Source: Ruminococcaceae bacterium R-25
Lineage (GTDB): Bacteria > Bacillota > Clostridia > Saccharofermentanales > Saccharofermentanaceae
NCBI GenBank assembly: GCA_003149065.1
Contig: QGFZ01000001.1
Coordinates: 1,054,001 to 1,118,000 of the forward strand
Length of the DNA: 64,000 bases
Direction: 5' to 3'
Shown: positions 1-64,000 of the stretch, piece by piece
How the letters are laid out: the number at the start of each line of letters is the position of its first letter
Position numbering within the stretch: the first letter of the stretch is position 1
The notes under the pieces: generated by a model
Seen by the model: the letters and a program-made list of their open reading frames with translations, nothing else
Told to the model about the DNA's origin: nothing
Database searches by the model: none
Program-made: the position numbers and the translations under genes

Positions 1-446
1 ATGATGCTTATGTTCTTGCTTCCCATCGCCTGAGCCGCTTCGATCTTACCTTTGTCAATCTCCAGAAGGCTGCTCTCAACGATACGCGCATACATCGGAA
101 TGCAGCTTGCCGCTATTGCGATGATACATGCGTTGGTGCCGTATGATTTTCCGAAGATCAGTCTTGCGACCGGTATCATGAGGATTATCATGATCATCTG
201 AGGCAAAGACCTTAAACAGTTGATCATCCACCCTGATAATGTGTATGACAGTTTCAGAGGGATCAAGCCGTTCGGATTTGTTATGTCCAGAAGGATGCCT
301 ATGACGATTCCGAACACCAGCATGATCACGGATGATATCGCCGTCATGTAGAGTGTCTCACCGATAGGTCCCCAAAGATCTTTCCAAATCTCAGGAGACA
401 ACGAAGCAAGAAACACTTCCCAAAAAGAAGAATCCAATAAACTCAT
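1..446 (-). CDS. MetI-like ABC transporter permease (partial)
   Basis: The C-terminus is cut off by the window edge. The first 148 residues are visible. They contain hydrophobic segments, a TMAISS stretch near residue 33 and the permease loop around EAAQAMGSKNI, which contacts the ATPase. This pattern is typical of MetI-type permeases of the methionine uptake family. The ATG at 446 follows a GGAGACT ribosome site. The gene lies 11 bp after the ATPase gene and is the sixth gene of the nitrogenase-like operon. It would form the membrane channel of an importer for methionine or a related thioether. The substrate is inferred only from family and context, and no binding-protein gene is visible before the edge. 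Confidence 0.85.
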   Translation of the reverse strand, partial: MSLLDSSFWEVFLASLSPEIWKDLWGPIGETLYMTAISSVIMLVFGIVIGILLDITNPNGLIPLKLSYTLSGWMINCLRSLPQMIMIILMIPVARLIFGKSYGTNACIIAIAASCIPMYARIVESSLLEIDKGKIEAAQAMGSKNISI

Positions 447-457
447 CGCCAGTCTCC

Positions 458-1243
458 TTAAATGCCTTCACCTTTAGTGAATTCAGGACTTTGAAAGAGC
501 ATAAATACCTTTGCAAACAACTCTCCTGTCTTGCTGTGCGGATTCTCGAAGATGTCTCTTACATGTCCGCTCTCAGTGATCTTTCCGCCTTCAAGAACAG
601 CCATTCTGCTGCAGGTGTACCTGATAGCGTCAAGCTCGTGAGTGATCATCAGTATCGTGATCTTGTATTTCTCATTGATCTCCTTTAAGAGATCCAGGAT
701 CTGGATGGTTGTCTGAGGATCGAGCGCCGACGTTGCCTCATCAGAGATGATGAAATCAGGCTTTGTGACGATGGCCCTTGCTATGCCGACTCTCTGCTTC
801 TGTCCGCCGGATAATGCACCCGGATGGGCCTTCAGCTTCTCCGTAAGTCCGACGAGTTCTGCAGTTTCCAATACACGCTGCTTTATCTCTTTTCTCGGAA
901 CTCCGGATATCTCAAGAGGGTATGCGATGTTCTGATAGACCGTCATGGAATCGAAAAGATTGAAGTTCTGGAATATCATTCCCATCTTATGACGCTGCTT
1001 AAGGAGCTGGTCTTTTGAGAGCGACAGAATGTCCGTGTCTCCCAGTTCGATCGTTCCCGAATCAGCCTTTTCGAGCCTGTTGATGCAGCGCGCGAGAGTT
1101 GATTTTCCGGCACCGGAGAAACCGATGATACCGAATATCTCACCCTTCTCGACTTCAAGGTCTATGCCGTCGAGCACCTTCAGCGGCTGGCCGTGCGGGT
1201 AGAATGTCTTATGCAGATCTTTGATCTTCAAATATGCACTCAT
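458..1243 (-). CDS. MetN-like ABC transporter ATPase, short form
   Basis: A 261-residue ABC ATPase. The Walker A motif GFSGAGKS is near residue 42, the signature LSGGQKQR near 144 and the Walker B IISDEATSALD near 165. It matches the MetN family (methionine and related thioether uptake). MetN is usually about 340 residues with a C-terminal ligand-sensing NIL domain, but this protein stops after the ATPase core, so substrate trans-inhibition through that domain should be absent. The start lies 6 bp beyond the stop of the NifB-like gene and the partner permease follows 11 bp later, so the importer is probably co-transcribed with the nitrogenase-like enzyme and may supply its substrate (inference). 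Confidence 0.88.
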   Translation of the reverse strand: MSAYLKIKDLHKTFYPHGQPLKVLDGIDLEVEKGEIFGIIGFSGAGKSTLARCINRLEKADSGTIELGDTDILSLSKDQLLKQRHKMGMIFQNFNLFDSMTVYQNIAYPLEISGVPRKEIKQRVLETAELVGLTEKLKAHPGALSGGQKQRVGIARAIVTKPDFIISDEATSALDPQTTIQILDLLKEINEKYKITILMITHELDAIRYTCSRMAVLEGGKITESGHVRDIFENPHSKTGELFAKVFMLFQSPEFTKGEGI

Positions 1244-1249
1244 TTATCC

Positions 1250-2524
1250 TTACCCGTGGCTGAACGTGTCAACTGCCCTTTCTTTCCTGTCTTTGTATAA
1301 TTCGTTATGTAAATCCTTGCCTTTACCCGGTATGCCGAGGCTGTCTGCCCTGCAGTGCTGGCAGTGACGGAAAACCTCAAGATATTTGCCTGCTTCCTGA
1401 CGGACTTCTTCAAGATCCGCACAGGTCGGGGCAGGTATATCAGCCATCTCATTCTGAGGGATCAGCGGAATGATATTAAGGATCGAAGCACCAAGTCCTG
1501 CTGTTACTTTTGCAACTTCAGGAATGTGCTTATCATTGATCCCGGGAACAAGAACGCTGTTGATCTTAACGACGATTCCCAGTTCAGCTGCACGGCGGAT
1601 ACCTTCAAGCTGTTTCTCTATAAGTAACTTCGCACCTTCCACACCTTCATGTTTCTGTCCCTTCTCATCGATAACAAAGTTATTGATCTTTGCTTCGATC
1701 TCAGGATCTACCGCATTAACAGTTACGGTAAGAGTCTCTATGCCTATCTTTGCGATCTCATCAACCTTATCGGGAAGCCTGAAACCGTTTGTTGACAGAC
1801 AGCAAATAAGCTCGGGAAATGCCTCTTTAACAAGACGGAATGCCTTGAGCGCCTGATCGTTCGCGAGTGTGTCTCCAGGCCCGGCTATACCCACTACAGT
1901 AAGTGCGGGACATAATTCTTTTGCTCTTCTGACTGTTTCAACAGCTTCTTCAGGCTTTAACACCAATGAACTGACACCGGGCTTTATCTCTGATTTGTTA
2001 AAAGCCCTTGTGCAGAACTTGCAGCTGATGTTGCATACGGGACTTACGGGAAGATGCACTCTTCCGGCCGTCACATTCGAATGGCCTCCCAGGCATGGAT
2101 GTCTTTTCTGCAGATTCTCGAAAGAACCTTTTCTAAGCGTCTCATCGTATGCCTTTCTCCTTTTTTCTTCTTTATATTTCGGTGCCAGGATGCTGACGCG
2201 GGAATTAACGACTCTTTCAAGTACATAAGCAACTTCGCGTTCAACATCAACACTTTGTATAAGCTTCTCATCAAGAGCCTGCTTTGCATGAAGGCCAGAC
2301 TTTGCCGAAAAGACGATATTGCAGTCGTCTATCGCGCTTGCAAGGCGCTCGATAAGGGAATCGTCATGCTGGAGGCTTACTCCATAGCTGTCGATCCTTC
2401 TCGTATCAACAAGTTCATATTTCTTAGACTCGGTATCTATCTCATAGATATCGAATCTGTCGGCTACACCGAAGTGTCTGTTGATATTAACGCCGTCTCC
2501 TGTCGCAAATGCTGCTCTGATCAT
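1250..2524 (-). CDS. NifX-like domain fused to NifB-like radical SAM protein (MarB-like)
   Basis: 424 residues. Residues 1-115 (MIRAAFATGDGVNINRHFGV onward) look like the NifX/NafY cofactor-carrier fold. Residues 140-424 look like the NifB radical SAM core: HPCLGG, then the 4Fe-4S motif CNISCKFC (Cys164, Cys168, Cys171), GPGDTL near 216 and a C-terminal CQHCRADSLG. NifB builds the carbide-containing Fe8S9C precursor of nitrogenase cofactors. In common NifB fusions the NifX domain is C-terminal, so the order is inverted here. The gene starts 10 bp after marH with an AAGGA ribosome site. In this operon it most likely makes the cofactor for the D/K component. No nifE or nifN is present in the window. 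Confidence 0.85.
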   Translation of the reverse strand: MIRAAFATGDGVNINRHFGVADRFDIYEIDTESKKYELVDTRRIDSYGVSLQHDDSLIERLASAIDDCNIVFSAKSGLHAKQALDEKLIQSVDVEREVAYVLERVVNSRVSILAPKYKEEKRRKAYDETLRKGSFENLQKRHPCLGGHSNVTAGRVHLPVSPVCNISCKFCTRAFNKSEIKPGVSSLVLKPEEAVETVRRAKELCPALTVVGIAGPGDTLANDQALKAFRLVKEAFPELICCLSTNGFRLPDKVDEIAKIGIETLTVTVNAVDPEIEAKINNFVIDEKGQKHEGVEGAKLLIEKQLEGIRRAAELGIVVKINSVLVPGINDKHIPEVAKVTAGLGASILNIIPLIPQNEMADIPAPTCADLEEVRQEAGKYLEVFRHCQHCRADSLGIPGKGKDLHNELYKDRKERAVDTFSHG

Positions 2525-2534
2525 TGTTTATTCC

Positions 2535-4732
<2,198 letters not shown>

Positions 4733-4733
4733 C

Positions 4734-6233
4734 TTAGATTCCTCCGTTTCCTCTTGCGCATCCTCTGCCTGAACCGTCTCCCTGGAAATATCCGGGATCC
4801 TGTTCGAACCACCACTTGGTGTAAGGATTCGAAGCGTGCTTGGAATAGTTCTTTATGAACTCTATGGAATCCAAAGCATCATCTATTCTTCTTGCATAAT
4901 TAAGTGCGCCCTTGTATCCGATACCGAACTGCTCATCACCGATAAGAAGTGAAGGGATACCGAACTTCGCGCCCCACAAGGTCATTCCGCCGTGTCTTGC
5001 AAGAATAAGATCAGGCTTGATCCTGTTCAGTGCGTTTACAAGCTCGCAAGCCTGCTTGTTGCATACTCTGTAGTCAGGAACGTCACCGTAGTTCTTTACT
5101 GCCTGACCAAGGATATCGAGCTTGTCATCACCACTGTCATAAACAGGATCGTGATGGAACACTGCCGCACCGACGACCTCCATTCCGAGCTCACCGAGCA
5201 ATGTGATAAGCGCCTGGCCATGAGCTGCACCTGCAGTTACATAAGCCCTCTTTCCCTTGAATCTTTCCTTGAGCTTTTCGATCTCAGGAAGATACTTCTC
5301 GTGACCTTCCTTAATGATCTCCTCTGCAATCTCTTCCTTGCCGACGAGCTTACCGAAAGCCCTGAGCCATCTGTCTGTTCCTGCAACACCGTATGCGGGC
5401 GGTACCAATACTTCAGGTACACCGTGAAGCTGGTTCAAACCTGCGCCCATGTATGTCGAGAGCGACGGGCAGATATGAATGGAAGCTGCAGCCTCGCTTA
5501 CGTGTGATAATTCCTCTACCGTTGAGAACGGGATGATATATTGGGGTTCATATCCGAATCTTCTTACGATGTCATCGAAAACATGGCTTCCCCAGAAATT
5601 GATGATATTTACTTTGTTTGTCTTCTTCTCTGCAGGCTTTACAATACCTCTTAATACCGTGTGATATGCGGCATCGAAGCCTGTGGTCCAGATTTTGGAT
5701 CTGAAACCTTCGCAGTTGCATGTTACGACCGGAATTCCCAGTTCCTTGCTTGCTGCTTCAACAACAGCTTCGATATCCTCACCGATGATGCCTGAAGCGC
5801 ATGAAGTAGTTACAAAGATAGCATTGGGATGCTCTCTTTCGTATGCAAGTCTGATAGTTTCTTCAAGTTTTTTTGCTGCTCCGAAAACTGTATCCTTCTC
5901 AAGAATGTTCGTTGAGTAATACCTTCCGAGTGCGGCAGGAAGATTTCTCTTGGTCTGCTCGATCCTGTAGGTGAAATTGAAATCTGCAAACTCACCAGAG
6001 CATCCGATCGGTGCGTGATTGATAACGACCGCATCCCTGATCATTGCGAGCTGGCAGAATGCCTGCTGCTGGTTGCATCCAAGGCACTGAGAGAACTTTC
6101 TCTTGCAGTCATGGAGCTCGCCTTTTGCAGACTTCTCCACGATCTGTGAAGCGCTTCCTGTAAATGCATTGATAGTTCCGAGTCTTTTCTCGCGAATTAC
6201 AACGCTGGGTTCCTTAATACTGATAGTTGACAT
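4734..6233 (-). CDS. NifD-like catalytic alpha subunit of a nitrogenase-like reductase (MarD-like)
   Basis: 499 residues. Probable P-cluster ligands are Cys53 (LGCNQQQ), Cys78 (APIGCSGE) and Cys145 (TSCASGIIGED). Cys255 (SIHICPSLSTYMG) aligns with the FeMo-cofactor ligand Cys275. The residues used by nitrogenase around bound N2 differ: CEGFRSKIWTTGF (from Cys174) has Trp182 and Phe186 where Gln191 and His195 would be, and the His442 region reads IGDEQFGIGYKG with no His. This pattern, together with metY, SDR and LysR neighbours, fits methylthio-alkane reductase, which releases methanethiol from small methyl thioethers in Rhodospirillum rubrum. It is the first gene of the operon, with ribosome site AAAGGAG. 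The exact substrate is not shown by sequence. Confidence 0.85.
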   Translation of the reverse strand: MSTISIKEPSVVIREKRLGTINAFTGSASQIVEKSAKGELHDCKRKFSQCLGCNQQQAFCQLAMIRDAVVINHAPIGCSGEFADFNFTYRIEQTKRNLPAALGRYYSTNILEKDTVFGAAKKLEETIRLAYEREHPNAIFVTTSCASGIIGEDIEAVVEAASKELGIPVVTCNCEGFRSKIWTTGFDAAYHTVLRGIVKPAEKKTNKVNIINFWGSHVFDDIVRRFGYEPQYIIPFSTVEELSHVSEAAASIHICPSLSTYMGAGLNQLHGVPEVLVPPAYGVAGTDRWLRAFGKLVGKEEIAEEIIKEGHEKYLPEIEKLKERFKGKRAYVTAGAAHGQALITLLGELGMEVVGAAVFHHDPVYDSGDDKLDILGQAVKNYGDVPDYRVCNKQACELVNALNRIKPDLILARHGGMTLWGAKFGIPSLLIGDEQFGIGYKGALNYARRIDDALDSIEFIKNYSKHASNPYTKWWFEQDPGYFQGDGSGRGCARGNGGI

Positions 6234-6252
6234 TTTATGTAATCTCCTTTGT

Positions 6253-6281
6253 CAATCACCTATCAACCAAGTAGGTGATTG
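6253..6281 (-). promoter_or_regulatory. Perfect inverted repeat in the 5' UTR of the nitrogenase-like operon
   Basis: Arms CAATCACCTA and TAGGTGATTG are perfect over 10 bp and separated by 9 bp. The repeat lies between the proposed promoter and the ribosome site of the D gene. The same ACCTA-N9-TAGGT core overlaps the -35 box of the metY leader promoter at 9656-9682, so a common DNA-binding repressor is more likely than a chance hairpin. As RNA it could also form a stem-loop just before the ribosome site. Confidence 0.6.
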
Positions 6282-6291
6282 CATGAAAAGA

Positions 6292-6321
6292 ATGATACAC
6301 TTACGGGAATTTAAGTGTTAA
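6292..6321 (-). promoter_or_regulatory. Proposed promoter of the nitrogenase-like operon
   Basis: On the minus strand TTAACA (6316-6321) and TATCAT (6292-6297) are separated by 18 bp. The spacer region holds an inverted repeat CACTTA-N8-TAAGTG (6298-6317), a plausible LysR-type site. A second palindrome, ATAAGT-AAA-ACTTAT (6344-6358), lies just upstream and overlaps the end of the lysR gene. Confidence 0.45.
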
Positions 6322-6354
6322 TACGCAAAAACAATAGTTGGTTATAAGTAAAAC

Positions 6355-7251
6355 TTATGAGGCAAAAGAGCGTAAATGCTCTATATATTTCTCACCCAGT
6401 TCGCTTAACGTGCTGCCGTCGCGCGTAATATAGATGACAGAGGTCTTTTCCCTGCTGTCATAAGGGATTGCTGTATACCTGCTGCCGTTTAATTCTTCAC
6501 AGATAATGCCGGAACAAAGCGTATATCCGTTAACTCCGGTCATCAGATTCAACATAGTTCCGCGGTCATTGACCCTGATTATGTTTCTCTTGGCAAACAT
6601 GCTTACCGGCTCTTCCGACAGATAGATCGGCGCACCTTCTCCCTGTGTAAAAGTCAGGCACGGATATGCCTCCAGGTCTTTTTCTGTCACTCTCTTATAT
6701 TTTGCAAGTGGGTGCTTTGATGACAGATAAGCAAATACCTTGCAGTCAAAGAGCTTGTGATACTGAAGGTTGTTCGCCTTCAGATATTTGATCAGATAAT
6801 TGCTGTTATATTCATCAATGTGTATTATGCCGATCTCGGATCTGAATGTTCTTACATCGTTTATGACATCCGATGTCTTTCCTTCATATATTGAGAAATC
6901 GAACTTGTCAGTACCGTAATTTGAAATCAGCTCAATATAAGATTTAACAGCAAATGTATAATGCTGCGTGGAAACACCGAATCTTATCTTCTGTTCTTTA
7001 TCGATATACCGCTCTTTAAGCAGGTCGTATTGAGCTACGACCTGTCTCGCATAGACAATAAAATCAGCACCTTCTGCAGTGGTGGTAACACCTCTGTTGG
7101 AACGTTCAAATATAGTTATGCCTATCTCATCTTCGAGATCCTTTATAGCATCGGATATTGCCGGCTGTGATACATAGAAACGCTGTGCTGTTTTATTTAT
7201 CGACTTCTCATCTGCAGTAGTGATCGCATACATCAATTGCTGCAATGTCAT
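6355..7251 (-). CDS. LysR-family transcriptional regulator (sulfur-type)
   Basis: 298 residues. The N-terminal winged helix-turn-helix (about 1-60, SINKTAQRFYVSQPAISDAI) is followed by a periplasmic-binding-like effector domain. The stretch FGVSTQHYTFAVKSY resembles LysR proteins that control cysteine and methionine genes in Firmicutes, where O-acetylserine or a related metabolite is the usual effector (family knowledge). It has a GAGG ribosome site and lies 44 bp after the SDR gene, so it may be the third gene of metY-SDR-lysR. The mar promoter lies directly downstream, which makes it the first candidate regulator of that operon. It is similar over its whole length to the LysR at 9717-10631. 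Confidence 0.88.
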   Translation of the reverse strand: MTLQQLMYAITTADEKSINKTAQRFYVSQPAISDAIKDLEDEIGITIFERSNRGVTTTAEGADFIVYARQVVAQYDLLKERYIDKEQKIRFGVSTQHYTFAVKSYIELISNYGTDKFDFSIYEGKTSDVINDVRTFRSEIGIIHIDEYNSNYLIKYLKANNLQYHKLFDCKVFAYLSSKHPLAKYKRVTEKDLEAYPCLTFTQGEGAPIYLSEEPVSMFAKRNIIRVNDRGTMLNLMTGVNGYTLCSGIICEELNGSRYTAIPYDSREKTSVIYITRDGSTLSELGEKYIEHLRSFAS

Positions 7252-7295
7252 GTCTAATTACCTCTGTTTAATATTCCATCATGTCTTATCTTTTG

Positions 7296-8102
7296 TCAGC
7301 GTGTGAGAAGTCCTGCATCAAGAACAAACTGATTTCCGGTCATGTACCTTGCTTTATCGCTTGCTATATACTTAACTGCTTCAACTATATCCTCTGTCTC
7401 GATCCAAGGTGTCTTTAAGAGATTGCCTGCTGATCTTTCAGCGATCTCAATAGCTGTCGTTCCCTCAAGTTCTGCAAGTCCGTCGTTCATCGGTGTATTT
7501 ACGCCTGTCGGATGCAGCGTAACGACTCTGATGCCATAAGGTGCAAGCTCTATTGCCTGGGATTTAGCAAGTCCCACAAGGCCATGCTTGGAAGCCGAAT
7601 AATGGCTCATGCGTCCGAATCCCCTGAGTCCTCCCACAGATGAGTTGTAAATTATCACGCCGCTCTTCTTTTCTATAAGATGCGGAATAACATATTTCGA
7701 TACCAGGAAGCCTCCCTTGAGATTAACTTCGATGAGGGCATCCCACTGTTCCTCAGTAAGTTCCCATGAGTAACCGTAAGCAGCGATTCCGGCATTGCTG
7801 AACAGGATGTCTATTCCGCCGAACTCGTTTACTCCGCGGTCAACGGCCTCTTTTACGTCTGATGCCTTACGGACATCCCCTGCATAGATCAGGATCTTTC
7901 CTCCAACGGCTTCCACATCGCTCTTGAGCTTTTCGAGATCCTCATTGGATGATCTGTTATAAGCCGGATATTCTATCCTTGCTCCAAGATCGAAAGCGAT
8001 AATGTTCGCGCCCTCTTGTGCAAAAGCTATTGCCACAGCTCTGCCCTGGCCTTTTGCGGCGCCGGTGATAAATATGGTTTTCCCTTCAAATTCACGTGAC
8101 AT
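7296..8102 (-). CDS. SDR-family NAD(P)-dependent oxidoreductase
   Basis: 268 residues of classical short-chain dehydrogenase fold. The cofactor motif TGAAKGQGRA is near residue 14, NNAG-type SNAG near 106, catalytic Ser in YNSSVGG and catalytic YSASK near 168. A longer loop after the first beta-alpha-beta unit (residues 40-60) resembles carveol/mycofactocin-type SDR subfamilies. It starts 18 bp after metY with a GGAGG ribosome site, so it shares the metY attenuator. In Mar-containing salvage routes an alcohol such as 2-methylthioethanol feeds the reductase; an aldehyde/alcohol interconversion by this SDR would fit but is inference. Substrate cannot be read from sequence. Confidence 0.85.
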   Translation of the reverse strand: MSREFEGKTIFITGAAKGQGRAVAIAFAQEGANIIAFDLGARIEYPAYNRSSNEDLEKLKSDVEAVGGKILIYAGDVRKASDVKEAVDRGVNEFGGIDILFSNAGIAAYGYSWELTEEQWDALIEVNLKGGFLVSKYVIPHLIEKKSGVIIYNSSVGGLRGFGRMSHYSASKHGLVGLAKSQAIELAPYGIRVVTLHPTGVNTPMNDGLAELEGTTAIEIAERSAGNLLKTPWIETEDIVEAVKYIASDKARYMTGNQFVLDAGLLTR

Positions 8103-8120
8103 GTTCTTACGCCTCCTTCA

Positions 8121-9419
8121 TCAGGCAAAAGCCTTTTCGAAGGCCTGTGTAAGATCGCTTATGAGATCTTCTGCGTCTTCAAGACCAATAGACAGTCTGA
8201 TAAGGTTAGCCGGAACATCAGCAAGTTCAAGCTGATCGGGTTCAAGCTCTGTATGAGTATTTTCCGGCGGATTTGTGATGAGTGATCTTACATCGCCGAT
8301 ATTTACGTGATAGTTAAAGTTCTTAAGAGATTTGATGAAGATACCTTCCTGTTCTCTGGTACCCTTAAAACCGAATGAGAGAAGTGCTCCGGGGCCCTTA
8401 GGGAAATCCCTGTCAGCTAAATCTTTAAACTGACTTCCCTTTGCATATGGATATCTTACAAACTCTACCTCACCGCGGCTCTCAAGGAATTCAACGACCT
8501 TTCTTACTGTCTGGACCTTCTTATCAAGTCTTACTGAAAGCGTCGATAAGCCCTGAAGAACAAGATAAGACTCGAAAGAACCTAAAGCACCGCCGAAAAA
8601 CTCAGTGAAGAAGATCTTAAGGGATGCAATAACAGGTGCACCGGGAATGAACTCAACAGCGCTTCTCTTATTATTCTGAAGATCTCTCATCTTCCAGCTC
8701 TTCTCATAGAACTGGGGATACTTCTTCTCATCGAACGGGAAGTCACCCTTCTCAACAACGATTCCTGCAATTACATTGCCGTGACCGTTGATCTCCTTGG
8801 TTGCAGAGTAAACGATAATGTCTGCGCCATGCTCGAAAGGTCTGTAGAGATACGGTGTAGCTACTGTATTGTCTACGACAACAGGCACGCCATGTTCATG
8901 CGCGATCTTTGCGATAGCATCGATATCATAAAGCTCGATATTAGGGTTGCTGATGGACTCAAGGTATACCGCTCTTGTATTCTCATCGATAAGTTCACCA
9001 TATGCTGCGGGATTTGTTCTGTCCTTAACAAATCTCGTATCCACGCCGTACTTAGGCAGGAATTCTGCAAGATCTAACTGTGCCGCACCGTAAAGTGATG
9101 AACCGGCAACGATATTGCCGCCACCTTGTGCAAGTAAAAGAAGCGTATATGTAATAGCAGCCATTCCTGAAGAAAGTGCTACTGCAGCCTTGCCTCCGTC
9201 AAGTTCTGCTATCCTCGTCTCAAGGATCGATCCTGTCGGAGTGCCCACTCTGGAATAAATACCGCCTGCCTCTGCACCGGTCCAGAGTCTTCTTGTTCTG
9301 TCGATATCGTGAAGATCGAATGAAGCGGTCTGATAGATGGGCGGAACTACCGAATTAAAGTGCTCTGATGATTCATATCCTGCTCTTATAGCCTTTGCGC
9401 TGAAACTGTTTTCTGACAT
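8121..9419 (-). CDS. metY: O-acetylhomoserine sulfhydrylase (aminocarboxypropyltransferase)
   Basis: 432 residues, the full length of the MetY family of PLP enzymes (Cys/Met metabolism, fold type I). The PLP lysine is Lys208 in YSATKEINGHG. YSRVGTPT near 55 and SSGMAAI near 83 are the substrate and phosphate-binding stretches. It condenses O-acetylhomoserine with sulfide to homocysteine, or with methanethiol directly to methionine. Beside a Mar-like reductase the methanethiol reaction is attractive (inference). Ribosome site AGGAGG. The gene follows a Cys-rich leader ORF and terminator, and runs into the SDR gene after 18 bp. A second full-length MetY is at 16603-17898 on the other strand. 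Confidence 0.93.
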   Translation of the reverse strand: MSENSFSAKAIRAGYESSEHFNSVVPPIYQTASFDLHDIDRTRRLWTGAEAGGIYSRVGTPTGSILETRIAELDGGKAAVALSSGMAAITYTLLLLAQGGGNIVAGSSLYGAAQLDLAEFLPKYGVDTRFVKDRTNPAAYGELIDENTRAVYLESISNPNIELYDIDAIAKIAHEHGVPVVVDNTVATPYLYRPFEHGADIIVYSATKEINGHGNVIAGIVVEKGDFPFDEKKYPQFYEKSWKMRDLQNNKRSAVEFIPGAPVIASLKIFFTEFFGGALGSFESYLVLQGLSTLSVRLDKKVQTVRKVVEFLESRGEVEFVRYPYAKGSQFKDLADRDFPKGPGALLSFGFKGTREQEGIFIKSLKNFNYHVNIGDVRSLITNPPENTHTELEPDQLELADVPANLIRLSIGLEDAEDLISDLTQAFEKAFA

Positions 9420-9450
9420 TGTTATATCCTCCTGATAATGTGTGTTTTCG

Positions 9451-9486
9451 AAAAAAAAGCCCGGGGGCTTGTTGAACTCCCGGGCC
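9451..9486 (-). terminator. Attenuator terminator before metY
   Basis: On the minus strand a GCCCGGG/CCCGGGC stem (9479-9485 with 9459-9465) is followed by at least eight U, 30 bp before the metY start. It can only regulate metY by premature termination. The 5' arm with its flank (9475-9485) is perfectly complementary over 11 nt to 9558-9568 inside the leader ORF, giving a mutually exclusive antiterminator. Confidence 0.85.
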
Positions 9487-9517
9487 AGATAAAGTTAAGT
9501 GTATCTTGTATTAAAGC

Positions 9518-9613
9518 TTATTTTAAACATCGACATGACACACCGGTCAATCCATTTGCCCGGGAGTTAAGCATTCGACAACACATCATGATGTTTGCTG
9601 AAATGCGGTTCAT
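9518..9613 (-). CDS. Cys/Met-rich leader peptide of the metY operon
   Basis: A 31-codon ORF starting MNRISANIMMCCRM and ending VSCRCLK, with a good AAGGAG ribosome site (GGAG 8 bp before ATG) and a strong promoter upstream. It has four Met after the start or within the MMCCRM block counted with the initiator, and four Cys, including an MMCC cluster. The 11-nt antiterminator segment AACTCCCGGGC covers codons 16-19. A ribosome paused at codons 10-12 would leave this segment free to pair with the terminator arm. Sensing of cysteine or methionine supply is inferred. The polarity is less certain than at cysE, because a ribosome that has moved on to the late Cys codons also frees the segment. Confidence 0.75.
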   Translation of the reverse strand: MNRISANIMMCCRMLNSRANGLTGVSCRCLK

Positions 9614-9644
9614 ATCATGTCTCCTTTTCTGAAAGTATGATGGA

Positions 9645-9682
9645 ATGTTAACCGAATTTACCTACTATGTCAATAGGTAATT
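9645..9682 (-). promoter_or_regulatory. Promoter of the metY leader with overlapping operator
   Basis: TTGACA (9668-9673) and TAACAT (9645-9650) are separated by 17 bp, close to the sigma-A consensus. An inverted repeat with arms ATTTACCTA and TAGGTAATT and a 9-bp spacer (9656-9682) is centred on the -35 box, one mismatch in nine pairs. The same core is present in the mar 5' UTR. Occupation would block RNA polymerase, so a repressor is the simplest reading. Confidence 0.75.
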
Positions 9683-9716
9683 TCTTTCCTCATGATTATC
9701 GTATATAGATTACTTC

Positions 9717-10631
9717 TTAACCTATATTCAGTATCTTTTTTACTTCCTGAATATAACCTTCCGTGAGCGAAGTGATCTCAATATTGTTCTTGATGATATA
9801 CCCAATATGCATAATCGCATCATCGTCATCTCCCCTGAAGCGGATCATCTTATATTGCTGGCCGTTGATATCATCTAAGATTATTCCCGAACACAGAGTA
9901 TAGCCGTTCAGTTCAGTCATCAGATTCAGACCCGATGCTCTGTCACAAACCTTGATCCTTCTGGGATAATCCTTCTCGGCAAGTATCTCCTCTGAATAGT
10001 AAATGGGATCGCCTTCGCCCTGCTCAAATGCGAGACAAGGATACGGTGCGAGATCTTCCATTGTGAGTTCGTCCGCATCAGCAAGAGGGTGATCTTTTGC
10101 TATATACACACATGCTTTGCAGTCAATTAGATGAACAAAGCGGAGGTCATTGTCTCGGAGTTTCTTCTCTATTACCTTACGGTTATATTCGCTTATAAAA
10201 AGGATTCCGATATCGCTCTTCATTGAACCGACATCATCTATTACATCACGCGTCGTTGTCTCCCTGAAAACAAACTCATACTTCTTCAGGTCAAAATCTT
10301 TTATCAGTTCAGCGAAAGCTTTTACGGCAAATGAATAATGCTGTGTTGATATGCCGAATTTTCTTTTCCGTTCACCGGCATTTCCGAAATGGTCTTTAAG
10401 AATATCGTATTGCTGACTGATCTGTTTTGCATACACGATAAAATCTCTTCCGTCGGGTGTAAGTGTCATTCCTTTACCTGACCTGACAAAAAGAGATATC
10501 CCCAGCTCATTCTCGAGCTCTTTAATTGCTTTGGTAAGTGTAGGTTGTGTAATAAACAGATCTTCTGCCGCACGGTTCATAGAGCCGACTTCAGAGATCG
10601 TAATTGCGTAAACCAATTGTTGTATCGTCAT
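9717..10631 (-). CDS. LysR-family transcriptional regulator (sulfur-type)
   Basis: 304 residues with an N-terminal winged HTH (SMNRAAEDLFITQPTLTKAI, about 15-35) and a LysR substrate domain. FGISTQHYSFAVKAF is shared with the LysR at 6355-7251, so the two are paralogues. It sits between the metY attenuator and the sulfonate importer operon, both plausible targets. Its own upstream region holds the palindrome ATAACT-TTT-AGTTAT at 10715-10729, possibly an autoregulatory site and close in form to the palindrome at 6344-6358. The start ATG at 10631 gives the conserved MTIQQLVYAI beginning. Confidence 0.88.
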   Translation of the reverse strand: MTIQQLVYAITISEVGSMNRAAEDLFITQPTLTKAIKELENELGISLFVRSGKGMTLTPDGRDFIVYAKQISQQYDILKDHFGNAGERKRKFGISTQHYSFAVKAFAELIKDFDLKKYEFVFRETTTRDVIDDVGSMKSDIGILFISEYNRKVIEKKLRDNDLRFVHLIDCKACVYIAKDHPLADADELTMEDLAPYPCLAFEQGEGDPIYYSEEILAEKDYPRRIKVCDRASGLNLMTELNGYTLCSGIILDDINGQQYKMIRFRGDDDDAIMHIGYIIKNNIEITSLTEGYIQEVKKILNIG

Positions 10632-10714
10632 ATTCCGGTCATCCTTAGGATTTGATTACAAGATTGTATTGCAAATCAGGAAAACCAAGAAATACTCATT
10701 TCCGATAACCAAAT

Positions 10715-10729
10715 ATAACTTTTAGTTAT
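10715..10729. promoter_or_regulatory. Palindrome upstream of lysR
   Basis: ATAACT-TTT-AGTTAT, perfect 6-bp arms, about 85 bp before the LysR start. LysR proteins commonly bind T-N11-A type dyads, and this sequence fits that form. Assignment to this LysR is inference. Confidence 0.35.
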
Positions 10730-10741
10730 AGGGTTTAATAA

Positions 10742-11416
10742 CTATATATCCTCCGGAGCAAGCCTCCCGTGCGACATATTGAGGACTTTGGAAGCATAGT
10801 CCAATGTCTCCCTCTGATGTGTCACGACTACAACAGCCGTCCCTTCACCTGAAATATCCTTAAATATCTCCATAACTTTCGATGTATTGTCACGGTCAAG
10901 ATTTCCTGTCGGTTCATCAGCAATGATCACCGCGGGTTTATTGATTACGGCTCTGGCAATAGTTACTCTTCTCATCTCCCCGCCCGATAATTCCGAAGGA
11001 TACACATCAAGAAGATCTGTGATGCCCAGTTTCTCAGCCAGCTCAATTAACCTTTCCTTAGGCGGTTCCTCTTTTCCGCCTATAACATAAGGGAAAAGAA
11101 TATTCTCTCTGACAGTAAGCGAAGTCAGAAGACTGTCTCCCTGCGGAATATACTTGATCTTCTCATTTCTTATCTCAGAAAGTCTCTTGTCATCGAAGGT
11201 GCTGATATCCTCACCGTCAAAAAGGACAGTTCCAGACTCAGGCTTCGTCAGGCCGAGAAGGAGATTAAGAAGCGTTGTTTTCCCGCTTCCGGACTCACCT
11301 GTAATGATGATGAATTCACCCTTAATAATTTTAATATCAACGTCATCTACAGCGCGGAAAGTCTTTCCGCGCCTTTCGTATTCTTTTACAAGTTTCTCGG
11401 AACAAAGATATTCCAT
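10742..11416 (-). CDS. ABC transporter ATPase, LolD/MacB type
   Basis: About 224 residues. Walker A GESGSGKTT is near 40, the signature LSGGEMRR near 140 and Walker B VIIADEPTGNLD near 160. The EPTGNLD form is typical of ATPases that partner with FtsX-type permeases (MacB/LolD superfamily). The ATG at 11416 forms TAATATG with the permease stop and is preferred over a GTG three codons earlier. It is the last gene of the operon that starts with the sulfonate-type importer. Transport direction and substrate are unknown; most relatives export lipids, peptides or antimicrobials or drive mechanical work. Confidence 0.85.
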   Translation of the reverse strand: MEYLCSEKLVKEYERRGKTFRAVDDVDIKIIKGEFIIITGESGSGKTTLLNLLLGLTKPESGTVLFDGEDISTFDDKRLSEIRNEKIKYIPQGDSLLTSLTVRENILFPYVIGGKEEPPKERLIELAEKLGITDLLDVYPSELSGGEMRRVTIARAVINKPAVIIADEPTGNLDRDNTSKVMEIFKDISGEGTAVVVVTHQRETLDYASKVLNMSHGRLAPEDI

Positions 11417-11417
11417 A

Positions 11418-12626
11418 TTATTCACCCGCCCTCATTGTGTAATAAGTCTCTGCATGAGAAAGACTTAACGTTGACAGGAACGATGCCAGAGAACTGAAAA
11501 GGACAGTCACGGCAACTCCCAAAAGCCCATACAAAATGACTACCGGCAAGGGCGACATAAGATAAGGAACATCAAGTGAATTCTCAATGAGGCGGTTAAA
11601 CGGAAATACTGTAAGTATACCTGCCAAAAGGCCAGCTGCGCCGCCTGCAGCACCGATGATCAGGCCCTCGGTCAGTGATGAGACACAGATCTTTGAAGAT
11701 GACATACCAAGGATCCTTAATATTGCAAATTCTTTCTTCCTCTCATGGAAGATAACGGAAAAGAAAAGGATCATGGTAACGAATGAAAAGACAAGAAGCA
11801 CTGTAAGCGTAACATTTATAAGCCTGTCTACCGAACCGAGCTTTACTGAAAGATCATTGATCAGTTTGTCAGTTTCAATAAACTTAATGCCTTCAGCTTT
11901 GCCGTAGATTTCTTTTTCGATACCGGTAATGTCGGCATTCTCACTGACACGGATAAGAACAGTTGATACAAACGCTCCGTCATCTTCCGGATTAATAAAC
12001 TGATACCCCTTTTCCTTTGCATCGGAGAGGATCTCATGCATTGTATCTCTGGTCATGAACACAGAATGATCGAGTCCTGTTGCTGTCTCACCGAGCTTAC
12101 CTGCAACTGGATACTCACTTCCGTAGAACTTCACTTTTCCGTTCGGCAAAGGAGTAACTTCACTGCCGATGATCACGCTTCCTTTTTCCACTTCATCCGT
12201 GATCCTCTCGTCGATCCAGGGATCGATAACAAAATCAGTATCCGGATCGTAAGCTATCAGCTGAACCCTTGTCGAGCAGCAATCAGAGGACAGAGAAGTA
12301 AAATAGAACTGGCTCGTTGCACATTCCACGCCTTCGATATCAAGAAGAGCCTGAGCTACCGAAATGTCCATATAGAAAAACTCAGGTTCGCCTGTAAGCA
12401 GAATGTTCCTGGCCTTCACTTCCGAAGACTCCGGAACGATCATGAGATCTGCTCCCATACGCTCCTGCATCCTGGTCATGCCGTTATTAAGCGATCCTTT
12501 CAGCACGCTTCCTACGAACAAAGCATAAGAACCGATAAGAGCAGCAAGCATCAGGCAAAAAGACCTGTACGGTCTTTTCCTGATGTTCTTAATGCCAAAG
12601 TCAAGATTTCCTTTAAAGTTACTCAT
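11418..12626 (-). CDS. FtsX/MacB-type ABC permease
   Basis: 402 residues. One N-terminal membrane helix (about 20-42), a long extracytoplasmic MacB-like domain (about 45-270) and three C-terminal helices with the FtsX fold (from about 275). A VECATSQFYFTSLSSDCCSTR stretch in the outer domain contains three cysteines (in short: VECATSQF then SSDCCSTR), uncommon for this family and possibly metal- or thiol-reactive. It starts 1 bp after the DUF4418 gene and overlaps or abuts its ATPase. Co-transcription with a sulfonate-type importer and DUF4418 suggests a sulfur-related role; this is inference. Confidence 0.82.
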   Translation of the reverse strand: MSNFKGNLDFGIKNIRKRPYRSFCLMLAALIGSYALFVGSVLKGSLNNGMTRMQERMGADLMIVPESSEVKARNILLTGEPEFFYMDISVAQALLDIEGVECATSQFYFTSLSSDCCSTRVQLIAYDPDTDFVIDPWIDERITDEVEKGSVIIGSEVTPLPNGKVKFYGSEYPVAGKLGETATGLDHSVFMTRDTMHEILSDAKEKGYQFINPEDDGAFVSTVLIRVSENADITGIEKEIYGKAEGIKFIETDKLINDLSVKLGSVDRLINVTLTVLLVFSFVTMILFFSVIFHERKKEFAILRILGMSSSKICVSSLTEGLIIGAAGGAAGLLAGILTVFPFNRLIENSLDVPYLMSPLPVVILYGLLGVAVTVLFSSLASFLSTLSLSHAETYYTMRAGE

Positions 12627-12627
12627 C

Positions 12628-13032
12628 TCAAGCTTTTTTCTTTGATGTCAGATAAAGAGCTGTGTGGATAAGTGCCACAACAACGATCAATGCTCCCGCA
12701 ATGATAAGAGCGGGCTTTGTTCCTGAGTGGCAAGGCATGTCAGCTGAACCGCATACACCGATAACCACAGTGGGAATAAGGATCACAAGCACACCGTTTA
12801 TCGCTGAAGCAACCGAATAAGCTGCCGCAGCTGCCTTCTCTTTAGTCAGAATGATGAGCACTCCTAAAACTAATGTGACAATACCGATCGCGACCTCTGT
12901 CTGTGATGTCCAGTGACACTTCATGAACTTTCCTTCCATTGCCTCACAAACTTTAAAGATCACTGTCGGAATAAGAGCTGTGATAAGCCCTAAGACTGCA
13001 ATTACAATACCTGTTATTTTTGATTTATTCAT
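12628..13032 (-). CDS. DUF4418 family membrane protein
   Basis: 134 residues, four predicted membrane helices (about 7-25, 45-63, 70-93, 105-128). Two similar halves carry loop motifs VCEAMEGKFMKCHWT and VCGSADMPCHSG, each with a Cys pair and a Cys-His. This repeated C...CH pattern outside the membrane is typical of DUF4418 and could bind a metal or reactive sulfur compound (inference). The function of the family is unknown. It lies 17 bp after ssuB and 1 bp before the FtsX permease, so it belongs to the same operon. Confidence 0.8.
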   Translation of the reverse strand: MNKSKITGIVIAVLGLITALIPTVIFKVCEAMEGKFMKCHWTSQTEVAIGIVTLVLGVLIILTKEKAAAAAYSVASAINGVLVILIPTVVIGVCGSADMPCHSGTKPALIIAGALIVVVALIHTALYLTSKKKA

Positions 13033-13049
13033 TTTAAAAATATCCTTTA

Positions 13050-13850
13050 TTAAATGTTGTATTCCGGTTCAGGATGAGCCGTAGCAAGATCAAATTCCTG
13101 GAGAAGTTTTCTTCGCATCGCAAGGAATTCAGCTTCGCCTCTCTGTCTCGGATGAGGAATATTAACCTCAATGATGTTACTTATCTTTCCGGGTCTGGGA
13201 GTCATAATTACAATCCTGTCAGAAAGATATATAGCTTCGTCTATATCATGGGTTACGAGAACCATCGTAATACCATTCAACTTATGCAGTTCCAGGAGCT
13301 TATCCTGGATATCGGCACGGGTAAAAGAATCCAGTGCACCCATCGGTTCATCGAGAAGAAGCATTTTCGGATCATTTATCAATGTCCTGGCAATTGCCAC
13401 TCTCTGAGCCATTCCTCCGCTTATCTGATAAGGATATGAATCCTCGAATCCATTAAGTCCGACAAGCTTAATATATTTGGGCACTTCAGACTTTTTCTCT
13501 TTATAGATCTTTCTTGTTTTAAGACCGTATGCAATATTCTGTTCAACAGTAAGCCAGTTAAACAGACCACCCTGCTGAAAAACATATCCGCGCTCAGGAT
13601 CCGGTTTTGTGATCTTATGATCATCCATAACGATCGAACCTGAGTCAGGCTTATCAAGGCCTGCTATCGAACGGAGCAAAGTTGTCTTGCCGCATCCGCT
13701 TGCGCCAATGATTGAAATGAATTCTCCGCGTTTAACGTTCAGACTTACGTCCTCAAGGGCTTCAACATCTGCGCCGTCATCATCCTTATATATGCGGCGG
13801 AGGTTCTTGATCTTAAGAATGTAATCTTCTTTTTCAATCTGTTCAGCCAT
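13050..13850 (-). CDS. Sulfonate/taurine-type ABC importer ATPase
   Basis: About 266 residues from the ATG at 13850, which forms TAATG with the permease stop; an in-frame ATG eight codons upstream is the alternative. Walker A GASGCGKTT, signature ISGGMAQR and Walker B MLLLDEPMGALD are all present. This is the SsuB/TauB/NitT ATPase family, which energises uptake of alkanesulfonates, taurine or nitrate-like anions. With the permease and lipoprotein upstream it forms a complete importer. The sulfur setting (cysE, two metY, Mar) favours an organosulfur substrate, but sulfonate versus another small molecule is not decidable from sequence. Confidence 0.88.
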   Translation of the reverse strand: MAEQIEKEDYILKIKNLRRIYKDDDGADVEALEDVSLNVKRGEFISIIGASGCGKTTLLRSIAGLDKPDSGSIVMDDHKITKPDPERGYVFQQGGLFNWLTVEQNIAYGLKTRKIYKEKKSEVPKYIKLVGLNGFEDSYPYQISGGMAQRVAIARTLINDPKMLLLDEPMGALDSFTRADIQDKLLELHKLNGITMVLVTHDIDEAIYLSDRIVIMTPRPGKISNIIEVNIPHPRQRGEAEFLAMRRKLLQEFDLATAHPEPEYNI

Positions 13851-14839
13851 TATCTTACGAGTCCCTTCTGCCATCTTAAGGCGTATTTTTCCACCCTCTC
13901 AAGGATTGCAGTGATGAAGCTGAACAATACAGCCATTACAACAATTGCAGCAAAAACCTTGTAGTATGCGCTCCACACTTTGGAGAGATTGATGTAATAT
14001 CCGAGTCCGCCAGGCTGTCCCATCATCTCCGCCATTACAAGGGTTGTGAACGCGAATGCATTTGCTGTCGATATACCTGTAAAGATCTGAGGCAGAGCAT
14101 GCGGAACGGCAACTCTGAATACCAGATCCAATGTGTTCGAACCCAATGTTCTTGCTGCTTCGAACTGAACCTTCGGTGTCGACTTGATTCCCTGTGATGT
14201 AAGGCTTGTTACCGGGAACCAGACACAAATAACAATAAGGAATACCGCAGCGGCAAAAGGTGTCGGAAGAAGCGTTAAAGCAAATGGCATCCATGCTACT
14301 GCCGGGATTACGCCCGTAACCTTAAGTACGGGCGTGACCCAGTAGTATACCTTTGGAAACCAGCCAACGAGAATGCCGGTTCCAACTCCGAATACCACTC
14401 CAAGGGCAAATCCTGCAGCATAAAGCCTTAAAGAATAAAGTGTATTCTCCAGCACGAACTGAGGTTCGATGAGAAACGCTTCAACGATACCTGCAGGTCC
14501 CGGAAAAAACGGCTGAGGCAGTAATTGCCATTTAGTTCCGAGAATGTCCCAAACCAGAAGTGCTATTCCTGATGCAAACCTTATTGGTGCACCCTTAACG
14601 TATTTCTTCCATTTGTCGTGATCTTTTAATGAGATAAGACCTGACACAAGAAATATTGCCGATAAGACTATGAGAACAGCTCTGTAAGTACTGTTAATGT
14701 CTACAGTTATTCCTGCAACAGAATATTCTGTTATCTCAACATCAGCGGTGATCGGGATCAGGGCATTAAGAAGCGCAGCGATCAGGAATCCTGTTATTGA
14801 TAAGGAAAAGCCGTAAACGATTGAACTCTTCTTAATCAT
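13850..14839 (-). CDS. Sulfonate/taurine-type ABC importer permease
   Basis: 329 residues, SsuC/TauC family. The ATPase-contact EAA loop is at about 225 (EAARTLGSNTLDLVFRVAVP). An additional N-terminal stretch with two membrane helices (about 5-30 and 50-68) precedes the usual core, making it longer than the typical 250-280 residues. It overlaps the lipoprotein gene by 4 bp (ATGA) and the ATPase start by 1 bp, so the three are translationally coupled. Confidence 0.88.
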   Translation of the reverse strand: MIKKSSIVYGFSLSITGFLIAALLNALIPITADVEITEYSVAGITVDINSTYRAVLIVLSAIFLVSGLISLKDHDKWKKYVKGAPIRFASGIALLVWDILGTKWQLLPQPFFPGPAGIVEAFLIEPQFVLENTLYSLRLYAAGFALGVVFGVGTGILVGWFPKVYYWVTPVLKVTGVIPAVAWMPFALTLLPTPFAAAVFLIVICVWFPVTSLTSQGIKSTPKVQFEAARTLGSNTLDLVFRVAVPHALPQIFTGISTANAFAFTTLVMAEMMGQPGGLGYYINLSKVWSAYYKVFAAIVVMAVLFSFITAILERVEKYALRWQKGLVR

Positions 14840-15876
14840 TTGCCGCCATCCACATTTACTTCAACGAAGTATTTTGACGTGTAAGTATCAGCATCTGTCT
14901 TAAGATATCCGATATCGTAAAGCTGCTGTGCGAAGTAACGTACATCATCCTTTACATTGAACACATTGTTTGCACGCTGCTCATATGAAGGATAGTTATA
15001 TGAAGTGATAAGCTCGACAGCGAGTTCACGGTCCTCGATCTGTGAATACTTGCCCTTGATAATGATGTCTACTGCCTGTTCAGGATTCTTGTTGATAAAG
15101 TCCTGAGCCTTTCTGTAAGCACGGAGCAAAGCTGCGATCTCTTCGGGATTCTCCTCATAAACCTTTCTTGAAGCATATAAGAAGCAGCAGGCTTTGCCTG
15201 CGAAAGGTTCATCAGTTGTAATATTGAGAATTGTCTTAACCTTGCCGGCCTTCTCGGCTACGCTTGCGAGCGGATCCCACATTGCAGCGGCATCGATATC
15301 GCCTTTATATAATGCCTCAAGTTCAAGGTTGCCGTCTGCAAAAGGAAGGAATTCAACCTGGTGATCTTCCTGTCTTGCTGAAATACCTGCATTCTCGAGC
15401 CAGACGCTTGCTACCTGATGGGGAGTTCCACCGATCTCATCAACGCCGATCTTAAGATTTTTCAGATCTTCAGGTGATTTGATCTCAGAATCGGGACGGA
15501 CAACGATCTTGATGCAGCCGTCATGGAGCTTGTCAACAACTACTGTATTAACGCCTTCCTCCATTGAAGGGAAAAACTGGAAATCTCCGTTAACGATCGG
15601 AATAGTTCCGTTATTAAGACCGATCTTTCTTGTCTCTGTATCAGCTGAGATAAGTGTTACATCAAAGCCTTCTTCCTTAAAGTAACCGTTCTCGTACGCA
15701 ATATAGATAGGTGCTCCGCACAATGAACCGTCAAGTCCGGGAATATTGATCTTCCACTTAGCTCCCGCTTCTTTTTTAGCGCAGCCTGCAAAAGGCAATG
15801 CGAACGCAAAAAGCGCAATTACCGCTACTGCTTTTTTCGAAGCCTCACGGATTTTTGTATTGATCCTCTGTGACAT
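14836..15876 (-). CDS. Sulfonate/taurine-type substrate-binding lipoprotein
   Basis: 346 residues, SsuA/TauA/NMT1-like periplasmic-binding fold. The signal sequence ends in the lipobox FAGC with lipidated Cys32. Residues 45-70 (DGSLCGAPIYIAYENGYFKE) contain the typical ligand-binding start of the family, and DEIGGTPHQVASVWLE near 150 the hinge region. It captures ligand outside the membrane for the permease and ATPase that follow. It is the first gene of a six-gene operon, with ribosome site AGGAGGAG. Ligand not identified. Confidence 0.88.
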   Translation of the reverse strand: MSQRINTKIREASKKAVAVIALFAFALPFAGCAKKEAGAKWKINIPGLDGSLCGAPIYIAYENGYFKEEGFDVTLISADTETRKIGLNNGTIPIVNGDFQFFPSMEEGVNTVVVDKLHDGCIKIVVRPDSEIKSPEDLKNLKIGVDEIGGTPHQVASVWLENAGISARQEDHQVEFLPFADGNLELEALYKGDIDAAAMWDPLASVAEKAGKVKTILNITTDEPFAGKACCFLYASRKVYEENPEEIAALLRAYRKAQDFINKNPEQAVDIIIKGKYSQIEDRELAVELITSYNYPSYEQRANNVFNVKDDVRYFAQQLYDIGYLKTDADTYTSKYFVEVNVDGGK

Positions 15877-15956
15877 TTTCTGTCTCCTCCTTTTTCGATT
15901 GAGAAGATTTAAGCACAGAGATAATTTTGCCGCTAATCTACAATATTCATTGAAAA

Positions 15957-15974
15957 CTATAGAAAATGGCTATA
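15957..15974. promoter_or_regulatory. Inverted repeat upstream of the sulfonate importer operon
   Basis: TATAG-N7-CTATA (TATAGCCATTTTCTATAG read on the minus strand), about 85 bp before the binding-protein start. It has the size and A/T-rich dyad form of LysR-type activator sites, and the two LysR genes nearby are candidates. It overlaps the end of the broken GNAT gene. Confidence 0.35.
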
Positions 15975-16473
15975 CATCATAAACATTATTAAATGTTAAA
16001 CGCATTTGATACCAGGTGACTCCGCCATGGACCGACTTTAAAGTCACGCCTTCATTTACAAATCCGAATTTTGAATAATAGTGGATTAATTCTTTCTTAC
16101 AAGTAAGAACAATGCCTTTACGCCCGTCTTGTTGAGATTCATCAATAATACGTTTTATTAGAGCACCTGCCAGACCCTGTTTTCTATAACCGGGGAGCGT
16201 ATTAACACCGAAGATCATCTGCCAGGCGCCGTTCTCGTTATGCATTGATGCATCTTCATACATCCTGTCAGTAAGATCTCTTTCATCAGTTACAAGACCA
16301 TCAACAAAAGAGACCAATCTGTTATCAATAAAAAGCAGCTAGAAATGATCGCCGTAGCGTTCAAGACGCTCACGGAATTCTTCTTCTGTTGCTGCCTCTG
16401 AAGCGGGAAAACACTCCCTCTCCACTGCCGCGATCTTATCCAGATCTTTTATAGTCGCTTTTCTTATATACAT
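15970..16473 (-). pseudogene. GNAT acetyltransferase interrupted by an amber codon
   Basis: Reading from the ATG at 16473 gives MYIRKATIKDLDKIAAVERE, a typical GNAT N-terminus, then ERYGDHF followed by a TAG at 16341-16339 (codon 45) and, in the same frame, LLFIDNRLVSFVDG and the acetyl-CoA loop YRKQGLAGALIKRII. The join reads as one continuous 167-codon GNAT gene in which a Trp codon (TGG) probably became TAG. A downstream ATG at 16317 could restart a 115-residue fragment lacking the first strand. Reading-frame conservation after the stop suggests a recent lesion, suppression, or a sequencing error. Confidence 0.8.
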
Positions 16474-16602
16474 GCACTTATTCTATACAATTCAATTAAA
16501 GCCCGGGTATACATTTTGTTTATCAGAAACGATAACGAACATCTATTATCTTTTAAGTTCCCGCTATTCTATAATCCCTTCCAACACAGGAGGAGACAAA
16601 TC

Positions 16603-17898
16603 ATGGCTTACAATTTTGACACATTAAAGATCCGTGCAGGATATGACCCGCTTCAGCATAATCATGCCGTAAGCGTACCTATTTATCAGACAGTAGCTTT
16701 CGAGATGGGAAGCACTGAAAGAGCTGATGCTTTATTTGCATTTGAACTTGAGGATCCGCTCTACACAAGAGTATCCAATCCCACCGTTCAGGTTCTGGAA
16801 AAAAGAGTTGCCGCACTTCACGGCGTTGAAAGTGCTGTTGCAGTAGCATCAGGCATGGCCGCCATCTCATACACCGCATTGGCCCTTGCAGCACAAGGCG
16901 GAAGGATCCTTACAAGCCCGCGTCTCTACGGCGGTGCTGTTGACGGATTCCCCTCGATCCTTGCAGAACTCGGCGTTAAATATGACATGATCGAGAATCC
17001 CGACGATCCTAATGAGTTCGAACGCAATATCAAAGACGATACCAAGGCAATCTATATCGAGGCCATCTCAAATCCTTTGGCAACAGTCCTCGATTTTGAA
17101 GCAATCGCAGACATTGCCCACAAGCATGGTATACCGCTTGTTGTAGATAACACTGCTGCTACGCCTTACCTCTTCAACCCGTTTGAACATGGCGCAGATA
17201 TCGTAGTTTATTCGGCAACAAAGGCCTTGTGCGGTCACGGTAATGTTATCGCCGGCCTTATTCTCGAGAAAGGCTCATTCGATTACGGTTCAGGAAAGTT
17301 CCCTCTTTTCGAGAAGAAACTGTGGTTTTTAAGAGACAGAAATGACAATCCGAGAAGTATTCTTGAGGCTTTCCCGAAAACGCCCGTTACCGGAAAGATC
17401 AGAGCAGTACACTTAAATTACCTTGGCGCTGCCCTCTCCCCGTTTGATGCATATCTTATTCTTCTCGGAATCGAGACACTCTCAGAGAGAGTCTCCAAGC
17501 AGGTGTCTTCCGCGCTTAAGATTGTGGAATACTTAGACAACAACGAACACGTTAACAGCGTCAGCTATCCTTATGCCAAGAACAGCAAATATAAGGCTCT
17601 TGCCGATAAATACCTTCCTAACGGTGCAGGCGGACTCTTCTCATTTGAGTTCAACGGAACCGAAGAACAAAAGAGGAAGTTCATCGAAGCAGTTAACATA
17701 TTCGGCTACCAGGCAAATATCGGTGACGCCAAATCGCTCATTGTAAACCCCGCACAGACAACTCACGGCGAACTTACATACGAGCAGCGTGATATAACAG
17801 GTCTTACTCTCAGTACGATCAGATTATCGATCGGCCTCGAAGATCCACAGGATCTTATCGATGACCTTGATCAAGCCTTCGAAAAAGCCTTCAAATAA
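16603..17898 (+). CDS. O-acetylhomoserine sulfhydrylase, second copy
   Basis: 431 residues from the ATG at 16603, chosen because AGGAGGAG lies 7 bp upstream and the protein then starts like MetY (MAYNFDTLKIRAGYDP). The PLP lysine is Lys207 in YSATKALCGHG; YTRVSNPTVQ and ASGMAAISY are conserved. It is related to the MetY at 8121-9419 over the whole length but clearly diverged (for example FELEDPLYTR in place of AEAGGIYSR), so this is not a recent duplication. The two may differ in sulfide versus methanethiol preference or in expression. No leader peptide or terminator precedes this copy, and a TATAAT lies at about 16570. Confidence 0.9.
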   Translation: MAYNFDTLKIRAGYDPLQHNHAVSVPIYQTVAFEMGSTERADALFAFELEDPLYTRVSNPTVQVLEKRVAALHGVESAVAVASGMAAISYTALALAAQGGRILTSPRLYGGAVDGFPSILAELGVKYDMIENPDDPNEFERNIKDDTKAIYIEAISNPLATVLDFEAIADIAHKHGIPLVVDNTAATPYLFNPFEHGADIVVYSATKALCGHGNVIAGLILEKGSFDYGSGKFPLFEKKLWFLRDRNDNPRSILEAFPKTPVTGKIRAVHLNYLGAALSPFDAYLILLGIETLSERVSKQVSSALKIVEYLDNNEHVNSVSYPYAKNSKYKALADKYLPNGAGGLFSFEFNGTEEQKRKFIEAVNIFGYQANIGDAKSLIVNPAQTTHGELTYEQRDITGLTLSTIRLSIGLEDPQDLIDDLDQAFEKAFK

Positions 17899-18016
17899 AG
17901 ACATTTTTATGTTTTTCCTGATAATAGCCCTTTCTGTCCCCTCAACCAGGCAGGAGGGGTTATTTAATTGCCGATAGTCTTTAACGCACCCAGACAGTGA
18001 ATCCTTACAACACGGT

Positions 18017-18532
18017 TTAAACCGCTTGTTTTGCAAAGGTTTCCAGCGTTTCTTTTTCCATCCGAATTATCTGAAGCATCCTGTCGATTGCGCAGACTTC
18101 AATATATGAAACGTCATACTTGAGCATTATTTCCTTATTCTCCAGAGTGCCTTTCTCATATTCATCCAGGAGCTTTCTGCGGATCTCGATCTCACGTGCC
18201 AATTCCTTTTTGCTCAGGACACCCGAATACATTACGGCTAAACAGAACCATACCGAATCAAAATCCACCCTCTCAAACAGAGCGCAGATAGTGCTCTTCA
18301 GTTCCTGCATGCCGGCATCAGTCAGATGGTAAACAGCTTTCTTATCTGATTCACCGGTGTTTTCGATATAGTTCTTCTTTTCGAGCCTTAAACATGTCTC
18401 ATAGAGCGTGGTTGCACCGATTGGGAACCAGTATTTCATATTCATTCTGTCGATCATCTTGAGCATGTCATAGGCATTCATCTCACCTTTCCTGAGCATT
18501 CCCAAGATTACTATCGATGTTTTTGACAACAT
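18017..18532 (-). CDS. PadR-family transcriptional regulator
   Basis: 171 residues from the ATG at 18532, preceded by GGAGGAG at 8 bp; an upstream in-frame ATG at 18580 is inside the preceding gene and less likely. The N-terminal winged helix (MLSKTSIVILGMLRKGEMNAYDM) and the C-terminal helical dimerisation part (about 95-171) fit PadR subfamily 2 proteins. It overlaps the end of the CPBP gene by 50 bp and is co-transcribed with it. The palindromic promoter at 19285-19332 is the expected autoregulatory site. The ligand is unknown; PadR proteins typically respond to small aromatic or cationic toxic compounds. Confidence 0.87.
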   Translation of the reverse strand: MLSKTSIVILGMLRKGEMNAYDMLKMIDRMNMKYWFPIGATTLYETCLRLEKKNYIENTGESDKKAVYHLTDAGMQELKSTICALFERVDFDSVWFCLAVMYSGVLSKKELAREIEIRRKLLDEYEKGTLENKEIMLKYDVSYIEVCAIDRMLQIIRMEKETLETFAKQAV

Positions 18533-19265
18533 TTGAGCTTCTCCTCCACTTTCTGAATAAAACCCATATAACTGAAGCAAAAAGGATTACCAGAGCTATA
18601 CCGAATGAGACAGGATTCTTAATCTCATCTCCTGCTTCAGATGATACCAAAACATCCCACAAAGCACCTACACCCCAGAAGAAAGGAAATATGATCAACA
18701 TATTCTTTGTGATGTAGAACACTCCACAATACATCAAGCCTACCAGGAACAGATGCAGGAACTCAGGCTGGAATCCGGCATGGTGAAGCGAATAGAATAC
18801 CGAAGTCAGTAAGATCGAAGGAATGATCCCGAATGCCTTTTCGAAGCTCATTCGAAGGAATCCGTATATGAACGTCATCTCGAAAATCCCTGCCACAAGA
18901 ATATAGGAAGCACCATAAAGGTTCTTCAGTGAGATGACATCTGCAGGCTTCCCGTCCTTTAAGAACACTGCAAGAAGGCCTGCCGCAAAGGCCAGGTTTA
19001 ATATCAGGCTTAAGGCCCACTTACGCTTTGTAAACCCCAGATCCTTAAATGTCTCCCCGCCCTTCTTCTCAGCATAAACGGATACGAAAACTACACCCAG
19101 GCCGAATATCATCAGAACATCCCTTAATATTAATGATACGACCGTGTCTCTTAAAGAATCACCGCCGAAGGGAATCATCAGAAGGCTTAGGGCGATCATC
19201 AAAAGACCTGCAACAACTGCAATCCCGGTATCTTTAGTCACTTTAAATCTAAACAAATTCTTCAT
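18483..19265 (-). CDS. CPBP-family intramembrane protease-like protein
   Basis: 260 residues from the ATG at 19265, behind AGGAG; an upstream ATG at 19298 lies within the operator palindrome. Eight or so membrane helices are apparent. The Abi/CPBP motif region reads FEMTFIYGFLR, with one Glu where the family normally has EE, followed by FYSLHHAG (FxxxH) about 35 residues later. The missing second Glu makes protease activity uncertain. CPBP proteins mature prenyl proteins or bacteriocins or give immunity; here no peptide gene is close. It is co-transcribed with the PadR regulator. Confidence 0.75.
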   Translation of the reverse strand: MKNLFRFKVTKDTGIAVVAGLLMIALSLLMIPFGGDSLRDTVVSLILRDVLMIFGLGVVFVSVYAEKKGGETFKDLGFTKRKWALSLILNLAFAAGLLAVFLKDGKPADVISLKNLYGASYILVAGIFEMTFIYGFLRMSFEKAFGIIPSILLTSVFYSLHHAGFQPEFLHLFLVGLMYCGVFYITKNMLIIFPFFWGVGALWDVLVSSEAGDEIKNPVSFGIALVILFASVIWVLFRKWRRSSNVVKNIDSNLGNAQER

Positions 19266-19284
19266 TCTAATAACTATCTCCTCA

Positions 19285-19332
19285 CAATTACTACGCATGC
19301 GTAGTATAGTACGTATACGTAGTAATTGTCAA
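19285..19332 (-). promoter_or_regulatory. Promoter and nested palindromic PadR operator
   Basis: On the minus strand TTGACA (19327-19332) and TATACT (19303-19308) are separated by 18 bp. The element is covered by a nearly perfect 44-bp palindrome (19285-19328) whose outer arms are CAATTACTACG and CGTAGTAATTG. Inside are two smaller palindromes, CTACGCATGCGTAG and TACGTATACGTA. A repressor bound here would cover both promoter boxes, fitting autoregulation by the PadR protein encoded in the transcript. Confidence 0.75.
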
Positions 19333-19489
19333 GAGACTCTTCACCATTATAAAAACACATTCAAGCCTTTAGCTTATTTCACTTTTGTCCTATTAGTGAT
19401 TACAACGATTGGCTTGCTGGTCAGCGTCATCGCACTGTTCCTGAAACTATTTGCCTTCCTGGATTCCAGGTACAAACGCAAATAAAAAA
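19333..19489 (+). other. Possible small membrane-peptide remnant, otherwise non-coding
   Basis: Between the PadR promoter and the hairpin at 19490 the plus strand has one open frame ending LLVSVIALFLKLFAFL then DSRYKRK and TAA at 19485, a hydrophobic helix with a basic tail followed at once by a terminator. A possible divergent promoter is TTGTCA-N16-TATAAA near 19327-19354. No convincing start codon with a ribosome site is present. It could be a small toxin-like peptide, a decayed gene or chance. The remaining intergenic sequence to 19660 shows only the hairpin. Confidence 0.25.
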
Positions 19490-19521
19490 CCTCGCCCAGG
19501 ACCGCAAACTCTAGGGCGAGG
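19490..19521. terminator. Hairpin with CCTCGCCC/GGGCGAGG stem
   Basis: An 8-bp perfect G/C-rich stem (19490-19497 with 19514-19521) with a run of A before it and a T-rich stretch after it. It could stop transcription in either direction, including the cysE transcript from the right, although 139 bp separate it from the cysE stop. Confidence 0.6.
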
Positions 19522-19660
19522 AATATTTTCCAAACCTTAGAAGGCAACCGTCTTTGCAGACCGTGCTTCTTATGATTATTCTATCATTGCGCTTATGCTC
19601 AGTCAACGCAATGTAATTCAGTGCTGATGTTAAACTATCAATTTCCAATTTTTATTCGCA

Positions 19661-20620
19661 TCAGATAATGTAATACCACTCGTCTCCCTGCTTGACCTCT
19701 TCACTCTTAACGTGCTTGCCATCAGTTTTATTTTCTTTTTCGAGATTGGTCATGCTGACTTTGGAGTTAGGTTCAACAGATGCGGTGATGAATGAGTTAC
19801 CGCCGATAACGGTATTCTCGCCGATCACTGTGTTGCCGCCAAGGATAGAAGCATTTGCGTAAATTGTAACATTATCGCATATCGTAGGATGACGCTTCTT
19901 GCCTGAGAGCTTCTGGCCGCCTCTTGTGGAGAGCGCGCCGATAGTAACACCCTGATAGATCTTAACGTTGCTGCCGATGATGGAAGTCTCACCTACAACG
20001 ATACCTGTGCCGTGGTCGATGAAGAAATACTTGCCGATCGTAGCGCCCGGGTGAATGTCAATACCTGTCTCGGAATGCGCATATTCGGTCATGAGACGCG
20101 GCAGGATCGGCACCTTAAGTAGATAAAGTTCATGCGCAATACGATAGACTGTAATTGCCATGAGGCCCGGATAAGCGAGGATGACCTCATCGAAGTTAGC
20201 TGCAGCAGGGTCACCATCAAGCGTAGCCAGAAGGTCTGTCTCGATATATTCCCTGATCATGGGGATCTTCTTGAAGAATTCGGTCGTGATGCGGTAGCTC
20301 TCCTCTTCGCGCTTCTCGTCAGTCATCTTGTCATCACTCTGGGAATAATCGAGAGCTCTGTAGATCTGCTTTTTCAGATGATAGAAAACGTCTTCGATAG
20401 TTACTGCGAAGGAATTCTTCGGATTATAGATCTTATATGTGAGGTCTCTGAAATATCCGGGATATATGATCCTGAAGAAATGCTCTACGAGCTCTCTTAC
20501 CTCATCCTTATCAGGATTGGAAAAGAGCTTTATCGCATCTATATTCTTTCCGCCATTGTAATCATCAAATATCGCCTGGACGATCTGGTCGATCTCTTCG
20601 TGCATTGCATCTTTAGTCAT
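19661..20620 (-). CDS. cysE: Serine O-acetyltransferase
   Basis: 319 residues. The N-terminal alpha-helical domain (1-185) is followed by a left-handed hexapeptide beta helix (about 190-290) with HSETGIDIHPGATIGKYFFIDHGTGIVVGET carrying the catalytic His and Asp (quoted in part: IDIHPGATIG and FIDHGTGIVVG). It makes O-acetylserine from serine and acetyl-CoA, the first step of cysteine synthesis. It is longer than E. coli CysE (273) and resembles the long EpsC-type enzymes of anaerobes. O-acetylserine is also the usual effector of sulfur LysR regulators. Expression is probably controlled by the five-Cys leader and attenuator upstream. Confidence 0.92.
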   Translation of the reverse strand: MTKDAMHEEIDQIVQAIFDDYNGGKNIDAIKLFSNPDKDEVRELVEHFFRIIYPGYFRDLTYKIYNPKNSFAVTIEDVFYHLKKQIYRALDYSQSDDKMTDEKREEESYRITTEFFKKIPMIREYIETDLLATLDGDPAAANFDEVILAYPGLMAITVYRIAHELYLLKVPILPRLMTEYAHSETGIDIHPGATIGKYFFIDHGTGIVVGETSIIGSNVKIYQGVTIGALSTRGGQKLSGKKRHPTICDNVTIYANASILGGNTVIGENTVIGGNSFITASVEPNSKVSMTNLEKENKTDGKHVKSEEVKQGDEWYYII

Positions 20621-20642
20621 AACAACTTCTCCTTCATCTCAA

Positions 20643-20674
20643 TAAAAAACCCGAAAACTCTTATTGTTTCCGGG
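20643..20674 (-). terminator. Attenuator terminator before cysE
   Basis: On the minus strand CCCGGAAAC pairs with GTTTTCGGG over 9 bp (one G-U) around a 7-nt loop, then six U. It lies 22 bp before the cysE start and ends transcription of the leader. Its 5' base overlaps the 12-bp antiterminator pairing between 20731-20743 and 20672-20683. Confidence 0.85.
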
Positions 20675-20743
20675 TGAATCTTACTTACATACTGCTTTTA
20701 CTGGCATTCATCGCATACAAACTGCGTCCTTAAGATTCAACCC
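20672..20743 (-). promoter_or_regulatory. Antiterminator of the cysE attenuator
   Basis: RNA segment GGGUUGAAUCUUA (20743-20731), which spans the last codon and stop of the leader ORF, is complementary to UAAGAUUCACCC (20683-20672) with one bulged U, 12 pairs. The second segment includes the CCC that forms the base of the terminator stem, so the two structures exclude each other. A ribosome held on the Cys codons leaves the first segment free; one that reaches the stop codon covers it. Confidence 0.75.
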
Positions 20744-20799
20744 TGGGACAAACAGCAACAACAACATAAAAGATTGTAATTCTCAGATGTATGAGTCAT
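20737..20799 (-). CDS. Poly-cysteine leader peptide of cysE
   Basis: A 20-codon ORF, MTHTSENYNLLCCCCCLSQG, with five consecutive Cys codons (TGT TGT TGT TGC TGT). It has an AAAGG ribosome site 9 bp before ATG, and starts about 24 nt after the predicted transcription start. It lies between a good promoter and the cysE attenuator. This is the classic design of amino-acid attenuation: slow decoding at the Cys run when Cys-tRNA is scarce should favour the antiterminator and cysE expression. Poly-Cys leaders are known upstream of sulfur genes in mycobacteria; Firmicutes usually use T-boxes for cysteine genes. Confidence 0.88.
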   Translation of the reverse strand: MTHTSENYNLLCCCCCLSQG

Positions 20800-20829
20800 A
20801 TGCGTATACCTTTCTCTTCTTATTTAGGA

Positions 20830-20858
20830 ATTCTATCAGCAATTACCCACCTGGTCAA
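20830..20858 (-). promoter_or_regulatory. Promoter of the cysE leader
   Basis: TTGACC (20853-20858) and TAGAAT (20830-20835), spacer 17 bp. The predicted start is near 20823, just before the leader ORF. The TraX-like gene ends 12 bp upstream. Confidence 0.7.
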
Positions 20859-20869
20859 TCTGTAAGACA

Positions 20870-21586
20870 TCAGGCCGGATTGCCGGTCAGGAACAGTTTT
20901 AACAGATAAAGAAGCAAAAGGTGGCCCGGATAGAACGCATAGAACAGCCATTTAAGGCCCTTACCCTTCTTTCCGTTATAAAGAAGCAGCGGGATAAGGC
21001 TGAGACCTGTCGTGCAGTAGTATCCCATTGTCCTCGTCAGCGCCAGGAAAGCGACACCGGGAATCGGCCTGACATAATGATTTACATCCTTGAACACATA
21101 GAACAGGAAGACCGCGATGACTGCAAAGAACGTATAATCCGCTCTTACCAGCAGTGCAAAAACAGCCATAGCAATTACTGCCAAAATACCGAGGATCGTT
21201 CTTCCAACGCTGTATTTGCCTGTAATATCCTTTTTCGAGCCCCTGATAAGATCGAAAAGCTTCAGCGCAAGAATGGCGATAAAGAAAGTCAGCATTATAT
21301 TCTGATGCGTGATGTTGATATTGCCTTCAAAAGCAAGGTCGAAAGGCACTTCGCTGACGAGCGCGAAAATCCCCATTCTTAAGAGATACTTATTCCTGTT
21401 TCTGGTATGGATATAGCCTTCGGTAATACAGAAAGCGAAGATCGGCATAGCAAGACGTCCGACCATCCTCAGCCACATCATGTCAGGAAAAAACATATCG
21501 CCGACGTGATCAAAAACCATGCTTACCATGGCAATGATCTTGAGCATCGTACCGTCAAGAATTCTGATTTTGTTAGCTTTGTCCAT
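20870..21586 (-). CDS. TraX family membrane protein
   Basis: 238 residues, about seven to eight membrane helices. The beginning (LDGTMLKIIAMVSMVFDHVGD) and RLAMPIFAFCITEGY followed by NKYLLRMGIFALVSEVPFDL are hallmarks of the TraX family (PF05857). In the F plasmid TraX acetylates pilin N-termini; chromosomal copies in Firmicutes have no established role and belong to a wider membrane acyltransferase group. No conjugation genes are nearby. Ribosome site AGGAG. It is transcribed toward cysE, which has its own promoter. Confidence 0.85.
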   Translation of the reverse strand: MDKANKIRILDGTMLKIIAMVSMVFDHVGDMFFPDMMWLRMVGRLAMPIFAFCITEGYIHTRNRNKYLLRMGIFALVSEVPFDLAFEGNINITHQNIMLTFFIAILALKLFDLIRGSKKDITGKYSVGRTILGILAVIAMAVFALLVRADYTFFAVIAVFLFYVFKDVNHYVRPIPGVAFLALTRTMGYYCTTGLSLIPLLLYNGKKGKGLKWLFYAFYPGHLLLLYLLKLFLTGNPA

Positions 21587-21707
21587 CCTGTTACTCCTAT
21601 TTCCTGCCTGACATTATATCATTCCGAAAACCGCGATTACCTAACACTTACCCCAAAGTGCCAATCCTCATTTGCTATAATCGGTCCAGATATGGGGGGT
21701 ATCTGTT

Positions 21708-22754
21708 ATGCACAAAAGAATAATAAGCTCACTGCTTATAACTACGGTCCTGATCTCAGGATGCAATATAAAACTCGAGGAACTTGATTCCAACTTAACT
21801 GCCGGCACGTCCACTGCCATCACCGACAGCACGCCGGTTGCAACTACTTCTGAAACTGAACAGCAAAAGTTCGAATTTAACCCTCACCTTTATGTTCCAT
21901 CGCTGTCATCGGATATCCCAAAGGATTATTGGGATTCATTCTATAACCTTTGTGATGCTCTGCGCGCAGGAGAATCAACTTTCGAATGTTCGAGCAAAGA
22001 AGCATACAAATGGGCAACCTGTTGGTCTACTCTTAATGACCTTTTCCCTGTTGCAAGTTTATTGATATCAGGCGAGAGTAAAGACGGCAGTGTTCCTTTC
22101 GAGAACGGAACAGGAAAGATCTACTATCAGATCCCTGTTGAAGAATTCGTTGCAAAACAGGCTGAATTCGAAGTCATCATAACAGACATGTTAAACAGCT
22201 GCGTTGAACAGGATGACACAGACTTCGAGAAATGCATTAAGCTTTACGATTATATCGAGAGCAACTTCTCTTATGTGGATTACGGCGTAGACGGCAACGA
22301 CGATCAGACCTATTACGCATTCCTGAACAAGAAGGGTTTATGCGCCCAGATGGCAAGCGCTTATGCGTATCTGCTCCTTCAATCCGGCGTGGAAGCCATG
22401 AGTGTCGGTTGTTATGATCCTTCGATATCACACTCCTGGACATATATCATCATTGACGGCAAAGGTTACCATTCAGATCCAACCTGGGGTTTGAAGGACA
22501 CCCATGACGATGACTGGCTTTATCTGTATTATTTCATGATGACTGACGAGCGCAGGAGTGAAGGCTGTCCCGTCACTGATTTGAACGCTCAGCTCCTCCC
22601 CAACTATTGGGAAAGCAAATCGAACATCGATTTTTCGGCAACAGACGAGAGCCTGTCTTTCCCGAAGCAATCGGCCTTCGATTCGCTCGACAAAGAAAAC
22701 AAAGTCGTGCGCTATCACGTGTCAGAAGAAAACCTGGAATTGAAATACAAATAA
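21708..22754 (+). CDS. Transglutaminase-like lipoprotein
   Basis: 348 residues. The signal sequence ends in ISGC, with Cys19 lipidated, followed by a Thr/Ser-rich spacer. Residues about 195-265 form a transglutaminase-like (papain-type) core: catalytic Cys in KKGLCAQMASAYAYLL, His in SHSWTYI and Asp in HSDPTWG. Bacterial surface members cleave or cross-link peptides, often in the cell wall. A paralogue with the same plan is at 46814-47875. An extended -10 (TGCTATAAT) lies about 27 bp before the ribosome site. A strong terminator follows at 22757. Confidence 0.85.
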   Translation: MHKRIISSLLITTVLISGCNIKLEELDSNLTAGTSTAITDSTPVATTSETEQQKFEFNPHLYVPSLSSDIPKDYWDSFYNLCDALRAGESTFECSSKEAYKWATCWSTLNDLFPVASLLISGESKDGSVPFENGTGKIYYQIPVEEFVAKQAEFEVIITDMLNSCVEQDDTDFEKCIKLYDYIESNFSYVDYGVDGNDDQTYYAFLNKKGLCAQMASAYAYLLLQSGVEAMSVGCYDPSISHSWTYIIIDGKGYHSDPTWGLKDTHDDDWLYLYYFMMTDERRSEGCPVTDLNAQLLPNYWESKSNIDFSATDESLSFPKQSAFDSLDKENKVVRYHVSEENLELKYK

Positions 22755-22756
22755 AA

Positions 22757-22782
22757 AGAGGGTGCCGTTTAAAGCACCCTCT
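22757..22782. terminator. Bidirectional terminator
   Basis: AGAGGGTGC pairs with GCACCCTCT (9 bp, 8-nt loop). It lies between the convergent lipoprotein genes at 22754 and 22805, flanked by A and T-rich sequence on both sides. Confidence 0.8.
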
Positions 22783-22804
22783 AATCTTAAGTGATTAATT
22801 AATC

Positions 22805-23596
22805 TTACTTCTGTGTCTTATAGTCCTTGAGGTAATAACCGCCAGACTGGCTTACGCCGACATATGCTGTACCTGTTCCGATCTTCTCGAGTGTGTCGTC
22901 AGAAGCTGCCTGCTCAGATGTGAGTTCATAGTACTTCTTGAGTTCGTCAAAGCTGAGTTCGTTATAAACTTCCCACTTTATCTGGTAGATAGTGAAAACA
23001 AGTGTGAGATTGCCGTCACCTGTGTTAAGTGCGTAATCTACGATACCGATTGAGCTGTAGCTCTCACCATCTGCTGCCTGGAACCAGATCTTGCCGTCTT
23101 CATAGCAGGGACCGTAATTATCCTTTGAAGGAGCAGGAAGATTCTTGCAGTCATCTTCTTTTACAGGTGCTGCAAAATACATGCCTACAGCAATTACAGC
23201 ATCCTGATAAGTAAATGTCTCAAAAGCTGTATCGTCCTTGGTCTCATACTTGATCTTATCCTGGTCATCGACCTTGAAATGGATGTGAGCAAAGTTCAAG
23301 TACTGCTCAAGTGTTGCTGTCTCTGCGTTGTAGTCAGCAAAATAGATCTTTGTAAAATCTGAAACGAATTTGTTCGCATTCTTCAATTCGTCACCGGAGA
23401 AAACGATCTTTTCTACGTTCTCCTCAGAGGACTCTGTTGCTTCGGAAGACTCTGCAGCAGTTGTGTCTTCTGTTGTTGTACCTTCTGTAGTGCTCTCTGC
23501 TGCTGTTGTAGTAGCATTTGTGTTACCGCATGCTGTGAAAACGCCTAATGCAAGGCAGGCGCTTAAAGCCAGAGCACAAATCTTTGTCTTTTTCAT
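22805..23596 (-). CDS. Uncharacterised lipoprotein
   Basis: 263 residues. The signal sequence ends in FTAC (Cys23 lipidated), then a low-complexity Thr/Glu/Ser spacer (residues 25-62) typical of cell-surface anchors. Residues 65-263 form a single compact domain with several aromatic strands (for example NFAHIHFKVDDQDKIKYE). No family was recognised. It is transcribed alone on the minus strand, facing the transglutaminase-like gene, with the metalloregulator gene 85 bp upstream. Confidence 0.8.
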   Translation of the reverse strand: MKKTKICALALSACLALGVFTACGNTNATTTAAESTTEGTTTEDTTAAESSEATESSEENVEKIVFSGDELKNANKFVSDFTKIYFADYNAETATLEQYLNFAHIHFKVDDQDKIKYETKDDTAFETFTYQDAVIAVGMYFAAPVKEDDCKNLPAPSKDNYGPCYEDGKIWFQAADGESYSSIGIVDYALNTGDGNLTLVFTIYQIKWEVYNELSFDELKKYYELTSEQAASDDTLEKIGTGTAYVGVSQSGGYYLKDYKTQK

Positions 23597-23681
23597 ATTC
23601 TTTCTCCAAAATTAAGAAATATAGTCGGTTTGGGGTTATCCCAAACCAAGCGATTATACCACTTATTGAACAAATGGAAAC

Positions 23682-24050
23682 TTAAATGTTCAATTCTTTG
23701 TTTTTCTTAATTGCTTCGAAAGCTTCATCACTTAATACATGCTCGATCTTGCAGGCATCTGCAGCTGCTGTCTTTTCGTCAACACCCCAAGACATGATCA
23801 GGTCTTTTAATACCTTGCGTTTTTCTAGGATCTTCCGGGCGATGCTCTCCCCTTTATCAGTGAGAGTAATATATCCCTGCTGATCGATATTAATGTAGTT
23901 TTCACTCTTAAGTTTTCCTACGGCACGGCTGACGCTCGGCTTCGAAAAACCTAAATGATTAGCAACGTCCAGAGAACGCACATGCTCGACTCTCTCGGAG
24001 AGCAGAAGTACAGTCTCAAGATACATTTCACCTGATTCTCTAAGACGCAT
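23682..24050 (-). CDS. DtxR/MntR-family metal-dependent regulator
   Basis: 122 residues. A winged HTH (about 8-60, RSLDVANHLGFSKPSVSRAV) is followed by the short helical metal-binding and dimerisation domain, with CKIEHVLSDEAFEAI near 100 containing the Cys/Glu/His cluster of the MntR/IdeR type. It lacks the SH3-like third domain of DtxR, so it is MntR-sized. Such proteins repress transport genes when Fe2+ or Mn2+ is bound. Seven GTTAG-N6-CTAAC-type palindromes upstream of iron genes in this window are plausible targets. It has AGGAGG just before the ATG. Confidence 0.87.
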   Translation of the reverse strand: MRLRESGEMYLETVLLLSERVEHVRSLDVANHLGFSKPSVSRAVGKLKSENYINIDQQGYITLTDKGESIARKILEKRKVLKDLIMSWGVDEKTAAADACKIEHVLSDEAFEAIKKNKELNI

Positions 24051-24080
24051 AAAACCTCCTATAAACTAAAATGGGAAGAA

Positions 24081-24108
24081 GGACTGCCGATACATCCAAC
24101 GGCAGTCC
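24081..24108 (-). terminator. Terminator after enolase
   Basis: GGACTGCCG pairs with CGGCAGTCC (9 bp). It lies 33 bp after the enolase stop on the minus strand. The U-tract is short (TTCTTCCCATTTT). Confidence 0.6.
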
Positions 24109-24140
24109 TCCCTAGACATGATGTATAAACAGAGGAGAAA

Positions 24141-26235
<2,095 letters not shown>

Positions 26236-26275
26236 TTTTACTCCAGTTCTGATCAGTTGCCTGACCTGAGATTTA

Positions 26276-26698
26276 TTAAGATGCGAGTGCTGCGCCTAAC
26301 TTCTTGCAGCTCTCAACGCCGTCAGAATCCGGTGCATCATTTACCATTACGCTCTCGCAAACGAGATTTGCACCTGCTGCCTTGCAGCGGTCTTCCCAGT
26401 TTCTCATCCACTCGCCGTCGCCCCAGCCGAATGAACCGAAGAGAGCGATCTTCTTGCCGGAAAGAGAACCTTCAATACCTGTGAACATCGGATCGAACTC
26501 GCTCTCTTCAAGAACTTCATTGCCCATTGCAGGACAACCGAATGCTACTGCATCAAATTCAGCAAATTTATCTGCTGTAAACTCAGAAGGACCAAGAACA
26601 GAAACCTCTGCGCCCTTCTCCTTCATACCATCAGCTACAGCATTAGCCATAGCCTCTGTATTGCCTGTACCACTCCAAAAAACAACTGCTGTTTTCAT
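26276..26698 (-). CDS. Flavodoxin
   Basis: 140 residues, the size of short-chain flavodoxins. The FMN phosphate loop is SGTGNTEAM (about 9-17); FGCPAMGNE and [12 protein letters not shown] carry the isoalloxazine-contacting loops. It carries low-potential electrons and replaces ferredoxin when iron is short. It follows DUF3793 by 25 bp behind a promoter with a GTTAG-N6-CTAAC box, which agrees with iron control. It could be an electron donor for the NifH-like protein, but this is speculation. Confidence 0.92.
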
Positions 26699-26723
26699 TT
26701 ATGTAATTTCCTTTCTATGGCGC

Positions 26724-27275
26724 TCAGCACGCCGTTGTTAACTTTTCTATGGTGCTGCCTTCCTTAAGTCTTCTGCAGTAGATAGAAGTGCATTTGTTGT
26801 AAAGTGCGAAACGCTTTTTCGCTTCATCAACATTGCCGTATACCTTCCAGCATCCGATACACTTGGAATCGCAGGCATGGTTCTCAATAAAGCCTCTGAC
26901 ATCTTCTGACGGATATCCAAGGAACAAACCAATCTCATGCGGGAATTCGTCAGATTCGAAAAGCTTGTTAATAAGAAGCTTTACGCAGCCTTCAAGATCT
27001 TCAGGTTCATAACCGTATTCGGAAAGAAGTTCTTTTACGTCCTCTTCCATGAAGTATTTTCTGAGCTTCTCCGGACGGTACATATAGACCAGAGACGGCT
27101 TATTGTCAGAACATACGGGAATAAGACGCACACCGTAAGGACGGAGTCTGATGTTGAGCGAACGGACATGTTCCAAAGTGTATTCATTCGTCTGTCCTAT
27201 ACAGTTGAACAGACTGCCTACCTTTATGCCCGCAAGAGTAGGTGCACAATTTCTCACCACCATCTCGTCAAACAT
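26724..27275 (-). CDS. DUF3793 family protein
   Basis: 183 residues from the ATG at 27275 (AAGGA at 8 bp; beginning MFDEMVVRNCAPTLAGIKVG as in the family). The C-terminal part has Cys-rich pieces HACDSKCIGCWKVYG and KCTSIYCRRL, which may bind metal. DUF3793 genes commonly neighbour flavodoxin genes in Clostridia and are linked to iron limitation or surface-associated growth; the molecular role is unknown. It is the first gene of the DUF3793-flavodoxin-gpmA-eno cluster behind an iron-box promoter. Confidence 0.85.
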   Translation of the reverse strand: MFDEMVVRNCAPTLAGIKVGSLFNCIGQTNEYTLEHVRSLNIRLRPYGVRLIPVCSDNKPSLVYMYRPEKLRKYFMEEDVKELLSEYGYEPEDLEGCVKLLINKLFESDEFPHEIGLFLGYPSEDVRGFIENHACDSKCIGCWKVYGNVDEAKKRFALYNKCTSIYCRRLKEGSTIEKLTTAC

Positions 27276-27325
27276 CGGAAGATTCCTTTCTAGAAGTTTC
27301 CTTCGGTTATTCCCCATTTACTTCT

Positions 27326-27341
27326 GTTAGTCTTAACTAAC
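27326..27341. promoter_or_regulatory. Iron-type box (GTTAG-N6-CTAAC) at the DUF3793-flavodoxin promoter
   Basis: Perfect 5-bp arms with 6-bp spacer (extended GTTAGT-N4-ACTAAC on each strand allowing one change). It overlaps the predicted transcription start and would act as a repressor site. Confidence 0.7.
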
Positions 27342-27349
27342 CGCAAAAG

Positions 27350-27378
27350 AATATACCAATTTGTAAGTGAGATGTCAA
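27350..27378 (-). promoter_or_regulatory. Promoter of DUF3793-flavodoxin
   Basis: TTGACA (27373-27378) and TATATT (27350-27355), 17-bp spacer, near consensus, with the iron box directly downstream. Confidence 0.75.
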
Positions 27379-27537
27379 TAAAGGATTTGAGTGAAATAGA
27401 AGTTAATTCCTATCAGACAGGCAGGATTATTGCGGAAAAGCAGTTTTTCCTTGGGAATACTACACTTTGCACTCTGATTCATATATACTTTTTTCGAGAT
27501 TTCCGACACGAATTTACAGGTTGTATGTTAATTCCTA

Positions 27538-27566
27538 TTGACTTGGTGGGTTTATAGGTTTATCAT
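27538..27566 (+). promoter_or_regulatory. Promoter of a putative non-coding RNA
   Basis: TTGACT (27538-27543) and TATCAT (27561-27566), 17-bp spacer. The only thing downstream before a terminator is about 155 nt of structured, non-coding sequence. The upstream part of this gap (27379-27537) shows a 12-bp direct repeat GTTAATTCCTAT at 27402 and 27527 and nothing else recognised. Confidence 0.55.
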
Positions 27567-27572
27567 ACGTGC

Positions 27573-27730
27573 ATGCCATAAAAACCTGTCTCAGGCGGCG
27601 CACCCTTAATAGCATCATGTTTCTAATCTTTCCTCTATTCTGTACATGATCGCCCGCCTGACTCATGATCTTTTGTTACGGTCAGTAACATAAATAATCG
27701 CCCGGGAACGCTTATGTTTCCGGGCTTTTT
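27573..27730 (+). ncRNA. Putative structured small RNA
   Basis: From the promoter at 27538 to the terminator at 27700. Predicted pairs: TCAGGCGG (27591-27598) with CCGCCTGA (27654-27661), enclosing ATCATGT (27614-27620) with ACATGAT (27644-27650); then GTTAC-GGTCA-GTAAC near 27675-27689; then the terminator. No ORF with a ribosome site fits in it. Family not recognised: the layout does not match 6S RNA, SRP RNA, tmRNA or a known riboswitch by eye. It ends 19 bp before the convergent operon end, so it is not a leader of a plus-strand gene. Confidence 0.5.
27700..27730 (+). terminator. Terminator of the putative small RNA
   Basis: GCCCGGGAAC (27700-27709) pairs with GTTTCCGGGC (27716-27725), 10 bp, 6-nt loop, then five T on the plus strand. 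The opposite strand lacks a good U-tract. Confidence 0.8.
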
Positions 27731-27749
27731 ATTGACTATATCTCTTCAA

Positions 27750-28373
27750 TCAGATGAGCAGCATCAGGCCCAAGAACATAATTGCTCCGCTCCAGTTCGA
27801 TGCACCGCCGATCCTCGTAATGAAAAGGACTGCTGCGATCGGAATAAAATTGATCACACATGCCCACTGCGGAAGTGACGTAGCGCCGCTTACGACTGCA
27901 ATAAAGAGGACTACACCGAGTGTGATCATTCCGATATAGCAGCAGATCATGGTAAGTGATGTATCCTTCATGAACTTTACTACCGCTTTTCTGGCTTCAT
28001 CGGTCCTTCCCATCTGCACATAGAACCATTCCCCTGCACCGCAGAACACATGGTGCGCAACGCCGAATGACAAAAGGACTCCCGTCGCGATGAGGATTAT
28101 CACTGCAAATGTTTTCGAGAACCCGGACATCCAGAGATAGAGCCCATAATAACCGCAAGCGACCATAAGAAGTGCCAGACAGCCTGCAAGCATTGATATC
28201 AAAGGATTTCTTAAGGGCATGTTCTCGAATGTTTCAGAGAGTATCTTATTGTCAGACATCTTCGTAACATCAAGCTTCTTGCCGCCCGGAACATATGTGA
28301 TCAGACAGTCACAGCATCCGCATATAAGATGCCCTGCAATTGCGATCAGGAAAAGGATCTTAACTAAATTCAT
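27750..28373 (-). CDS. Membrane protein, DUF6796-like
   Basis: 207 residues from the ATG at 28373, which follows GGAGGTCAAAA; an upstream in-frame start lies inside the previous gene. Six or seven membrane helices. HLICGCCDCLITYVPGG near 15 and GVAHHVFCGAGEWFYVQMGR near 115 are distinctive, with many Cys, His. It resembles in topology the proteins at 28360-29097 and 30544-31206 and probably belongs to the same family (DUF6796-like), function unknown. Last gene of the 11-gene operon; overlaps the preceding gene by 14 bp. Confidence 0.7.
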   Translation of the reverse strand: MNLVKILFLIAIAGHLICGCCDCLITYVPGGKKLDVTKMSDNKILSETFENMPLRNPLISMLAGCLALLMVACGYYGLYLWMSGFSKTFAVIILIATGVLLSFGVAHHVFCGAGEWFYVQMGRTDEARKAVVKFMKDTSLTMICCYIGMITLGVVLFIAVVSGATSLPQWACVINFIPIAAVLFITRIGGASNWSGAIMFLGLMLLI

Positions 28374-29097
28374 TTTTGACCTCCTGTAACAGCAGTCTTT
28401 TAACAGCATAATACAATGCCAGGCACATAAAAGCCCATCCCCACGATTCTCCGCACGCGGCAAGGAAAGCCAGCCTGCTTCCCAAAGCGGCCACTCCTGC
28501 TGCGATTATCTTGGAAACGATGCTCAGTCCCATCGGACATAATATGAAAGCAGCTTTATTGATCCCCAGCTTTCCTTTCAATGCAAAATACATATAAGCG
28601 ACCGTTACGGGTATATCACACAGGAAACACCAGATCAGGAACGGCAACATAGAAACAGCAACGGGAAGCATATATACCGAATCAGCCTTGCTGACATCAA
28701 GTCCTGCGCGAAGAGCCGCCTGCAGCATCAGAAGACAGATGCAGCATGCACAATGAAAAGATACGAACATCATAGGAGCGGACTTTAAGCCGAATCTCAT
28801 GAGCTTATACATTTTCGAATCTTTGGAAATGCCCTTGATATCCAGGAATTCCATTATCGCAGGCGCGAAATAAAGACATCCGAATCCCGAGAGAATCCCG
28901 AGAAAGAATGACAATACATAAAACCATACTGGAACATCTGCGATGGCAGTAGTGGTAATACCAAATACGATCGGCAGCCCGCCTTCAGGTTCGTAGCCTA
29001 TAAGCCAGTCACCTACGCCGCACAAAAGCAGCGAGATAAATCCGAAGATAAATACCGCTTCAAGCTTTTTCTTTTTATTGTCATCTATCATTTTCAT
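28360..29097 (-). CDS. Membrane protein, DUF6796-like
   Basis: 245 residues, six or seven helices. The N-terminal LLLCGVGDWLIGYEPEGG, followed by IADVPVWFYVLSFFLGILSG, matches the pattern of DUF6796 proteins (G-D-W-L-x-Y-x-P and a following W). A FHCACCICLLML segment holds four Cys in or near the membrane. Function unknown. Tenth gene of the operon; 8 bp after the hydrolase-like gene. Confidence 0.72.
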   Translation of the reverse strand: MKMIDDNKKKKLEAVFIFGFISLLLCGVGDWLIGYEPEGGLPIVFGITTTAIADVPVWFYVLSFFLGILSGFGCLYFAPAIMEFLDIKGISKDSKMYKLMRFGLKSAPMMFVSFHCACCICLLMLQAALRAGLDVSKADSVYMLPVAVSMLPFLIWCFLCDIPVTVAYMYFALKGKLGINKAAFILCPMGLSIVSKIIAAGVAALGSRLAFLAACGESWGWAFMCLALYYAVKRLLLQEVKNEFS

Positions 29098-29105
29098 TCA
29101 TCCTT

Positions 29106-29795
29106 TCACTTCTCCCTACTGACGATAAAGCCGTTTCCGTCACGGACTGTCCTGTATTTATCTGCTATCGGATTCTTATCCCCCACGACAAGATAATCGC
29201 AGACAGAACTGTTGCCGCAGGTGCCTTTCCTTATGAGCGCTCCGTGGATCTGACTTATTCCCCAGTAGTCACTGTTGCAAAGGAGAGGCAGCACATGAAG
29301 AAGTCCGTGTGATTTCGCGAACTCGGCATTCGGACACTGCGTAAAGCTGTATCTTGCAGCATGGTTAACCTTGTCATAAGGCGCATCCACATTTATAAAT
29401 CCGGCCGGATATCTAACAGCGTCTTTCCTGTCTCTGTTTCCGCTCTTGCGGAAAACTTTATCGATGAGCCACATGTCACGCGGGCGGTTCAGATTGAAGA
29501 TCTTTCCGAGCTTTTTAAAAGGAGACATGAACATCTCATAGACCATATCCTGAAGTTCAGAGACCGGCGGCTGATCAGGCAACGCGGGATATAATGCGAA
29601 AACAAGAAGGCCGCCGTAGATCGCCCTGCTGTGACCGTTTTTCGAGCCACCGTAATCAGGACAGGTTTTCAGGTATTCATTGTAGTTATCTTCGACTTTT
29701 TTCCAGATGTTCTCAGCTTCATCCCCATAGCGTGAACGAAGCCACTTCTTAACACCCCTTCTATAAGACAATTTATCTAATTGAATATGTCCCAT
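29106..29795 (-). CDS. Putative L-2-amino-thiazoline-4-carboxylic acid hydrolase family protein
   Basis: 229 residues from the ATG at 29795 behind GAGG. The C-terminal part has CPNAEFAKSHGLLHVLPLLC then NSDYWGI, and TCGNSSVCDYLVVGDKNP, the C...H...LC..DY...TC..G..CDY pattern of the ATC_hydrolase family (PF14196). True members turn thiazoline carboxylate toward cysteine, but most clostridial relatives are untested. No signal peptide. Soluble protein inside a run of membrane-protein genes. The family call rests on motif spacing and is moderate. Confidence 0.6.
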   Translation of the reverse strand: MGHIQLDKLSYRRGVKKWLRSRYGDEAENIWKKVEDNYNEYLKTCPDYGGSKNGHSRAIYGGLLVFALYPALPDQPPVSELQDMVYEMFMSPFKKLGKIFNLNRPRDMWLIDKVFRKSGNRDRKDAVRYPAGFINVDAPYDKVNHAARYSFTQCPNAEFAKSHGLLHVLPLLCNSDYWGISQIHGALIRKGTCGNSSVCDYLVVGDKNPIADKYRTVRDGNGFIVSREK

Positions 29796-29803
29796 GTTGT
29801 GCC

Positions 29804-30310
29804 TCAGAACAGTGTGCAAATCCAGGCAATAAGCGCTGATATCGGAAAGAATGCGATGACGTGTGCGAGATGTGTTTTCCTATTATATCCGAAAAGATAA
29901 TGTCCCAAAACAGGCTTGCACTCAGGATAAAACCGCGGGAAGAAATCAAATCCCGCGTTGCAAAGCAGCACCCAGTCAAAAAAGCCGATATCGTAAGCTT
30001 TAAGGAGCAGAAGCATGATAAGGAACCTTCCAAAAAGCTGCCAGAATGTAAGATCATCGCGGATACCAAGTACAGCACCGATCACTACTGCTCCTATCAT
30101 CAATGCAAAGGCAAGAAAGATGATCATCCATCCGACAATATGCTGGCTCTTGAATCTTTCCGGTTTTGTGTCAGGTACCGCGTCTCTTACTTCTTTTGGT
30201 GCTGACGAAAAGAAACTCTTATTCTGCACGAATCCAACGCCGCCCAAAAGGAGCAGGAAAAGCCCCGCCATCATCATGACTGCAAGTAATAACGTGATAA
30301 GTATCTGCAT
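29804..30310 (-). CDS. Uncharacterised membrane protein
   Basis: 168 residues with four predicted helices (about 4-27, 57-83, 90-110, 148-166). It has the motif CKPVLGHYLFGYNRKTHLAH in the last loop. A related phrase, FGFNRKQQIRQCIMIP, occurs in the next small protein at 30320-30547, so the two may share an ancestor. Ribosome site AGGTG. Not recognised. Co-transcribed (8-9 bp gaps on both sides). Confidence 0.65.
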   Translation of the reverse strand: MQILITLLLAVMMMAGLFLLLLGGVGFVQNKSFFSSAPKEVRDAVPDTKPERFKSQHIVGWMIIFLAFALMIGAVVIGAVLGIRDDLTFWQLFGRFLIMLLLLKAYDIGFFDWVLLCNAGFDFFPRFYPECKPVLGHYLFGYNRKTHLAHVIAFFPISALIAWICTLF

Positions 30311-30319
30311 AATATCACC

Positions 30320-30547
30320 TCACAAAAATGTGCATATTAGAGCAATGATCAGACAGCAAACAGGTATCATGATGCACTGCCTTATCTGCTGCTTACGGTT
30401 AAAACCAAAGTCTTTCCATCCTGCACAGCCTTCAGTTTCAGGGAAAAAGCTGATAAGTCCCGGCGACGGCAAAGTTACCGTAACACCTAATATCAGCAGG
30501 AAGAAAGCAATGCAGCCTATCAATGAAAGAACAACAGTTACGATCAT
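30320..30547 (-). CDS. Small uncharacterised membrane protein
   Basis: 75 residues from the ATG at 30547, which overlaps the preceding stop as ATGA; a start seven codons upstream is possible. Two membrane helices flank a loop with FPETEGCAGWKDFGFNRKQQ. It resembles the C-terminal half of the 168-residue protein that follows. Function unknown. Confidence 0.6.
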   Translation of the reverse strand: MIVTVVLSLIGCIAFFLLILGVTVTLPSPGLISFFPETEGCAGWKDFGFNRKQQIRQCIMIPVCCLIIALICTFL

Positions 30548-31206
30548 TTCTTTTCTTCCTTGCGCCAATCGATATAAGCCGGAATGAAAAACGTCATTTC
30601 GAGAAGACTCTCGACAGAGCCTAAGATACCGTATTCACCGGTAAGTTTTGCTATTAAAGCAAACATCAGTACTACAAGTGCGTAGCCGCCGAACATAAAT
30701 GACACAAGTCTTTTCCTAAGACCGAACTTTCCGCTTAAGATGCCAAAGATAAGCACTATCTCAGTTGAGTAACCCAGAATTACCAATGCGATCGTAAGCG
30801 GATTAAGATAGCTCTCAGCATTTGCAAGAAGAACCGAAAACTGTTCAGCCGTAATGCCTGCTTTGACAGCTGAATTATATGTAAGCGGAGCGTAAACGCC
30901 CAAAGCAAAATGCATATAGAGCACGCCGCCGATGCAAAGGAACGCAGGAAGGATAAGGAATTTGCCTGCCTTCTCGAACACCTTATTAAACATCCTAGCA
31001 AGGCTTATGAATCCTAAAAGCAACAGCAGGCTTCCTATTACACCGATCCACATCGATGTCATGAGGCGCCACTCAGGCACCTGCCAAAGCGATATCTTAT
31101 TATCAGAAGCTATGTCAGTTCCGAGATAAAGGAACAGATCAGCAACTGCATATACAATGGTTCCGATAATTCCGGCTAAAGCCAGCTTCCTGTTATTTGA
31201 TTCCAT
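30544..31206 (-). CDS. Membrane protein, DUF6796 family
   Basis: 220 residues with about seven helices. VYAVADLFLYLGTD near 20, WQVPEWRLMTSMWIGVIGS near 42 and FLCIGGVLYMHFALGVYAPL near 90 agree with DUF6796. It is the clearest member of the three related proteins in this operon. Function unknown. It starts 11 bp after the methyltransferase gene. Confidence 0.75.
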   Translation of the reverse strand: MESNNRKLALAGIIGTIVYAVADLFLYLGTDIASDNKISLWQVPEWRLMTSMWIGVIGSLLLLLGFISLARMFNKVFEKAGKFLILPAFLCIGGVLYMHFALGVYAPLTYNSAVKAGITAEQFSVLLANAESYLNPLTIALVILGYSTEIVLIFGILSGKFGLRKRLVSFMFGGYALVVLMFALIAKLTGEYGILGSVESLLEMTFFIPAYIDWRKEEKK

Positions 31207-31217
31207 AGATATATTCC

Positions 31218-31862
31218 TTAACGGGGTTTTCTTGCCACGCTGTGAAGCCTGCAGAATCCGCGCTTTTCGAAAAGTTCCATCTTAAGACCCGCATTTTTAC
31301 AGAGCATATCAACTTCATCCCTTCCGTAGATCTTGACATCGCCGTGGCCTTTAAGATTAATGATCGGCATCTCGATCTTGTTGCAAAACCATCTTGTGGA
31401 AGCCCAATTGAATGTCATGTCACGGAGAACAAGTCTTCCGCCCGGCTTCAGCACTCTATAGACGCTGTTAAAGAAATCCTGAACATTCGGATAATGATGG
31501 AAACTCTCACAGCAGATGACCGCATCAAACGAGTTTGCATCGAAAGGAAGATTCTCACAGTCTCCGACTACAAACTCCACACCGGGCAGGTTCTTTGCCC
31601 TGGCTACTTCGATCATCTTGGGAGTTAAGTCAATACCGGTATAATGCTTCTCCGGATACTTCTCATACAGAAGTGATATCATCGGAGCCGTACCGCAGCC
31701 GCAGTCAAGCAAACTGTCGAAAGGCTCTTTCTCAAGCTCTGCAAGAACATCAGGATAGTCCTTCTTGCACATCTTATATACACCGGCCTGGTCAGTCTCA
31801 TAGACAGCTGCGGCTTTGGTAAATTCGTTTATTGTCATGTCTTTATATTCTTGTTCGTTCAT
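31218..31862 (-). CDS. Class I SAM-dependent methyltransferase
   Basis: 214 residues from the ATG at 31862 (GGAG 9 bp upstream; 2 bp after the preceding stop). SAM motif LLDCGCGTAPMISLL (about 55), acidic ribose contact TGIDLTPKMI, motif II FDAVICCESFHHYPN, and LKPGGRLVLRDM, all typical of UbiE-like methyltransferases. LDCGCGT in place of LDxGxGxG is common in this group. Substrate unknown. It is translationally linked to the hydrolase-like gene, so the two may act on one compound. Confidence 0.87.
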   Translation of the reverse strand: MNEQEYKDMTINEFTKAAAVYETDQAGVYKMCKKDYPDVLAELEKEPFDSLLDCGCGTAPMISLLYEKYPEKHYTGIDLTPKMIEVARAKNLPGVEFVVGDCENLPFDANSFDAVICCESFHHYPNVQDFFNSVYRVLKPGGRLVLRDMTFNWASTRWFCNKIEMPIINLKGHGDVKIYGRDEVDMLCKNAGLKMELFEKRGFCRLHSVARKPR

Positions 31863-31864
31863 GC

Positions 31865-32626
31865 TTAGCTCTCCATAAATTCGTCTATAGCTTTGAGGAC
31901 CGGCTCCCTGTACTTTTCTCCGCCGAAGAGCCACTGCTCGTGCTGCATATTAAATTCTCTGATATCGGGATCACGAAAATACTTCAGATAACGTTTCTTG
32001 TACTTCTCACCCATTTTGTTCGCATAGATGAAATGCACCTTCGTTCCTTCAACATGAATATCATCCTTAAGACATGTGATAAGGTCCGTATAGAACTGAT
32101 TCTTAATAGATTCTGTCTTAAATCTCGAAAATGATGACAGGAACATCTCAGCTGTCTTCTCATCCATCTCGAAAAGCTCTATGAATTTGGTCTTTGCCTT
32201 CTGCTTCTTCTTTTCGCTTTTTGTAAAGCTTGTAAGCAAAGGCGTGACCAAAGCAGACTTCAGTTTTGCAGACAAGACACCGCTCTGATCGAGATCTGAG
32301 CTTCCGAAGATCCCGTGGTCAACGTGAACGTTTTCACGCATGATCAGCTGTCCGACAAAGGTCCCTCCGAGAGAAGAACCGAGCGCACCGTCGATCCTGC
32401 CGCCGAAGTTATCGATGATGTATTTTTCTATCTTTTCCGTGACGGTGATCATATCCGGAAAGATACGGTCGCTTCCGTCAAAGCCGTCGTAGTTTACGAG
32501 TATAAGATGATACTTCTCTGCAAGAGCATCTATAACTGTCGAGAAATTCATCTGCCAGTCACAGCAGGTACCTGGCAGTAGCATCAATGTCTTGCCTGAC
32601 ATGTTTCCGCGCTCTTCAAAAGTCAT
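31865..32626 (-). CDS. Alpha/beta-hydrolase fold protein
   Basis: 253 residues. LMLLPGTCCDWQMNFSTVI resembles the oxyanion-loop start of the fold, and the nucleophile elbow is GSSLGG (about 90). A C-terminal His is in MQHEQWLFGG. The start at 32626 overlaps the HMA gene stop as ATGA. The presence of the elbow suggests an active esterase or thioesterase-like enzyme; substrate unknown. Confidence 0.75.
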   Translation of the reverse strand: MTFEERGNMSGKTLMLLPGTCCDWQMNFSTVIDALAEKYHLILVNYDGFDGSDRIFPDMITVTEKIEKYIIDNFGGRIDGALGSSLGGTFVGQLIMRENVHVDHGIFGSSDLDQSGVLSAKLKSALVTPLLTSFTKSEKKKQKAKTKFIELFEMDEKTAEMFLSSFSRFKTESIKNQFYTDLITCLKDDIHVEGTKVHFIYANKMGEKYKKRYLKYFRDPDIREFNMQHEQWLFGGEKYREPVLKAIDEFMES

Positions 32627-32871
32627 CCGAACAATCCTCTTTTCTTGTAAGTCTCAGATTCTGCTCCGAGATAGTCGTAGCCTATATCTTTTATTGCTGC
32701 CTCAAGAAGGCTCGCATCAACTGCATCTTCAGTAAGGAATGTTGCTTCTTTCTTAGAGCGTGAAGCCTTTACCTTCTTTGCAGAAGGCACTGCTTTCCTG
32801 ATTGCATCGCATACATGGGCTTCGCACATGCCGCACATCATTCCGTCGATCTTTACTGTTGTCTTGATCAT
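32623..32871 (-). CDS. Heavy-metal-associated (HMA) domain protein
   Basis: 82 residues. KIDGMMCGMCEAHV (about 8-21) holds the CxxC metal site (Cys12 and Cys15) of copper-chaperone-like HMA domains, with an extra Met before the first Cys. The beta-alpha-beta-beta-alpha-beta layout follows with a long C-terminal tail. Such proteins bind Cu+ or other soft metals or heme-like ligands. It is embedded 2 bp after the FtsX-like exporter gene in the iron-box operon, so the metal and the role remain open. Confidence 0.8.
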   Translation of the reverse strand: MIKTTVKIDGMMCGMCEAHVCDAIRKAVPSAKKVKASRSKKEATFLTEDAVDASLLEAAIKDIGYDYLGAESETYKKRGLFG

Positions 32872-32873
32872 AA

Positions 32874-35800
32874 TTACTCCCTGTTCTTAAGAACTTCTGC
32901 CGGTACTATCTTTCTTATCCTGCCTGTCAGCACGAGGTTTATCGCAAGATAAAGGACAATGATGACAAGGAAGATCGCCAGATAGAGATACGGCGGATAT
33001 GTAGGATTGATTCCTACGCCTACATTTGATACCAGATATCTCGGGTAGATATAATCCATAATCATTTTGCAAAGAGGTATCGAGATAAGGGCTCCTATAG
33101 CGACAATATAGAAATTGCCGTCAAGGTACATTTTCCTGACCTCTTTATTTCTGAACCCGAAAATCTTAACGAGCGAGATATTGAAGGATGATCTGTCGAT
33201 CATCATCTTAACCATGAGATACATAACGACAAGGAAGATAACAGATGATGCAACTGTCATCGTCGTAACCATAGGACCCATCATCTCAACGTAAATACCG
33301 GATGATCTTGCAATCTCTTCTTTCGAGACAACCGAATACAGTCTTCCGTTCTCTATATCGAGCTTGTGATCAGAGAAAACAACGTTGAAATAATCATCGT
33401 CTTCACCAAACATGTCACGGCACCTGTCTATATCCATGAACACCATCAACGATGCGGAATAATCGAAGATCTTACAGACTCTGAACGCATATAATCTCTC
33501 ACCCTTGTCATCAGTCAATGTGAAGACATCACCAACCTTGAGTGCATACTTATTTGCAACAGCAGAACTTACAACAAGATCCGTATCATTATCAGGCAGC
33601 TTACCCGTGTCAAAGAACGGGTTATCTTCCGTGATTCCCATCAGCGTTACATCGAATGTATAACCGTAGATTTCCTTCTTAAAGCCTTCAGCTACAGCTT
33701 CATAGCCGCCTTCGGGAACTTCTTCTGTCGGATACTTGTAGTTATACATGTATTCATACTTGGTCTGGCTTATGTAGTAATCCTTGACCTTTGAACAATA
33801 TACTGATGTGTTGACGGCCATAAGTGCTACAAGAAGGCTCATTAACAATCCGAGGATAACGGTAATGCCTGCCCGCATTTCGCGCATGATCTGTCTTAAT
33901 CTGAACATGCTGATAAACTTGAGGCCCTTGATCTTTATATCTTTGCCTCTTACGACCTTCTGTTCATTTCTAAGGAGCGCGAGAGGGGTCTTCTTGAGCC
34001 TGTTGCGGACAACAAGGACATTAACTATAAGTGCTGTTACAGGGGGCACAACAAGGCCGTAGATAAGGATAAAAGGTGTTACTTCGACATCCATCTCAGG
34101 CATTGAGAAATAACCTAATGAATCAGCCATCTGCGCAGGGATTCCGGCAGGTGTCAGAACTGCAATAAGAGTACCAATTACACCAGAGACAAACGTAACA
34201 ATAACCGGAACTGCCACATAACTTAATGTGAGTGTTCTCCTCTTTACGCCCATCGAATAAAGTGCGCCGATAACTGAACTCTCCTGATCGATCATGTGAA
34301 CGATAAATACTGATATTACGTATGCGAAAAGCATTACGAGCAGTATTCCGAAAATGATGCTTGCCGAATAATTGATCTGAACGTCATCAGCAGCCGAATC
34401 GATCCTCGGATTATCATTGTGATTCATGAACAGCATCAGATTAGATGTCTTGAAATCGAATACCTCATCGATGAGATCATTAGCCTCGTCGGAGAATTCT
34501 TTTACACCATCAGCATATTTCTTAGTGCCGTCAGCAAGTTCTTTTGCACCATCCTTGATCTTGCCGGAGCCGTCATAGAGCTTATCTACACCGTCAGCCA
34601 GCTCCTTCGTACCATTTTTCAGTTCCGTAGTTCCTTTATGAAGCGCTGTTGCTCCGTTTCTCAAAGCAGTATTGTTATCTTTTAATTTTTTGATGCCGTT
34701 ATAGAGCTGGTTTGCTCCGCTGCTGAGCTGCTGGGCACCCGAATCAACACCGGCAACACCGCTTTTGATCTGGGAATATCCGTTAGCGAGATCTTTTACG
34801 GGTCCTGCCATACTTGCTGCAACACCTGCTACATATGGATCTTCGTTCTGAGTCATTGCATTGACCGATTCAGAATACTGGTCAACACCTGAGCCGTATT
34901 GCTTCGCACCGCTGTTAAGGTCTTTTGTGCCATTGGCGAGCGATTTGGCTCCGCTGGATAAAGATGATGCGCCTGATTCGACCTGGCTCACACCGTCAGT
35001 ATATGCCTTGACGCCCTTTTCGAGCTGTGCGGCACCATCATCAAGCTCTTTTACACCTTTCTTAAGTTCGGGCATCGAATCTTTTAATTCACCCATGCCG
35101 TCGTTGAATTCGCTTGTGCCGTCATAAAGTTCGGACGCACCCTTTGCGATATCTTTTGCACCGTCTTTGAGTTTATCTATGCCTTCAAGAATGTCGTCTT
35201 TTTTGCCGGCCACCTTATTCCAGTATTCCTTGAAATAAGGATCGTCGATGTCATCAACATCGAATTCGATATCTTCAAGATAATCCTTAAGCTCGTCTTC
35301 CGTCATTGCACCGTTAAGAAGATAAGCGTAATAGTATTCTTCGGAATTAACGGAATCTACGGATGCATAAAGATCCTCATAAGCCTTTGAAGTCATAAAG
35401 ATAAGACCGAAATATCTGCTGTCTACAACAGTATCAGAGACTTTCTTTATAACCGTGTTGTAATCAGGAGCAGCTCCGATACCGGATATAGTGAATTCTT
35501 TGCCGCCGATTGTAACCTTATCACCGATATTTATATTATTTACTTCCGAATAACGCCTCTCCAGAACAGCTTCATTATCGTTTGCAGGAAGGCTTCCGTC
35601 GATAATGGATATCCTGTTGATGTTCTCTCTTACTTTGAAGGCACGTAAAACCTGATCTTCATTGAGATCATAATCAACAAAGAACATCTTCTCTAAAGAA
35701 ATGCCCTTGTCAGTAAGTTTCTTTTCCTCTTCATCTCTTAACGGAACAAAAACAGAGAACTCGCCGTCCTCACGGCACAATTCCCTGTCTCTTAATTCAG

Positions 35801-35942
35801 TGTAATCGATAATGGTCACCGCAGCGCCCATAAGGCTTACGACGATAAAGATCGAGAATATGATAAGGAGCGACAACGCGATATATCTTGTCCATCCGGC
35901 TTTGAGATCACGGAGCGCCCTTTTGAATAAGATCCACCCCAT
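32874..35942 (-). CDS. Large FtsX-type ABC permease with long repeat domain
   Basis: 1022 residues. One N-terminal helix (about 18-42), a MacB-like outer domain (45-240), then a long helical stalk (about 250-500) made of repeated units such as ELKKGVKELDDGAAQLEKGV, with D-G every 7-14 residues, like the YhgE/Pip stalk. Then FtsX domain 1 (about 545-660), a second outer domain, and FtsX domain 2 (about 895-1015). The partner ATPase gene lies 1 bp upstream. Large stalk-bearing MacB-type exporters move lipids, peptides or toxins; some serve antimicrobial resistance. Iron-type boxes upstream suggest expression under metal limitation. Confidence 0.85.
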   Translation of the reverse strand: MGWILFKRALRDLKAGWTRYIALSLLIIFSIFIVVSLMGAAVTIIDYTELRDRELCREDGEFSVFVPLRDEEEKKLTDKGISLEKMFFVDYDLNEDQVLRAFKVRENINRISIIDGSLPANDNEAVLERRYSEVNNINIGDKVTIGGKEFTISGIGAAPDYNTVIKKVSDTVVDSRYFGLIFMTSKAYEDLYASVDSVNSEEYYYAYLLNGAMTEDELKDYLEDIEFDVDDIDDPYFKEYWNKVAGKKDDILEGIDKLKDGAKDIAKGASELYDGTSEFNDGMGELKDSMPELKKGVKELDDGAAQLEKGVKAYTDGVSQVESGASSLSSGAKSLANGTKDLNSGAKQYGSGVDQYSESVNAMTQNEDPYVAGVAASMAGPVKDLANGYSQIKSGVAGVDSGAQQLSSGANQLYNGIKKLKDNNTALRNGATALHKGTTELKNGTKELADGVDKLYDGSGKIKDGAKELADGTKKYADGVKEFSDEANDLIDEVFDFKTSNLMLFMNHNDNPRIDSAADDVQINYSASIIFGILLVMLFAYVISVFIVHMIDQESSVIGALYSMGVKRRTLTLSYVAVPVIVTFVSGVIGTLIAVLTPAGIPAQMADSLGYFSMPEMDVEVTPFILIYGLVVPPVTALIVNVLVVRNRLKKTPLALLRNEQKVVRGKDIKIKGLKFISMFRLRQIMREMRAGITVILGLLMSLLVALMAVNTSVYCSKVKDYYISQTKYEYMYNYKYPTEEVPEGGYEAVAEGFKKEIYGYTFDVTLMGITEDNPFFDTGKLPDNDTDLVVSSAVANKYALKVGDVFTLTDDKGERLYAFRVCKIFDYSASLMVFMDIDRCRDMFGEDDDYFNVVFSDHKLDIENGRLYSVVSKEEIARSSGIYVEMMGPMVTTMTVASSVIFLVVMYLMVKMMIDRSSFNISLVKIFGFRNKEVRKMYLDGNFYIVAIGALISIPLCKMIMDYIYPRYLVSNVGVGINPTYPPYLYLAIFLVIIVLYLAINLVLTGRIRKIVPAEVLKNRE

Positions 35943-35943
35943 A

Positions 35944-36645
35944 TCAGAGATCCTCCAGTTCTGAGGCAGGTGTCTTAGTCTCGTTATAGTAGTCTTTGTA
36001 TATCTCGCCGTCCTTGAGATAGATGACGTGATCCACCATGTTCTTGATCGAATTATTGTGGGTTACGATCAGCATCGTCGTTCCGTACTTTTTATTGATG
36101 TTCTCCAGGAGCACGAGGATATCTCTCGATGTCTTGGAATCAAGAGCACCTGTAGGCTCATCACAGAGCAATACCTTAGGATTTTTAACAAGTGCTCTTG
36201 CGATCGCGCAGCGTTGCTGCTGCCCGCCTGATAACTGCGACGGGAACTTATACTGATGTTCCGTAAGTCCCAGCACTTCAATAAGTTCATCAAGATTAAG
36301 CGGATCTTTGGTCAGGTATTCACAGACCTGGATATTCTCTCTTACGGTAAGGTTAGGAACCAGATTATAGAACTGGAATATGAATCCGAGATTATCTCTC
36401 CTGTAATCCGAGAGTTTCTCGCCTTTCAAACCCTCAATGAGGATACCTGCAACGGAAACGCTGCCGGAATCGACATCATCAAGACCGCCAATGCAGTTAA
36501 GAAGAGTGGACTTGCCGGAACCTGAAGTTCCCTGGATAACACACATCTCACCCTTCTCTACCCCGATATTGACGCCTTTAAGAACCTGGACATAACTGCC
36601 GCCTTCGCCATAAGACTTTTTTAAATCTTTAGTTTCAATATACAT
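35944..36645 (-). CDS. ABC transporter ATPase, LolD/MacB type
   Basis: 233 residues from the ATG at 36645 (GGAG upstream; a TTG two codons earlier is the alternative). Walker A GTSGSGKST near 42, signature LSGGQQQR near 140, Walker B VLLCDEPTGALD near 160. It partners with the 1022-residue permease. First gene of an 11-gene operon (36645 to 27750) in which no gap exceeds about 11 bp. Two iron-type boxes lie upstream at 36679 and 36760. Confidence 0.9.
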   Translation of the reverse strand: MYIETKDLKKSYGEGGSYVQVLKGVNIGVEKGEMCVIQGTSGSGKSTLLNCIGGLDDVDSGSVSVAGILIEGLKGEKLSDYRRDNLGFIFQFYNLVPNLTVRENIQVCEYLTKDPLNLDELIEVLGLTEHQYKFPSQLSGGQQQRCAIARALVKNPKVLLCDEPTGALDSKTSRDILVLLENINKKYGTTMLIVTHNNSIKNMVDHVIYLKDGEIYKDYYNETKTPASELEDL

Positions 36646-36678
36646 AGTCAAACTCTCCGTTAATATGTCTGACTATAT

Positions 36679-36694
36679 GTTAGTTCACGCTAAC
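36679..36694. promoter_or_regulatory. Iron-type box (GTTAG-N6-CTAAC)
   Basis: Perfect arms, 34 bp before the ATPase start of the 11-gene operon. It lies just downstream of a possible promoter TTGTCA (36717-36722 region) with TATTAC. Confidence 0.65.
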
Positions 36695-36712
36695 CGTAAT
36701 ATTACATCTATG

Positions 36713-36759
36713 TTTTTGACAATGATTTCAGATCGTAACGGGGTATCTATTGTCAAAAA
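36713..36759. repeat. Perfect 11-bp inverted repeat between two iron boxes
   Basis: TTTTTGACAAT (36713-36723) and ATTGTCAAAAA (36749-36759) are exact reverse complements 25 bp apart. Each arm contains a -35-like TTGACA or TTGTCA, so it could be two promoter boxes facing each other or an additional regulator site. Confidence 0.5.
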
Positions 36760-36775
36760 GTTAGTTTACACTAAT
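36760..36775. promoter_or_regulatory. Iron-type box (GTTAG-N6-CTAAT)
   Basis: One mismatch from a perfect palindrome. It lies about 115 bp before the 11-gene operon and 51 bp after the end of the fused ECF ATPase gene (stop at 36826). Confidence 0.6.
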
Positions 36776-36825
36776 TTTTGTACACCAAAACTGATTCCGA
36801 TTCTCAAAATCAAAAAAATCAGGCA

Positions 36826-38319
36826 TTAAAGCTTCTTATTCTCTTTAAGATAAACAGCCTTACCGTGTTTGATCCCAAGCACATAATCGCAGCATTCCGA
36901 GATAAGTTCGGGATCGTGCGTGGAGACGATGACAGAAGCACCAGCGGAAGCTAATTCATTTAGCAGTTCACCCACCTTCTCCATATGTGAGTAATCCAGA
37001 CCCGATGTAGGCTCATCGAAAAGAAGGATCTCTGCACCCGACGCAATGGCCGAAGCTATCGCAACACGCTGCTTCTGGCCGCCTGACAAGGCCATCGGGT
37101 GAGTATCTTTATATTCCAGAAGACCAAGACTCTCCAGGATCTCATCACAGTGCTTCTCATCTTCATCCTTCATAGAGAGCATGACTTCAGACTTAACGCT
37201 GTCCGTAAAGAGCTGATGGTTAACATCCTGCATGACCAGATAACAGATCTTCAGGCGCTGTCTGGCCTTATATATCTTTCCGTCTGATACTATTGCTCCC
37301 TTGCAGTCACCTTCTAGACCACAAAGGCACCTTAAGAATGTGGATTTGCCGGTTCCGTTAGGCCCGACAAGACCGATCACCTTACCTTTCGGGATCTTTA
37401 AAGACGGAATATTCAGGTTAAGAAGATCCCCGTCTGATTCTTTAAACTTCTTTTTGAAGAGCAGATACGGACGCCTTTTATAGCTGAAAAAGAAATCATT
37501 GAGTTCAATAGTGTTCTCAACATCGCAGAATGAAGATGTACTCTCACCGCGAACATCACGGATGAGCTCTTCTTCCAGAACGATCGGCCTTAACTTATAA
37601 GACTTCACTTCTTCTTCGTTTAAGCCCTTGAATTCTTCACCTGTCCACTCCTTTGCCATCATGCCGTTTTCCATATAGATAACGCGGTCAACAGCATCTT
37701 TCAGATACCATAATCTGTGCTCTGAGATGATGATGGTCTTGCCCTGGCGCTTCCATTCAAGGATAGTGCCTCTTAAGAGTTCTATTGAATCAAAGTCGAG
37801 ATTTGACGAGGGTTCATCTAACAGGATTATATCCGGCAGGAGCGCAGCTACTGATGCGCAGGCAATCCTCTGCTTCTGTCCTCCTGACAGATCGAAAATG
37901 CTTCTGCCAAGAAGCTCATCCAGATCCATCTCAGCAACGACATCATTTAATCTGGCCTTGATTTCTTTCGGCTCAAGACCGATATTCTCCGGACCGAATG
38001 CTATCTCCCCGTCAGTATCTACTGAGAAGAACTGGCTTCTCGGATTCTGGAAGACAGTACCGACTGTGCCGGCAAGTTCATGAAGTTCAGTCTTTTTGAC
38101 ATCATGTCCGGCAACCCTTATATCACCTTCAAGTTCACCTGAATAGTAATGCGGGATAAGCCCGTTTATAAGCCTTATTATCGACGTCTTGCCGGAACCT
38201 GAAGCACCGCAGAGAAGGACCGTCTGGCCCTTTTCAATATTGAGGTTGATGTTATTAAGGGAACCGTCATTGGAGCCCTTGTATTGAAAATTTACGTTTT
38301 CGAGCTCTACGATACTCAT
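36826..38319 (-). CDS. Fused energy-coupling-factor ATPase (two ABC domains)
   Basis: 497 residues with two complete ATPase halves: Walker A GASGSGKTS (about 36) and GPNGTGKST (about 310); signatures LSGGQKQR in both halves; Walker B IILLDEPSSNLD and ILLFDEPTSGLD. It corresponds to fused EcfA1-EcfA2 (YkoD-like). It energises vitamin, metal or siderophore uptake with an EcfT and an S component, both encoded directly upstream. It overlaps the EcfT stop by 4 bp. Confidence 0.9.
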   Translation of the reverse strand: MSIVELENVNFQYKGSNDGSLNNINLNIEKGQTVLLCGASGSGKTSIIRLINGLIPHYYSGELEGDIRVAGHDVKKTELHELAGTVGTVFQNPRSQFFSVDTDGEIAFGPENIGLEPKEIKARLNDVVAEMDLDELLGRSIFDLSGGQKQRIACASVAALLPDIILLDEPSSNLDFDSIELLRGTILEWKRQGKTIIISEHRLWYLKDAVDRVIYMENGMMAKEWTGEEFKGLNEEEVKSYKLRPIVLEEELIRDVRGESTSSFCDVENTIELNDFFFSYKRRPYLLFKKKFKESDGDLLNLNIPSLKIPKGKVIGLVGPNGTGKSTFLRCLCGLEGDCKGAIVSDGKIYKARQRLKICYLVMQDVNHQLFTDSVKSEVMLSMKDEDEKHCDEILESLGLLEYKDTHPMALSGGQKQRVAIASAIASGAEILLFDEPTSGLDYSHMEKVGELLNELASAGASVIVSTHDPELISECCDYVLGIKHGKAVYLKENKKL

Positions 38320-39011
38320 AAGAAATACTTGAAGGCAACGAAGATGACTGTCGCAGCAGCAAGGAAAGTCATTATGAGATAATCAGCAATGCCAAGCTTC
38401 AGCTCTATTACGCTTGACCTTTTGACCTCTCCGCCAAGACCCCTTGTGATCGCTGCCGCGGACAGTTCTTCGCCTATGTTAACGCACGAGAAAAGGAGCG
38501 GTATCATTCTGAATTCAAACATTCTGAGGACATTGCCGCCACCTAACATGACGCCTCTCATCCTCATGGCATCGTTGATCGAAGAATATTCTTCCTTGAT
38601 CGTCGGGAAAAATCTCATTACAACTGCCAAAGAAACTGCGATCCCGTCAGGAACATGCATCTTCTGCATGCAGGACATGAACTCACCGATCTTGGTAGTT
38701 CTTACCACATACCAGGCCGTGATAATTGCCGGCATGAACTGTACTACGATTCCGCAATATCCTATCAGCAGTGATGCGATAAGGCCTTCTGACTGCTCAG
38801 ACAGGAAGTAAAAAGTCAGAACAAGAGCTGAAGCATACGCCAATAAGAATTTCAGAGCGGAAGAATACTTCTTCTCAAGGATCATGAGTATTATCGGTAT
38901 CAGAGTAATGGACAGTCTGATAGCCCACAAGAACGGTGTTGTCGCACTCATCATGACGATGAGTGATACGACAAATACCATAAACAGCTTTGTTCTGGGA
39001 TCGAGTCTCAT
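38316..39011 (-). CDS. ECF transporter T component
   Basis: 231 residues, five or so helices. The coupling motifs AMRMRGVMLGG (about 145) and AAAITRGLGGEV (about 190) are the two Ala-Arg-Gly signatures by which EcfT contacts the ATPases. The beginning MRLDPRTKLFMVFVVSL is typical. It links the S component to the ATPase. The start is 1 bp after the S-component gene. Confidence 0.88.
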   Translation of the reverse strand: MRLDPRTKLFMVFVVSLIVMMSATTPFLWAIRLSITLIPIILMILEKKYSSALKFLLAYASALVLTFYFLSEQSEGLIASLLIGYCGIVVQFMPAIITAWYVVRTTKIGEFMSCMQKMHVPDGIAVSLAVVMRFFPTIKEEYSSINDAMRMRGVMLGGGNVLRMFEFRMIPLLFSCVNIGEELSAAAITRGLGGEVKRSSVIELKLGIADYLIMTFLAAATVIFVAFKYFL

Positions 39012-39012
39012 G

Positions 39013-39609
39013 TTATACGATTCCGGCCTTCTCGAAATGCTTCTTTACAACAGCCTTGCCGATAACAGCTCCGATGCATCCGAAAACGAAGCAGAGAACA
39101 ACAAGGATTCCGATCGTCTTTACATTGATCGCCGCAAAGAGATTATTTGCATATTCAGCAGAAAAACCGCCGTCGATAAGATCCTTACGGTAGCTTTCCG
39201 CTGTAACAAGGATCGGGAAATAGTTTGAGCAGATCCAGAGATTGAAAATACCAAAGCTTATAACAATCTTCTTAAAGCTCTTATACTGACCTGATTTGGC
39301 AATCAGATCTGCAATAACACCAGCGCCGATGATGAGCGGAGCTCCAAGATAACCCATGCCGCCAATGAACATGATGATCGCCAAAAGGATCGATAAAATG
39401 GTGATCATGCCGAACTTTTCAACCTTTGTGTAGAAGAGCATCATCGGGATGCCGCTTGCCAAAGGCAGAATGATTACATATGAAGCAACGATATAAGGAT
39501 GAATATAACCGAGCATTCCAAATGCAAATTCAACAGCAAAAAGGATCGCTGCAAATATACCGACCGTTATAAAATCTTTTGCCTTAAGCTTCTTACTTTT
39601 GTTTTCCAT
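39013..39609 (-). CDS. ECF transporter S component, Trep_Strep/MptD-like
   Basis: 198 residues, six helices. Its sequence (KLKAKDFITVGIFAAILFAV, then GYIHPYIVASYVIILPLASGIPMMLFYTKV) resembles the Trep_Strep (TIGR02185/MptD) group, whose genes usually stand beside an EcfT, a fused EcfA and a pair of exporter-type ABC proteins, as here. The ligand is unproven; association with iron boxes makes heme or an iron chelate more likely than a B vitamin (inference). Confidence 0.8.
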   Translation of the reverse strand: MENKSKKLKAKDFITVGIFAAILFAVEFAFGMLGYIHPYIVASYVIILPLASGIPMMLFYTKVEKFGMITILSILLAIIMFIGGMGYLGAPLIIGAGVIADLIAKSGQYKSFKKIVISFGIFNLWICSNYFPILVTAESYRKDLIDGGFSAEYANNLFAAINVKTIGILVVLCFVFGCIGAVIGKAVVKKHFEKAGIV

Positions 39610-39624
39610 ATATACCTCCGATTA

Positions 39625-41361
39625 TTATGAGATCTTCCAGCTGACTGCCTGTTTTCTGCCGGATACGAAGTTCCTATAAATGCCTTCCTGCTTGATCAAG
39701 TCTTCGTGCTTGCCCTTCTGGACGATCTGTCCCTTGTCCACAACGATGATCTGGTCTGCGTGTCTTACAGTCTTTAATCTGTGCGCGATCATTATGATCG
39801 TCTTCTCCCTTGTAAGGTTCTCTATAGCTTCCGTAAGCTCCTTCTCATTTTCAGGGTCAACGTTTGCCGTTGCCTCGTCCAGAATGATGATCGGTGAATC
39901 CTTCATGATCGCTCTTGCAATCGCGATCCTCTGTTTCTCACCGCCTGAGAGCGATGCGCCGCCTTCGCCTACCAGAGTGTCGTAACCGTCAGGAAGCGCC
40001 ATTATAAAGTCATGGCACGAAGCTTTCTTCGCAGCTGCGATAACTTCTTCCATAGAAGCATCAGGCCTTCCGAATCTGATATTATTTGCAATCGTGTCTT
40101 CGAAAAGATAAACCCTTTGGAATACGAAACTGAAGTTCTCCATAAGGGAATCAAAGCTGTAATCTCTTACATCCCTTCCGCCAAGCGTAACCTTGCCTTC
40201 CTGGACATCCCAGAATCTGGCAATAAGTGATGTGATCGTAGTCTTACCGCCGCCGGAAGGGCCGACTATAGCAGTCGTTGTATTCTCTTTGATATCGAGA
40301 GTTACATTATCGATTATCTTTCTGTTCTCATAAGCAAAGCTTACATTCTCAAGACGGATGTCTCTGTTAGCTGGCTTGATATCCTCACCGTCAATGTCCA
40401 TCTGCGGAAGATCCGTGATCTCATTTGCAAAATCAACACCCTTTCCGATGATCTTCAAAAGTGCTGTGTATACACCTGCCGCATCGAGTGATTCAAAGAT
40501 CATGAACGAGCACATGAGCATTGTGATCGTATACACGAGATCCATGGAACCAGACATATAGAACCAGATCGAAGCAGCAGCGATAACAACACCTGTGAGC
40601 TTGCTGATAAGCATCTGGATTCCCACAGCAGGAATAGCTGCAAGCTCAGCAGTTATGTCTGCCTTGACCTTACGGTCGATAGCTTTGGATACACGTGAAG
40701 TGTTAAGCGCAACGATGTTGTAGTTGCGGATCTCTGCAATGCCCTGGATATATTCAAGAATTACTCCGACGATATCCCTGTCCGATTCGAGCTTCTCTCC
40801 TGCAACCTTTGCGACCTTATAATTTGTCACCTTGTTACAAAAGAAGAAAACAGTAATTCCTATAACGGCGATCAGACCAATCCTCCAGTCAAAGAAAAAC
40901 ATGCCGACACCGATTACCACAGTCGTAATGCTTCCCTGAAGAACCATCATTATCGCTCTTGTTGCGATATCTCCTACCTGCTCCATCGTATTTGTAGTAA
41001 CAGATGTGATATGGCCAAGGCTCGTATCGTTGAAATATCCCATAGGGAGATATCTAAGGTGCTCTGCAATCTGGATCCTCTTTTGTGCGCAAGTGTCGTA
41101 ACCGGCTTCCGTCTCGAGCATATGACCGAATCTGTTGATAGTCATCTTGCCTACGGTGCTTATGAGCATAAGACCGATAACAAGAAGGATCGTCTTCGTA
41201 TCAATAGACTGGTTGATCACGGCGCCGAACGCTACAAATGCTGCCGGTATCTTCATGGCGGCCAGGATAGCGTCTAAGACACCGAGAAATACTGCTCTAT
41301 ATAATTTGTTTCTGTTCTTCTGATCGCAGAAACCAAAGAATTTCTTTATATTCTCATACAT
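39625..41361 (-). CDS. Exporter-type ABC half-transporter (IrtB/YbtQ-like)
   Basis: 578 residues: six-helix type IV exporter membrane domain (about 20-310) and a nucleotide-binding domain with Walker A GPSGGGKTT, signature LSGGEKQR, Walker B IIILDEATANVD and H-loop IAHRL. Forms a heterodimer with the next protein; the genes overlap by 8 bp. YbtPQ and IrtAB have the same fold and import ferric siderophores despite being exporter-like. The setting (ECF genes, iron boxes) fits that use, but export is equally possible from sequence. Confidence 0.88.
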   Translation of the reverse strand: MYENIKKFFGFCDQKNRNKLYRAVFLGVLDAILAAMKIPAAFVAFGAVINQSIDTKTILLVIGLMLISTVGKMTINRFGHMLETEAGYDTCAQKRIQIAEHLRYLPMGYFNDTSLGHITSVTTNTMEQVGDIATRAIMMVLQGSITTVVIGVGMFFFDWRIGLIAVIGITVFFFCNKVTNYKVAKVAGEKLESDRDIVGVILEYIQGIAEIRNYNIVALNTSRVSKAIDRKVKADITAELAAIPAVGIQMLISKLTGVVIAAASIWFYMSGSMDLVYTITMLMCSFMIFESLDAAGVYTALLKIIGKGVDFANEITDLPQMDIDGEDIKPANRDIRLENVSFAYENRKIIDNVTLDIKENTTTAIVGPSGGGKTTITSLIARFWDVQEGKVTLGGRDVRDYSFDSLMENFSFVFQRVYLFEDTIANNIRFGRPDASMEEVIAAAKKASCHDFIMALPDGYDTLVGEGGASLSGGEKQRIAIARAIMKDSPIIILDEATANVDPENEKELTEAIENLTREKTIIMIAHRLKTVRHADQIIVVDKGQIVQKGKHEDLIKQEGIYRNFVSGRKQAVSWKIS

Positions 41362-43135
41362 TGAGGGCCTCCTTTCCGCTCATGGCAACACTTTCAGACT
41401 CATCCTCATCCCTTGCCATGCTGTGGGCAGCCCACATATTGCTGTAGAGAGGACAAGACTCAAGGAGTTCCTCATGTGTTCCTGACGCTTCGAGATTACC
41501 CTGGTTGATAACGAAGATCTTATCCGCATCAACGATTGTGGAAAGTCTGTGCGCGATTACTATAAGTGTCTTGCCCTGAACGAGCTTTGCAACACTGGAC
41601 TGAACGAGAGCTTCATTCTCAGGATCTGTATATGCCGTAGCCTCATCGAGAATAACTACCGGTGCATTCTTAAGCATCGCTCTTGCAATGCAGATCCTCT
41701 GACGTTCACCACCTGACAGATGTCCGCCGGCACCACCGACAACCGTATCGTATCCGTTTTCGAGGCCTAAGATGAACTCGTGACAACCGGACTTCATGGC
41801 GGCATCGATTACTTCCTCATCCGTAGCGCCCTTTTTGCCCAATCTGATGTTTTCCTTGATCGAGAGGTCGAAAAGATGATTATCCTGCGCTACATAAGCT
41901 ATCTGACTCATGTAGTAATCCAGAGGAATATCCTTGATGTTAACGCCGCCGAATGTGATCACGCCTTCGTCAGGATCCCACAAGGAATCGATGAGCCTTG
42001 CGACTGTGCTCTTACCGGAACCTGAAGGTCCGACGATAGCACTTACTTCACCCTGCTTTATCTCCATGTTAATGCCGTGGAGGACCTCAGCATCCTTATA
42101 CTTGAACTTAACGTTGCTGAGCGTGATATCGGATCCCACAGGTTCTTTTGCAAGTGTCTCAGGTCTCTTCATGTCATCCCTTTCGAGGATCTCAGTAACC
42201 TCACCGAAGATCGTCTTGATCTTTAAGAGATCATCTGTATAAGAGAATGCAACAATAAGAGGTGTGATAAGGCCTGCAGAGAGGATAACGCTCATTACAA
42301 AGTTCTCGGGAGTAAGGCTTCCGTTCTTAATGAGCAAAAGGCCTACAGGCAACACGCCTAAGAATGTCGCAGGCATGAATGCCATGAATCCCGTCTGCCA
42401 CCAGATGCATCTTCTCATCCAGTCGATAAAGCAGTCAGCGCCTTCTCTTGCTGCCGTTACGAACTTATCGTAAGAAGTCTTGGATTTACCGAAGGCCTTT
42501 ATTACTTCAATACCATTTATGTATTCAACAGCAGTATCGTTTAAAGCCTTTGTCTTCTGGACTGAGACTTCATATCCGTTGCCGCTCTTTACAAACATTC
42601 CTGCACAAAGGATACCGCCGATAACTACAGAAATAAGATTGGCAAGTCCCATTCTCCAGTCAAGTGAGATCAGATATACAAATATAACTATTGGAAGGAG
42701 AATGTTCGCCGAAAACTCAGGAATGATATGTGCAAGAGTTGTCTCCATGGAATCAACTCGCTCAACTATAATGTTCTTATATGTACCGCTGTTATCAGAG
42801 AGCACGGAGCCTAACGGGATCTTTGAAAGCTTCTCGCAAAGCTGTCTTCTTACAGTACCTAAAACATTGAATGTTCCCATATGCGACAAAGACGTTGATA
42901 TGGAATGACATAAAAGTCTTAATACCCAGCAGGCAGCCATAAGCAGTATCTTACTGAAATAGTAATTCCAATCTTTATTGCCGTTTAAAAGCTGAACCAC
43001 CATGTCAGACATAAACAGATAAGGTCCGAACGATAAGGCAACACCGATGACCGCGAGCACAACACTCCAGCCGAAATACTTTATTCTCCTGCCCGCAAAT
43101 TCGAGCACCCAGGAGAACGTGCTTTTCTTCTTCAC
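41354..43135 (-). CDS. Exporter-type ABC half-transporter (IrtA/YbtP-like)
   Basis: 593 residues. Membrane domain about 15-315, Walker A GPSGSGKST, signature LSGGERQR, Walker B VVILDEATAYTD and IAHRL H-loop. First gene of the five-gene transcript (ABC-ABC-S-T-A). Two iron-type boxes flank and fill its promoter at 43170-43225. A short C-terminal tail (MARDEDESESVAMSGKEALNV, about 21 residues, highly acidic) is unusual; the quoted part here is MARDEDESES. It probably functions with the half-transporter encoded next. Confidence 0.88.
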   Translation of the reverse strand: MKKKSTFSWVLEFAGRRIKYFGWSVVLAVIGVALSFGPYLFMSDMVVQLLNGNKDWNYYFSKILLMAACWVLRLLCHSISTSLSHMGTFNVLGTVRRQLCEKLSKIPLGSVLSDNSGTYKNIIVERVDSMETTLAHIIPEFSANILLPIVIFVYLISLDWRMGLANLISVVIGGILCAGMFVKSGNGYEVSVQKTKALNDTAVEYINGIEVIKAFGKSKTSYDKFVTAAREGADCFIDWMRRCIWWQTGFMAFMPATFLGVLPVGLLLIKNGSLTPENFVMSVILSAGLITPLIVAFSYTDDLLKIKTIFGEVTEILERDDMKRPETLAKEPVGSDITLSNVKFKYKDAEVLHGINMEIKQGEVSAIVGPSGSGKSTVARLIDSLWDPDEGVITFGGVNIKDIPLDYYMSQIAYVAQDNHLFDLSIKENIRLGKKGATDEEVIDAAMKSGCHEFILGLENGYDTVVGGAGGHLSGGERQRICIARAMLKNAPVVILDEATAYTDPENEALVQSSVAKLVQGKTLIVIAHRLSTIVDADKIFVINQGNLEASGTHEELLESCPLYSNMWAAHSMARDEDESESVAMSGKEALNV

Positions 43136-43169
43136 TTTTTACACCCCCGAAAATGAACATATGCAAAAG

Positions 43170-43185
43170 TTAGTCTATACTAACA
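43170..43185. promoter_or_regulatory. Iron-type box (GTTAG-N6-CTAAC)
   Basis: GTTAGT-CTAT-ACTAAC, perfect palindrome, 35 bp before the ABC-ECF operon start and downstream of its -10 box. Confidence 0.7.
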
Positions 43186-43196
43186 TTCAGAAAACA

Positions 43197-43225
43197 TAAT
43201 AGTTAGACGCACCTAACTTGTCAAC
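43197..43225 (-). promoter_or_regulatory. Promoter of the ABC-ECF operon with an iron-type box in the spacer
   Basis: TTGACA (43220-43225) and TATTAT (43197-43202), 17-bp spacer. The spacer is the palindrome AGTTAG-N6-CTAACT (core 43203-43218). Occupation would exclude RNA polymerase, so this is a repressor site. Confidence 0.8.
43203..43218. promoter_or_regulatory. Iron-type box (GTTAG-N6-CTAAC)
   Basis: Perfect arms inside the promoter spacer described above. Confidence 0.7.
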
Positions 43226-43285
43226 ATAAATTTTCTTGATTTATCGCAATCCCTTGTGATAATTGACGTTTTTACTATTTCCCAC

Positions 43286-43313
43286 TTGCAAAATCGGAAA
43301 TGATAAATATAAT
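43286..43313 (+). promoter_or_regulatory. feo promoter
   Basis: TTGCAA (43286-43291) and TATAAT (43308-43313) with 16-bp spacer. Two overlapping iron-type boxes follow immediately at the expected start site. Confidence 0.75.
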
Positions 43314-43329
43314 GTTAGCCGAGACTAAT
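43314..43329. promoter_or_regulatory. Iron-type box (GTTAG-N6-CTAAT)
   Basis: First of two overlapping boxes between the feo promoter and feoA; one mismatch. Confidence 0.65.
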
Positions 43330-43343
43330 TAGGTTTGACTAAC
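43328..43343. promoter_or_regulatory. Iron-type box (ATTAG-N6-CTAAC)
   Basis: Second box, overlapping the previous by 2 bp; one mismatch. Two repressor dimers could bind on nearby faces. Confidence 0.65.
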
Positions 43344-43389
43344 TTTTGTAAGTGCGATTTTACTTATTTTTATTTATTAGGAGAATGAC

Positions 43390-43602
43390 ATGATGCCTAT
43401 TGTAGTAGCCGACTGCGGCGAGGAATTGATCGTAAGAAAGGTTGGCGGAAGTCCGGAAGTAAAACTTCACCTTGAGAACCTCGGTATCGTTCCGGGTGGG
43501 TTCGTAACCCTGATCAGCGTTAACAACGGAAGCGTAATCCTTAAGGTAAAGGAATCCAGGATCGCACTCAACAAGGATATGGCCATGAAGATCATGGTCT
43601 GA
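43390..43602 (+). CDS. feoA: FeoA-domain protein, first copy
   Basis: 70 residues with the SH3-like FeoA fold (EELIVRKVGGSPEVKLHLENLGIVPGGFV; signature L-x-x-LGI-x-PG). AGGAG 6 bp before ATG. FeoA modulates FeoB-mediated Fe2+ uptake at the inner face of the membrane. Iron-type boxes lie upstream. A second FeoA follows after 30 bp, a common arrangement in Clostridia. Confidence 0.9.
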   Translation: MMPIVVADCGEELIVRKVGGSPEVKLHLENLGIVPGGFVTLISVNNGSVILKVKESRIALNKDMAMKIMV

Positions 43603-43632
43603 TGACGTTTATTAATTAAACAGGAGGAATAT

Positions 43633-43854
43633 ATGAAGACACTAAAGGAAGTGAAGGTAGGACAGACCGTTAAGGTCGTAAAGCTCCACGGTGAAGGCGC
43701 CGTAAAGCGCAGGATTATGGACATGGGAATCACCAAAGGCGTTGAGATCTATGTACGCAAGGTAGCCCCCTTGGGTGACCCCGTCGAAGTAACCGTAAGA
43801 GGTTATGAATTATCTCTTCGTAAGAACGACGCTGAAATGGTAGAAGTTGAGTGA
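43633..43854 (+). CDS. feoA: FeoA-domain protein, second copy
   Basis: 73 residues (VVKLHGEGAVKRRIMDMGITKG, then ELSLRKNDAEMVEVE). Ribosome site AGGAGG. Its stop codon lies inside the 5' arm of a 76-bp hairpin that separates it from feoB. It is closer to the classical FeoA consensus (RR-x-MDMGI) than the first copy. Confidence 0.92.
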   Translation: MKTLKEVKVGQTVKVVKLHGEGAVKRRIMDMGITKGVEIYVRKVAPLGDPVEVTVRGYELSLRKNDAEMVEVE

Positions 43855-43924
43855 AATTGCATATTCTCACTAGGTCCTCGGAGCTAAAGCTCCTGCGGAA
43901 TCGTTCGAACACGCAATTTCACTC
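43849..43924 (+). repeat. Large hairpin between feoA and feoB
   Basis: GAGTGAAATTGC (43849-43860) is exactly complementary to GCAATTTCACTC (43913-43924), 12 bp. Inside is a second stem GGAGC-TAAA-GCTCC (43880-43893) with further flanking pairs. The outer 5' arm includes the feoA stop codon. Candidates are an RNA processing or partial-termination structure that sets the feoA:feoB ratio, a regulatory RNA, or a REP-like insertion. Confidence 0.65.
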
Positions 43925-43969
43925 AAACAGAATACTGAACCGAAAGTTAATGGAGGAACAATTAATCAT

Positions 43970-46390
43970 ATGGCAAACCAGGAAATCAAGATCGCATTAG
44001 CGGGTAACCCGAACAGCGGTAAGACAACACTCTTCAACGCTCTTACGGGTTCCAACCAGTTCGTAGGTAACTGGCCGGGCGTAACAGTCGAGAAAAAGGA
44101 AGGTAAGCTCAAAAAGCACGACGGCGTAACCGTTACGGACCTTCCGGGTATCTATTCCCTCTCCCCTTACACATTAGAGGAAGTCGTAGCACGTAATTAT
44201 CTCATTGATGAGAATCCCGACGTAATCCTCAACATCGTAGACGGTACAAACTTGGAGCGTAACCTCTACCTCACAACACAGCTTACAGAATTAGGTATCC
44301 CTGTCGTTATGGCAGTTAATATGATGGATATCGTAAATAAGAATGGCGACAAGATCGACCTTAACATGCTCTCCAATCAGATGGGCTGCAAGGTGGTCGC
44401 TATCTCCGCTCTCAAGGGCACGGGCATCATGGAGGCAGCCGAGGAAGCAATCAAGGCTGCTAATGGAACAAAGACAGTTCCTCCCCACTCTTTCTCAGGC
44501 CCCGTTGAGCACGCTCTGGCTCACATCGAAGAGGCTTGCCTCCACGATATGAATGCAGATAAACAGAGATGGTACGCAATCAAGGTTTTCGAGCGCGATG
44601 AGAAAGTAATCGAGAAGCTCGGAATCTCAAAGGAGACATTAGAGCACATCGAGAACGACATTAAGGCAGCTGAGGCTGAGCTCGACGACGATGCAGAGTC
44701 CATCATCACAAACGAGCGCTACGTTTATATCGCTTCCATTATCAAGAGCTGCTACAAGAAGCAGTCCAAGGGCAAGCTCTCCAAATCAGATAAGATCGAT
44801 AAGATCGTAACAAACAGGATCTTGGGTCTCCCTATTTTCGCTCTCATCATGTGGCTCGTTTACTTCATCGCAATGACCACATTCGGTGCAAACCTTACAG
44901 ACTGGACCAATGACAACCTCTTCGGTGACGGTTTCTTCCTCTTCGGCATCGGCCAGAAGCAGTACGACGAAGACGTTGATAACTGGGCCGGCGAGGCAGT
45001 ATTCGTTGACGGCGTAAAGGCTGTTATCGACGAAGCTGCTGAAAATGACGTAACAGGTGCTGAGAACCTCCAGGCTGACTTCGAAGACGCTGATTTCGGC
45101 GCATTTGAAGAAGACTACGGCTTCTTCGCAGATGAGCTCATGGACAAGGGCTACGACATCGAAGCACCTCTCGTTGAATCAGGCGCATTAGATGAAGAAG
45201 GCGAATTTACTGCTCCCGGTATGGATGAGACAGAAGGCGCAGTATTCGTTCCCAGTATCCCTGATATGGTTTCAGGCCTCCTAGAAAAGGCAGGCGCTAA
45301 CGAGTTCGTTACAGGACTTGTAGTTGACGGTATCGTAGGTGGTGTAGGCGCAGTATTGGGCTTCGTTCCCCAGATGCTCGTCCTCTTCTTCCTCCTCGCA
45401 TTCCTAGAATCATGCGGATACATGGCAAGAGTCGCATTCGTACTCGACCGTATCTTCAGAAGATTCGGTCTTTCCGGTAAGTCATTCATCCCTATGCTCG
45501 TATCTTCAGGATGCGGTGTTCCGGGTATCATGGCATCACGTACAATCGAGAATCAGCGTGACCGCAGAATGACCATCATGACAACAACATTCATCCCCTG
45601 CGGCGCTAAGCTCCCTATCATCGCTTTGATCACGGCAGCTCTGTTCCGTCACACCGCATTCAGCGGCTCCTGGGTAGCACCTTCTGCTTACTTCATCGGT
45701 GTAGCTGCAGTAGTTATCTCAGGTATCCTCCTCAAGAAAACAAAGCCTTTCGCAGGCGATCCCGCTCCGTTCGTTATGGAGCTCCCTGCATACCACTGGC
45801 CGACACTCGGAAACCTCTTAAGATCCATGTGGGAGCGCGGCTGGTCCTTCATTAAAAAAGCAGGCACAGTTATTCTCATCTCCTCTATTGTTATCTGGCT
45901 CGGATCCGTTTTCGGAAATGCAGGTGACGGATTCGGATTCGATCCGGATATGGAACTCGAAGCTTCCGTACTCGGTATTGTAGGTAATGCAATCAAGTGG
46001 ATCTTCGCTCCTTTGGGCTTTGCTAACATCAAGGCAACCATCGCAACGATCATGGGCCTTGTTGCCAAGGAAGAAGTTGTAGGTGTATTCGGTGTCCTCG
46101 ACTTCGAAGGATTGAACCAGCTCTCCGGCTTCGCATTCCTCATCTTCAACCTCCTCTGCGCTCCTTGCTTCGCTGCAATCGGTGCTATCAAGAGAGAGAT
46201 GAACTCTGCTAAGTGGACATGGTTCGCTATCGGCTATCAGTGCGTATTCGCTTACGCTATCGCACTCATCGTTTACCAGTTCGGCCTCCTTTTCACAGGC
46301 GCTGTAAACGTTATCGGATTGATCTTCGCTCTGCTCGTTCTTGCAGGACTTGTGTACCTCCTTGTAAGACCTGCCAAGAAAGCAAAGTAA
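43970..46390 (+). CDS. feoB: Ferrous iron transporter FeoB
   Basis: 806 residues. The N-terminal G domain has G1 GNPNSGKTT (12-20), G3 DLPG (57-60) and G4 NMMD (117-120). The helical GDI-like region follows, then a membrane domain starting about 283 with Gate motifs (ESCGYMARVAFVLDRIF, SSGCGVPGIMASRT, and CGAKLPI). About 105 extra residues (about 325-430), very rich in Asp and Glu, sit in the first outward loop, making it longer than most FeoB (650-770). Takes up Fe2+ in anaerobes. Codon use is strongly biased, as in highly expressed genes. Confidence 0.95.
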   Translation: MANQEIKIALAGNPNSGKTTLFNALTGSNQFVGNWPGVTVEKKEGKLKKHDGVTVTDLPGIYSLSPYTLEEVVARNYLIDENPDVILNIVDGTNLERNLYLTTQLTELGIPVVMAVNMMDIVNKNGDKIDLNMLSNQMGCKVVAISALKGTGIMEAAEEAIKAANGTKTVPPHSFSGPVEHALAHIEEACLHDMNADKQRWYAIKVFERDEKVIEKLGISKETLEHIENDIKAAEAELDDDAESIITNERYVYIASIIKSCYKKQSKGKLSKSDKIDKIVTNRILGLPIFALIMWLVYFIAMTTFGANLTDWTNDNLFGDGFFLFGIGQKQYDEDVDNWAGEAVFVDGVKAVIDEAAENDVTGAENLQADFEDADFGAFEEDYGFFADELMDKGYDIEAPLVESGALDEEGEFTAPGMDETEGAVFVPSIPDMVSGLLEKAGANEFVTGLVVDGIVGGVGAVLGFVPQMLVLFFLLAFLESCGYMARVAFVLDRIFRRFGLSGKSFIPMLVSSGCGVPGIMASRTIENQRDRRMTIMTTTFIPCGAKLPIIALITAALFRHTAFSGSWVAPSAYFIGVAAVVISGILLKKTKPFAGDPAPFVMELPAYHWPTLGNLLRSMWERGWSFIKKAGTVILISSIVIWLGSVFGNAGDGFGFDPDMELEASVLGIVGNAIKWIFAPLGFANIKATIATIMGLVAKEEVVGVFGVLDFEGLNQLSGFAFLIFNLLCAPCFAAIGAIKREMNSAKWTWFAIGYQCVFAYAIALIVYQFGLLFTGAVNVIGLIFALLVLAGLVYLLVRPAKKAK

Positions 46391-46402
46391 AGGACTGTAC
46401 TT

Positions 46403-46582
46403 ATGATCGACTGGCTTGCAGCAAACTGGGTAAACATATTGGTAATAGCATTAGTTGCTGTTGCAGTATTCTTTGCGGCAAGAAGTCTGATCAAAGACAA
46501 GAAAGCCGGCAAGAGCTCATGCGGCTGCAACTGCTCGCACTGCGCAATGGCAGGCAAATGTCACAGTCAGAATAAAAAGTAA
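46403..46582 (+). CDS. FeoB-associated Cys-rich membrane protein
   Basis: 59 residues, 12 bp after feoB. One membrane helix (WLAANWVNILVIALVAVAVF, about 4-23), then a basic segment and a Cys cluster CGCNCSHCAMAGKCH. This matches the PF12669 family found directly after feoB in many Firmicutes, thought to act with the transporter, possibly in passing Fe2+ (family knowledge; mechanism unproven). Too short for standard gene callers. Confidence 0.88.
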   Translation: MIDWLAANWVNILVIALVAVAVFFAARSLIKDKKAGKSSCGCNCSHCAMAGKCHSQNKK

Positions 46583-46609
46583 AAGAAATCGCATGCCATA
46601 AAATGACTT

Positions 46610-46637
46610 GGGGCTGTCTCATTACCGAGGCAGCCCC
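46610..46637 (+). terminator. Terminator of the feo operon
   Basis: GGGGCTG (46610-46616) pairs with CAGCCCC (46631-46637), followed by TTCTCATT. Moderate U-tract. Confidence 0.7.
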
Positions 46638-46680
46638 TTCTCATTATGTCACGTTGCTGTACATTCCTGCTGTCTTTGCT

Positions 46681-46791
46681 AAAATTCCAGAAAAAGTTCC
46701 GATATAGTCGGACTTTTTTCGGAATTTTGAAGACGGACGGATGATTTTCCAGAAATAGTTCCTATATAGTCGGACTTTTTTCTGGAATTTT
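46681..46791. repeat. Two tandem copies of a 46-48-bp hairpin
   Basis: Copies at 46681-46728 and 46744-46791 share about 43 of 46 positions, including the shared core AGTCGGACTTTTTTC. Each folds on itself: outer AAAATTCC/GGAATTTT, inner AAAAAGT..ACTTTTT. They lie between convergent genes (feo end, lipoprotein end), so they may be duplicated terminators or a small mobile or palindromic repeat element. Confidence 0.7.
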
Positions 46792-46813
46792 AAGTAAACA
46801 ATGAATAGTCTTA

Positions 46814-47875
46814 TCAGCCGAATGCCGAATAATCGAAAGTCTTAGGATTTCCGTCAGCATCAATGTAGTAAATCAGTTTTTTCGCGTGATCAAATGAAAC
46901 TAAGGTTCCTCCCCATAAGGGCGCGAAAAAGTCATCGTCAGCGTTATACTCATTGCCGTTCCTGTCGCTCTTATAATGGCACGCAACGCACATTGAATCC
47001 TTCTTGAAATTACCTTCTTTGCAGCGCTGCTCATCGGTCATCATGAAATAAGACAAACAGTTGCCGGAACTCATTACATAAGTGGGATCCACATGATAAT
47101 TCTTTCCGTTTATTGTCACATAAGTCCATGCGTGACCTTCACCGGTAACTTCATCATTGCCGCCACATACAGTGGCATCCACGCCGGCCTGAAGAAGCAG
47201 GAATGAGAATGCAGTCGCGCATTCAGCACATATACCGTGCTTTGTCGTGAAGAACCTGTACGCGCAGATTCCCTGAACAGCTTCATCGCTCATCTTGTTA
47301 TATGTATCGTAATCGTATGTATAATTGTTGGAAAAGTAGATATAGAGTGCAAGGACCTTTTCGACATCAGAATAATCGTTCCTTAAGACCTCGTTCAGGA
47401 TATCAGTGACCAGCGTCTCAAATTCGGCTTGCTTTTGAGCAAGCTCTTCTTTTGGGATCTTATACTGGAATGTAGCCTTCCCGTCCTTAAATGCGCCTCC
47501 GTAATTCGATTCGGTATAGACTTCATAGACCGGCTGGAACTTGTTCGGGAACTGGCCGATCATCCAGTTGTAATCATCTTCAGTCTTTACTTCGAATTCG
47601 TCTTCACCATTCTGTACGGCCCTAATGTAGTTCTTGTAGGCATCATACATGTCTTCGCCCATGATATCGAGGAATATCGAAGACATGACAACAGGCTTAT
47701 ATTCATAGTGGCCCCTTGCTTCCGTGGTGGTGGTCGCTTCAGTACTCTCGGAAGTCTCTATGGAAGTCTCTGACTCTGTTGTGCCGTCAGTTGTTGGAGT
47801 AGTAACTGCTGAACAGCCTGACAGAACGCAGACTGTAAGAACAACCGTAACAGTTTTTATCAATGATCTTTTCAT
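46814..47875 (-). CDS. Transglutaminase-like lipoprotein
   Basis: 353 residues from the ATG at 47875. Signal with lipobox LSGC (Cys21), then a Thr/Glu-rich spacer. The transglutaminase-like core has catalytic Cys in KHGICAECATAFSFLLLQ, His in GEGHAWTYV and Asp in YHVDPTY. It is a diverged paralogue of 21708-22754, with matching segments (FQYKIPKEELAQKQAEFETLVTDIL; quoted in part KQAEFETLV versus KQAEFEVII). Function at the cell surface is unknown. Confidence 0.84.
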   Translation of the reverse strand: MKRSLIKTVTVVLTVCVLSGCSAVTTPTTDGTTESETSIETSESTEATTTTEARGHYEYKPVVMSSIFLDIMGEDMYDAYKNYIRAVQNGEDEFEVKTEDDYNWMIGQFPNKFQPVYEVYTESNYGGAFKDGKATFQYKIPKEELAQKQAEFETLVTDILNEVLRNDYSDVEKVLALYIYFSNNYTYDYDTYNKMSDEAVQGICAYRFFTTKHGICAECATAFSFLLLQAGVDATVCGGNDEVTGEGHAWTYVTINGKNYHVDPTYVMSSGNCLSYFMMTDEQRCKEGNFKKDSMCVACHYKSDRNGNEYNADDDFFAPLWGGTLVSFDHAKKLIYYIDADGNPKTFDYSAFG

Positions 47876-47952
47876 AGCACGTCTCTTTATTAGATTTTTA
47901 ACGGCAGAATTATACAACAAGAAAAATAAAATAGTGTGGCAAATAAAGGTGT

Positions 47953-49749
47953 TTATCGATCCCAGTTCTTCAGAGCCGCTAATGTAAGCTCGCCGATGTT
48001 GTTTTCAGCAGCGTGATCATACTTTGTGAGCACGCCTTCAAACAGGATCAGTTCACCGTCAGGCATGCTTGACACGGCTTTTCTGGAAGCCGACAAAAGG
48101 CCGTTTTCAGGTTCCATGATGACAGTCGGGACTGTGCAGTCAGGAAGCAGATCATAGAGTCTTACAAAGAGCTCAGGATCTTTCGAAAAAGCCAGAGACT
48201 GGTAATCATTAAGATATGGCTGAACAATGATCATACCCTTTATCTCATCCTGTCTCTCGATGCCTGTATAAAGCGATATGATGCCTCCGAGATCCTGTCC
48301 CCACAGATAGATGTTATCCATGTCGATCTCAGGAATGTAACGCATCTCATCGATGACTGCGAACTGATCGAGGACCTCTTCGAAATATACATCAGCCATG
48401 GTCTTGTTGCCGCTTCCACCCGAGCGCCTGATTATTTCGCTCTCATGTGTATTCTTTAACTGCAAAGTGGCATATCCGTTCTGATTAAGAGCAGCGGTGA
48501 TTTTGTTATATTCTCTAAAAGAGCTCTCGAATTCACCGCGGATCACTACCGTCTTATAAGGGCCGCTTCCTTCAGGAAGCATGAACTTAGCTTTTACAGC
48601 ATTACCGTCACGGTAGAACGTGACTTCCTTCTCGTTTGAAGAGATCTGCTTTACCGCAGGCTTTTGGATCTCATAATCGAAAGGTGCAGCGCGCTTTACG
48701 GGCGCTTCAATGATTGCATCGCTTACGATCTCATCTATTATGCTCTGGTCATTCTCTGCGGCCTTGGGGTCAAGCACAGTAAAACCTGAGACAACGATCA
48801 ATGCTGCAACGCTCAGCGCAATGACCTTATAGCTCTTCTTTGCAGGATGCTTGATGCTTACGATCCTGCGCATCATCGACTTGTAGCCGCTTCTCATGCC
48901 GGTAGTCATCGTAAATCTGTAGAACTCGGACTTTCTCTGCATCTGCATTACCAGATTCTCGGCATAAGTCTCTGCATATTCACCGCCGTAAACGCTTATG
49001 ACTTCTTCATCGCAGGCAAGCTCGCAGTCTCTTCCCGAGAGAATGAATGCTGCCCAGATAACGGGGTTATACCAATTAAGCGCAAGGACCAGATGCCTTA
49101 CGATAACCCACAGGAAATCGCGGTGCTTATAGTGGCAGGCTTCGTGGCATATCGCGTATTCACTTGTCTTGGAAGGATCCTGATCTACATAGATCTTGTT
49201 AAAAAGCAGGAACGGCACTCCCCTGTGAGATATGCCGTAAACATCAAGTCCGCTCTCCGGATCGGTTCCCAGATACTTTCTGTTCCTTCTGCAGAAGATA
49301 ACGAATCCTGCGTTATAAGCCGTCAAAGCAACGACGATCGCTGCAGTTACAGTTATATAAATACCATTGAGAACTGCGCCGGTACTAACAGGCTTTCTGA
49401 CTGCCTTATTCGCTGTAACTTCATTATTTACAGCCTGATTTTGTACAGCCTGTCCCTGTTCTTTGGCCTGCTCGAAAACGATATCTTCAGAGTCAGCTTT
49501 TTCGAGCTCAAAAACATCGTTTATATAAGCATTCTCATAGACAGCCTTTTCGACGGTAACAGGAATAAATGAACTAAGTTCGTCTGCTATGGGAACGCTG
49601 ATCTTAAGGAACGGCGATACGATCATGTAAACGGGGATCAAAAGCCAGATTGCATACTGGTGCTTTTTGAGCATCCTGCCGCTTGCAAGACGCCTGATGA
49701 GCATTATGGCTGCCGCAACGAGCGTGACACCGATAATGTACCGGAGCAT
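47953..49749 (-). CDS. M56 (BlaR1-like) sensor protease with C-terminal alpha/beta-hydrolase-like domain
   Basis: 598 residues from the ATG at 49749 (GGAAGG upstream, TAAAATG with the BlaI stop). Membrane helices surround an M56 zinc-protease core: HEACH (His202-Glu203...His206), then NWYNPVIW and ELACDEEV. After the last helix (about 310-330), where BlaR1 has a beta-lactam sensor, there is an alpha/beta-hydrolase-like domain (about 370-598) with KTVVIRGEF and an elbow GQDLGG where an active enzyme would have GxSxG. It may bind a ligand rather than hydrolyse it. Pairs with BlaI for signalling. Confidence 0.82.
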   Translation of the reverse strand: MLRYIIGVTLVAAAIMLIRRLASGRMLKKHQYAIWLLIPVYMIVSPFLKISVPIADELSSFIPVTVEKAVYENAYINDVFELEKADSEDIVFEQAKEQGQAVQNQAVNNEVTANKAVRKPVSTGAVLNGIYITVTAAIVVALTAYNAGFVIFCRRNRKYLGTDPESGLDVYGISHRGVPFLLFNKIYVDQDPSKTSEYAICHEACHYKHRDFLWVIVRHLVLALNWYNPVIWAAFILSGRDCELACDEEVISVYGGEYAETYAENLVMQMQRKSEFYRFTMTTGMRSGYKSMMRRIVSIKHPAKKSYKVIALSVAALIVVSGFTVLDPKAAENDQSIIDEIVSDAIIEAPVKRAAPFDYEIQKPAVKQISSNEKEVTFYRDGNAVKAKFMLPEGSGPYKTVVIRGEFESSFREYNKITAALNQNGYATLQLKNTHESEIIRRSGGSGNKTMADVYFEEVLDQFAVIDEMRYIPEIDMDNIYLWGQDLGGIISLYTGIERQDEIKGMIIVQPYLNDYQSLAFSKDPELFVRLYDLLPDCTVPTVIMEPENGLLSASRKAVSSMPDGELILFEGVLTKYDHAAENNIGELTLAALKNWDR

Positions 49750-49750
49750 T

Positions 49751-50107
49751 TTATCCTTCCCTGATGATCCTTCGAAGTTCTGCCAACTGTTCATCCGTAA
49801 GCTGGTCGGAATCGATGAGATTCGAGATCATGAGACCGACATTACCCTTGTAGACCTTATCGAGGAAAGAATTTGTCTCCTCGAGTTCGGCTTCGGTCCT
49901 GTCGACCGCAGGATGGAATTTCTTTGCTTTGTCGCCCTGGACAAAAGTAACCGCGCCCTTTTCCGTCATGCGCTTAAGGAGCGTGATAATGGTGTTCTTA
50001 CCCCAGCCGGTAACGGGACGGAGCTCTTTTGTAAGCTCGGTTATTGTCATGTCTCCGTTATTCCAGAGACAATCTGCAATCTTCCACTCTGAATCTGATA
50101 AACGCAT
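49751..50107 (-). CDS. BlaI/MecI-family repressor
   Basis: 118 residues, winged HTH (about 5-75: LSDSEWKIADCLWNNGDMTI, then GWGKNTIITLLKRM) and a C-terminal dimerisation helix. The family dimer is cleaved when the partner M56 protease is activated. Upstream is TTGATA-N18-TATATT, with the dyad ATAGC-N13-GCTAT in the spacer, a possible autoregulatory site. GGAGG ribosome site. Confidence 0.88.
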   Translation of the reverse strand: MRLSDSEWKIADCLWNNGDMTITELTKELRPVTGWGKNTIITLLKRMTEKGAVTFVQGDKAKKFHPAVDRTEAELEETNSFLDKVYKGNVGLMISNLIDSDQLTDEQLAELRRIIREG

Positions 50108-50176
50108 ATTTTATTCCTCCAACTAATACAAGAAAAATATAGCACTAAAGGTAGACAGCTATCAACCGCATTGCCG

Positions 50177-51181
50177 TCACGCAGCCTTAAGGCGTTTCCG
50201 CTCTTCCCTTCTGATTTTCCTGATCTTCCTTCTGCGTTTCGCTTCTTCCCTGTCCCTTATGAAGATAAAGTAGATCAGGCCGGCAAAGAACGCATAGAGC
50301 GCAAGCATAATCAGACTTGAGGCAGACGCCCTGTCGTAAGCGAAATTACCCATAAAGAACTGGTTCTGCAGATACATCATGAGCGTCAAATTTGTCCTGA
50401 AGATATCAAAGTTGTTGGTGACCAGAGACGGCACCTTATACATGCCGACACCATCGACTACGGTGATGACAGTTATGAAGAACAGGATCGGACGCATGCA
50501 CGGAAGCGTTACGCGAAGGAAGGTCTGTGTTCTCGTAGCACCGTCGATCTCAGCCGCCTCCATTACTTCCACCGGCACACCGGTGATGCCCGCTATGACA
50601 TAGATAAATGTGATCCCGAAGTGGCAATAGATACTCAGGATAATTATGAAAAAGCGGTCCGACAGGAAGAAATTGAAATCGTCCGGCTTAAATCCGAACC
50701 CGTTCATCATGACTGCCGAGATTACGAAGAACATTGTGCTTCCGACAGTTGATACCAAATGTGTTGTTAATACAAAGCTTACGTTCGTTCCGTCAACGAG
50801 TTTAGGGAAGAAGAATGCGGTCTTATAAAGAAGCCTGCCCTTTATCCTCAATCTTCTGTCAGTAATCACTGCAGCAAGCCAGAACGTAAATGCCAGCTCA
50901 GGGACCGCGTAAGCCACCCATATGATCAAGGTGTTCCTCAGTGCATCACTGAATGATCTCGTCTTTAAAACATCAATGAAGTTTTTATACCATGGTTCAC
51001 CGAGCGAGATCAGTGTCTGCGGTTCGGTGCTTCCCATGCCTTTCATCTCGCAGAAGGCGTAGTAAACGGTATTTGCGAGCGGATAGAAATGGAAGAACAT
51101 GAACGCAGCAACAAAGGGGATCATAAAGATATAACCCCATTTGTTATAGTGACGTTCAATGTTTCTATGCTTTCTTCCCAT
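50177..51181 (-). CDS. Sugar ABC transporter permease, MalF/UgpA type
   Basis: 334 residues, six helices, EAA loop EAAEIDGATRTQTFLRVTLP (about 228). Long basic C-terminal tail (REEAKRRRKIRKIRREERKR). The partner permease is divergent on the plus strand, separated by a promoter-operator region. No solute-binding protein or ATPase is in the window, so the ATPase must be shared (as with MsmK-type general ATPases) or the system is incomplete. Substrate probably an oligosaccharide, not identified. Confidence 0.87.
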   Translation of the reverse strand: MGRKHRNIERHYNKWGYIFMIPFVAAFMFFHFYPLANTVYYAFCEMKGMGSTEPQTLISLGEPWYKNFIDVLKTRSFSDALRNTLIIWVAYAVPELAFTFWLAAVITDRRLRIKGRLLYKTAFFFPKLVDGTNVSFVLTTHLVSTVGSTMFFVISAVMMNGFGFKPDDFNFFLSDRFFIIILSIYCHFGITFIYVIAGITGVPVEVMEAAEIDGATRTQTFLRVTLPCMRPILFFITVITVVDGVGMYKVPSLVTNNFDIFRTNLTLMMYLQNQFFMGNFAYDRASASSLIMLALYAFFAGLIYFIFIRDREEAKRRRKIRKIRREERKRLKAA

Positions 51182-51259
51182 TACCTTTTTTCGCCCCTCG
51201 CGAAAACTATTCTCAAGTACAATTTCACGCTGTGATTTTTGTGCAGGTACACGAATGTA

Positions 51260-51294
51260 TACCGATATGATATCATTCGGTAGACATAAGTCAA
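51260..51294 (-). promoter_or_regulatory. Promoter and palindromic operator between divergent permease genes
   Basis: A 23-bp palindrome (51260-51282, TACCGA..TCGGTA, with centre GATATC) overlaps the -10 of a minus-strand promoter, TTGACT (51289-51294) and TATCAT (51267-51272), spacer 16. The form fits a LacI- or AraC-type sugar regulator. No such regulator gene is in the window. Confidence 0.6.
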
Positions 51295-51370
51295 CCTAAA
51301 TGCTATATTGACGATAACAAATCCTGAACTGAGGTATGAGTTTACGAGCACGAATATCCTGACAAGATCG

Positions 51371-52204
51371 ATGACCAAGAGAAGAGATACTGTCCTTAAG
51401 ATAGTATTCTATTCCGTATCGCTGATCTTATCTTTCTTAAGCTTCTACCCTCTCATTCTCATGTTTAAGGAATCTTACGACTACACATTCGTAGAAAAGC
51501 AGGTCGCAATAGGAAAGCTCGTAAATGCGCATTACAAGCAAACATCAACGTACCTGGATAGATTCTGGAATAATTACAAATACCTTTTCATCGGAATGGG
51601 CAACTCACTTCTGGTAACGGGCCTTTCCACGATCTTCACCTGTTACTTCTCTGCCCTTACCGCATATGCACTCACAGCTTACGAATGGAAACTCCGCAAA
51701 TTCTGCCACGTGGTCATAATGTTCGCAATGATGATCCCCTCGACAGTATCCACTTTCGGCTTCCTTCAGACCATCTACAGGATGAAATGGACCAACCAGC
51801 TCTTTGTTTACTACCTGCCTGCCATCGCTTCGCCCATGACGGTCTTCTTCATGTGCATGTACCTGCAGGCGTCACTATCCAAGGAAATGATCCAGTCTGC
51901 AAGGATCGACGGCGCCGGTGAATTCAGGATCTTCAACCAGATCATCCTGCCCCTCATGAAGCCCGCCACCGCGACCCAGGCCATCTTCGCCTTCGCTGCA
52001 AGCTGGAACGACGGCTGGATGCCCGCCATCACGATCGCCAAGATGGAGAAGAAAACTCTCCTTCTCATGTTCTCCCCCATCTACTATCTCGACGAGAATG
52101 ACTTCCTGGTAGTACTTGGCACCGTAGTACCGCTCCTTATCCTTTACGCCGTTTTATCCAGGCATATCGTTGAAGGCGTAGCTTTGGGCGGACTGAAGGA
52201 GTAA
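51371..52204 (+). CDS. Sugar ABC transporter permease, MalG type
   Basis: 277 residues from the ATG at 51371; a TTG at 51308 would add 21 residues and has no better ribosome site, so the start is uncertain. Six helices, EAA-type loop QSARIDGAGEFRIFNQIILP (about 195). C-terminal RHIVEGVALGGLKE is typical of MalG-type permeases. It probably dimerises with the divergent MalF-type permease. Transcription in the opposite direction to its partner is unusual for these systems. Confidence 0.85.
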   Translation: MTKRRDTVLKIVFYSVSLILSFLSFYPLILMFKESYDYTFVEKQVAIGKLVNAHYKQTSTYLDRFWNNYKYLFIGMGNSLLVTGLSTIFTCYFSALTAYALTAYEWKLRKFCHVVIMFAMMIPSTVSTFGFLQTIYRMKWTNQLFVYYLPAIASPMTVFFMCMYLQASLSKEMIQSARIDGAGEFRIFNQIILPLMKPATATQAIFAFAASWNDGWMPAITIAKMEKKTLLLMFSPIYYLDENDFLVVLGTVVPLLILYAVLSRHIVEGVALGGLKE

Positions 52205-52246
52205 GTCCTCGTCATTATTGTCGGCCTAAAATTGTTTTTTCGAGAA

Positions 52247-52560
52247 TTAGTACGTAATTATCGATCGATCTTACGTACTAGGATTGCGTTTTCTATTATT
52301 AGTACGTCATTATTAGTCCACCAGACGGACTAAAACCTCTTTTTCAAAAATTAGTACGTCTTTTTTCTTGGTTAAGCCAGTATTCTTACATCAAACTGAC
52401 GGACTAATTATTTGTTTTCGAAAATTAGTACGTAATTTCAAAAGAAGCTTACGGACCAAAAACGCTTATTTATAAATTAGTACGTAATTTCAAAAGAATC
52501 TTACGGACTAAAAATGCTTATTTATAAATTAGTACGTCATTCCCTTTTCCATGCTAATAT
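52247..52560. repeat. Tandem 52-bp repeat tract
   Basis: TTAGTACGT occurs at 52247, 52299, 52351, 52425, 52477 and 52529. Spacings are 52, 52, 74, 52, 52 bp, so the third interval has a 22-bp insertion. The last two full units are almost identical (TTAGTACGTAATTTCAAAAG.. to ..GCTTATTTATAAA). Each unit also carries TTACGGACTAA or TTACGTACTA, complementary to its own start, so single units can fold. The sequence is very A/T rich. No ORF. Otherwise the gap 52205-52697 holds only the pyrG terminator. Confidence 0.85.
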
Positions 52561-52663
52561 AAAAAAAGTGTAACACTTCAGACTGATGATGAAGGTCCAT
52601 ACAGAATGACTGTAGAGATTCCTTGCAATTACTGAGCTTCGGCAAATAACCACTGCAAATTAA

Positions 52664-52692
52664 AGAGGCTGTCTCACATAAGGCAGCCTCTG
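52664..52692 (-). terminator. Terminator after pyrG
   Basis: AGAGGCTG pairs with CAGCCTCT, 8 bp, directly after the pyrG stop on the minus strand; followed by a short T-tract. Confidence 0.65.
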
Positions 52693-52697
52693 TTACT

Positions 52698-54293
<1,596 letters not shown>

Positions 54294-54344
54294 TCATCAT
54301 CTCTTTTCTGAAAATCTTATAAATAATTTCTCTAAACAAAATTC

Positions 54345-54384
54345 TAAGTAATCCCCAGAGTCCGAGGACTCCGGGGGTTACTTA
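54345..54384. terminator. Terminator between glnN and pyrG
   Basis: A 17-18-bp near-perfect hairpin: AAGTAACCCCCGGAGTCC with GGACTCTGGGGATTACTT (read on the minus strand), one mismatch, no long U-tract (AGAATTTTG follows). Strong barrier structure or processing site. Confidence 0.7.
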
Positions 54385-54407
54385 GTTGGGTGGAATATGA
54401 GGATCTG

Positions 54408-56510
54408 TTATTTTACGCTGAAGAGCAAGTCACCGTAAGAAGGAAGCGGCCAGCATTCCTTGGATACGTATGTCTCTGCTTCGTCTGCTGCCTTACGGAT
54501 GTCGTTCATCGCAGGGATGACTGTATCCTTGATGAAGGCACTCTCTGCTATGATGTCAGCTTCTCCGTTAGCACCTTCGATTGCTTTTTCGAGAGCATTA
54601 GCGCCGGCATAAACCTTATCAGCGAGGTCTGAGAGTTTAACGATGATGTCACCCTCATAGCTGCATGCTGCTGAAGGAGCAACTGCCTTCTTTGCGGAAA
54701 CGCTTCCGGCGAGCTTGTTCTCGTAGCACTCGATTGCAGGAAGGATCATGCGTCTGCTCATCTCGAGCATTGTGTTAGCTTCGATCAAGACTGACTTGCT
54801 GTAGTTTTCGAGCATGATGTCAACTCTGGACTTGAGCTCTGCCTCTGTGAAGACCTTGTGTGATGTGAGCATCTTTACGTTCTTCTCGTCGAGAAGATGA
54901 GGCATACAGTCAGGTGTTGTCTTATAGTTGGAAAGACCTCTTACCTCTGTTGCTTCCTTGACCCATGCATCGTCGTAACCGTTGCCGTTGAAGAGGATTC
55001 TCTTGTGATCCTTGATCGTCTTCTTGATCATGTCGTGAAGTGCTGTCTCGAAATCTTCTGCGCCTTCAAGTCTGTCTGCATAGATCTTCAAGGACTCTGC
55101 AACAGCTGAGTTGAGCATCATGTTAGCGCAAGCGATGCTGTTGGAAGAACCAAGGCTTCTGAACTCGAACTTGTTGCCTGTGAAAGCGAAAGGTGAAGTT
55201 CTGTTACGGTCTGTTGTATCACGAGCAAATCTGGGTAATACGTCAACACCGAGCTTCATGATCTTCTTCTCAGCGCCCTCATAAGGTGTGTCATTCTCGA
55301 TTGCATCGAGGATAGCTGTGAGCTCATCACCGAGGAAGATAGAGATGATTGCCGGCGGAGCCTCGTTAGCACCAAGTCTGTGGTCATTGCCTGCTGTAGC
55401 AACTGAGAGACGGAGGAGATCCTGATAATCGTCGACTGCCTTGATTACTGCGCAGAGGAAGAGCAGGAACTGAGCGTTCTCATAAGGTGTTGCACCTGGG
55501 CTTAAGAGGTTGATGCCTGTATCTGTAGCCATTGACCAGTTGTTGTGCTTACCTGATCCGTTAACGCCTGCGAAAGGCTTTTCATGGAGCAAGCAGACCA
55601 AACCGTGACGGGCTGCAACCTTCTGCATGATCTCCATCATGAGCTGGTTCTGGTCAGTAGCGATATTTGTTGAAGAATAGATAGGAGCGAGCTCGTGCTG
55701 AGCGGGAGCAACTTCGTTATGCTCTGTCTTAGCGAGGATACCGAGCTTCCAGAGTTCCTGGTTAAGATCGTTCATGAACTCCTGAACCTTGGGCTTGATA
55801 ACGCCGAAGTAATGGTCGTCCATCTCCTGTCCCTTAGGAGCCTTGGCACCGAAGAGTGTTCTTCCTGTGTACTTGATGTCAGGACGCTTGTCATACATTT
55901 CCTTTGTGATGAGGAAGTATTCCTGCTCAGGACCTACTGATGTATGAACATACTTAGCATCTTCGTTTCCGAAAAGCTTCAAGATACGGAGAGCCTGCTT
56001 ATTAAGAGCTTCCATAGAACGGAGCAAAGGTGTCTTCTTGTCGAGTGCTTCGCCTGTGTAAGAGCAGAAAGCTGTAGGGATGCAAAGTGTCTTATCCTTG
56101 ATGAATGCATAAGATGTAGGATCCCATGCTGTATATCCTCTTGCCTCGAAAGTAGCTCTGATGCCGCCTGTCGGGAATGAAGAAGCGTCAGGCTCGCCCT
56201 GGATAAGGTTCTTGCCGGAGAATGCCATGATGACGCCGCCGTCAGGAGAAGGCTCGATGAATGAATCGTGCTTCTCAGCTGTTACGCCTGTAAGAGGCTG
56301 GAACCAATGTGTGAAGTGTGTAGCACCCTTTGAAAGTGCCCAGTCACGCATTGCTGCAGCTACTTGCTCTGCTACATCTGTATCAAGCTTAGCGCCTTCA
56401 TCGATTGTCTTCTTGAGTGAATTGTAGACCTTGTCGGATAAAACCGCTCTCATCACTCTGTCGTCGAATACGTTCTCACCGAACATTTCCGGAACTGTTT
56501 TTGTTGACAT
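54408..56510 (-). CDS. glnN: Glutamine synthetase type III
   Basis: 700 residues, the typical size of [14 protein letters not shown] (glutamate-binding loop, near 195), [17 protein letters not shown] (ATP and ammonia site, near 305), [16 protein letters not shown] (near 445) are diagnostic. It assimilates ammonia into glutamine. It lies 40 bp after gltD, giving a complete GS-GOGAT operon. GGAGG ribosome site. Confidence 0.95.
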
Positions 56511-56550
56511 ATGTATATCCTCCTAAAATTTATTAACTGTTTTACCGGCT

Positions 56551-58017
56551 TCATACGAGCGGGGAATAACCCATCAGGTATTTATCCATTTCCGCTGCGC
56601 AGTGCCTTCCTTCTGCTATTGCCCACACTACGAGCGACTGTCCTCTATGCATGTCTCCTGCCGTGAACACCTTCGGTATCGAAGTTTTATACTGTTCAGG
56701 TTCTGTCTTTACTGTTCCTCTCTGCGTAAGCTCGACATTGCTTTCTTTCGCAATATAGTCTTCAGCTCCGACAAAGCCTGCGGCGATGATCAGGAGATCG
56801 CACTTAATTGTCTGTTCACTGCCCTCGATCTCAACCAGCTTTCTGTCTTCGAACTTGACCTTGACTGTCTTGATCTCTTTGAGCTTTCCCTTTGAAGCAA
56901 TGAGTTCTTTTACGGTAGTCTCATATATTCTCGGGTCGTGACCGAATACCTTGATCGCTTCCTGTTGACCGTAGTCAGTCTTTTCGACCTTCGGCCACTC
57001 AGGCCACGGGTTACTCGGTAATCTCTCGACAGGGGGCCTTGACATCATTTCCAATTGGGTGATGCTCTTGCATCCTTGTCTTATGCATGTACCGACGCAA
57101 TCGTTTCCGGTATCACCGCCTCCGACAACTACTACGTTCTTGTCCTTGGCACTTATCGTCCACTTTCCGGCTTTTCCTGCGAGGAGGTCCTTTGTAGCGG
57201 ACTTAAGGAAATCAACTGCCAGGTGCATATCCTTACAATCTTCGGAACCCTTTGCAGTGATCGTTCTTGCTTTCTTTGAACCGCAGCAGAGAGCGACCGC
57301 ATCGAATTCTTCTGTTATCTTTTCGAAAGAAGCTCCGTTGCCTACATCAATACCAGTCTTGAAGACAACGCCTTCTTCTTCCATGAGCTTTCTTCTTCGC
57401 TCGATAACGCTCTTGTCAAGTTTCATGTTCGGAATGCCGTACATCAGTAAGCCTCCGATCTGGTCTTCTCTCTCGAAAACCGTTACCTCATGACCTCTGT
57501 GGTTTAACTGGTCTGCGACTGCAAGTCCTGCAGGGCCTGCGCCGATTACTGCGACCTTCTTACCGGATCTGGTCTTCGGGATCCTGGGTTTCATGTATCC
57601 CAGCTCATATCCCTTTTCTATGAGGAAGAGCTCGTTATCGTGAATAGTAACTGCTCCTGAATTTATTCCGTTGATGCATGCCTTTTCACAAAGTGCGGGA
57701 CAAACCCTTCCTGTGAATTCAGGGAAGTTCGAAGTCTTCAAAAGTCTTCCCAATGCTGCTTCGTAATGTCCTTTGTATATCTCGTCGTTCCACTCGGGGA
57801 TAACGTTATGTAAGGGACATCCCGTTACCATGCCCTTAAGGCAGATGGCCGACTGGCACATAGGTACGCCGCAATCCATGCATCTTGCTGCCTGGCAGCG
57901 TCTTTCTTCTTCATTTAAATGGTTGTGGAATTCTTCAAAGCCTGTGATTCTCTTCTCTTCTGTTACCCAAGAATCTTCGTGCCTGTCGTATTCCAAAAAT
58001 CCTGTAGCTTTACCCAT
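56551..58017 (-). CDS. gltD: Glutamate synthase small subunit
   Basis: 488 residues. N-terminal 4Fe-4S domain with CQAARCMDCGVPMCQ and CPALCEKACINGIN, then FAD (VAVIGAGPAGLAVADQL, near 148) and NADPH (VVVVGGGDTGNDCVGT, near 285) Rossmann domains. It passes electrons from NAD(P)H to the large subunit. It lies 15 bp after gltB. Confidence 0.95.
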   Translation of the reverse strand: MGKATGFLEYDRHEDSWVTEEKRITGFEEFHNHLNEEERRCQAARCMDCGVPMCQSAICLKGMVTGCPLHNVIPEWNDEIYKGHYEAALGRLLKTSNFPEFTGRVCPALCEKACINGINSGAVTIHDNELFLIEKGYELGYMKPRIPKTRSGKKVAVIGAGPAGLAVADQLNHRGHEVTVFEREDQIGGLLMYGIPNMKLDKSVIERRRKLMEEEGVVFKTGIDVGNGASFEKITEEFDAVALCCGSKKARTITAKGSEDCKDMHLAVDFLKSATKDLLAGKAGKWTISAKDKNVVVVGGGDTGNDCVGTCIRQGCKSITQLEMMSRPPVERLPSNPWPEWPKVEKTDYGQQEAIKVFGHDPRIYETTVKELIASKGKLKEIKTVKVKFEDRKLVEIEGSEQTIKCDLLIIAAGFVGAEDYIAKESNVELTQRGTVKTEPEQYKTSIPKVFTAGDMHRGQSLVVWAIAEGRHCAAEMDKYLMGYSPLV

Positions 58018-58032
58018 AAGATCCTCCTGATA

Positions 58033-61000
58033 TCAAGCACCGACTTTAGTGAATTCTTTGAATGCTTCGTAGACTGCCTGTTCACGTGCAATACCTTGTT
58101 CTTCGTACTTGGCGATCAAGGTCAGCATGTGACGGTAATCTGTCGGGATGATCTTCTTAAAGCTTCCAACATACTTGTCGAAATCTTGAAGTATTGCCTT
58201 CGCTTTTGAAGATCCTGTTGCCTGCTCATAATCTTGAAGGATCGTTTTGAGCTCATTCTTATCTGCGTCTTCTGTGATCTCGCTCATCTCTACCAAAGCT
58301 TTGTTGATCTTTGTATAGAGTGTGTGATGTTCATCCAATACGTACGCCATACCGCCGCTCATACCTGCTGCGAAGTTCTTTCCTACTTCGCCGAGGATTA
58401 CGGCCTTACCGCCTGTCATGTATTCCAGGCCGTGGTCACCGGTACCTTCGCATACGCCCGTAGCGCCTGAGTTTCTGATCATGAATCTCTCACCAGCTAC
58501 GCCGCAGACGTATGCTGTACCATTTGTTGCACCGTAAAGTGCGACGTTTCCGATGATGACATTCTTTGAAGGATCAAATCCGGAATTCTCATTAGGCTTG
58601 ATGATGAGCTTGCCGCCGGATAATCCTTTTCCGAATCCGTCATTCGCATCACCTGTGAGCTTTAATGTCAGGCCCTTCGGAATGAATGCACCGAAGCTCT
58701 GGCCGCCGCCGCCCGTAAGTTCTACGATGACGCTGTCATCTGCCAACTCTGTTCCATATTCGGCTGTGATCTCCGAACCTAAGATAGTTCCTACTGCTCT
58801 GTCGGTACTCGATACCTTAACGTCAGTAATCTTGATGGATCCTTTCTTAAGGCCTTTCGCGAGTTCAGGGAGGAATACTCTCTCGTCGATCGTCTTTTCG
58901 AGCTCGAAGTCGAATACATGGTCAGGCTCGAAATGGCGTACTTCGGAATCCGCATAAGACGGATCTATAATCTGCGCGAGAGAGACCATCTCGGCTCTCT
59001 TTGTTATCTGCTTGTCCTTAACCTTGAGGAGATCGGATCTTCCGACCATCTCGTCGACTGTTCTGAAACCAAGCTCTGCCATGATCTCTCTTAACTCTTC
59101 TGCGATGAAGAGCATGAAGTTCATAACGTGCTCGGGCTTACCCTTAAATCTCTTTCTTAATTCCTCGTTCTGGCATGCGATACCAAACGGGCATGTATCC
59201 TTGTTGCAGACTCTCATCATCATGCATCCCATGGATACCAGAGGTGCTGTAGCAAAACCGAATTCCTCAGCGCCTAAGAGTGCTGCGATAGCAACATCTC
59301 TGCCACTCATGAGCTTACCGTCCGTCTCGACTGCAACTCTTCCTCTAAGGCCGCTCTCGATCAACGCATGGTGTGTCTCAGCAAGACCTAATTCCCAAGG
59401 AAGACCTGCGTTGTGGATGGAGCTTGCAGGAGCTGCACCTGTACCGCCGTCGTAACCTGAGATCAGGATTACCTGTGCGCCTGCCTTAGCAACGCCGCAT
59501 GCGATAGTACCAACGCCTGCTTCGGATACGAGCTTTACGGAAATCCTTGCTTTTCTGTTTGCATTCTTCAAATCGTAGATGAGCTGTGCCAAGTCTTCGA
59601 TCGAATAGATATCGTGATGAGGCGGAGGTGAGATAAGAGCAACACCGGGTGTTGAATATCTTCTCTCAGCGATCCAGGGATAGACTTTCTTTCCGGGGAG
59701 ATGTCCGCCTTCACCGGGCTTAGCACCCTGAGCCATCTTGATCTGGATCTCTTCAGCGCTGTTTAAGTATTCGCTTGTAACACCGAATCTGCCTGATGCG
59801 ACCTGCTTGATCTTGGAGTTCTTCTCTGTGCCGAATCTCTCGGGTGACTCACCGCCCTCACCTGTATTGGACTTGCCGCCCAGGCGGTTCATTGCGATTG
59901 CCATGCACTCGTGTGCTTCCTTTGAGATAGAACCGTAAGACATAGCGCCGGTCTTAAATCTCTTAACGATCTCTGAAGCAGGTTCAACTTCCTCGAGCGG
60001 GATAGAATTGCCTGTCTTCTTGAATGCGAGGAGACCTCTTAATGTATGGGGCTTCTCATTATCTACGATTGCCGTATATTCCTTGAAGAGTTCGTAAGAA
60101 CCTTCTCTTACTGCCTTCTGGAGGGCAACGATCGTCTTGGGGTTATACAGATGATCTTCCTTGTCATCACCGCTTCTCAAGTTATGGAAGCCTGTGCTGT
60201 CCAAAGTCTCATCGTTTTCGAGTCCCATGGGATCGAAAGCCTTGTCGTGTCTGAAAAGGATTCCTTCTGAGATCTCTTCCAAACCGATACCGCCTACGCG
60301 GCTTACGATACCTGTGAAGTACTTATCTACTACTTCTTTGCAGATACCGACTGCTTCGAAGATCTTTGCGGACTGGTAAGACTGCAGTGTGGAAATACCC
60401 ATCTTTGCGGATGTCTTAACGATACCGTGAAGGATTGCGTAGTTATAGTCATCGATTGCAGTATGGTAATCCTTATCGAGGATTCCCTTGTCGATCATCT
60501 CAGCGATGCACTCATGTGCAAGGTAAGGATTAATCGCACGTGCACCGAAGCCAAGGAGCGTTGCCATCTGGTGTACATCTCTGGGCTCGCCGCTCTCGAT
60601 GATGAGGGAAACTGCCGTTCTCTTTCTTGTCTGGACCAGATGCTGCTCTACTGCGGATACTGCGAGGAGCGAAGGGATTGCAACGTGGTTCTCATCGATG
60701 CCTCTATCAGAGAGAACGATGATGTTGGCGCCCTTTGCACATGTTCTGTCTACAGTGATAAGGAGCTGGTCCAAAGCCTTCTCGAGCGATGTGTTCTTAT
60801 AGTAAAGAATAGATACAGTAGCTGTCTTAAAGCCCGGCTGGTTCAAAGACTTGATCTTAACCAAGTCAACGCCAGTAAGGATCGGGTTATTTACTTCAAG
60901 CACTCTGCAGTTGCCGCTCTTTTCTTCCAGGAGGTTACCGTCTGAGCCGATATAAACCGTTGTATCTGTAACGATCTCTTCTCTGATAGAGTCGATCGGC

Positions 61001-62574
61001 GGGTTTGTAACCTGTGCGAAGAGCTGCTTGAAGAATGAGAACAGAAGCTGGTGCTTTTCTGAGAGAACTGCGAGAGGGATATCCGTACCCATTGAAGCTG
61101 TTGCCTCAACCTTGTTCGTAGCCATCGGCAGGATCTCATTCTTAACGTCTTCGAAAGTATAACCGAATACTTTATAGAGCTTATTTCTCATCTCCTGTGT
61201 ATGAACCGGGATCTTCTTATTGGGGATCTTGAGTTCAGAAAGATGCAGGAGATTTAATGCGAGCCACTCACCATAAGGGTGCTTTTCAGAATAGTACTTC
61301 TTGCACTCTTCGTCAGATACGAGCTTACCCTTTTCCGTATCGATCAAGAGGATACGGCCGGGCTGCAGTCTGGACTTCTTTACGATGTGCTCAGGCTCGA
61401 TATCCAGTACGCCTACCTCTGATGAGAGGATAAGTCTGTTATCGTCTGTGATGTAATATCTGGAAGGTCTTAAGCCGTTACGGTCGAGTGTAGCGCCTGC
61501 GATAACACCGTCTGTGAAAAGGATAGCTGCAGGACCGTCCCAGGGTTCCATCATGGTTGCATAGTAATGATAGAAATCTTTCTTTTCCTGCTCCATGTAA
61601 GAATCGTTCTTCCAGGGCTCAGGGATCATCATCATGACTGCCAGAGGAAGCGGGATTCCGTTCATCATGAAGAACTCTAACGTGTTGTCGAGCATCGCAG
61701 AGTCAGAACCCGTCTTATGGATGATCGGGAAGATCTTATCTACATCGTTCTCGATCGAAGGGCTGTACAATGTCTCTTCACGGGCGAGCATTCTGTCGAA
61801 GTTACCTCTGATCGTGTTGATCTCACCGTTGTGAGCGATCATTCTGTAAGGATGTGCTCTCTCCCATGAAGGTGTTGTATTTGTTGAGAATCTTGAGTGG
61901 ACCATTGCGATAGCTGTCTCATAGTCCTTGCTCTGGAGATCCTCATAGAACTTACGGAGCTGTCCTACGAGGAACATGCCCTTATATACGATAGTTCTTG
62001 AAGATAAAGAAGTGATATATGTATCGTCCGTGCTCTGCTCGAACTCTCTTCTTGCAACATAGAGCATACGGTCGAAAGCAAGACCCTTTTCGCAGTCAGC
62101 AGGTCTTTCAACGAAACACTGCATGATGACGGGCATTGCATCTCTTGCGACCTTGCCAAGGATATCAGGATTTGTGGGAACTTCTCTCCAGCCCATGACC
62201 TTAAGGCCGTTCTTTTCTGTGATCACCTTAAACATGCGCATTGCGAGAGTGCGCTTTTTTGTATCCTGGGGAAGGAAGAACATGCCGATACCGTAGTCGC
62301 CCTCGTCCTTTACTTCGATGCCTGCTTCTTTTGCAGCGGGCTTAAAGAACTTGTGAGAGATCTGGACTAAGATTCCGACACCGTCGCCTACCTCACCGGT
62401 AGCGTCCTTACCTGCTCTGTGCTCTAACTTTTCAACAATGGATAATGCATCGTCTAAAGTGCGGTATTCTTTTTTGCCATCGATGTTTACGACTAAACCG
62501 ATACCGCATGCATCATGCTCTTCCTGCATTGCCTGATAGCATTCTTTTACATACTTTTCTTCGTAAGGTCTCAT
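58033..62574 (-). CDS. gltB: Glutamate synthase large subunit
   Basis: 1513 residues from the ATG at 62574 (GGAGG 5 bp upstream). A 22-residue propeptide precedes the glutaminase nucleophile Cys23 (DACGIG), which becomes the N-terminus. The glutaminase domain (to about 430), the central domain, the FMN/Fe-S synthase domain (MSYGSISKEAH, SVKLVSEAGVG, GYDGGTGAAP; Cys cluster CMMMRVCNKDTCPFGIACQ) and a C-terminal beta-helix follow. It makes glutamate from 2-oxoglutarate and glutamine. Divergent from a LysR gene that probably regulates it. Confidence 0.95.
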   Translation of the reverse strand: MRPYEEKYVKECYQAMQEEHDACGIGLVVNIDGKKEYRTLDDALSIVEKLEHRAGKDATGEVGDGVGILVQISHKFFKPAAKEAGIEVKDEGDYGIGMFFLPQDTKKRTLAMRMFKVITEKNGLKVMGWREVPTNPDILGKVARDAMPVIMQCFVERPADCEKGLAFDRMLYVARREFEQSTDDTYITSLSSRTIVYKGMFLVGQLRKFYEDLQSKDYETAIAMVHSRFSTNTTPSWERAHPYRMIAHNGEINTIRGNFDRMLAREETLYSPSIENDVDKIFPIIHKTGSDSAMLDNTLEFFMMNGIPLPLAVMMMIPEPWKNDSYMEQEKKDFYHYYATMMEPWDGPAAILFTDGVIAGATLDRNGLRPSRYYITDDNRLILSSEVGVLDIEPEHIVKKSRLQPGRILLIDTEKGKLVSDEECKKYYSEKHPYGEWLALNLLHLSELKIPNKKIPVHTQEMRNKLYKVFGYTFEDVKNEILPMATNKVEATASMGTDIPLAVLSEKHQLLFSFFKQLFAQVTNPPIDSIREEIVTDTTVYIGSDGNLLEEKSGNCRVLEVNNPILTGVDLVKIKSLNQPGFKTATVSILYYKNTSLEKALDQLLITVDRTCAKGANIIVLSDRGIDENHVAIPSLLAVSAVEQHLVQTRKRTAVSLIIESGEPRDVHQMATLLGFGARAINPYLAHECIAEMIDKGILDKDYHTAIDDYNYAILHGIVKTSAKMGISTLQSYQSAKIFEAVGICKEVVDKYFTGIVSRVGGIGLEEISEGILFRHDKAFDPMGLENDETLDSTGFHNLRSGDDKEDHLYNPKTIVALQKAVREGSYELFKEYTAIVDNEKPHTLRGLLAFKKTGNSIPLEEVEPASEIVKRFKTGAMSYGSISKEAHECMAIAMNRLGGKSNTGEGGESPERFGTEKNSKIKQVASGRFGVTSEYLNSAEEIQIKMAQGAKPGEGGHLPGKKVYPWIAERRYSTPGVALISPPPHHDIYSIEDLAQLIYDLKNANRKARISVKLVSEAGVGTIACGVAKAGAQVILISGYDGGTGAAPASSIHNAGLPWELGLAETHHALIESGLRGRVAVETDGKLMSGRDVAIAALLGAEEFGFATAPLVSMGCMMMRVCNKDTCPFGIACQNEELRKRFKGKPEHVMNFMLFIAEELREIMAELGFRTVDEMVGRSDLLKVKDKQITKRAEMVSLAQIIDPSYADSEVRHFEPDHVFDFELEKTIDERVFLPELAKGLKKGSIKITDVKVSSTDRAVGTILGSEITAEYGTELADDSVIVELTGGGGQSFGAFIPKGLTLKLTGDANDGFGKGLSGGKLIIKPNENSGFDPSKNVIIGNVALYGATNGTAYVCGVAGERFMIRNSGATGVCEGTGDHGLEYMTGGKAVILGEVGKNFAAGMSGGMAYVLDEHHTLYTKINKALVEMSEITEDADKNELKTILQDYEQATGSSKAKAILQDFDKYVGSFKKIIPTDYRHMLTLIAKYEEQGIAREQAVYEAFKEFTKVGA

Positions 62575-62626
62575 ATTCTCCTCCCAATCACCTGAGTCCA
62601 TTTCATCCACCACCGGAGCTCAAGTT

Positions 62627-62769
62627 TGAAATCATACTCAAAAGATATTGATATTTGTTTTCAATGCGTTTAAACTATCGTTGTATGATTTCAAGGCATA
62701 TTCTATCGTTATGACCGCAAGAAATAAAATACATATCATTTTCGTATAACAATACCTTTTGAGTATGAT
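62627..62769. promoter_or_regulatory. Dyad boxes in the gltB-lysR divergent promoter region
   Basis: ATCATACTCAAAAGATATT (62631-62649) is the reverse complement, with one mismatch, of AATACCTTTTGAGTATGAT (62751-62769). GTATGATTTCA at 62683-62693 is the exact reverse complement of TGAAATCATAC at 62627-62637. So three related GTATGAT-type sites lie in 143 bp, a layout common for GltC-like LysR regulators. As DNA this would allow loop formation. Confidence 0.6.
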
Positions 62770-62790
62770 AGAAAAGCGGAGGTAAAAACA

Positions 62791-63675
62791 ATGGATCTAC
62801 GTCAAATACGTTATTTCTTAACAGTCGCAGAAGAACGTAATATTACGCGCGCAGCAGAGCGTCTGCACTTATCCCAGCCCCCGCTCTCGAGAGCCTTAAT
62901 GGATCTTGAAGAAGAATTGGGATGCACACTTATCGTAAGAGGCAAGCGTCATGTTACCTTAACACCCGAAGGCCTCGCGTTAAAGCGCCGTGGCGAACAG
63001 ATACTTGCTCTTGCAGATATCGCGAAAACAGAGATAACCGATGTAAAGAAAGGCTTAAGCGGCACGCTTTACTTAGGACACGTTGACAGTAACGGTCCTT
63101 CTCTAGCAGCAGAATGGATATCTTCTTTTAAGAAAGAATATCCTAACGTTACTTATAACCTCTGGTGCGGCACCGTGGACGATCTCACATACAGAATGAA
63201 GTCCGGCCTTTTGGAGCTTGCTATAACGATGACTCCGCTCAATACAGAGCAGCTTGACGGCATCACGGTTTACAGCGATTCATGGGCAGCGATAATCCCG
63301 GGTTCGCACCCTCTTGCTAAAGCTAAGAAGCAGACAGTATCACTTAAAGATTTAGTTGATACGGACCTCATCATATCCTCACGTCATTCAAGAGAAGAAG
63401 AGATCCGTTCATGGTTCGAACCCACAGGAAAGGAACCGAGATTCATAGTTAAGACAGCGCACTCATCGAACGCTTCAAAGCTCGTTGACCAGAATATCGG
63501 AATAGCGATCTTCCCTGCCTCCGTTGCAAAGAATATCTCAGCCGATTCAAACGTTGTAGTTAAGAAGATCGTTCCTGAAGTTGACGTTGACTATATCCTG
63601 TCATGGGATAAGGAAAAGATCCCGAGCGCTTTAGCATCGAAGTTTATCGATCACGTAAGGAATCTCTATTCTTGA
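62791..63675 (+). CDS. LysR-family regulator, GltC-like
   Basis: 294 residues. HTH (NITRAAERLHLSQPPLSRAL, about 17-36) and LysR effector domain. Divergent to the gltB operon, with shared dyads in the promoter region. GltC-type regulators activate gltAB and sense 2-oxoglutarate and glutamate; this assignment is by position. The gene ends overlapping the convergent partial gene by 10 bp. AGGAGG-like site GGAGG upstream of ATG. Confidence 0.87.
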   Translation: MDLRQIRYFLTVAEERNITRAAERLHLSQPPLSRALMDLEEELGCTLIVRGKRHVTLTPEGLALKRRGEQILALADIAKTEITDVKKGLSGTLYLGHVDSNGPSLAAEWISSFKKEYPNVTYNLWCGTVDDLTYRMKSGLLELAITMTPLNTEQLDGITVYSDSWAAIIPGSHPLAKAKKQTVSLKDLVDTDLIISSRHSREEEIRSWFEPTGKEPRFIVKTAHSSNASKLVDQNIGIAIFPASVAKNISADSNVVVKKIVPEVDVDYILSWDKEKIPSALASKFIDHVRNLYS

Positions 63676-64000
63676 TCAGATTTGTGTAATTTCGCAATCA
63701 CATATTTATATTCGTCTGCATAAAAGCAGTCGAAGTATTTATGGAAATCGTAGGATATTTCAGACTTTTTCTCCGACTTGGGATTAAAAGCCTGATACGA
63801 TGCTTTGACGTTTTGCGGAAACTCTGTTTTCTGGGAATACGGGAACCAGGCTACTTCACAAGACTTCTGTTCTTCATAGTCTTTCCAGTAAGATTTCAGA
63901 TAATCTTCAAAAGCTTTTTCGTCATTAAAGCATTTACTCTCAGGATCACTAAGCCAGACGCTAACAGTCTTTTCGTTCTCATTGGCACTTACAGAACAGC
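63666..64000 (-). CDS. Uncharacterised, probably secreted protein (partial)
   Basis: The N-terminus lies outside the window. The visible 111 residues begin CSVSANENEKTVSVWLSDPE and end KLHKSDQE. The start of this segment at a Cys followed by a polar stretch may be the mature end of a lipoprotein or secreted protein. Aromatic- and charge-rich (YWKDYEEQ, YADEYKYV), with Cys at 24, 49 and 92 of the visible part. No family recognised. It overlaps the lysR stop region by 10 bp, convergent. Confidence 0.55.
   Translation of the reverse strand, partial: CSVSANENEKTVSVWLSDPESKCFNDEKAFEDYLKSYWKDYEEQKSCEVAWFPYSQKTEFPQNVKASYQAFNPKSEKKSEISYDFHKYFDCFYADEYKYVIAKLHKSDQE

Follow-up and report, generated by a model that had tools for sequence, protein, structure and literature searches.

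We describe an element that very probably controls serine acetyltransferase by ribosome-mediated transcription attenuation, sensing charged tRNA-Cys; it belongs to a group of Cys leaders in its genus that share an operator. It lies on the minus strand of a 64,000-nucleotide stretch of the genome of Ruminococcaceae bacterium R-25, which was analysed as a whole and is called here the window. Judged from sequence, the cysE leader is no isolated oddity, being one of several putative Cys leaders on sulfur genes, and the best reading of the data, which are computational only, is a cysteine (perhaps cysteine and methionine) leader-peptide attenuation regulon in Clostridia. The parts of the element, their conservation, their geometry and the mutually exclusive folds were established by sequence comparison and computation; transcription, translation, stalling and the response to cysteine are inferred, in the absence of RNA or expression data.

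An earlier note on this DNA had proposed that a promoter, a leader, a 12-bp antiterminator and a terminator form here a complete attenuator, and all these parts are present on the minus strand. The predicted promoter (20858-20830), of the sigma-70 type, has a -35 box TTGACC, a 17-nt spacer and an extended -10 box TAGAAT, and a weak version of the shared operator, agreeing with its consensus at 13 of 20 positions, overlaps the -35. Purine-rich sequence and a presumed 5' leader, the transcription start being a prediction only, precede the ATG of the leader ORF MTHTSENYNLLCCCCCLSQG (20799-20737, including the stop codon), which is 20 codons long, is kept in relatives and contains five Cys codons, TGT TGT TGT TGC TGT (20766-20752). 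The antiterminator is built of 12 bp with one bulge. Its 5' arm GGGTTGAATCTTA (20743-20731) holds the leader stop codon, as had been claimed, and its 3' arm TAAGATTCACCC (20683-20672) overlaps by ACCC the 5' strand of the intrinsic terminator (20675-20643), composed of a 10-bp stem (20675-20649) and a U tract reaching to 20643. After a gap of 22 nt follows the controlled gene (20620-19661), with a product of 319 residues, a serine O-acetyltransferase of the EpsC/CysE type. It scored 153.8 bits against family model NF041874, above the cut-off of 150, and 165.2 bits against TIGR01172, under the cut-off of 210.65; it is the former model that supports the naming of cysE as the target of control.

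In the mechanism we propose, a ribosome would halt on the five Cys codons when cysteine is low, leaving the downstream arm GGGTTGAATCTTA bare to pair with TAAGATTCACCC as that strand emerges; with the two paired, the base of the terminator stem could not close and RNA polymerase would read into cysE. When cysteine is ample, the ribosome would reach the stop codon inside the arm and mask it, and the terminator would form. For the folding, the bases covered by the ribosome, taken to reach from 16 nt upstream to 12 nt downstream of the A-site codon's first base, were kept from pairing, and the transcripts ended before the terminator 3' strand. In such truncated transcripts the antiterminator of the window's element had a probability of 1.00 when any of Cys codons 1-4 occupied the A-site and of 0.26 when the fifth did; on the Leu, Ser, Gln and Gly codons and on the stop codon it was 0.00. 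The polarity suggested previously, in which Cys starvation leaves the arm free, is thereby reproduced, and in the truncated folding the element behaves as an attenuator should: its antiterminator excludes the terminator, and the arm is free on stalling and masked at the leader end.

The full-length transcript behaves differently at equilibrium, where the terminator prevails at every ribosome position on the window's leader and wins at nearly every position at 12 other folded loci. As equilibrium folding of the full transcript makes no switch visible, whereas truncated transcripts do, we infer that the switch acts during transcription, that is, kinetically. Kinetic switching is usual for attenuators. 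In truncated form most of the 12 other loci resemble the window's element. L166 displayed no switch at its Cys codons (0.00-0.02, shortest transcript), L007 was weaker, with an antiterminator probability of 0.52 at the second Cys, in L007 and L018 the arm was unmasked again with the ribosome at the stop, and four of the 12 dipped at the Leu preceding the Cys run. The overlap of the class I antiterminator with the terminator strand is no more than four bases (ACCC).

In the enteric trp and his attenuators the position of the ribosome on the regulatory codons selects the antiterminator or the terminator, and in this type a protector hairpin gives termination when the leader is untranslated. The window's element differs in that no protector hairpin was seen in its folding and that the antiterminator is predicted without any ribosome (probability 1.00, truncated transcript), so that termination would need the leader to be translated to its end. 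Within the limits of the folding model, the missing hairpin lowers the claim of a trp-type attenuator, not that of a leader-peptide attenuator.

Taken alone, the promoter and terminator signals stay near shuffle levels, as would be expected of a chance assembly of ORF, hairpin and promoter. The consensus scan found six promoters where 3.8 were expected in shuffles, which is not above chance, and three terminators where 1.4 were expected, which is weakly above it, so the case against chance rests on conservation in relatives. We retrieved 110 serine acetyltransferase loci from genomes and GTDB contigs; 10 had at least three consecutive Cys codons in an upstream ORF, nine of them distinct (L050 duplicates L018), and all belong to the window's genus, by kinship or by a contig shared with such a genome. 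This genus is probably that of Saccharofermentans-like rumen bacteria, to go by sequence likeness, and a named relative, L040 (the same contig as L206), carries a 99% identical gene. A covariance model of the nine cysE leaders matched at one place each in 10 genomes, these being the nine from which the model was made and one further, G109, and all ten matches, G109 included, sit just upstream of cysE. Throughout the alignment the Cys run stays in frame despite changes of N-terminal length, L007 bears a synonymous TGT/TGC swap within the run, and the antiterminator bulge, by eye, is shifted in position among relatives. The class I antiterminator arms are paired in 88% of cells, against 18-49% when slid. 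No class I antiterminator pair has changed on both sides and the covariation score is not above that of shuffles; in the terminator, two pairs have changed on both sides. Leader conservation, which had been put forward as a check, is thus met, the leader being kept with antiterminator and terminator in 10 of 85 genus genomes. This conservation, the synonymous Cys codon change and the fact that further sulfur genes show the same design led us to reject a chance assembly, to which we give almost no credence.

The switch at cysE is patchy, coming and going among relatives. In L008, L009, L021 and L095 the cysE promoter is followed directly by the terminator, without leader ORF or antiterminator (read by eye), and in two of them, L008 and L009, the cysE protein is 92% identical. 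These leaderless loci are possibly deletion relics. Some Fibrobacter-labelled rumen records (among L079-L105) hold serine acetyltransferases about 67-70% identical to the clostridial one, a likeness that hints at gene transfer or at misbinned contigs.

In three relatives (L027, L030 and L166) cysE is preceded by a leader of another sequence, in which CxCC or CCxCC replaces CCCCC. The arm of this second class, CTCCCGTA, is unrelated to the first and pairs with the terminator strand TACGGGAG; two of the three have the stop codon at the arm, and L030 has lost one base, with the leader frame shifted and the arm retained. That this gene also occurs with a second, different sequence obeying the same logic speaks strongly for the logic being what is kept, the arm sequences changing at one gene within the genus. 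A model from these three leaders matched in 18 of the 85 genus genomes and, beyond the three cysE sites, led to 17 further loci, one of them in the strain's own genome (L224), each with a Cys-cluster leader, a CTCCCG arm and a terminator. According to their translations, 13 stand ahead of the S-component of an ECF transporter and four, in four relatives (L217, L225, L228, L231), ahead of a glutamate-cysteine ligase; one protein of each kind was scanned against families (for the ligase only that of L225), and both remained under curated cut-offs. Other Cys leaders would follow the logic of the window's element with this different arm (CTCCCG...) and the shared promoter operator.

In the strain's own genome the Cys leader ahead of the ECF S-component (L224/L240, G000:C2:759853-760631) is followed by a TIGR04002-like protein under the cut-off. 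The presence of the leader suggests a cysteine-related substrate for this S-component, whose cargo is not settled by the family scan.

Besides that of cysE, the own genome contains at least five other Cys-cluster leaders, four of them with an intrinsic terminator. The five targets are the O-acetylhomoserine sulfhydrylase of the window, a cystathionine lyase/synthase, a MetQ lipoprotein, the ECF S-component and a second sulfhydrylase, only the last of which is above a curated family cut-off. These leaders were reached via the promoter operator and not via the scan for Cys-codon runs. The latter (TGY-x4) returned 41 places against 22 in its reversed-pattern control, with two other short CCCC ORFs, L149 (43 codons) and L162 (60 codons), and it is blind to leaders of the CC type because it requires four consecutive Cys codons.

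The operator motif AACCTATTGACNNNGTAGGTNA, with the -35 inside it, was drawn from the promoters of such leaders. Searched in the own genome without any leader model, it occurred at 8 places with at most three mismatches, against 3 in the reversed control. Six of the places differed from the motif at one position, and behind five of them stands a short ORF with Cys clusters; one of these five, the ECF site, had been among the promoters from which the motif was drawn. The sixth site belongs to a leaderless cysteine desulfurase gene (L235), divergent from an Rrf2-type regulator gene (L235 and L335, G000:C2:810612-811095). The own genome has two Rrf2 genes. From the operator at a desulfurase gene divergent from an Rrf2 gene we infer that an Rrf2 repressor is the likely reader of the motif, and that the Cys-leader regulon is probably under a repressor of this type. 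Among the collected leaders a -35 could be located in 76, and 51 of these match the operator consensus at 18-20 of 20 positions. An operator-like match at 27532-27552 of the window faces no listed gene of at least 150 codons.

Such an operator could also be the sole control of cysE, through an Rrf2/CymR-like repressor, with the leader a translated but passive ORF and the terminator setting a fixed read-through. The recurrence of the operator at sulfur genes and at the leaderless cysteine desulfurase gene is compatible with this, and so are the close cysE relatives that have a promoter without a leader. We consider it improbable, for it leaves unexplained why the Cys clusters are in frame, why the step from them to the arm is usually 11-12 nt, and why two unrelated arm sequences both pair with the terminator strand.

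Within the window there is a second Cys-leader attenuator (9679-9451, minus strand), which is absent from the earlier note. It comprises the shared operator TACCTATTGACATAGTAGGTAA with the -35 (9679-9658), a leader ORF MNRISANIMMCCRMLNSRANGLTGVSCRCLK (9613-9518, including the stop codon) with Cys-Cys codons at 9583-9578, an antiterminator 5' arm CTCCCGGGC (9566-9558) and a terminator (9485-9451), the 5' strand of which, GCCCGGGAG, partners the arm. Behind it lies an O-acetylhomoserine/O-acetylserine sulfhydrylase-like gene (9419-8121), which scored 405 bits (E 3.2e-121) against TIGR01326, under the cut-off of 495.1. The leader is of the MMCC kind and is matched by the leader model R3 (G000:C1:1063452-1063637), though it had been in the training set of that model. 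A match to RF02399 at this attenuator (20.2 bits, E 0.087), below the gathering score of 39, was taken as chance. Ahead of the second sulfhydrylase of the genome, at L233 (G000:C2:146123), the leader MYDHKFYFQSLVRANFRCGRMCCSCSNSRCSDSTTITI stands behind the shared operator with no terminator seen, and its start region, read by eye, may pair with codons inside its own ORF.

Model R3, made from 19 leaders, matched in 65 of the 85 genus genomes; 14 of the 65 had supplied training sequences, and chance may account for matches close to the threshold. From 104 entries we kept 79 leaders of distinct DNA, excluding duplicates and entries without a passing ORF. The selection required a Cys cluster (CC/CxC), so that Cys counts are partly a matter of construction, and the number is an undercount, as the permitted range of positions missed L267 and L259 and the CC/CxC filter missed L315, whose leader reads by eye as MCSMWCRM. 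The targets are 33 MetQ-like lipoproteins, 14 ECF components, 11 cysE genes, 9 sulfhydrylases, 4 glutamate-cysteine ligases, 2 cystathionine enzymes and 6 other genes. Three of these six (L303, L305 and L310), together with L316, are Cys leaders preceding a LysR gene that resembles the one at 6355-7251 of the window; the gap of 44 nt between the latter and the gene before it is too short to hold such a leader.

An adjacent Cys pair is present in 77 of the 79 leaders and at least three Cys in 75. The tests of arm and folding were confined to the 75 leaders having an arm of at least 6 complementary bases, with L007, L019, L266 and L233 excluded. The arm begins 11 or 12 nt past the first Cys cluster in 54 of them, which is about the reach of a stalled ribosome. 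Outside the TCCCG/CGGGA core, 354 of 660 cells in 55 distinct arm pairs are Watson-Crick, where 1000 shuffles among loci gave 283 on average and 321 at most; the shuffle ignores relatedness, and the gain is not seen at every position. With the ribosome placed on the leader, 72 of the 75 switch, a switch being defined as an antiterminator probability of at least 0.8 on a cluster Cys and of no more than 0.1 once the arm has been reached. Of the remaining three, L005 had its arm misassigned by the script, and L214 and L216 are genuine misses.

In 66 of the 75 leaders the ORF extends more than 9 nt beyond the arm, and in most the arm becomes free once more when the ribosome stands at the stop, the probability being at or below 0.2 in only 16 of 75. 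We suppose that in these long leaders a ribosome located between arm and terminator bars their pairing, a barrier that the folding model did not include, since it allowed pairing across the ribosome. In leaders with a terminator the stop is mostly about 30-44 nt ahead of it. The codon just ahead of the stop is for Cys in 44 of the 66 long leaders, Cys occurs within the last five residues in 57, and no part of the simple attenuation model needs this terminal Cys. Long leaders with a run past the arm are seen, for example, in L237, L284 and L301. As a short leader, with its stop in the arm, the cysE leader of the window does not meet the problem of an arm free at the stop.

The composition of the leaders leaves room for a wider sensing, of Met together with Cys, in which ribosomes at Met-linked genes (MetQ, sulfhydrylase, cystathionine enzyme) would stall at MMCC/CMCCC and starvation for either amino acid would give read-through, the cysE leaders responding to Cys alone. 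Of the 2480 residues in the 79 leaders, start residue excluded, 10.5% are Met and 11.6% are Cys, the leaders having been selected by their Cys, not by their Met; the string MMCCRM is found repeatedly in front of MetQ and sulfhydrylase genes, and both classes of cysE leader are without Met in or beside the Cys cluster. However, Arg, which is not a sulfur amino acid, is equally frequent (10.8%), an AUG before UGY may persist for reasons of RNA or spacing, and the window's cysE leader has only Cys codons at its stall site. We therefore keep dual sensing as a tentative possibility, short of being probable.

Poly-Cys leaders have been described in Actinobacteria, mycobacteria included, with no obvious terminators according to the accessible part of the source (PMC1262725), and the poly-Cys ORFs of M. 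smegmatis are cited, in the portion of text available, as a case of translation attenuation (PMC13236596). They resemble the window's element in the run of Cys codons upstream of cysteine genes and in being, as far as these partial sources go, Cys-responsive (PMC1262725, PMC13236596). The window's element differs by its 5' leader, antiterminator and intrinsic terminator, the mycobacterial type having no conserved terminator hairpin in what is accessible of the source (PMC1262725). A leader acting on translation or via Rho, and not through an intrinsic terminator, has been proposed or shown for the mycobacterial ORFs in the parts of those papers that are available (PMC1262725, PMC13236596), and the own-genome leader L233, with Cys clusters and no visible terminator, would fit it. 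At cysE we regard such action as very improbable, as an intrinsic terminator with a U tract is present there and the script finds a terminator behind 78 of the 79 leaders (that of L266 is doubtful; L233 has none). A leaderless ORF without an intrinsic terminator, by which the mycobacterial type may be recognised, is not what stands at the window's cysE, with its terminator and predicted 5' leader. A 2020 paper by Canestrari is said, going by its title, to describe the mycobacterial poly-Cys ORFs as leaderless. Our reading for cysE remains that of transcription attenuation at an intrinsic terminator.

Outside the genus Cys leaders are rare in the two samples searched, 391 genomes of the class and 398 of the phylum. 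A class-wide search with the leader model, in which 6 candidates per genome were scored, gave matches at E 1e-4 or better in at least 25 of the 391 genomes, 6 of them in the genus. Leaders of the CCRM type beyond the genus are those of L266, L267, L268 and L270; L266 and L268 precede an amino-acid ABC permease (by eye) and L270 a sulfhydrylase. L267, in genome G234 from another family, has the leader MVRFETNKQNHTMCCRMLISRAYNLAGAFGCSCTRLIKK with arm and terminator, followed downstream by a cysteine-synthase-like stretch (by eye) and then by a glutamate-cysteine ligase. The matches L271, L273 and L275-L282 cover short stretches without such a leader and look like chance. The exact pattern of MCCRM plus arm was found in 9 of the 391 class genomes, six in the genus plus G234, G260 and G479, with 0 in the reversed control among the matches listed, and in 3 of the 398 phylum genomes, namely the own genome, G260 and G692. 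The match in G692, which is from another class, lies inside frames open for 281-290 codons and looks like coding sequence.

Cysteine genes of Firmicutes answer to T-boxes and to repressors of the CymR and LysR types, and in clostridia a Cys T-box reads tRNA-Cys charging and stops transcription early at cysK-cysE and at transporters, as stated in the accessible part of one study (PMC2940859). The window's element would share with it the reading of tRNA-Cys charging and the early end of transcription; the T-box, as that portion of the study presents it, differs by binding the tRNA directly, with no leader ORF. Searches with Rfam models, T-box RF00230 included, gave no match in the window, nor in 20600-20900 up to E 1. 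The own genome has at least five T-box matches (66 of 83 candidates scored), which by the translations read lie at trpE-, trpD-, pheS-, aspS- and XRE/cupin-type genes, and none at these sulfur genes. A T-box-like element ahead of an XRE/cupin-type gene is seen at L130 (G000:C2:455954-456197). Clostridia lacking the Cys T-box may control cysteine by other means, as the same study notes (PMC2940859), and the Cys leader regulon is one candidate for such a mechanism.

Leader-peptide attenuation of transcription where T-boxes are usual is known in Firmicutes for His (PMC2965389, PMC9413887) and, in S. aureus, for Leu (PMC5794164), with 3-5 consecutive His codons in predicted his leaders, as far as the available parts of these papers show. 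Those attenuators resemble the window's element in mechanism and differ in amino acid and genes; the window's genome has several unlinked sulfur genes with Cys leaders. At cysS of Rhodobacterales, the uORFC-8-2 motif is a predicted Cys transcription attenuator which, like the window's element, combines a short ORF, tandem Cys codons, stems and a U run, and which, unlike it, belongs to Alphaproteobacteria, occurs at cysS only and has two Cys codons, in the part of the source accessible (PMC8632094). No Cys leader of Firmicutes was found in the open-access literature among the matches listed, subscription papers being largely uncovered, and the string MCCRM met there only unrelated text among the matches listed. 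The element had been called unusual and possibly undescribed, which can be maintained for cysteine in Firmicutes within open-access sources, some seen only in part, and cannot be extended further, Cys leaders being known elsewhere and His and Leu leaders in Firmicutes. The mechanism as such is known; the amino acid, the gene set and the arm design were not found described for Firmicutes.

On a larger scale, we see about an even chance that in this lineage of rumen Clostridia much of the control of sulfur amino acids has passed to a leader-peptide attenuation regulon (cysE, sulfhydrylases, cystathionine enzyme, MetQ, ECF S-component, glutamate-cysteine ligase, LysR), with two unrelated arm designs, one Rrf2-type operator, Met as a second sensor in the Met-linked leaders, the ribosome past the arm as a barrier and the Cys before the stop maybe as a further checkpoint. 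Near the LysR and sulfhydrylase genes of the window lie two nitrogenase-like component genes (6233-3401, minus strand), whose matches are under the cut-offs of the nitrogenase models and which we take to be perhaps a nitrogenase-like sulfur-salvage enzyme.
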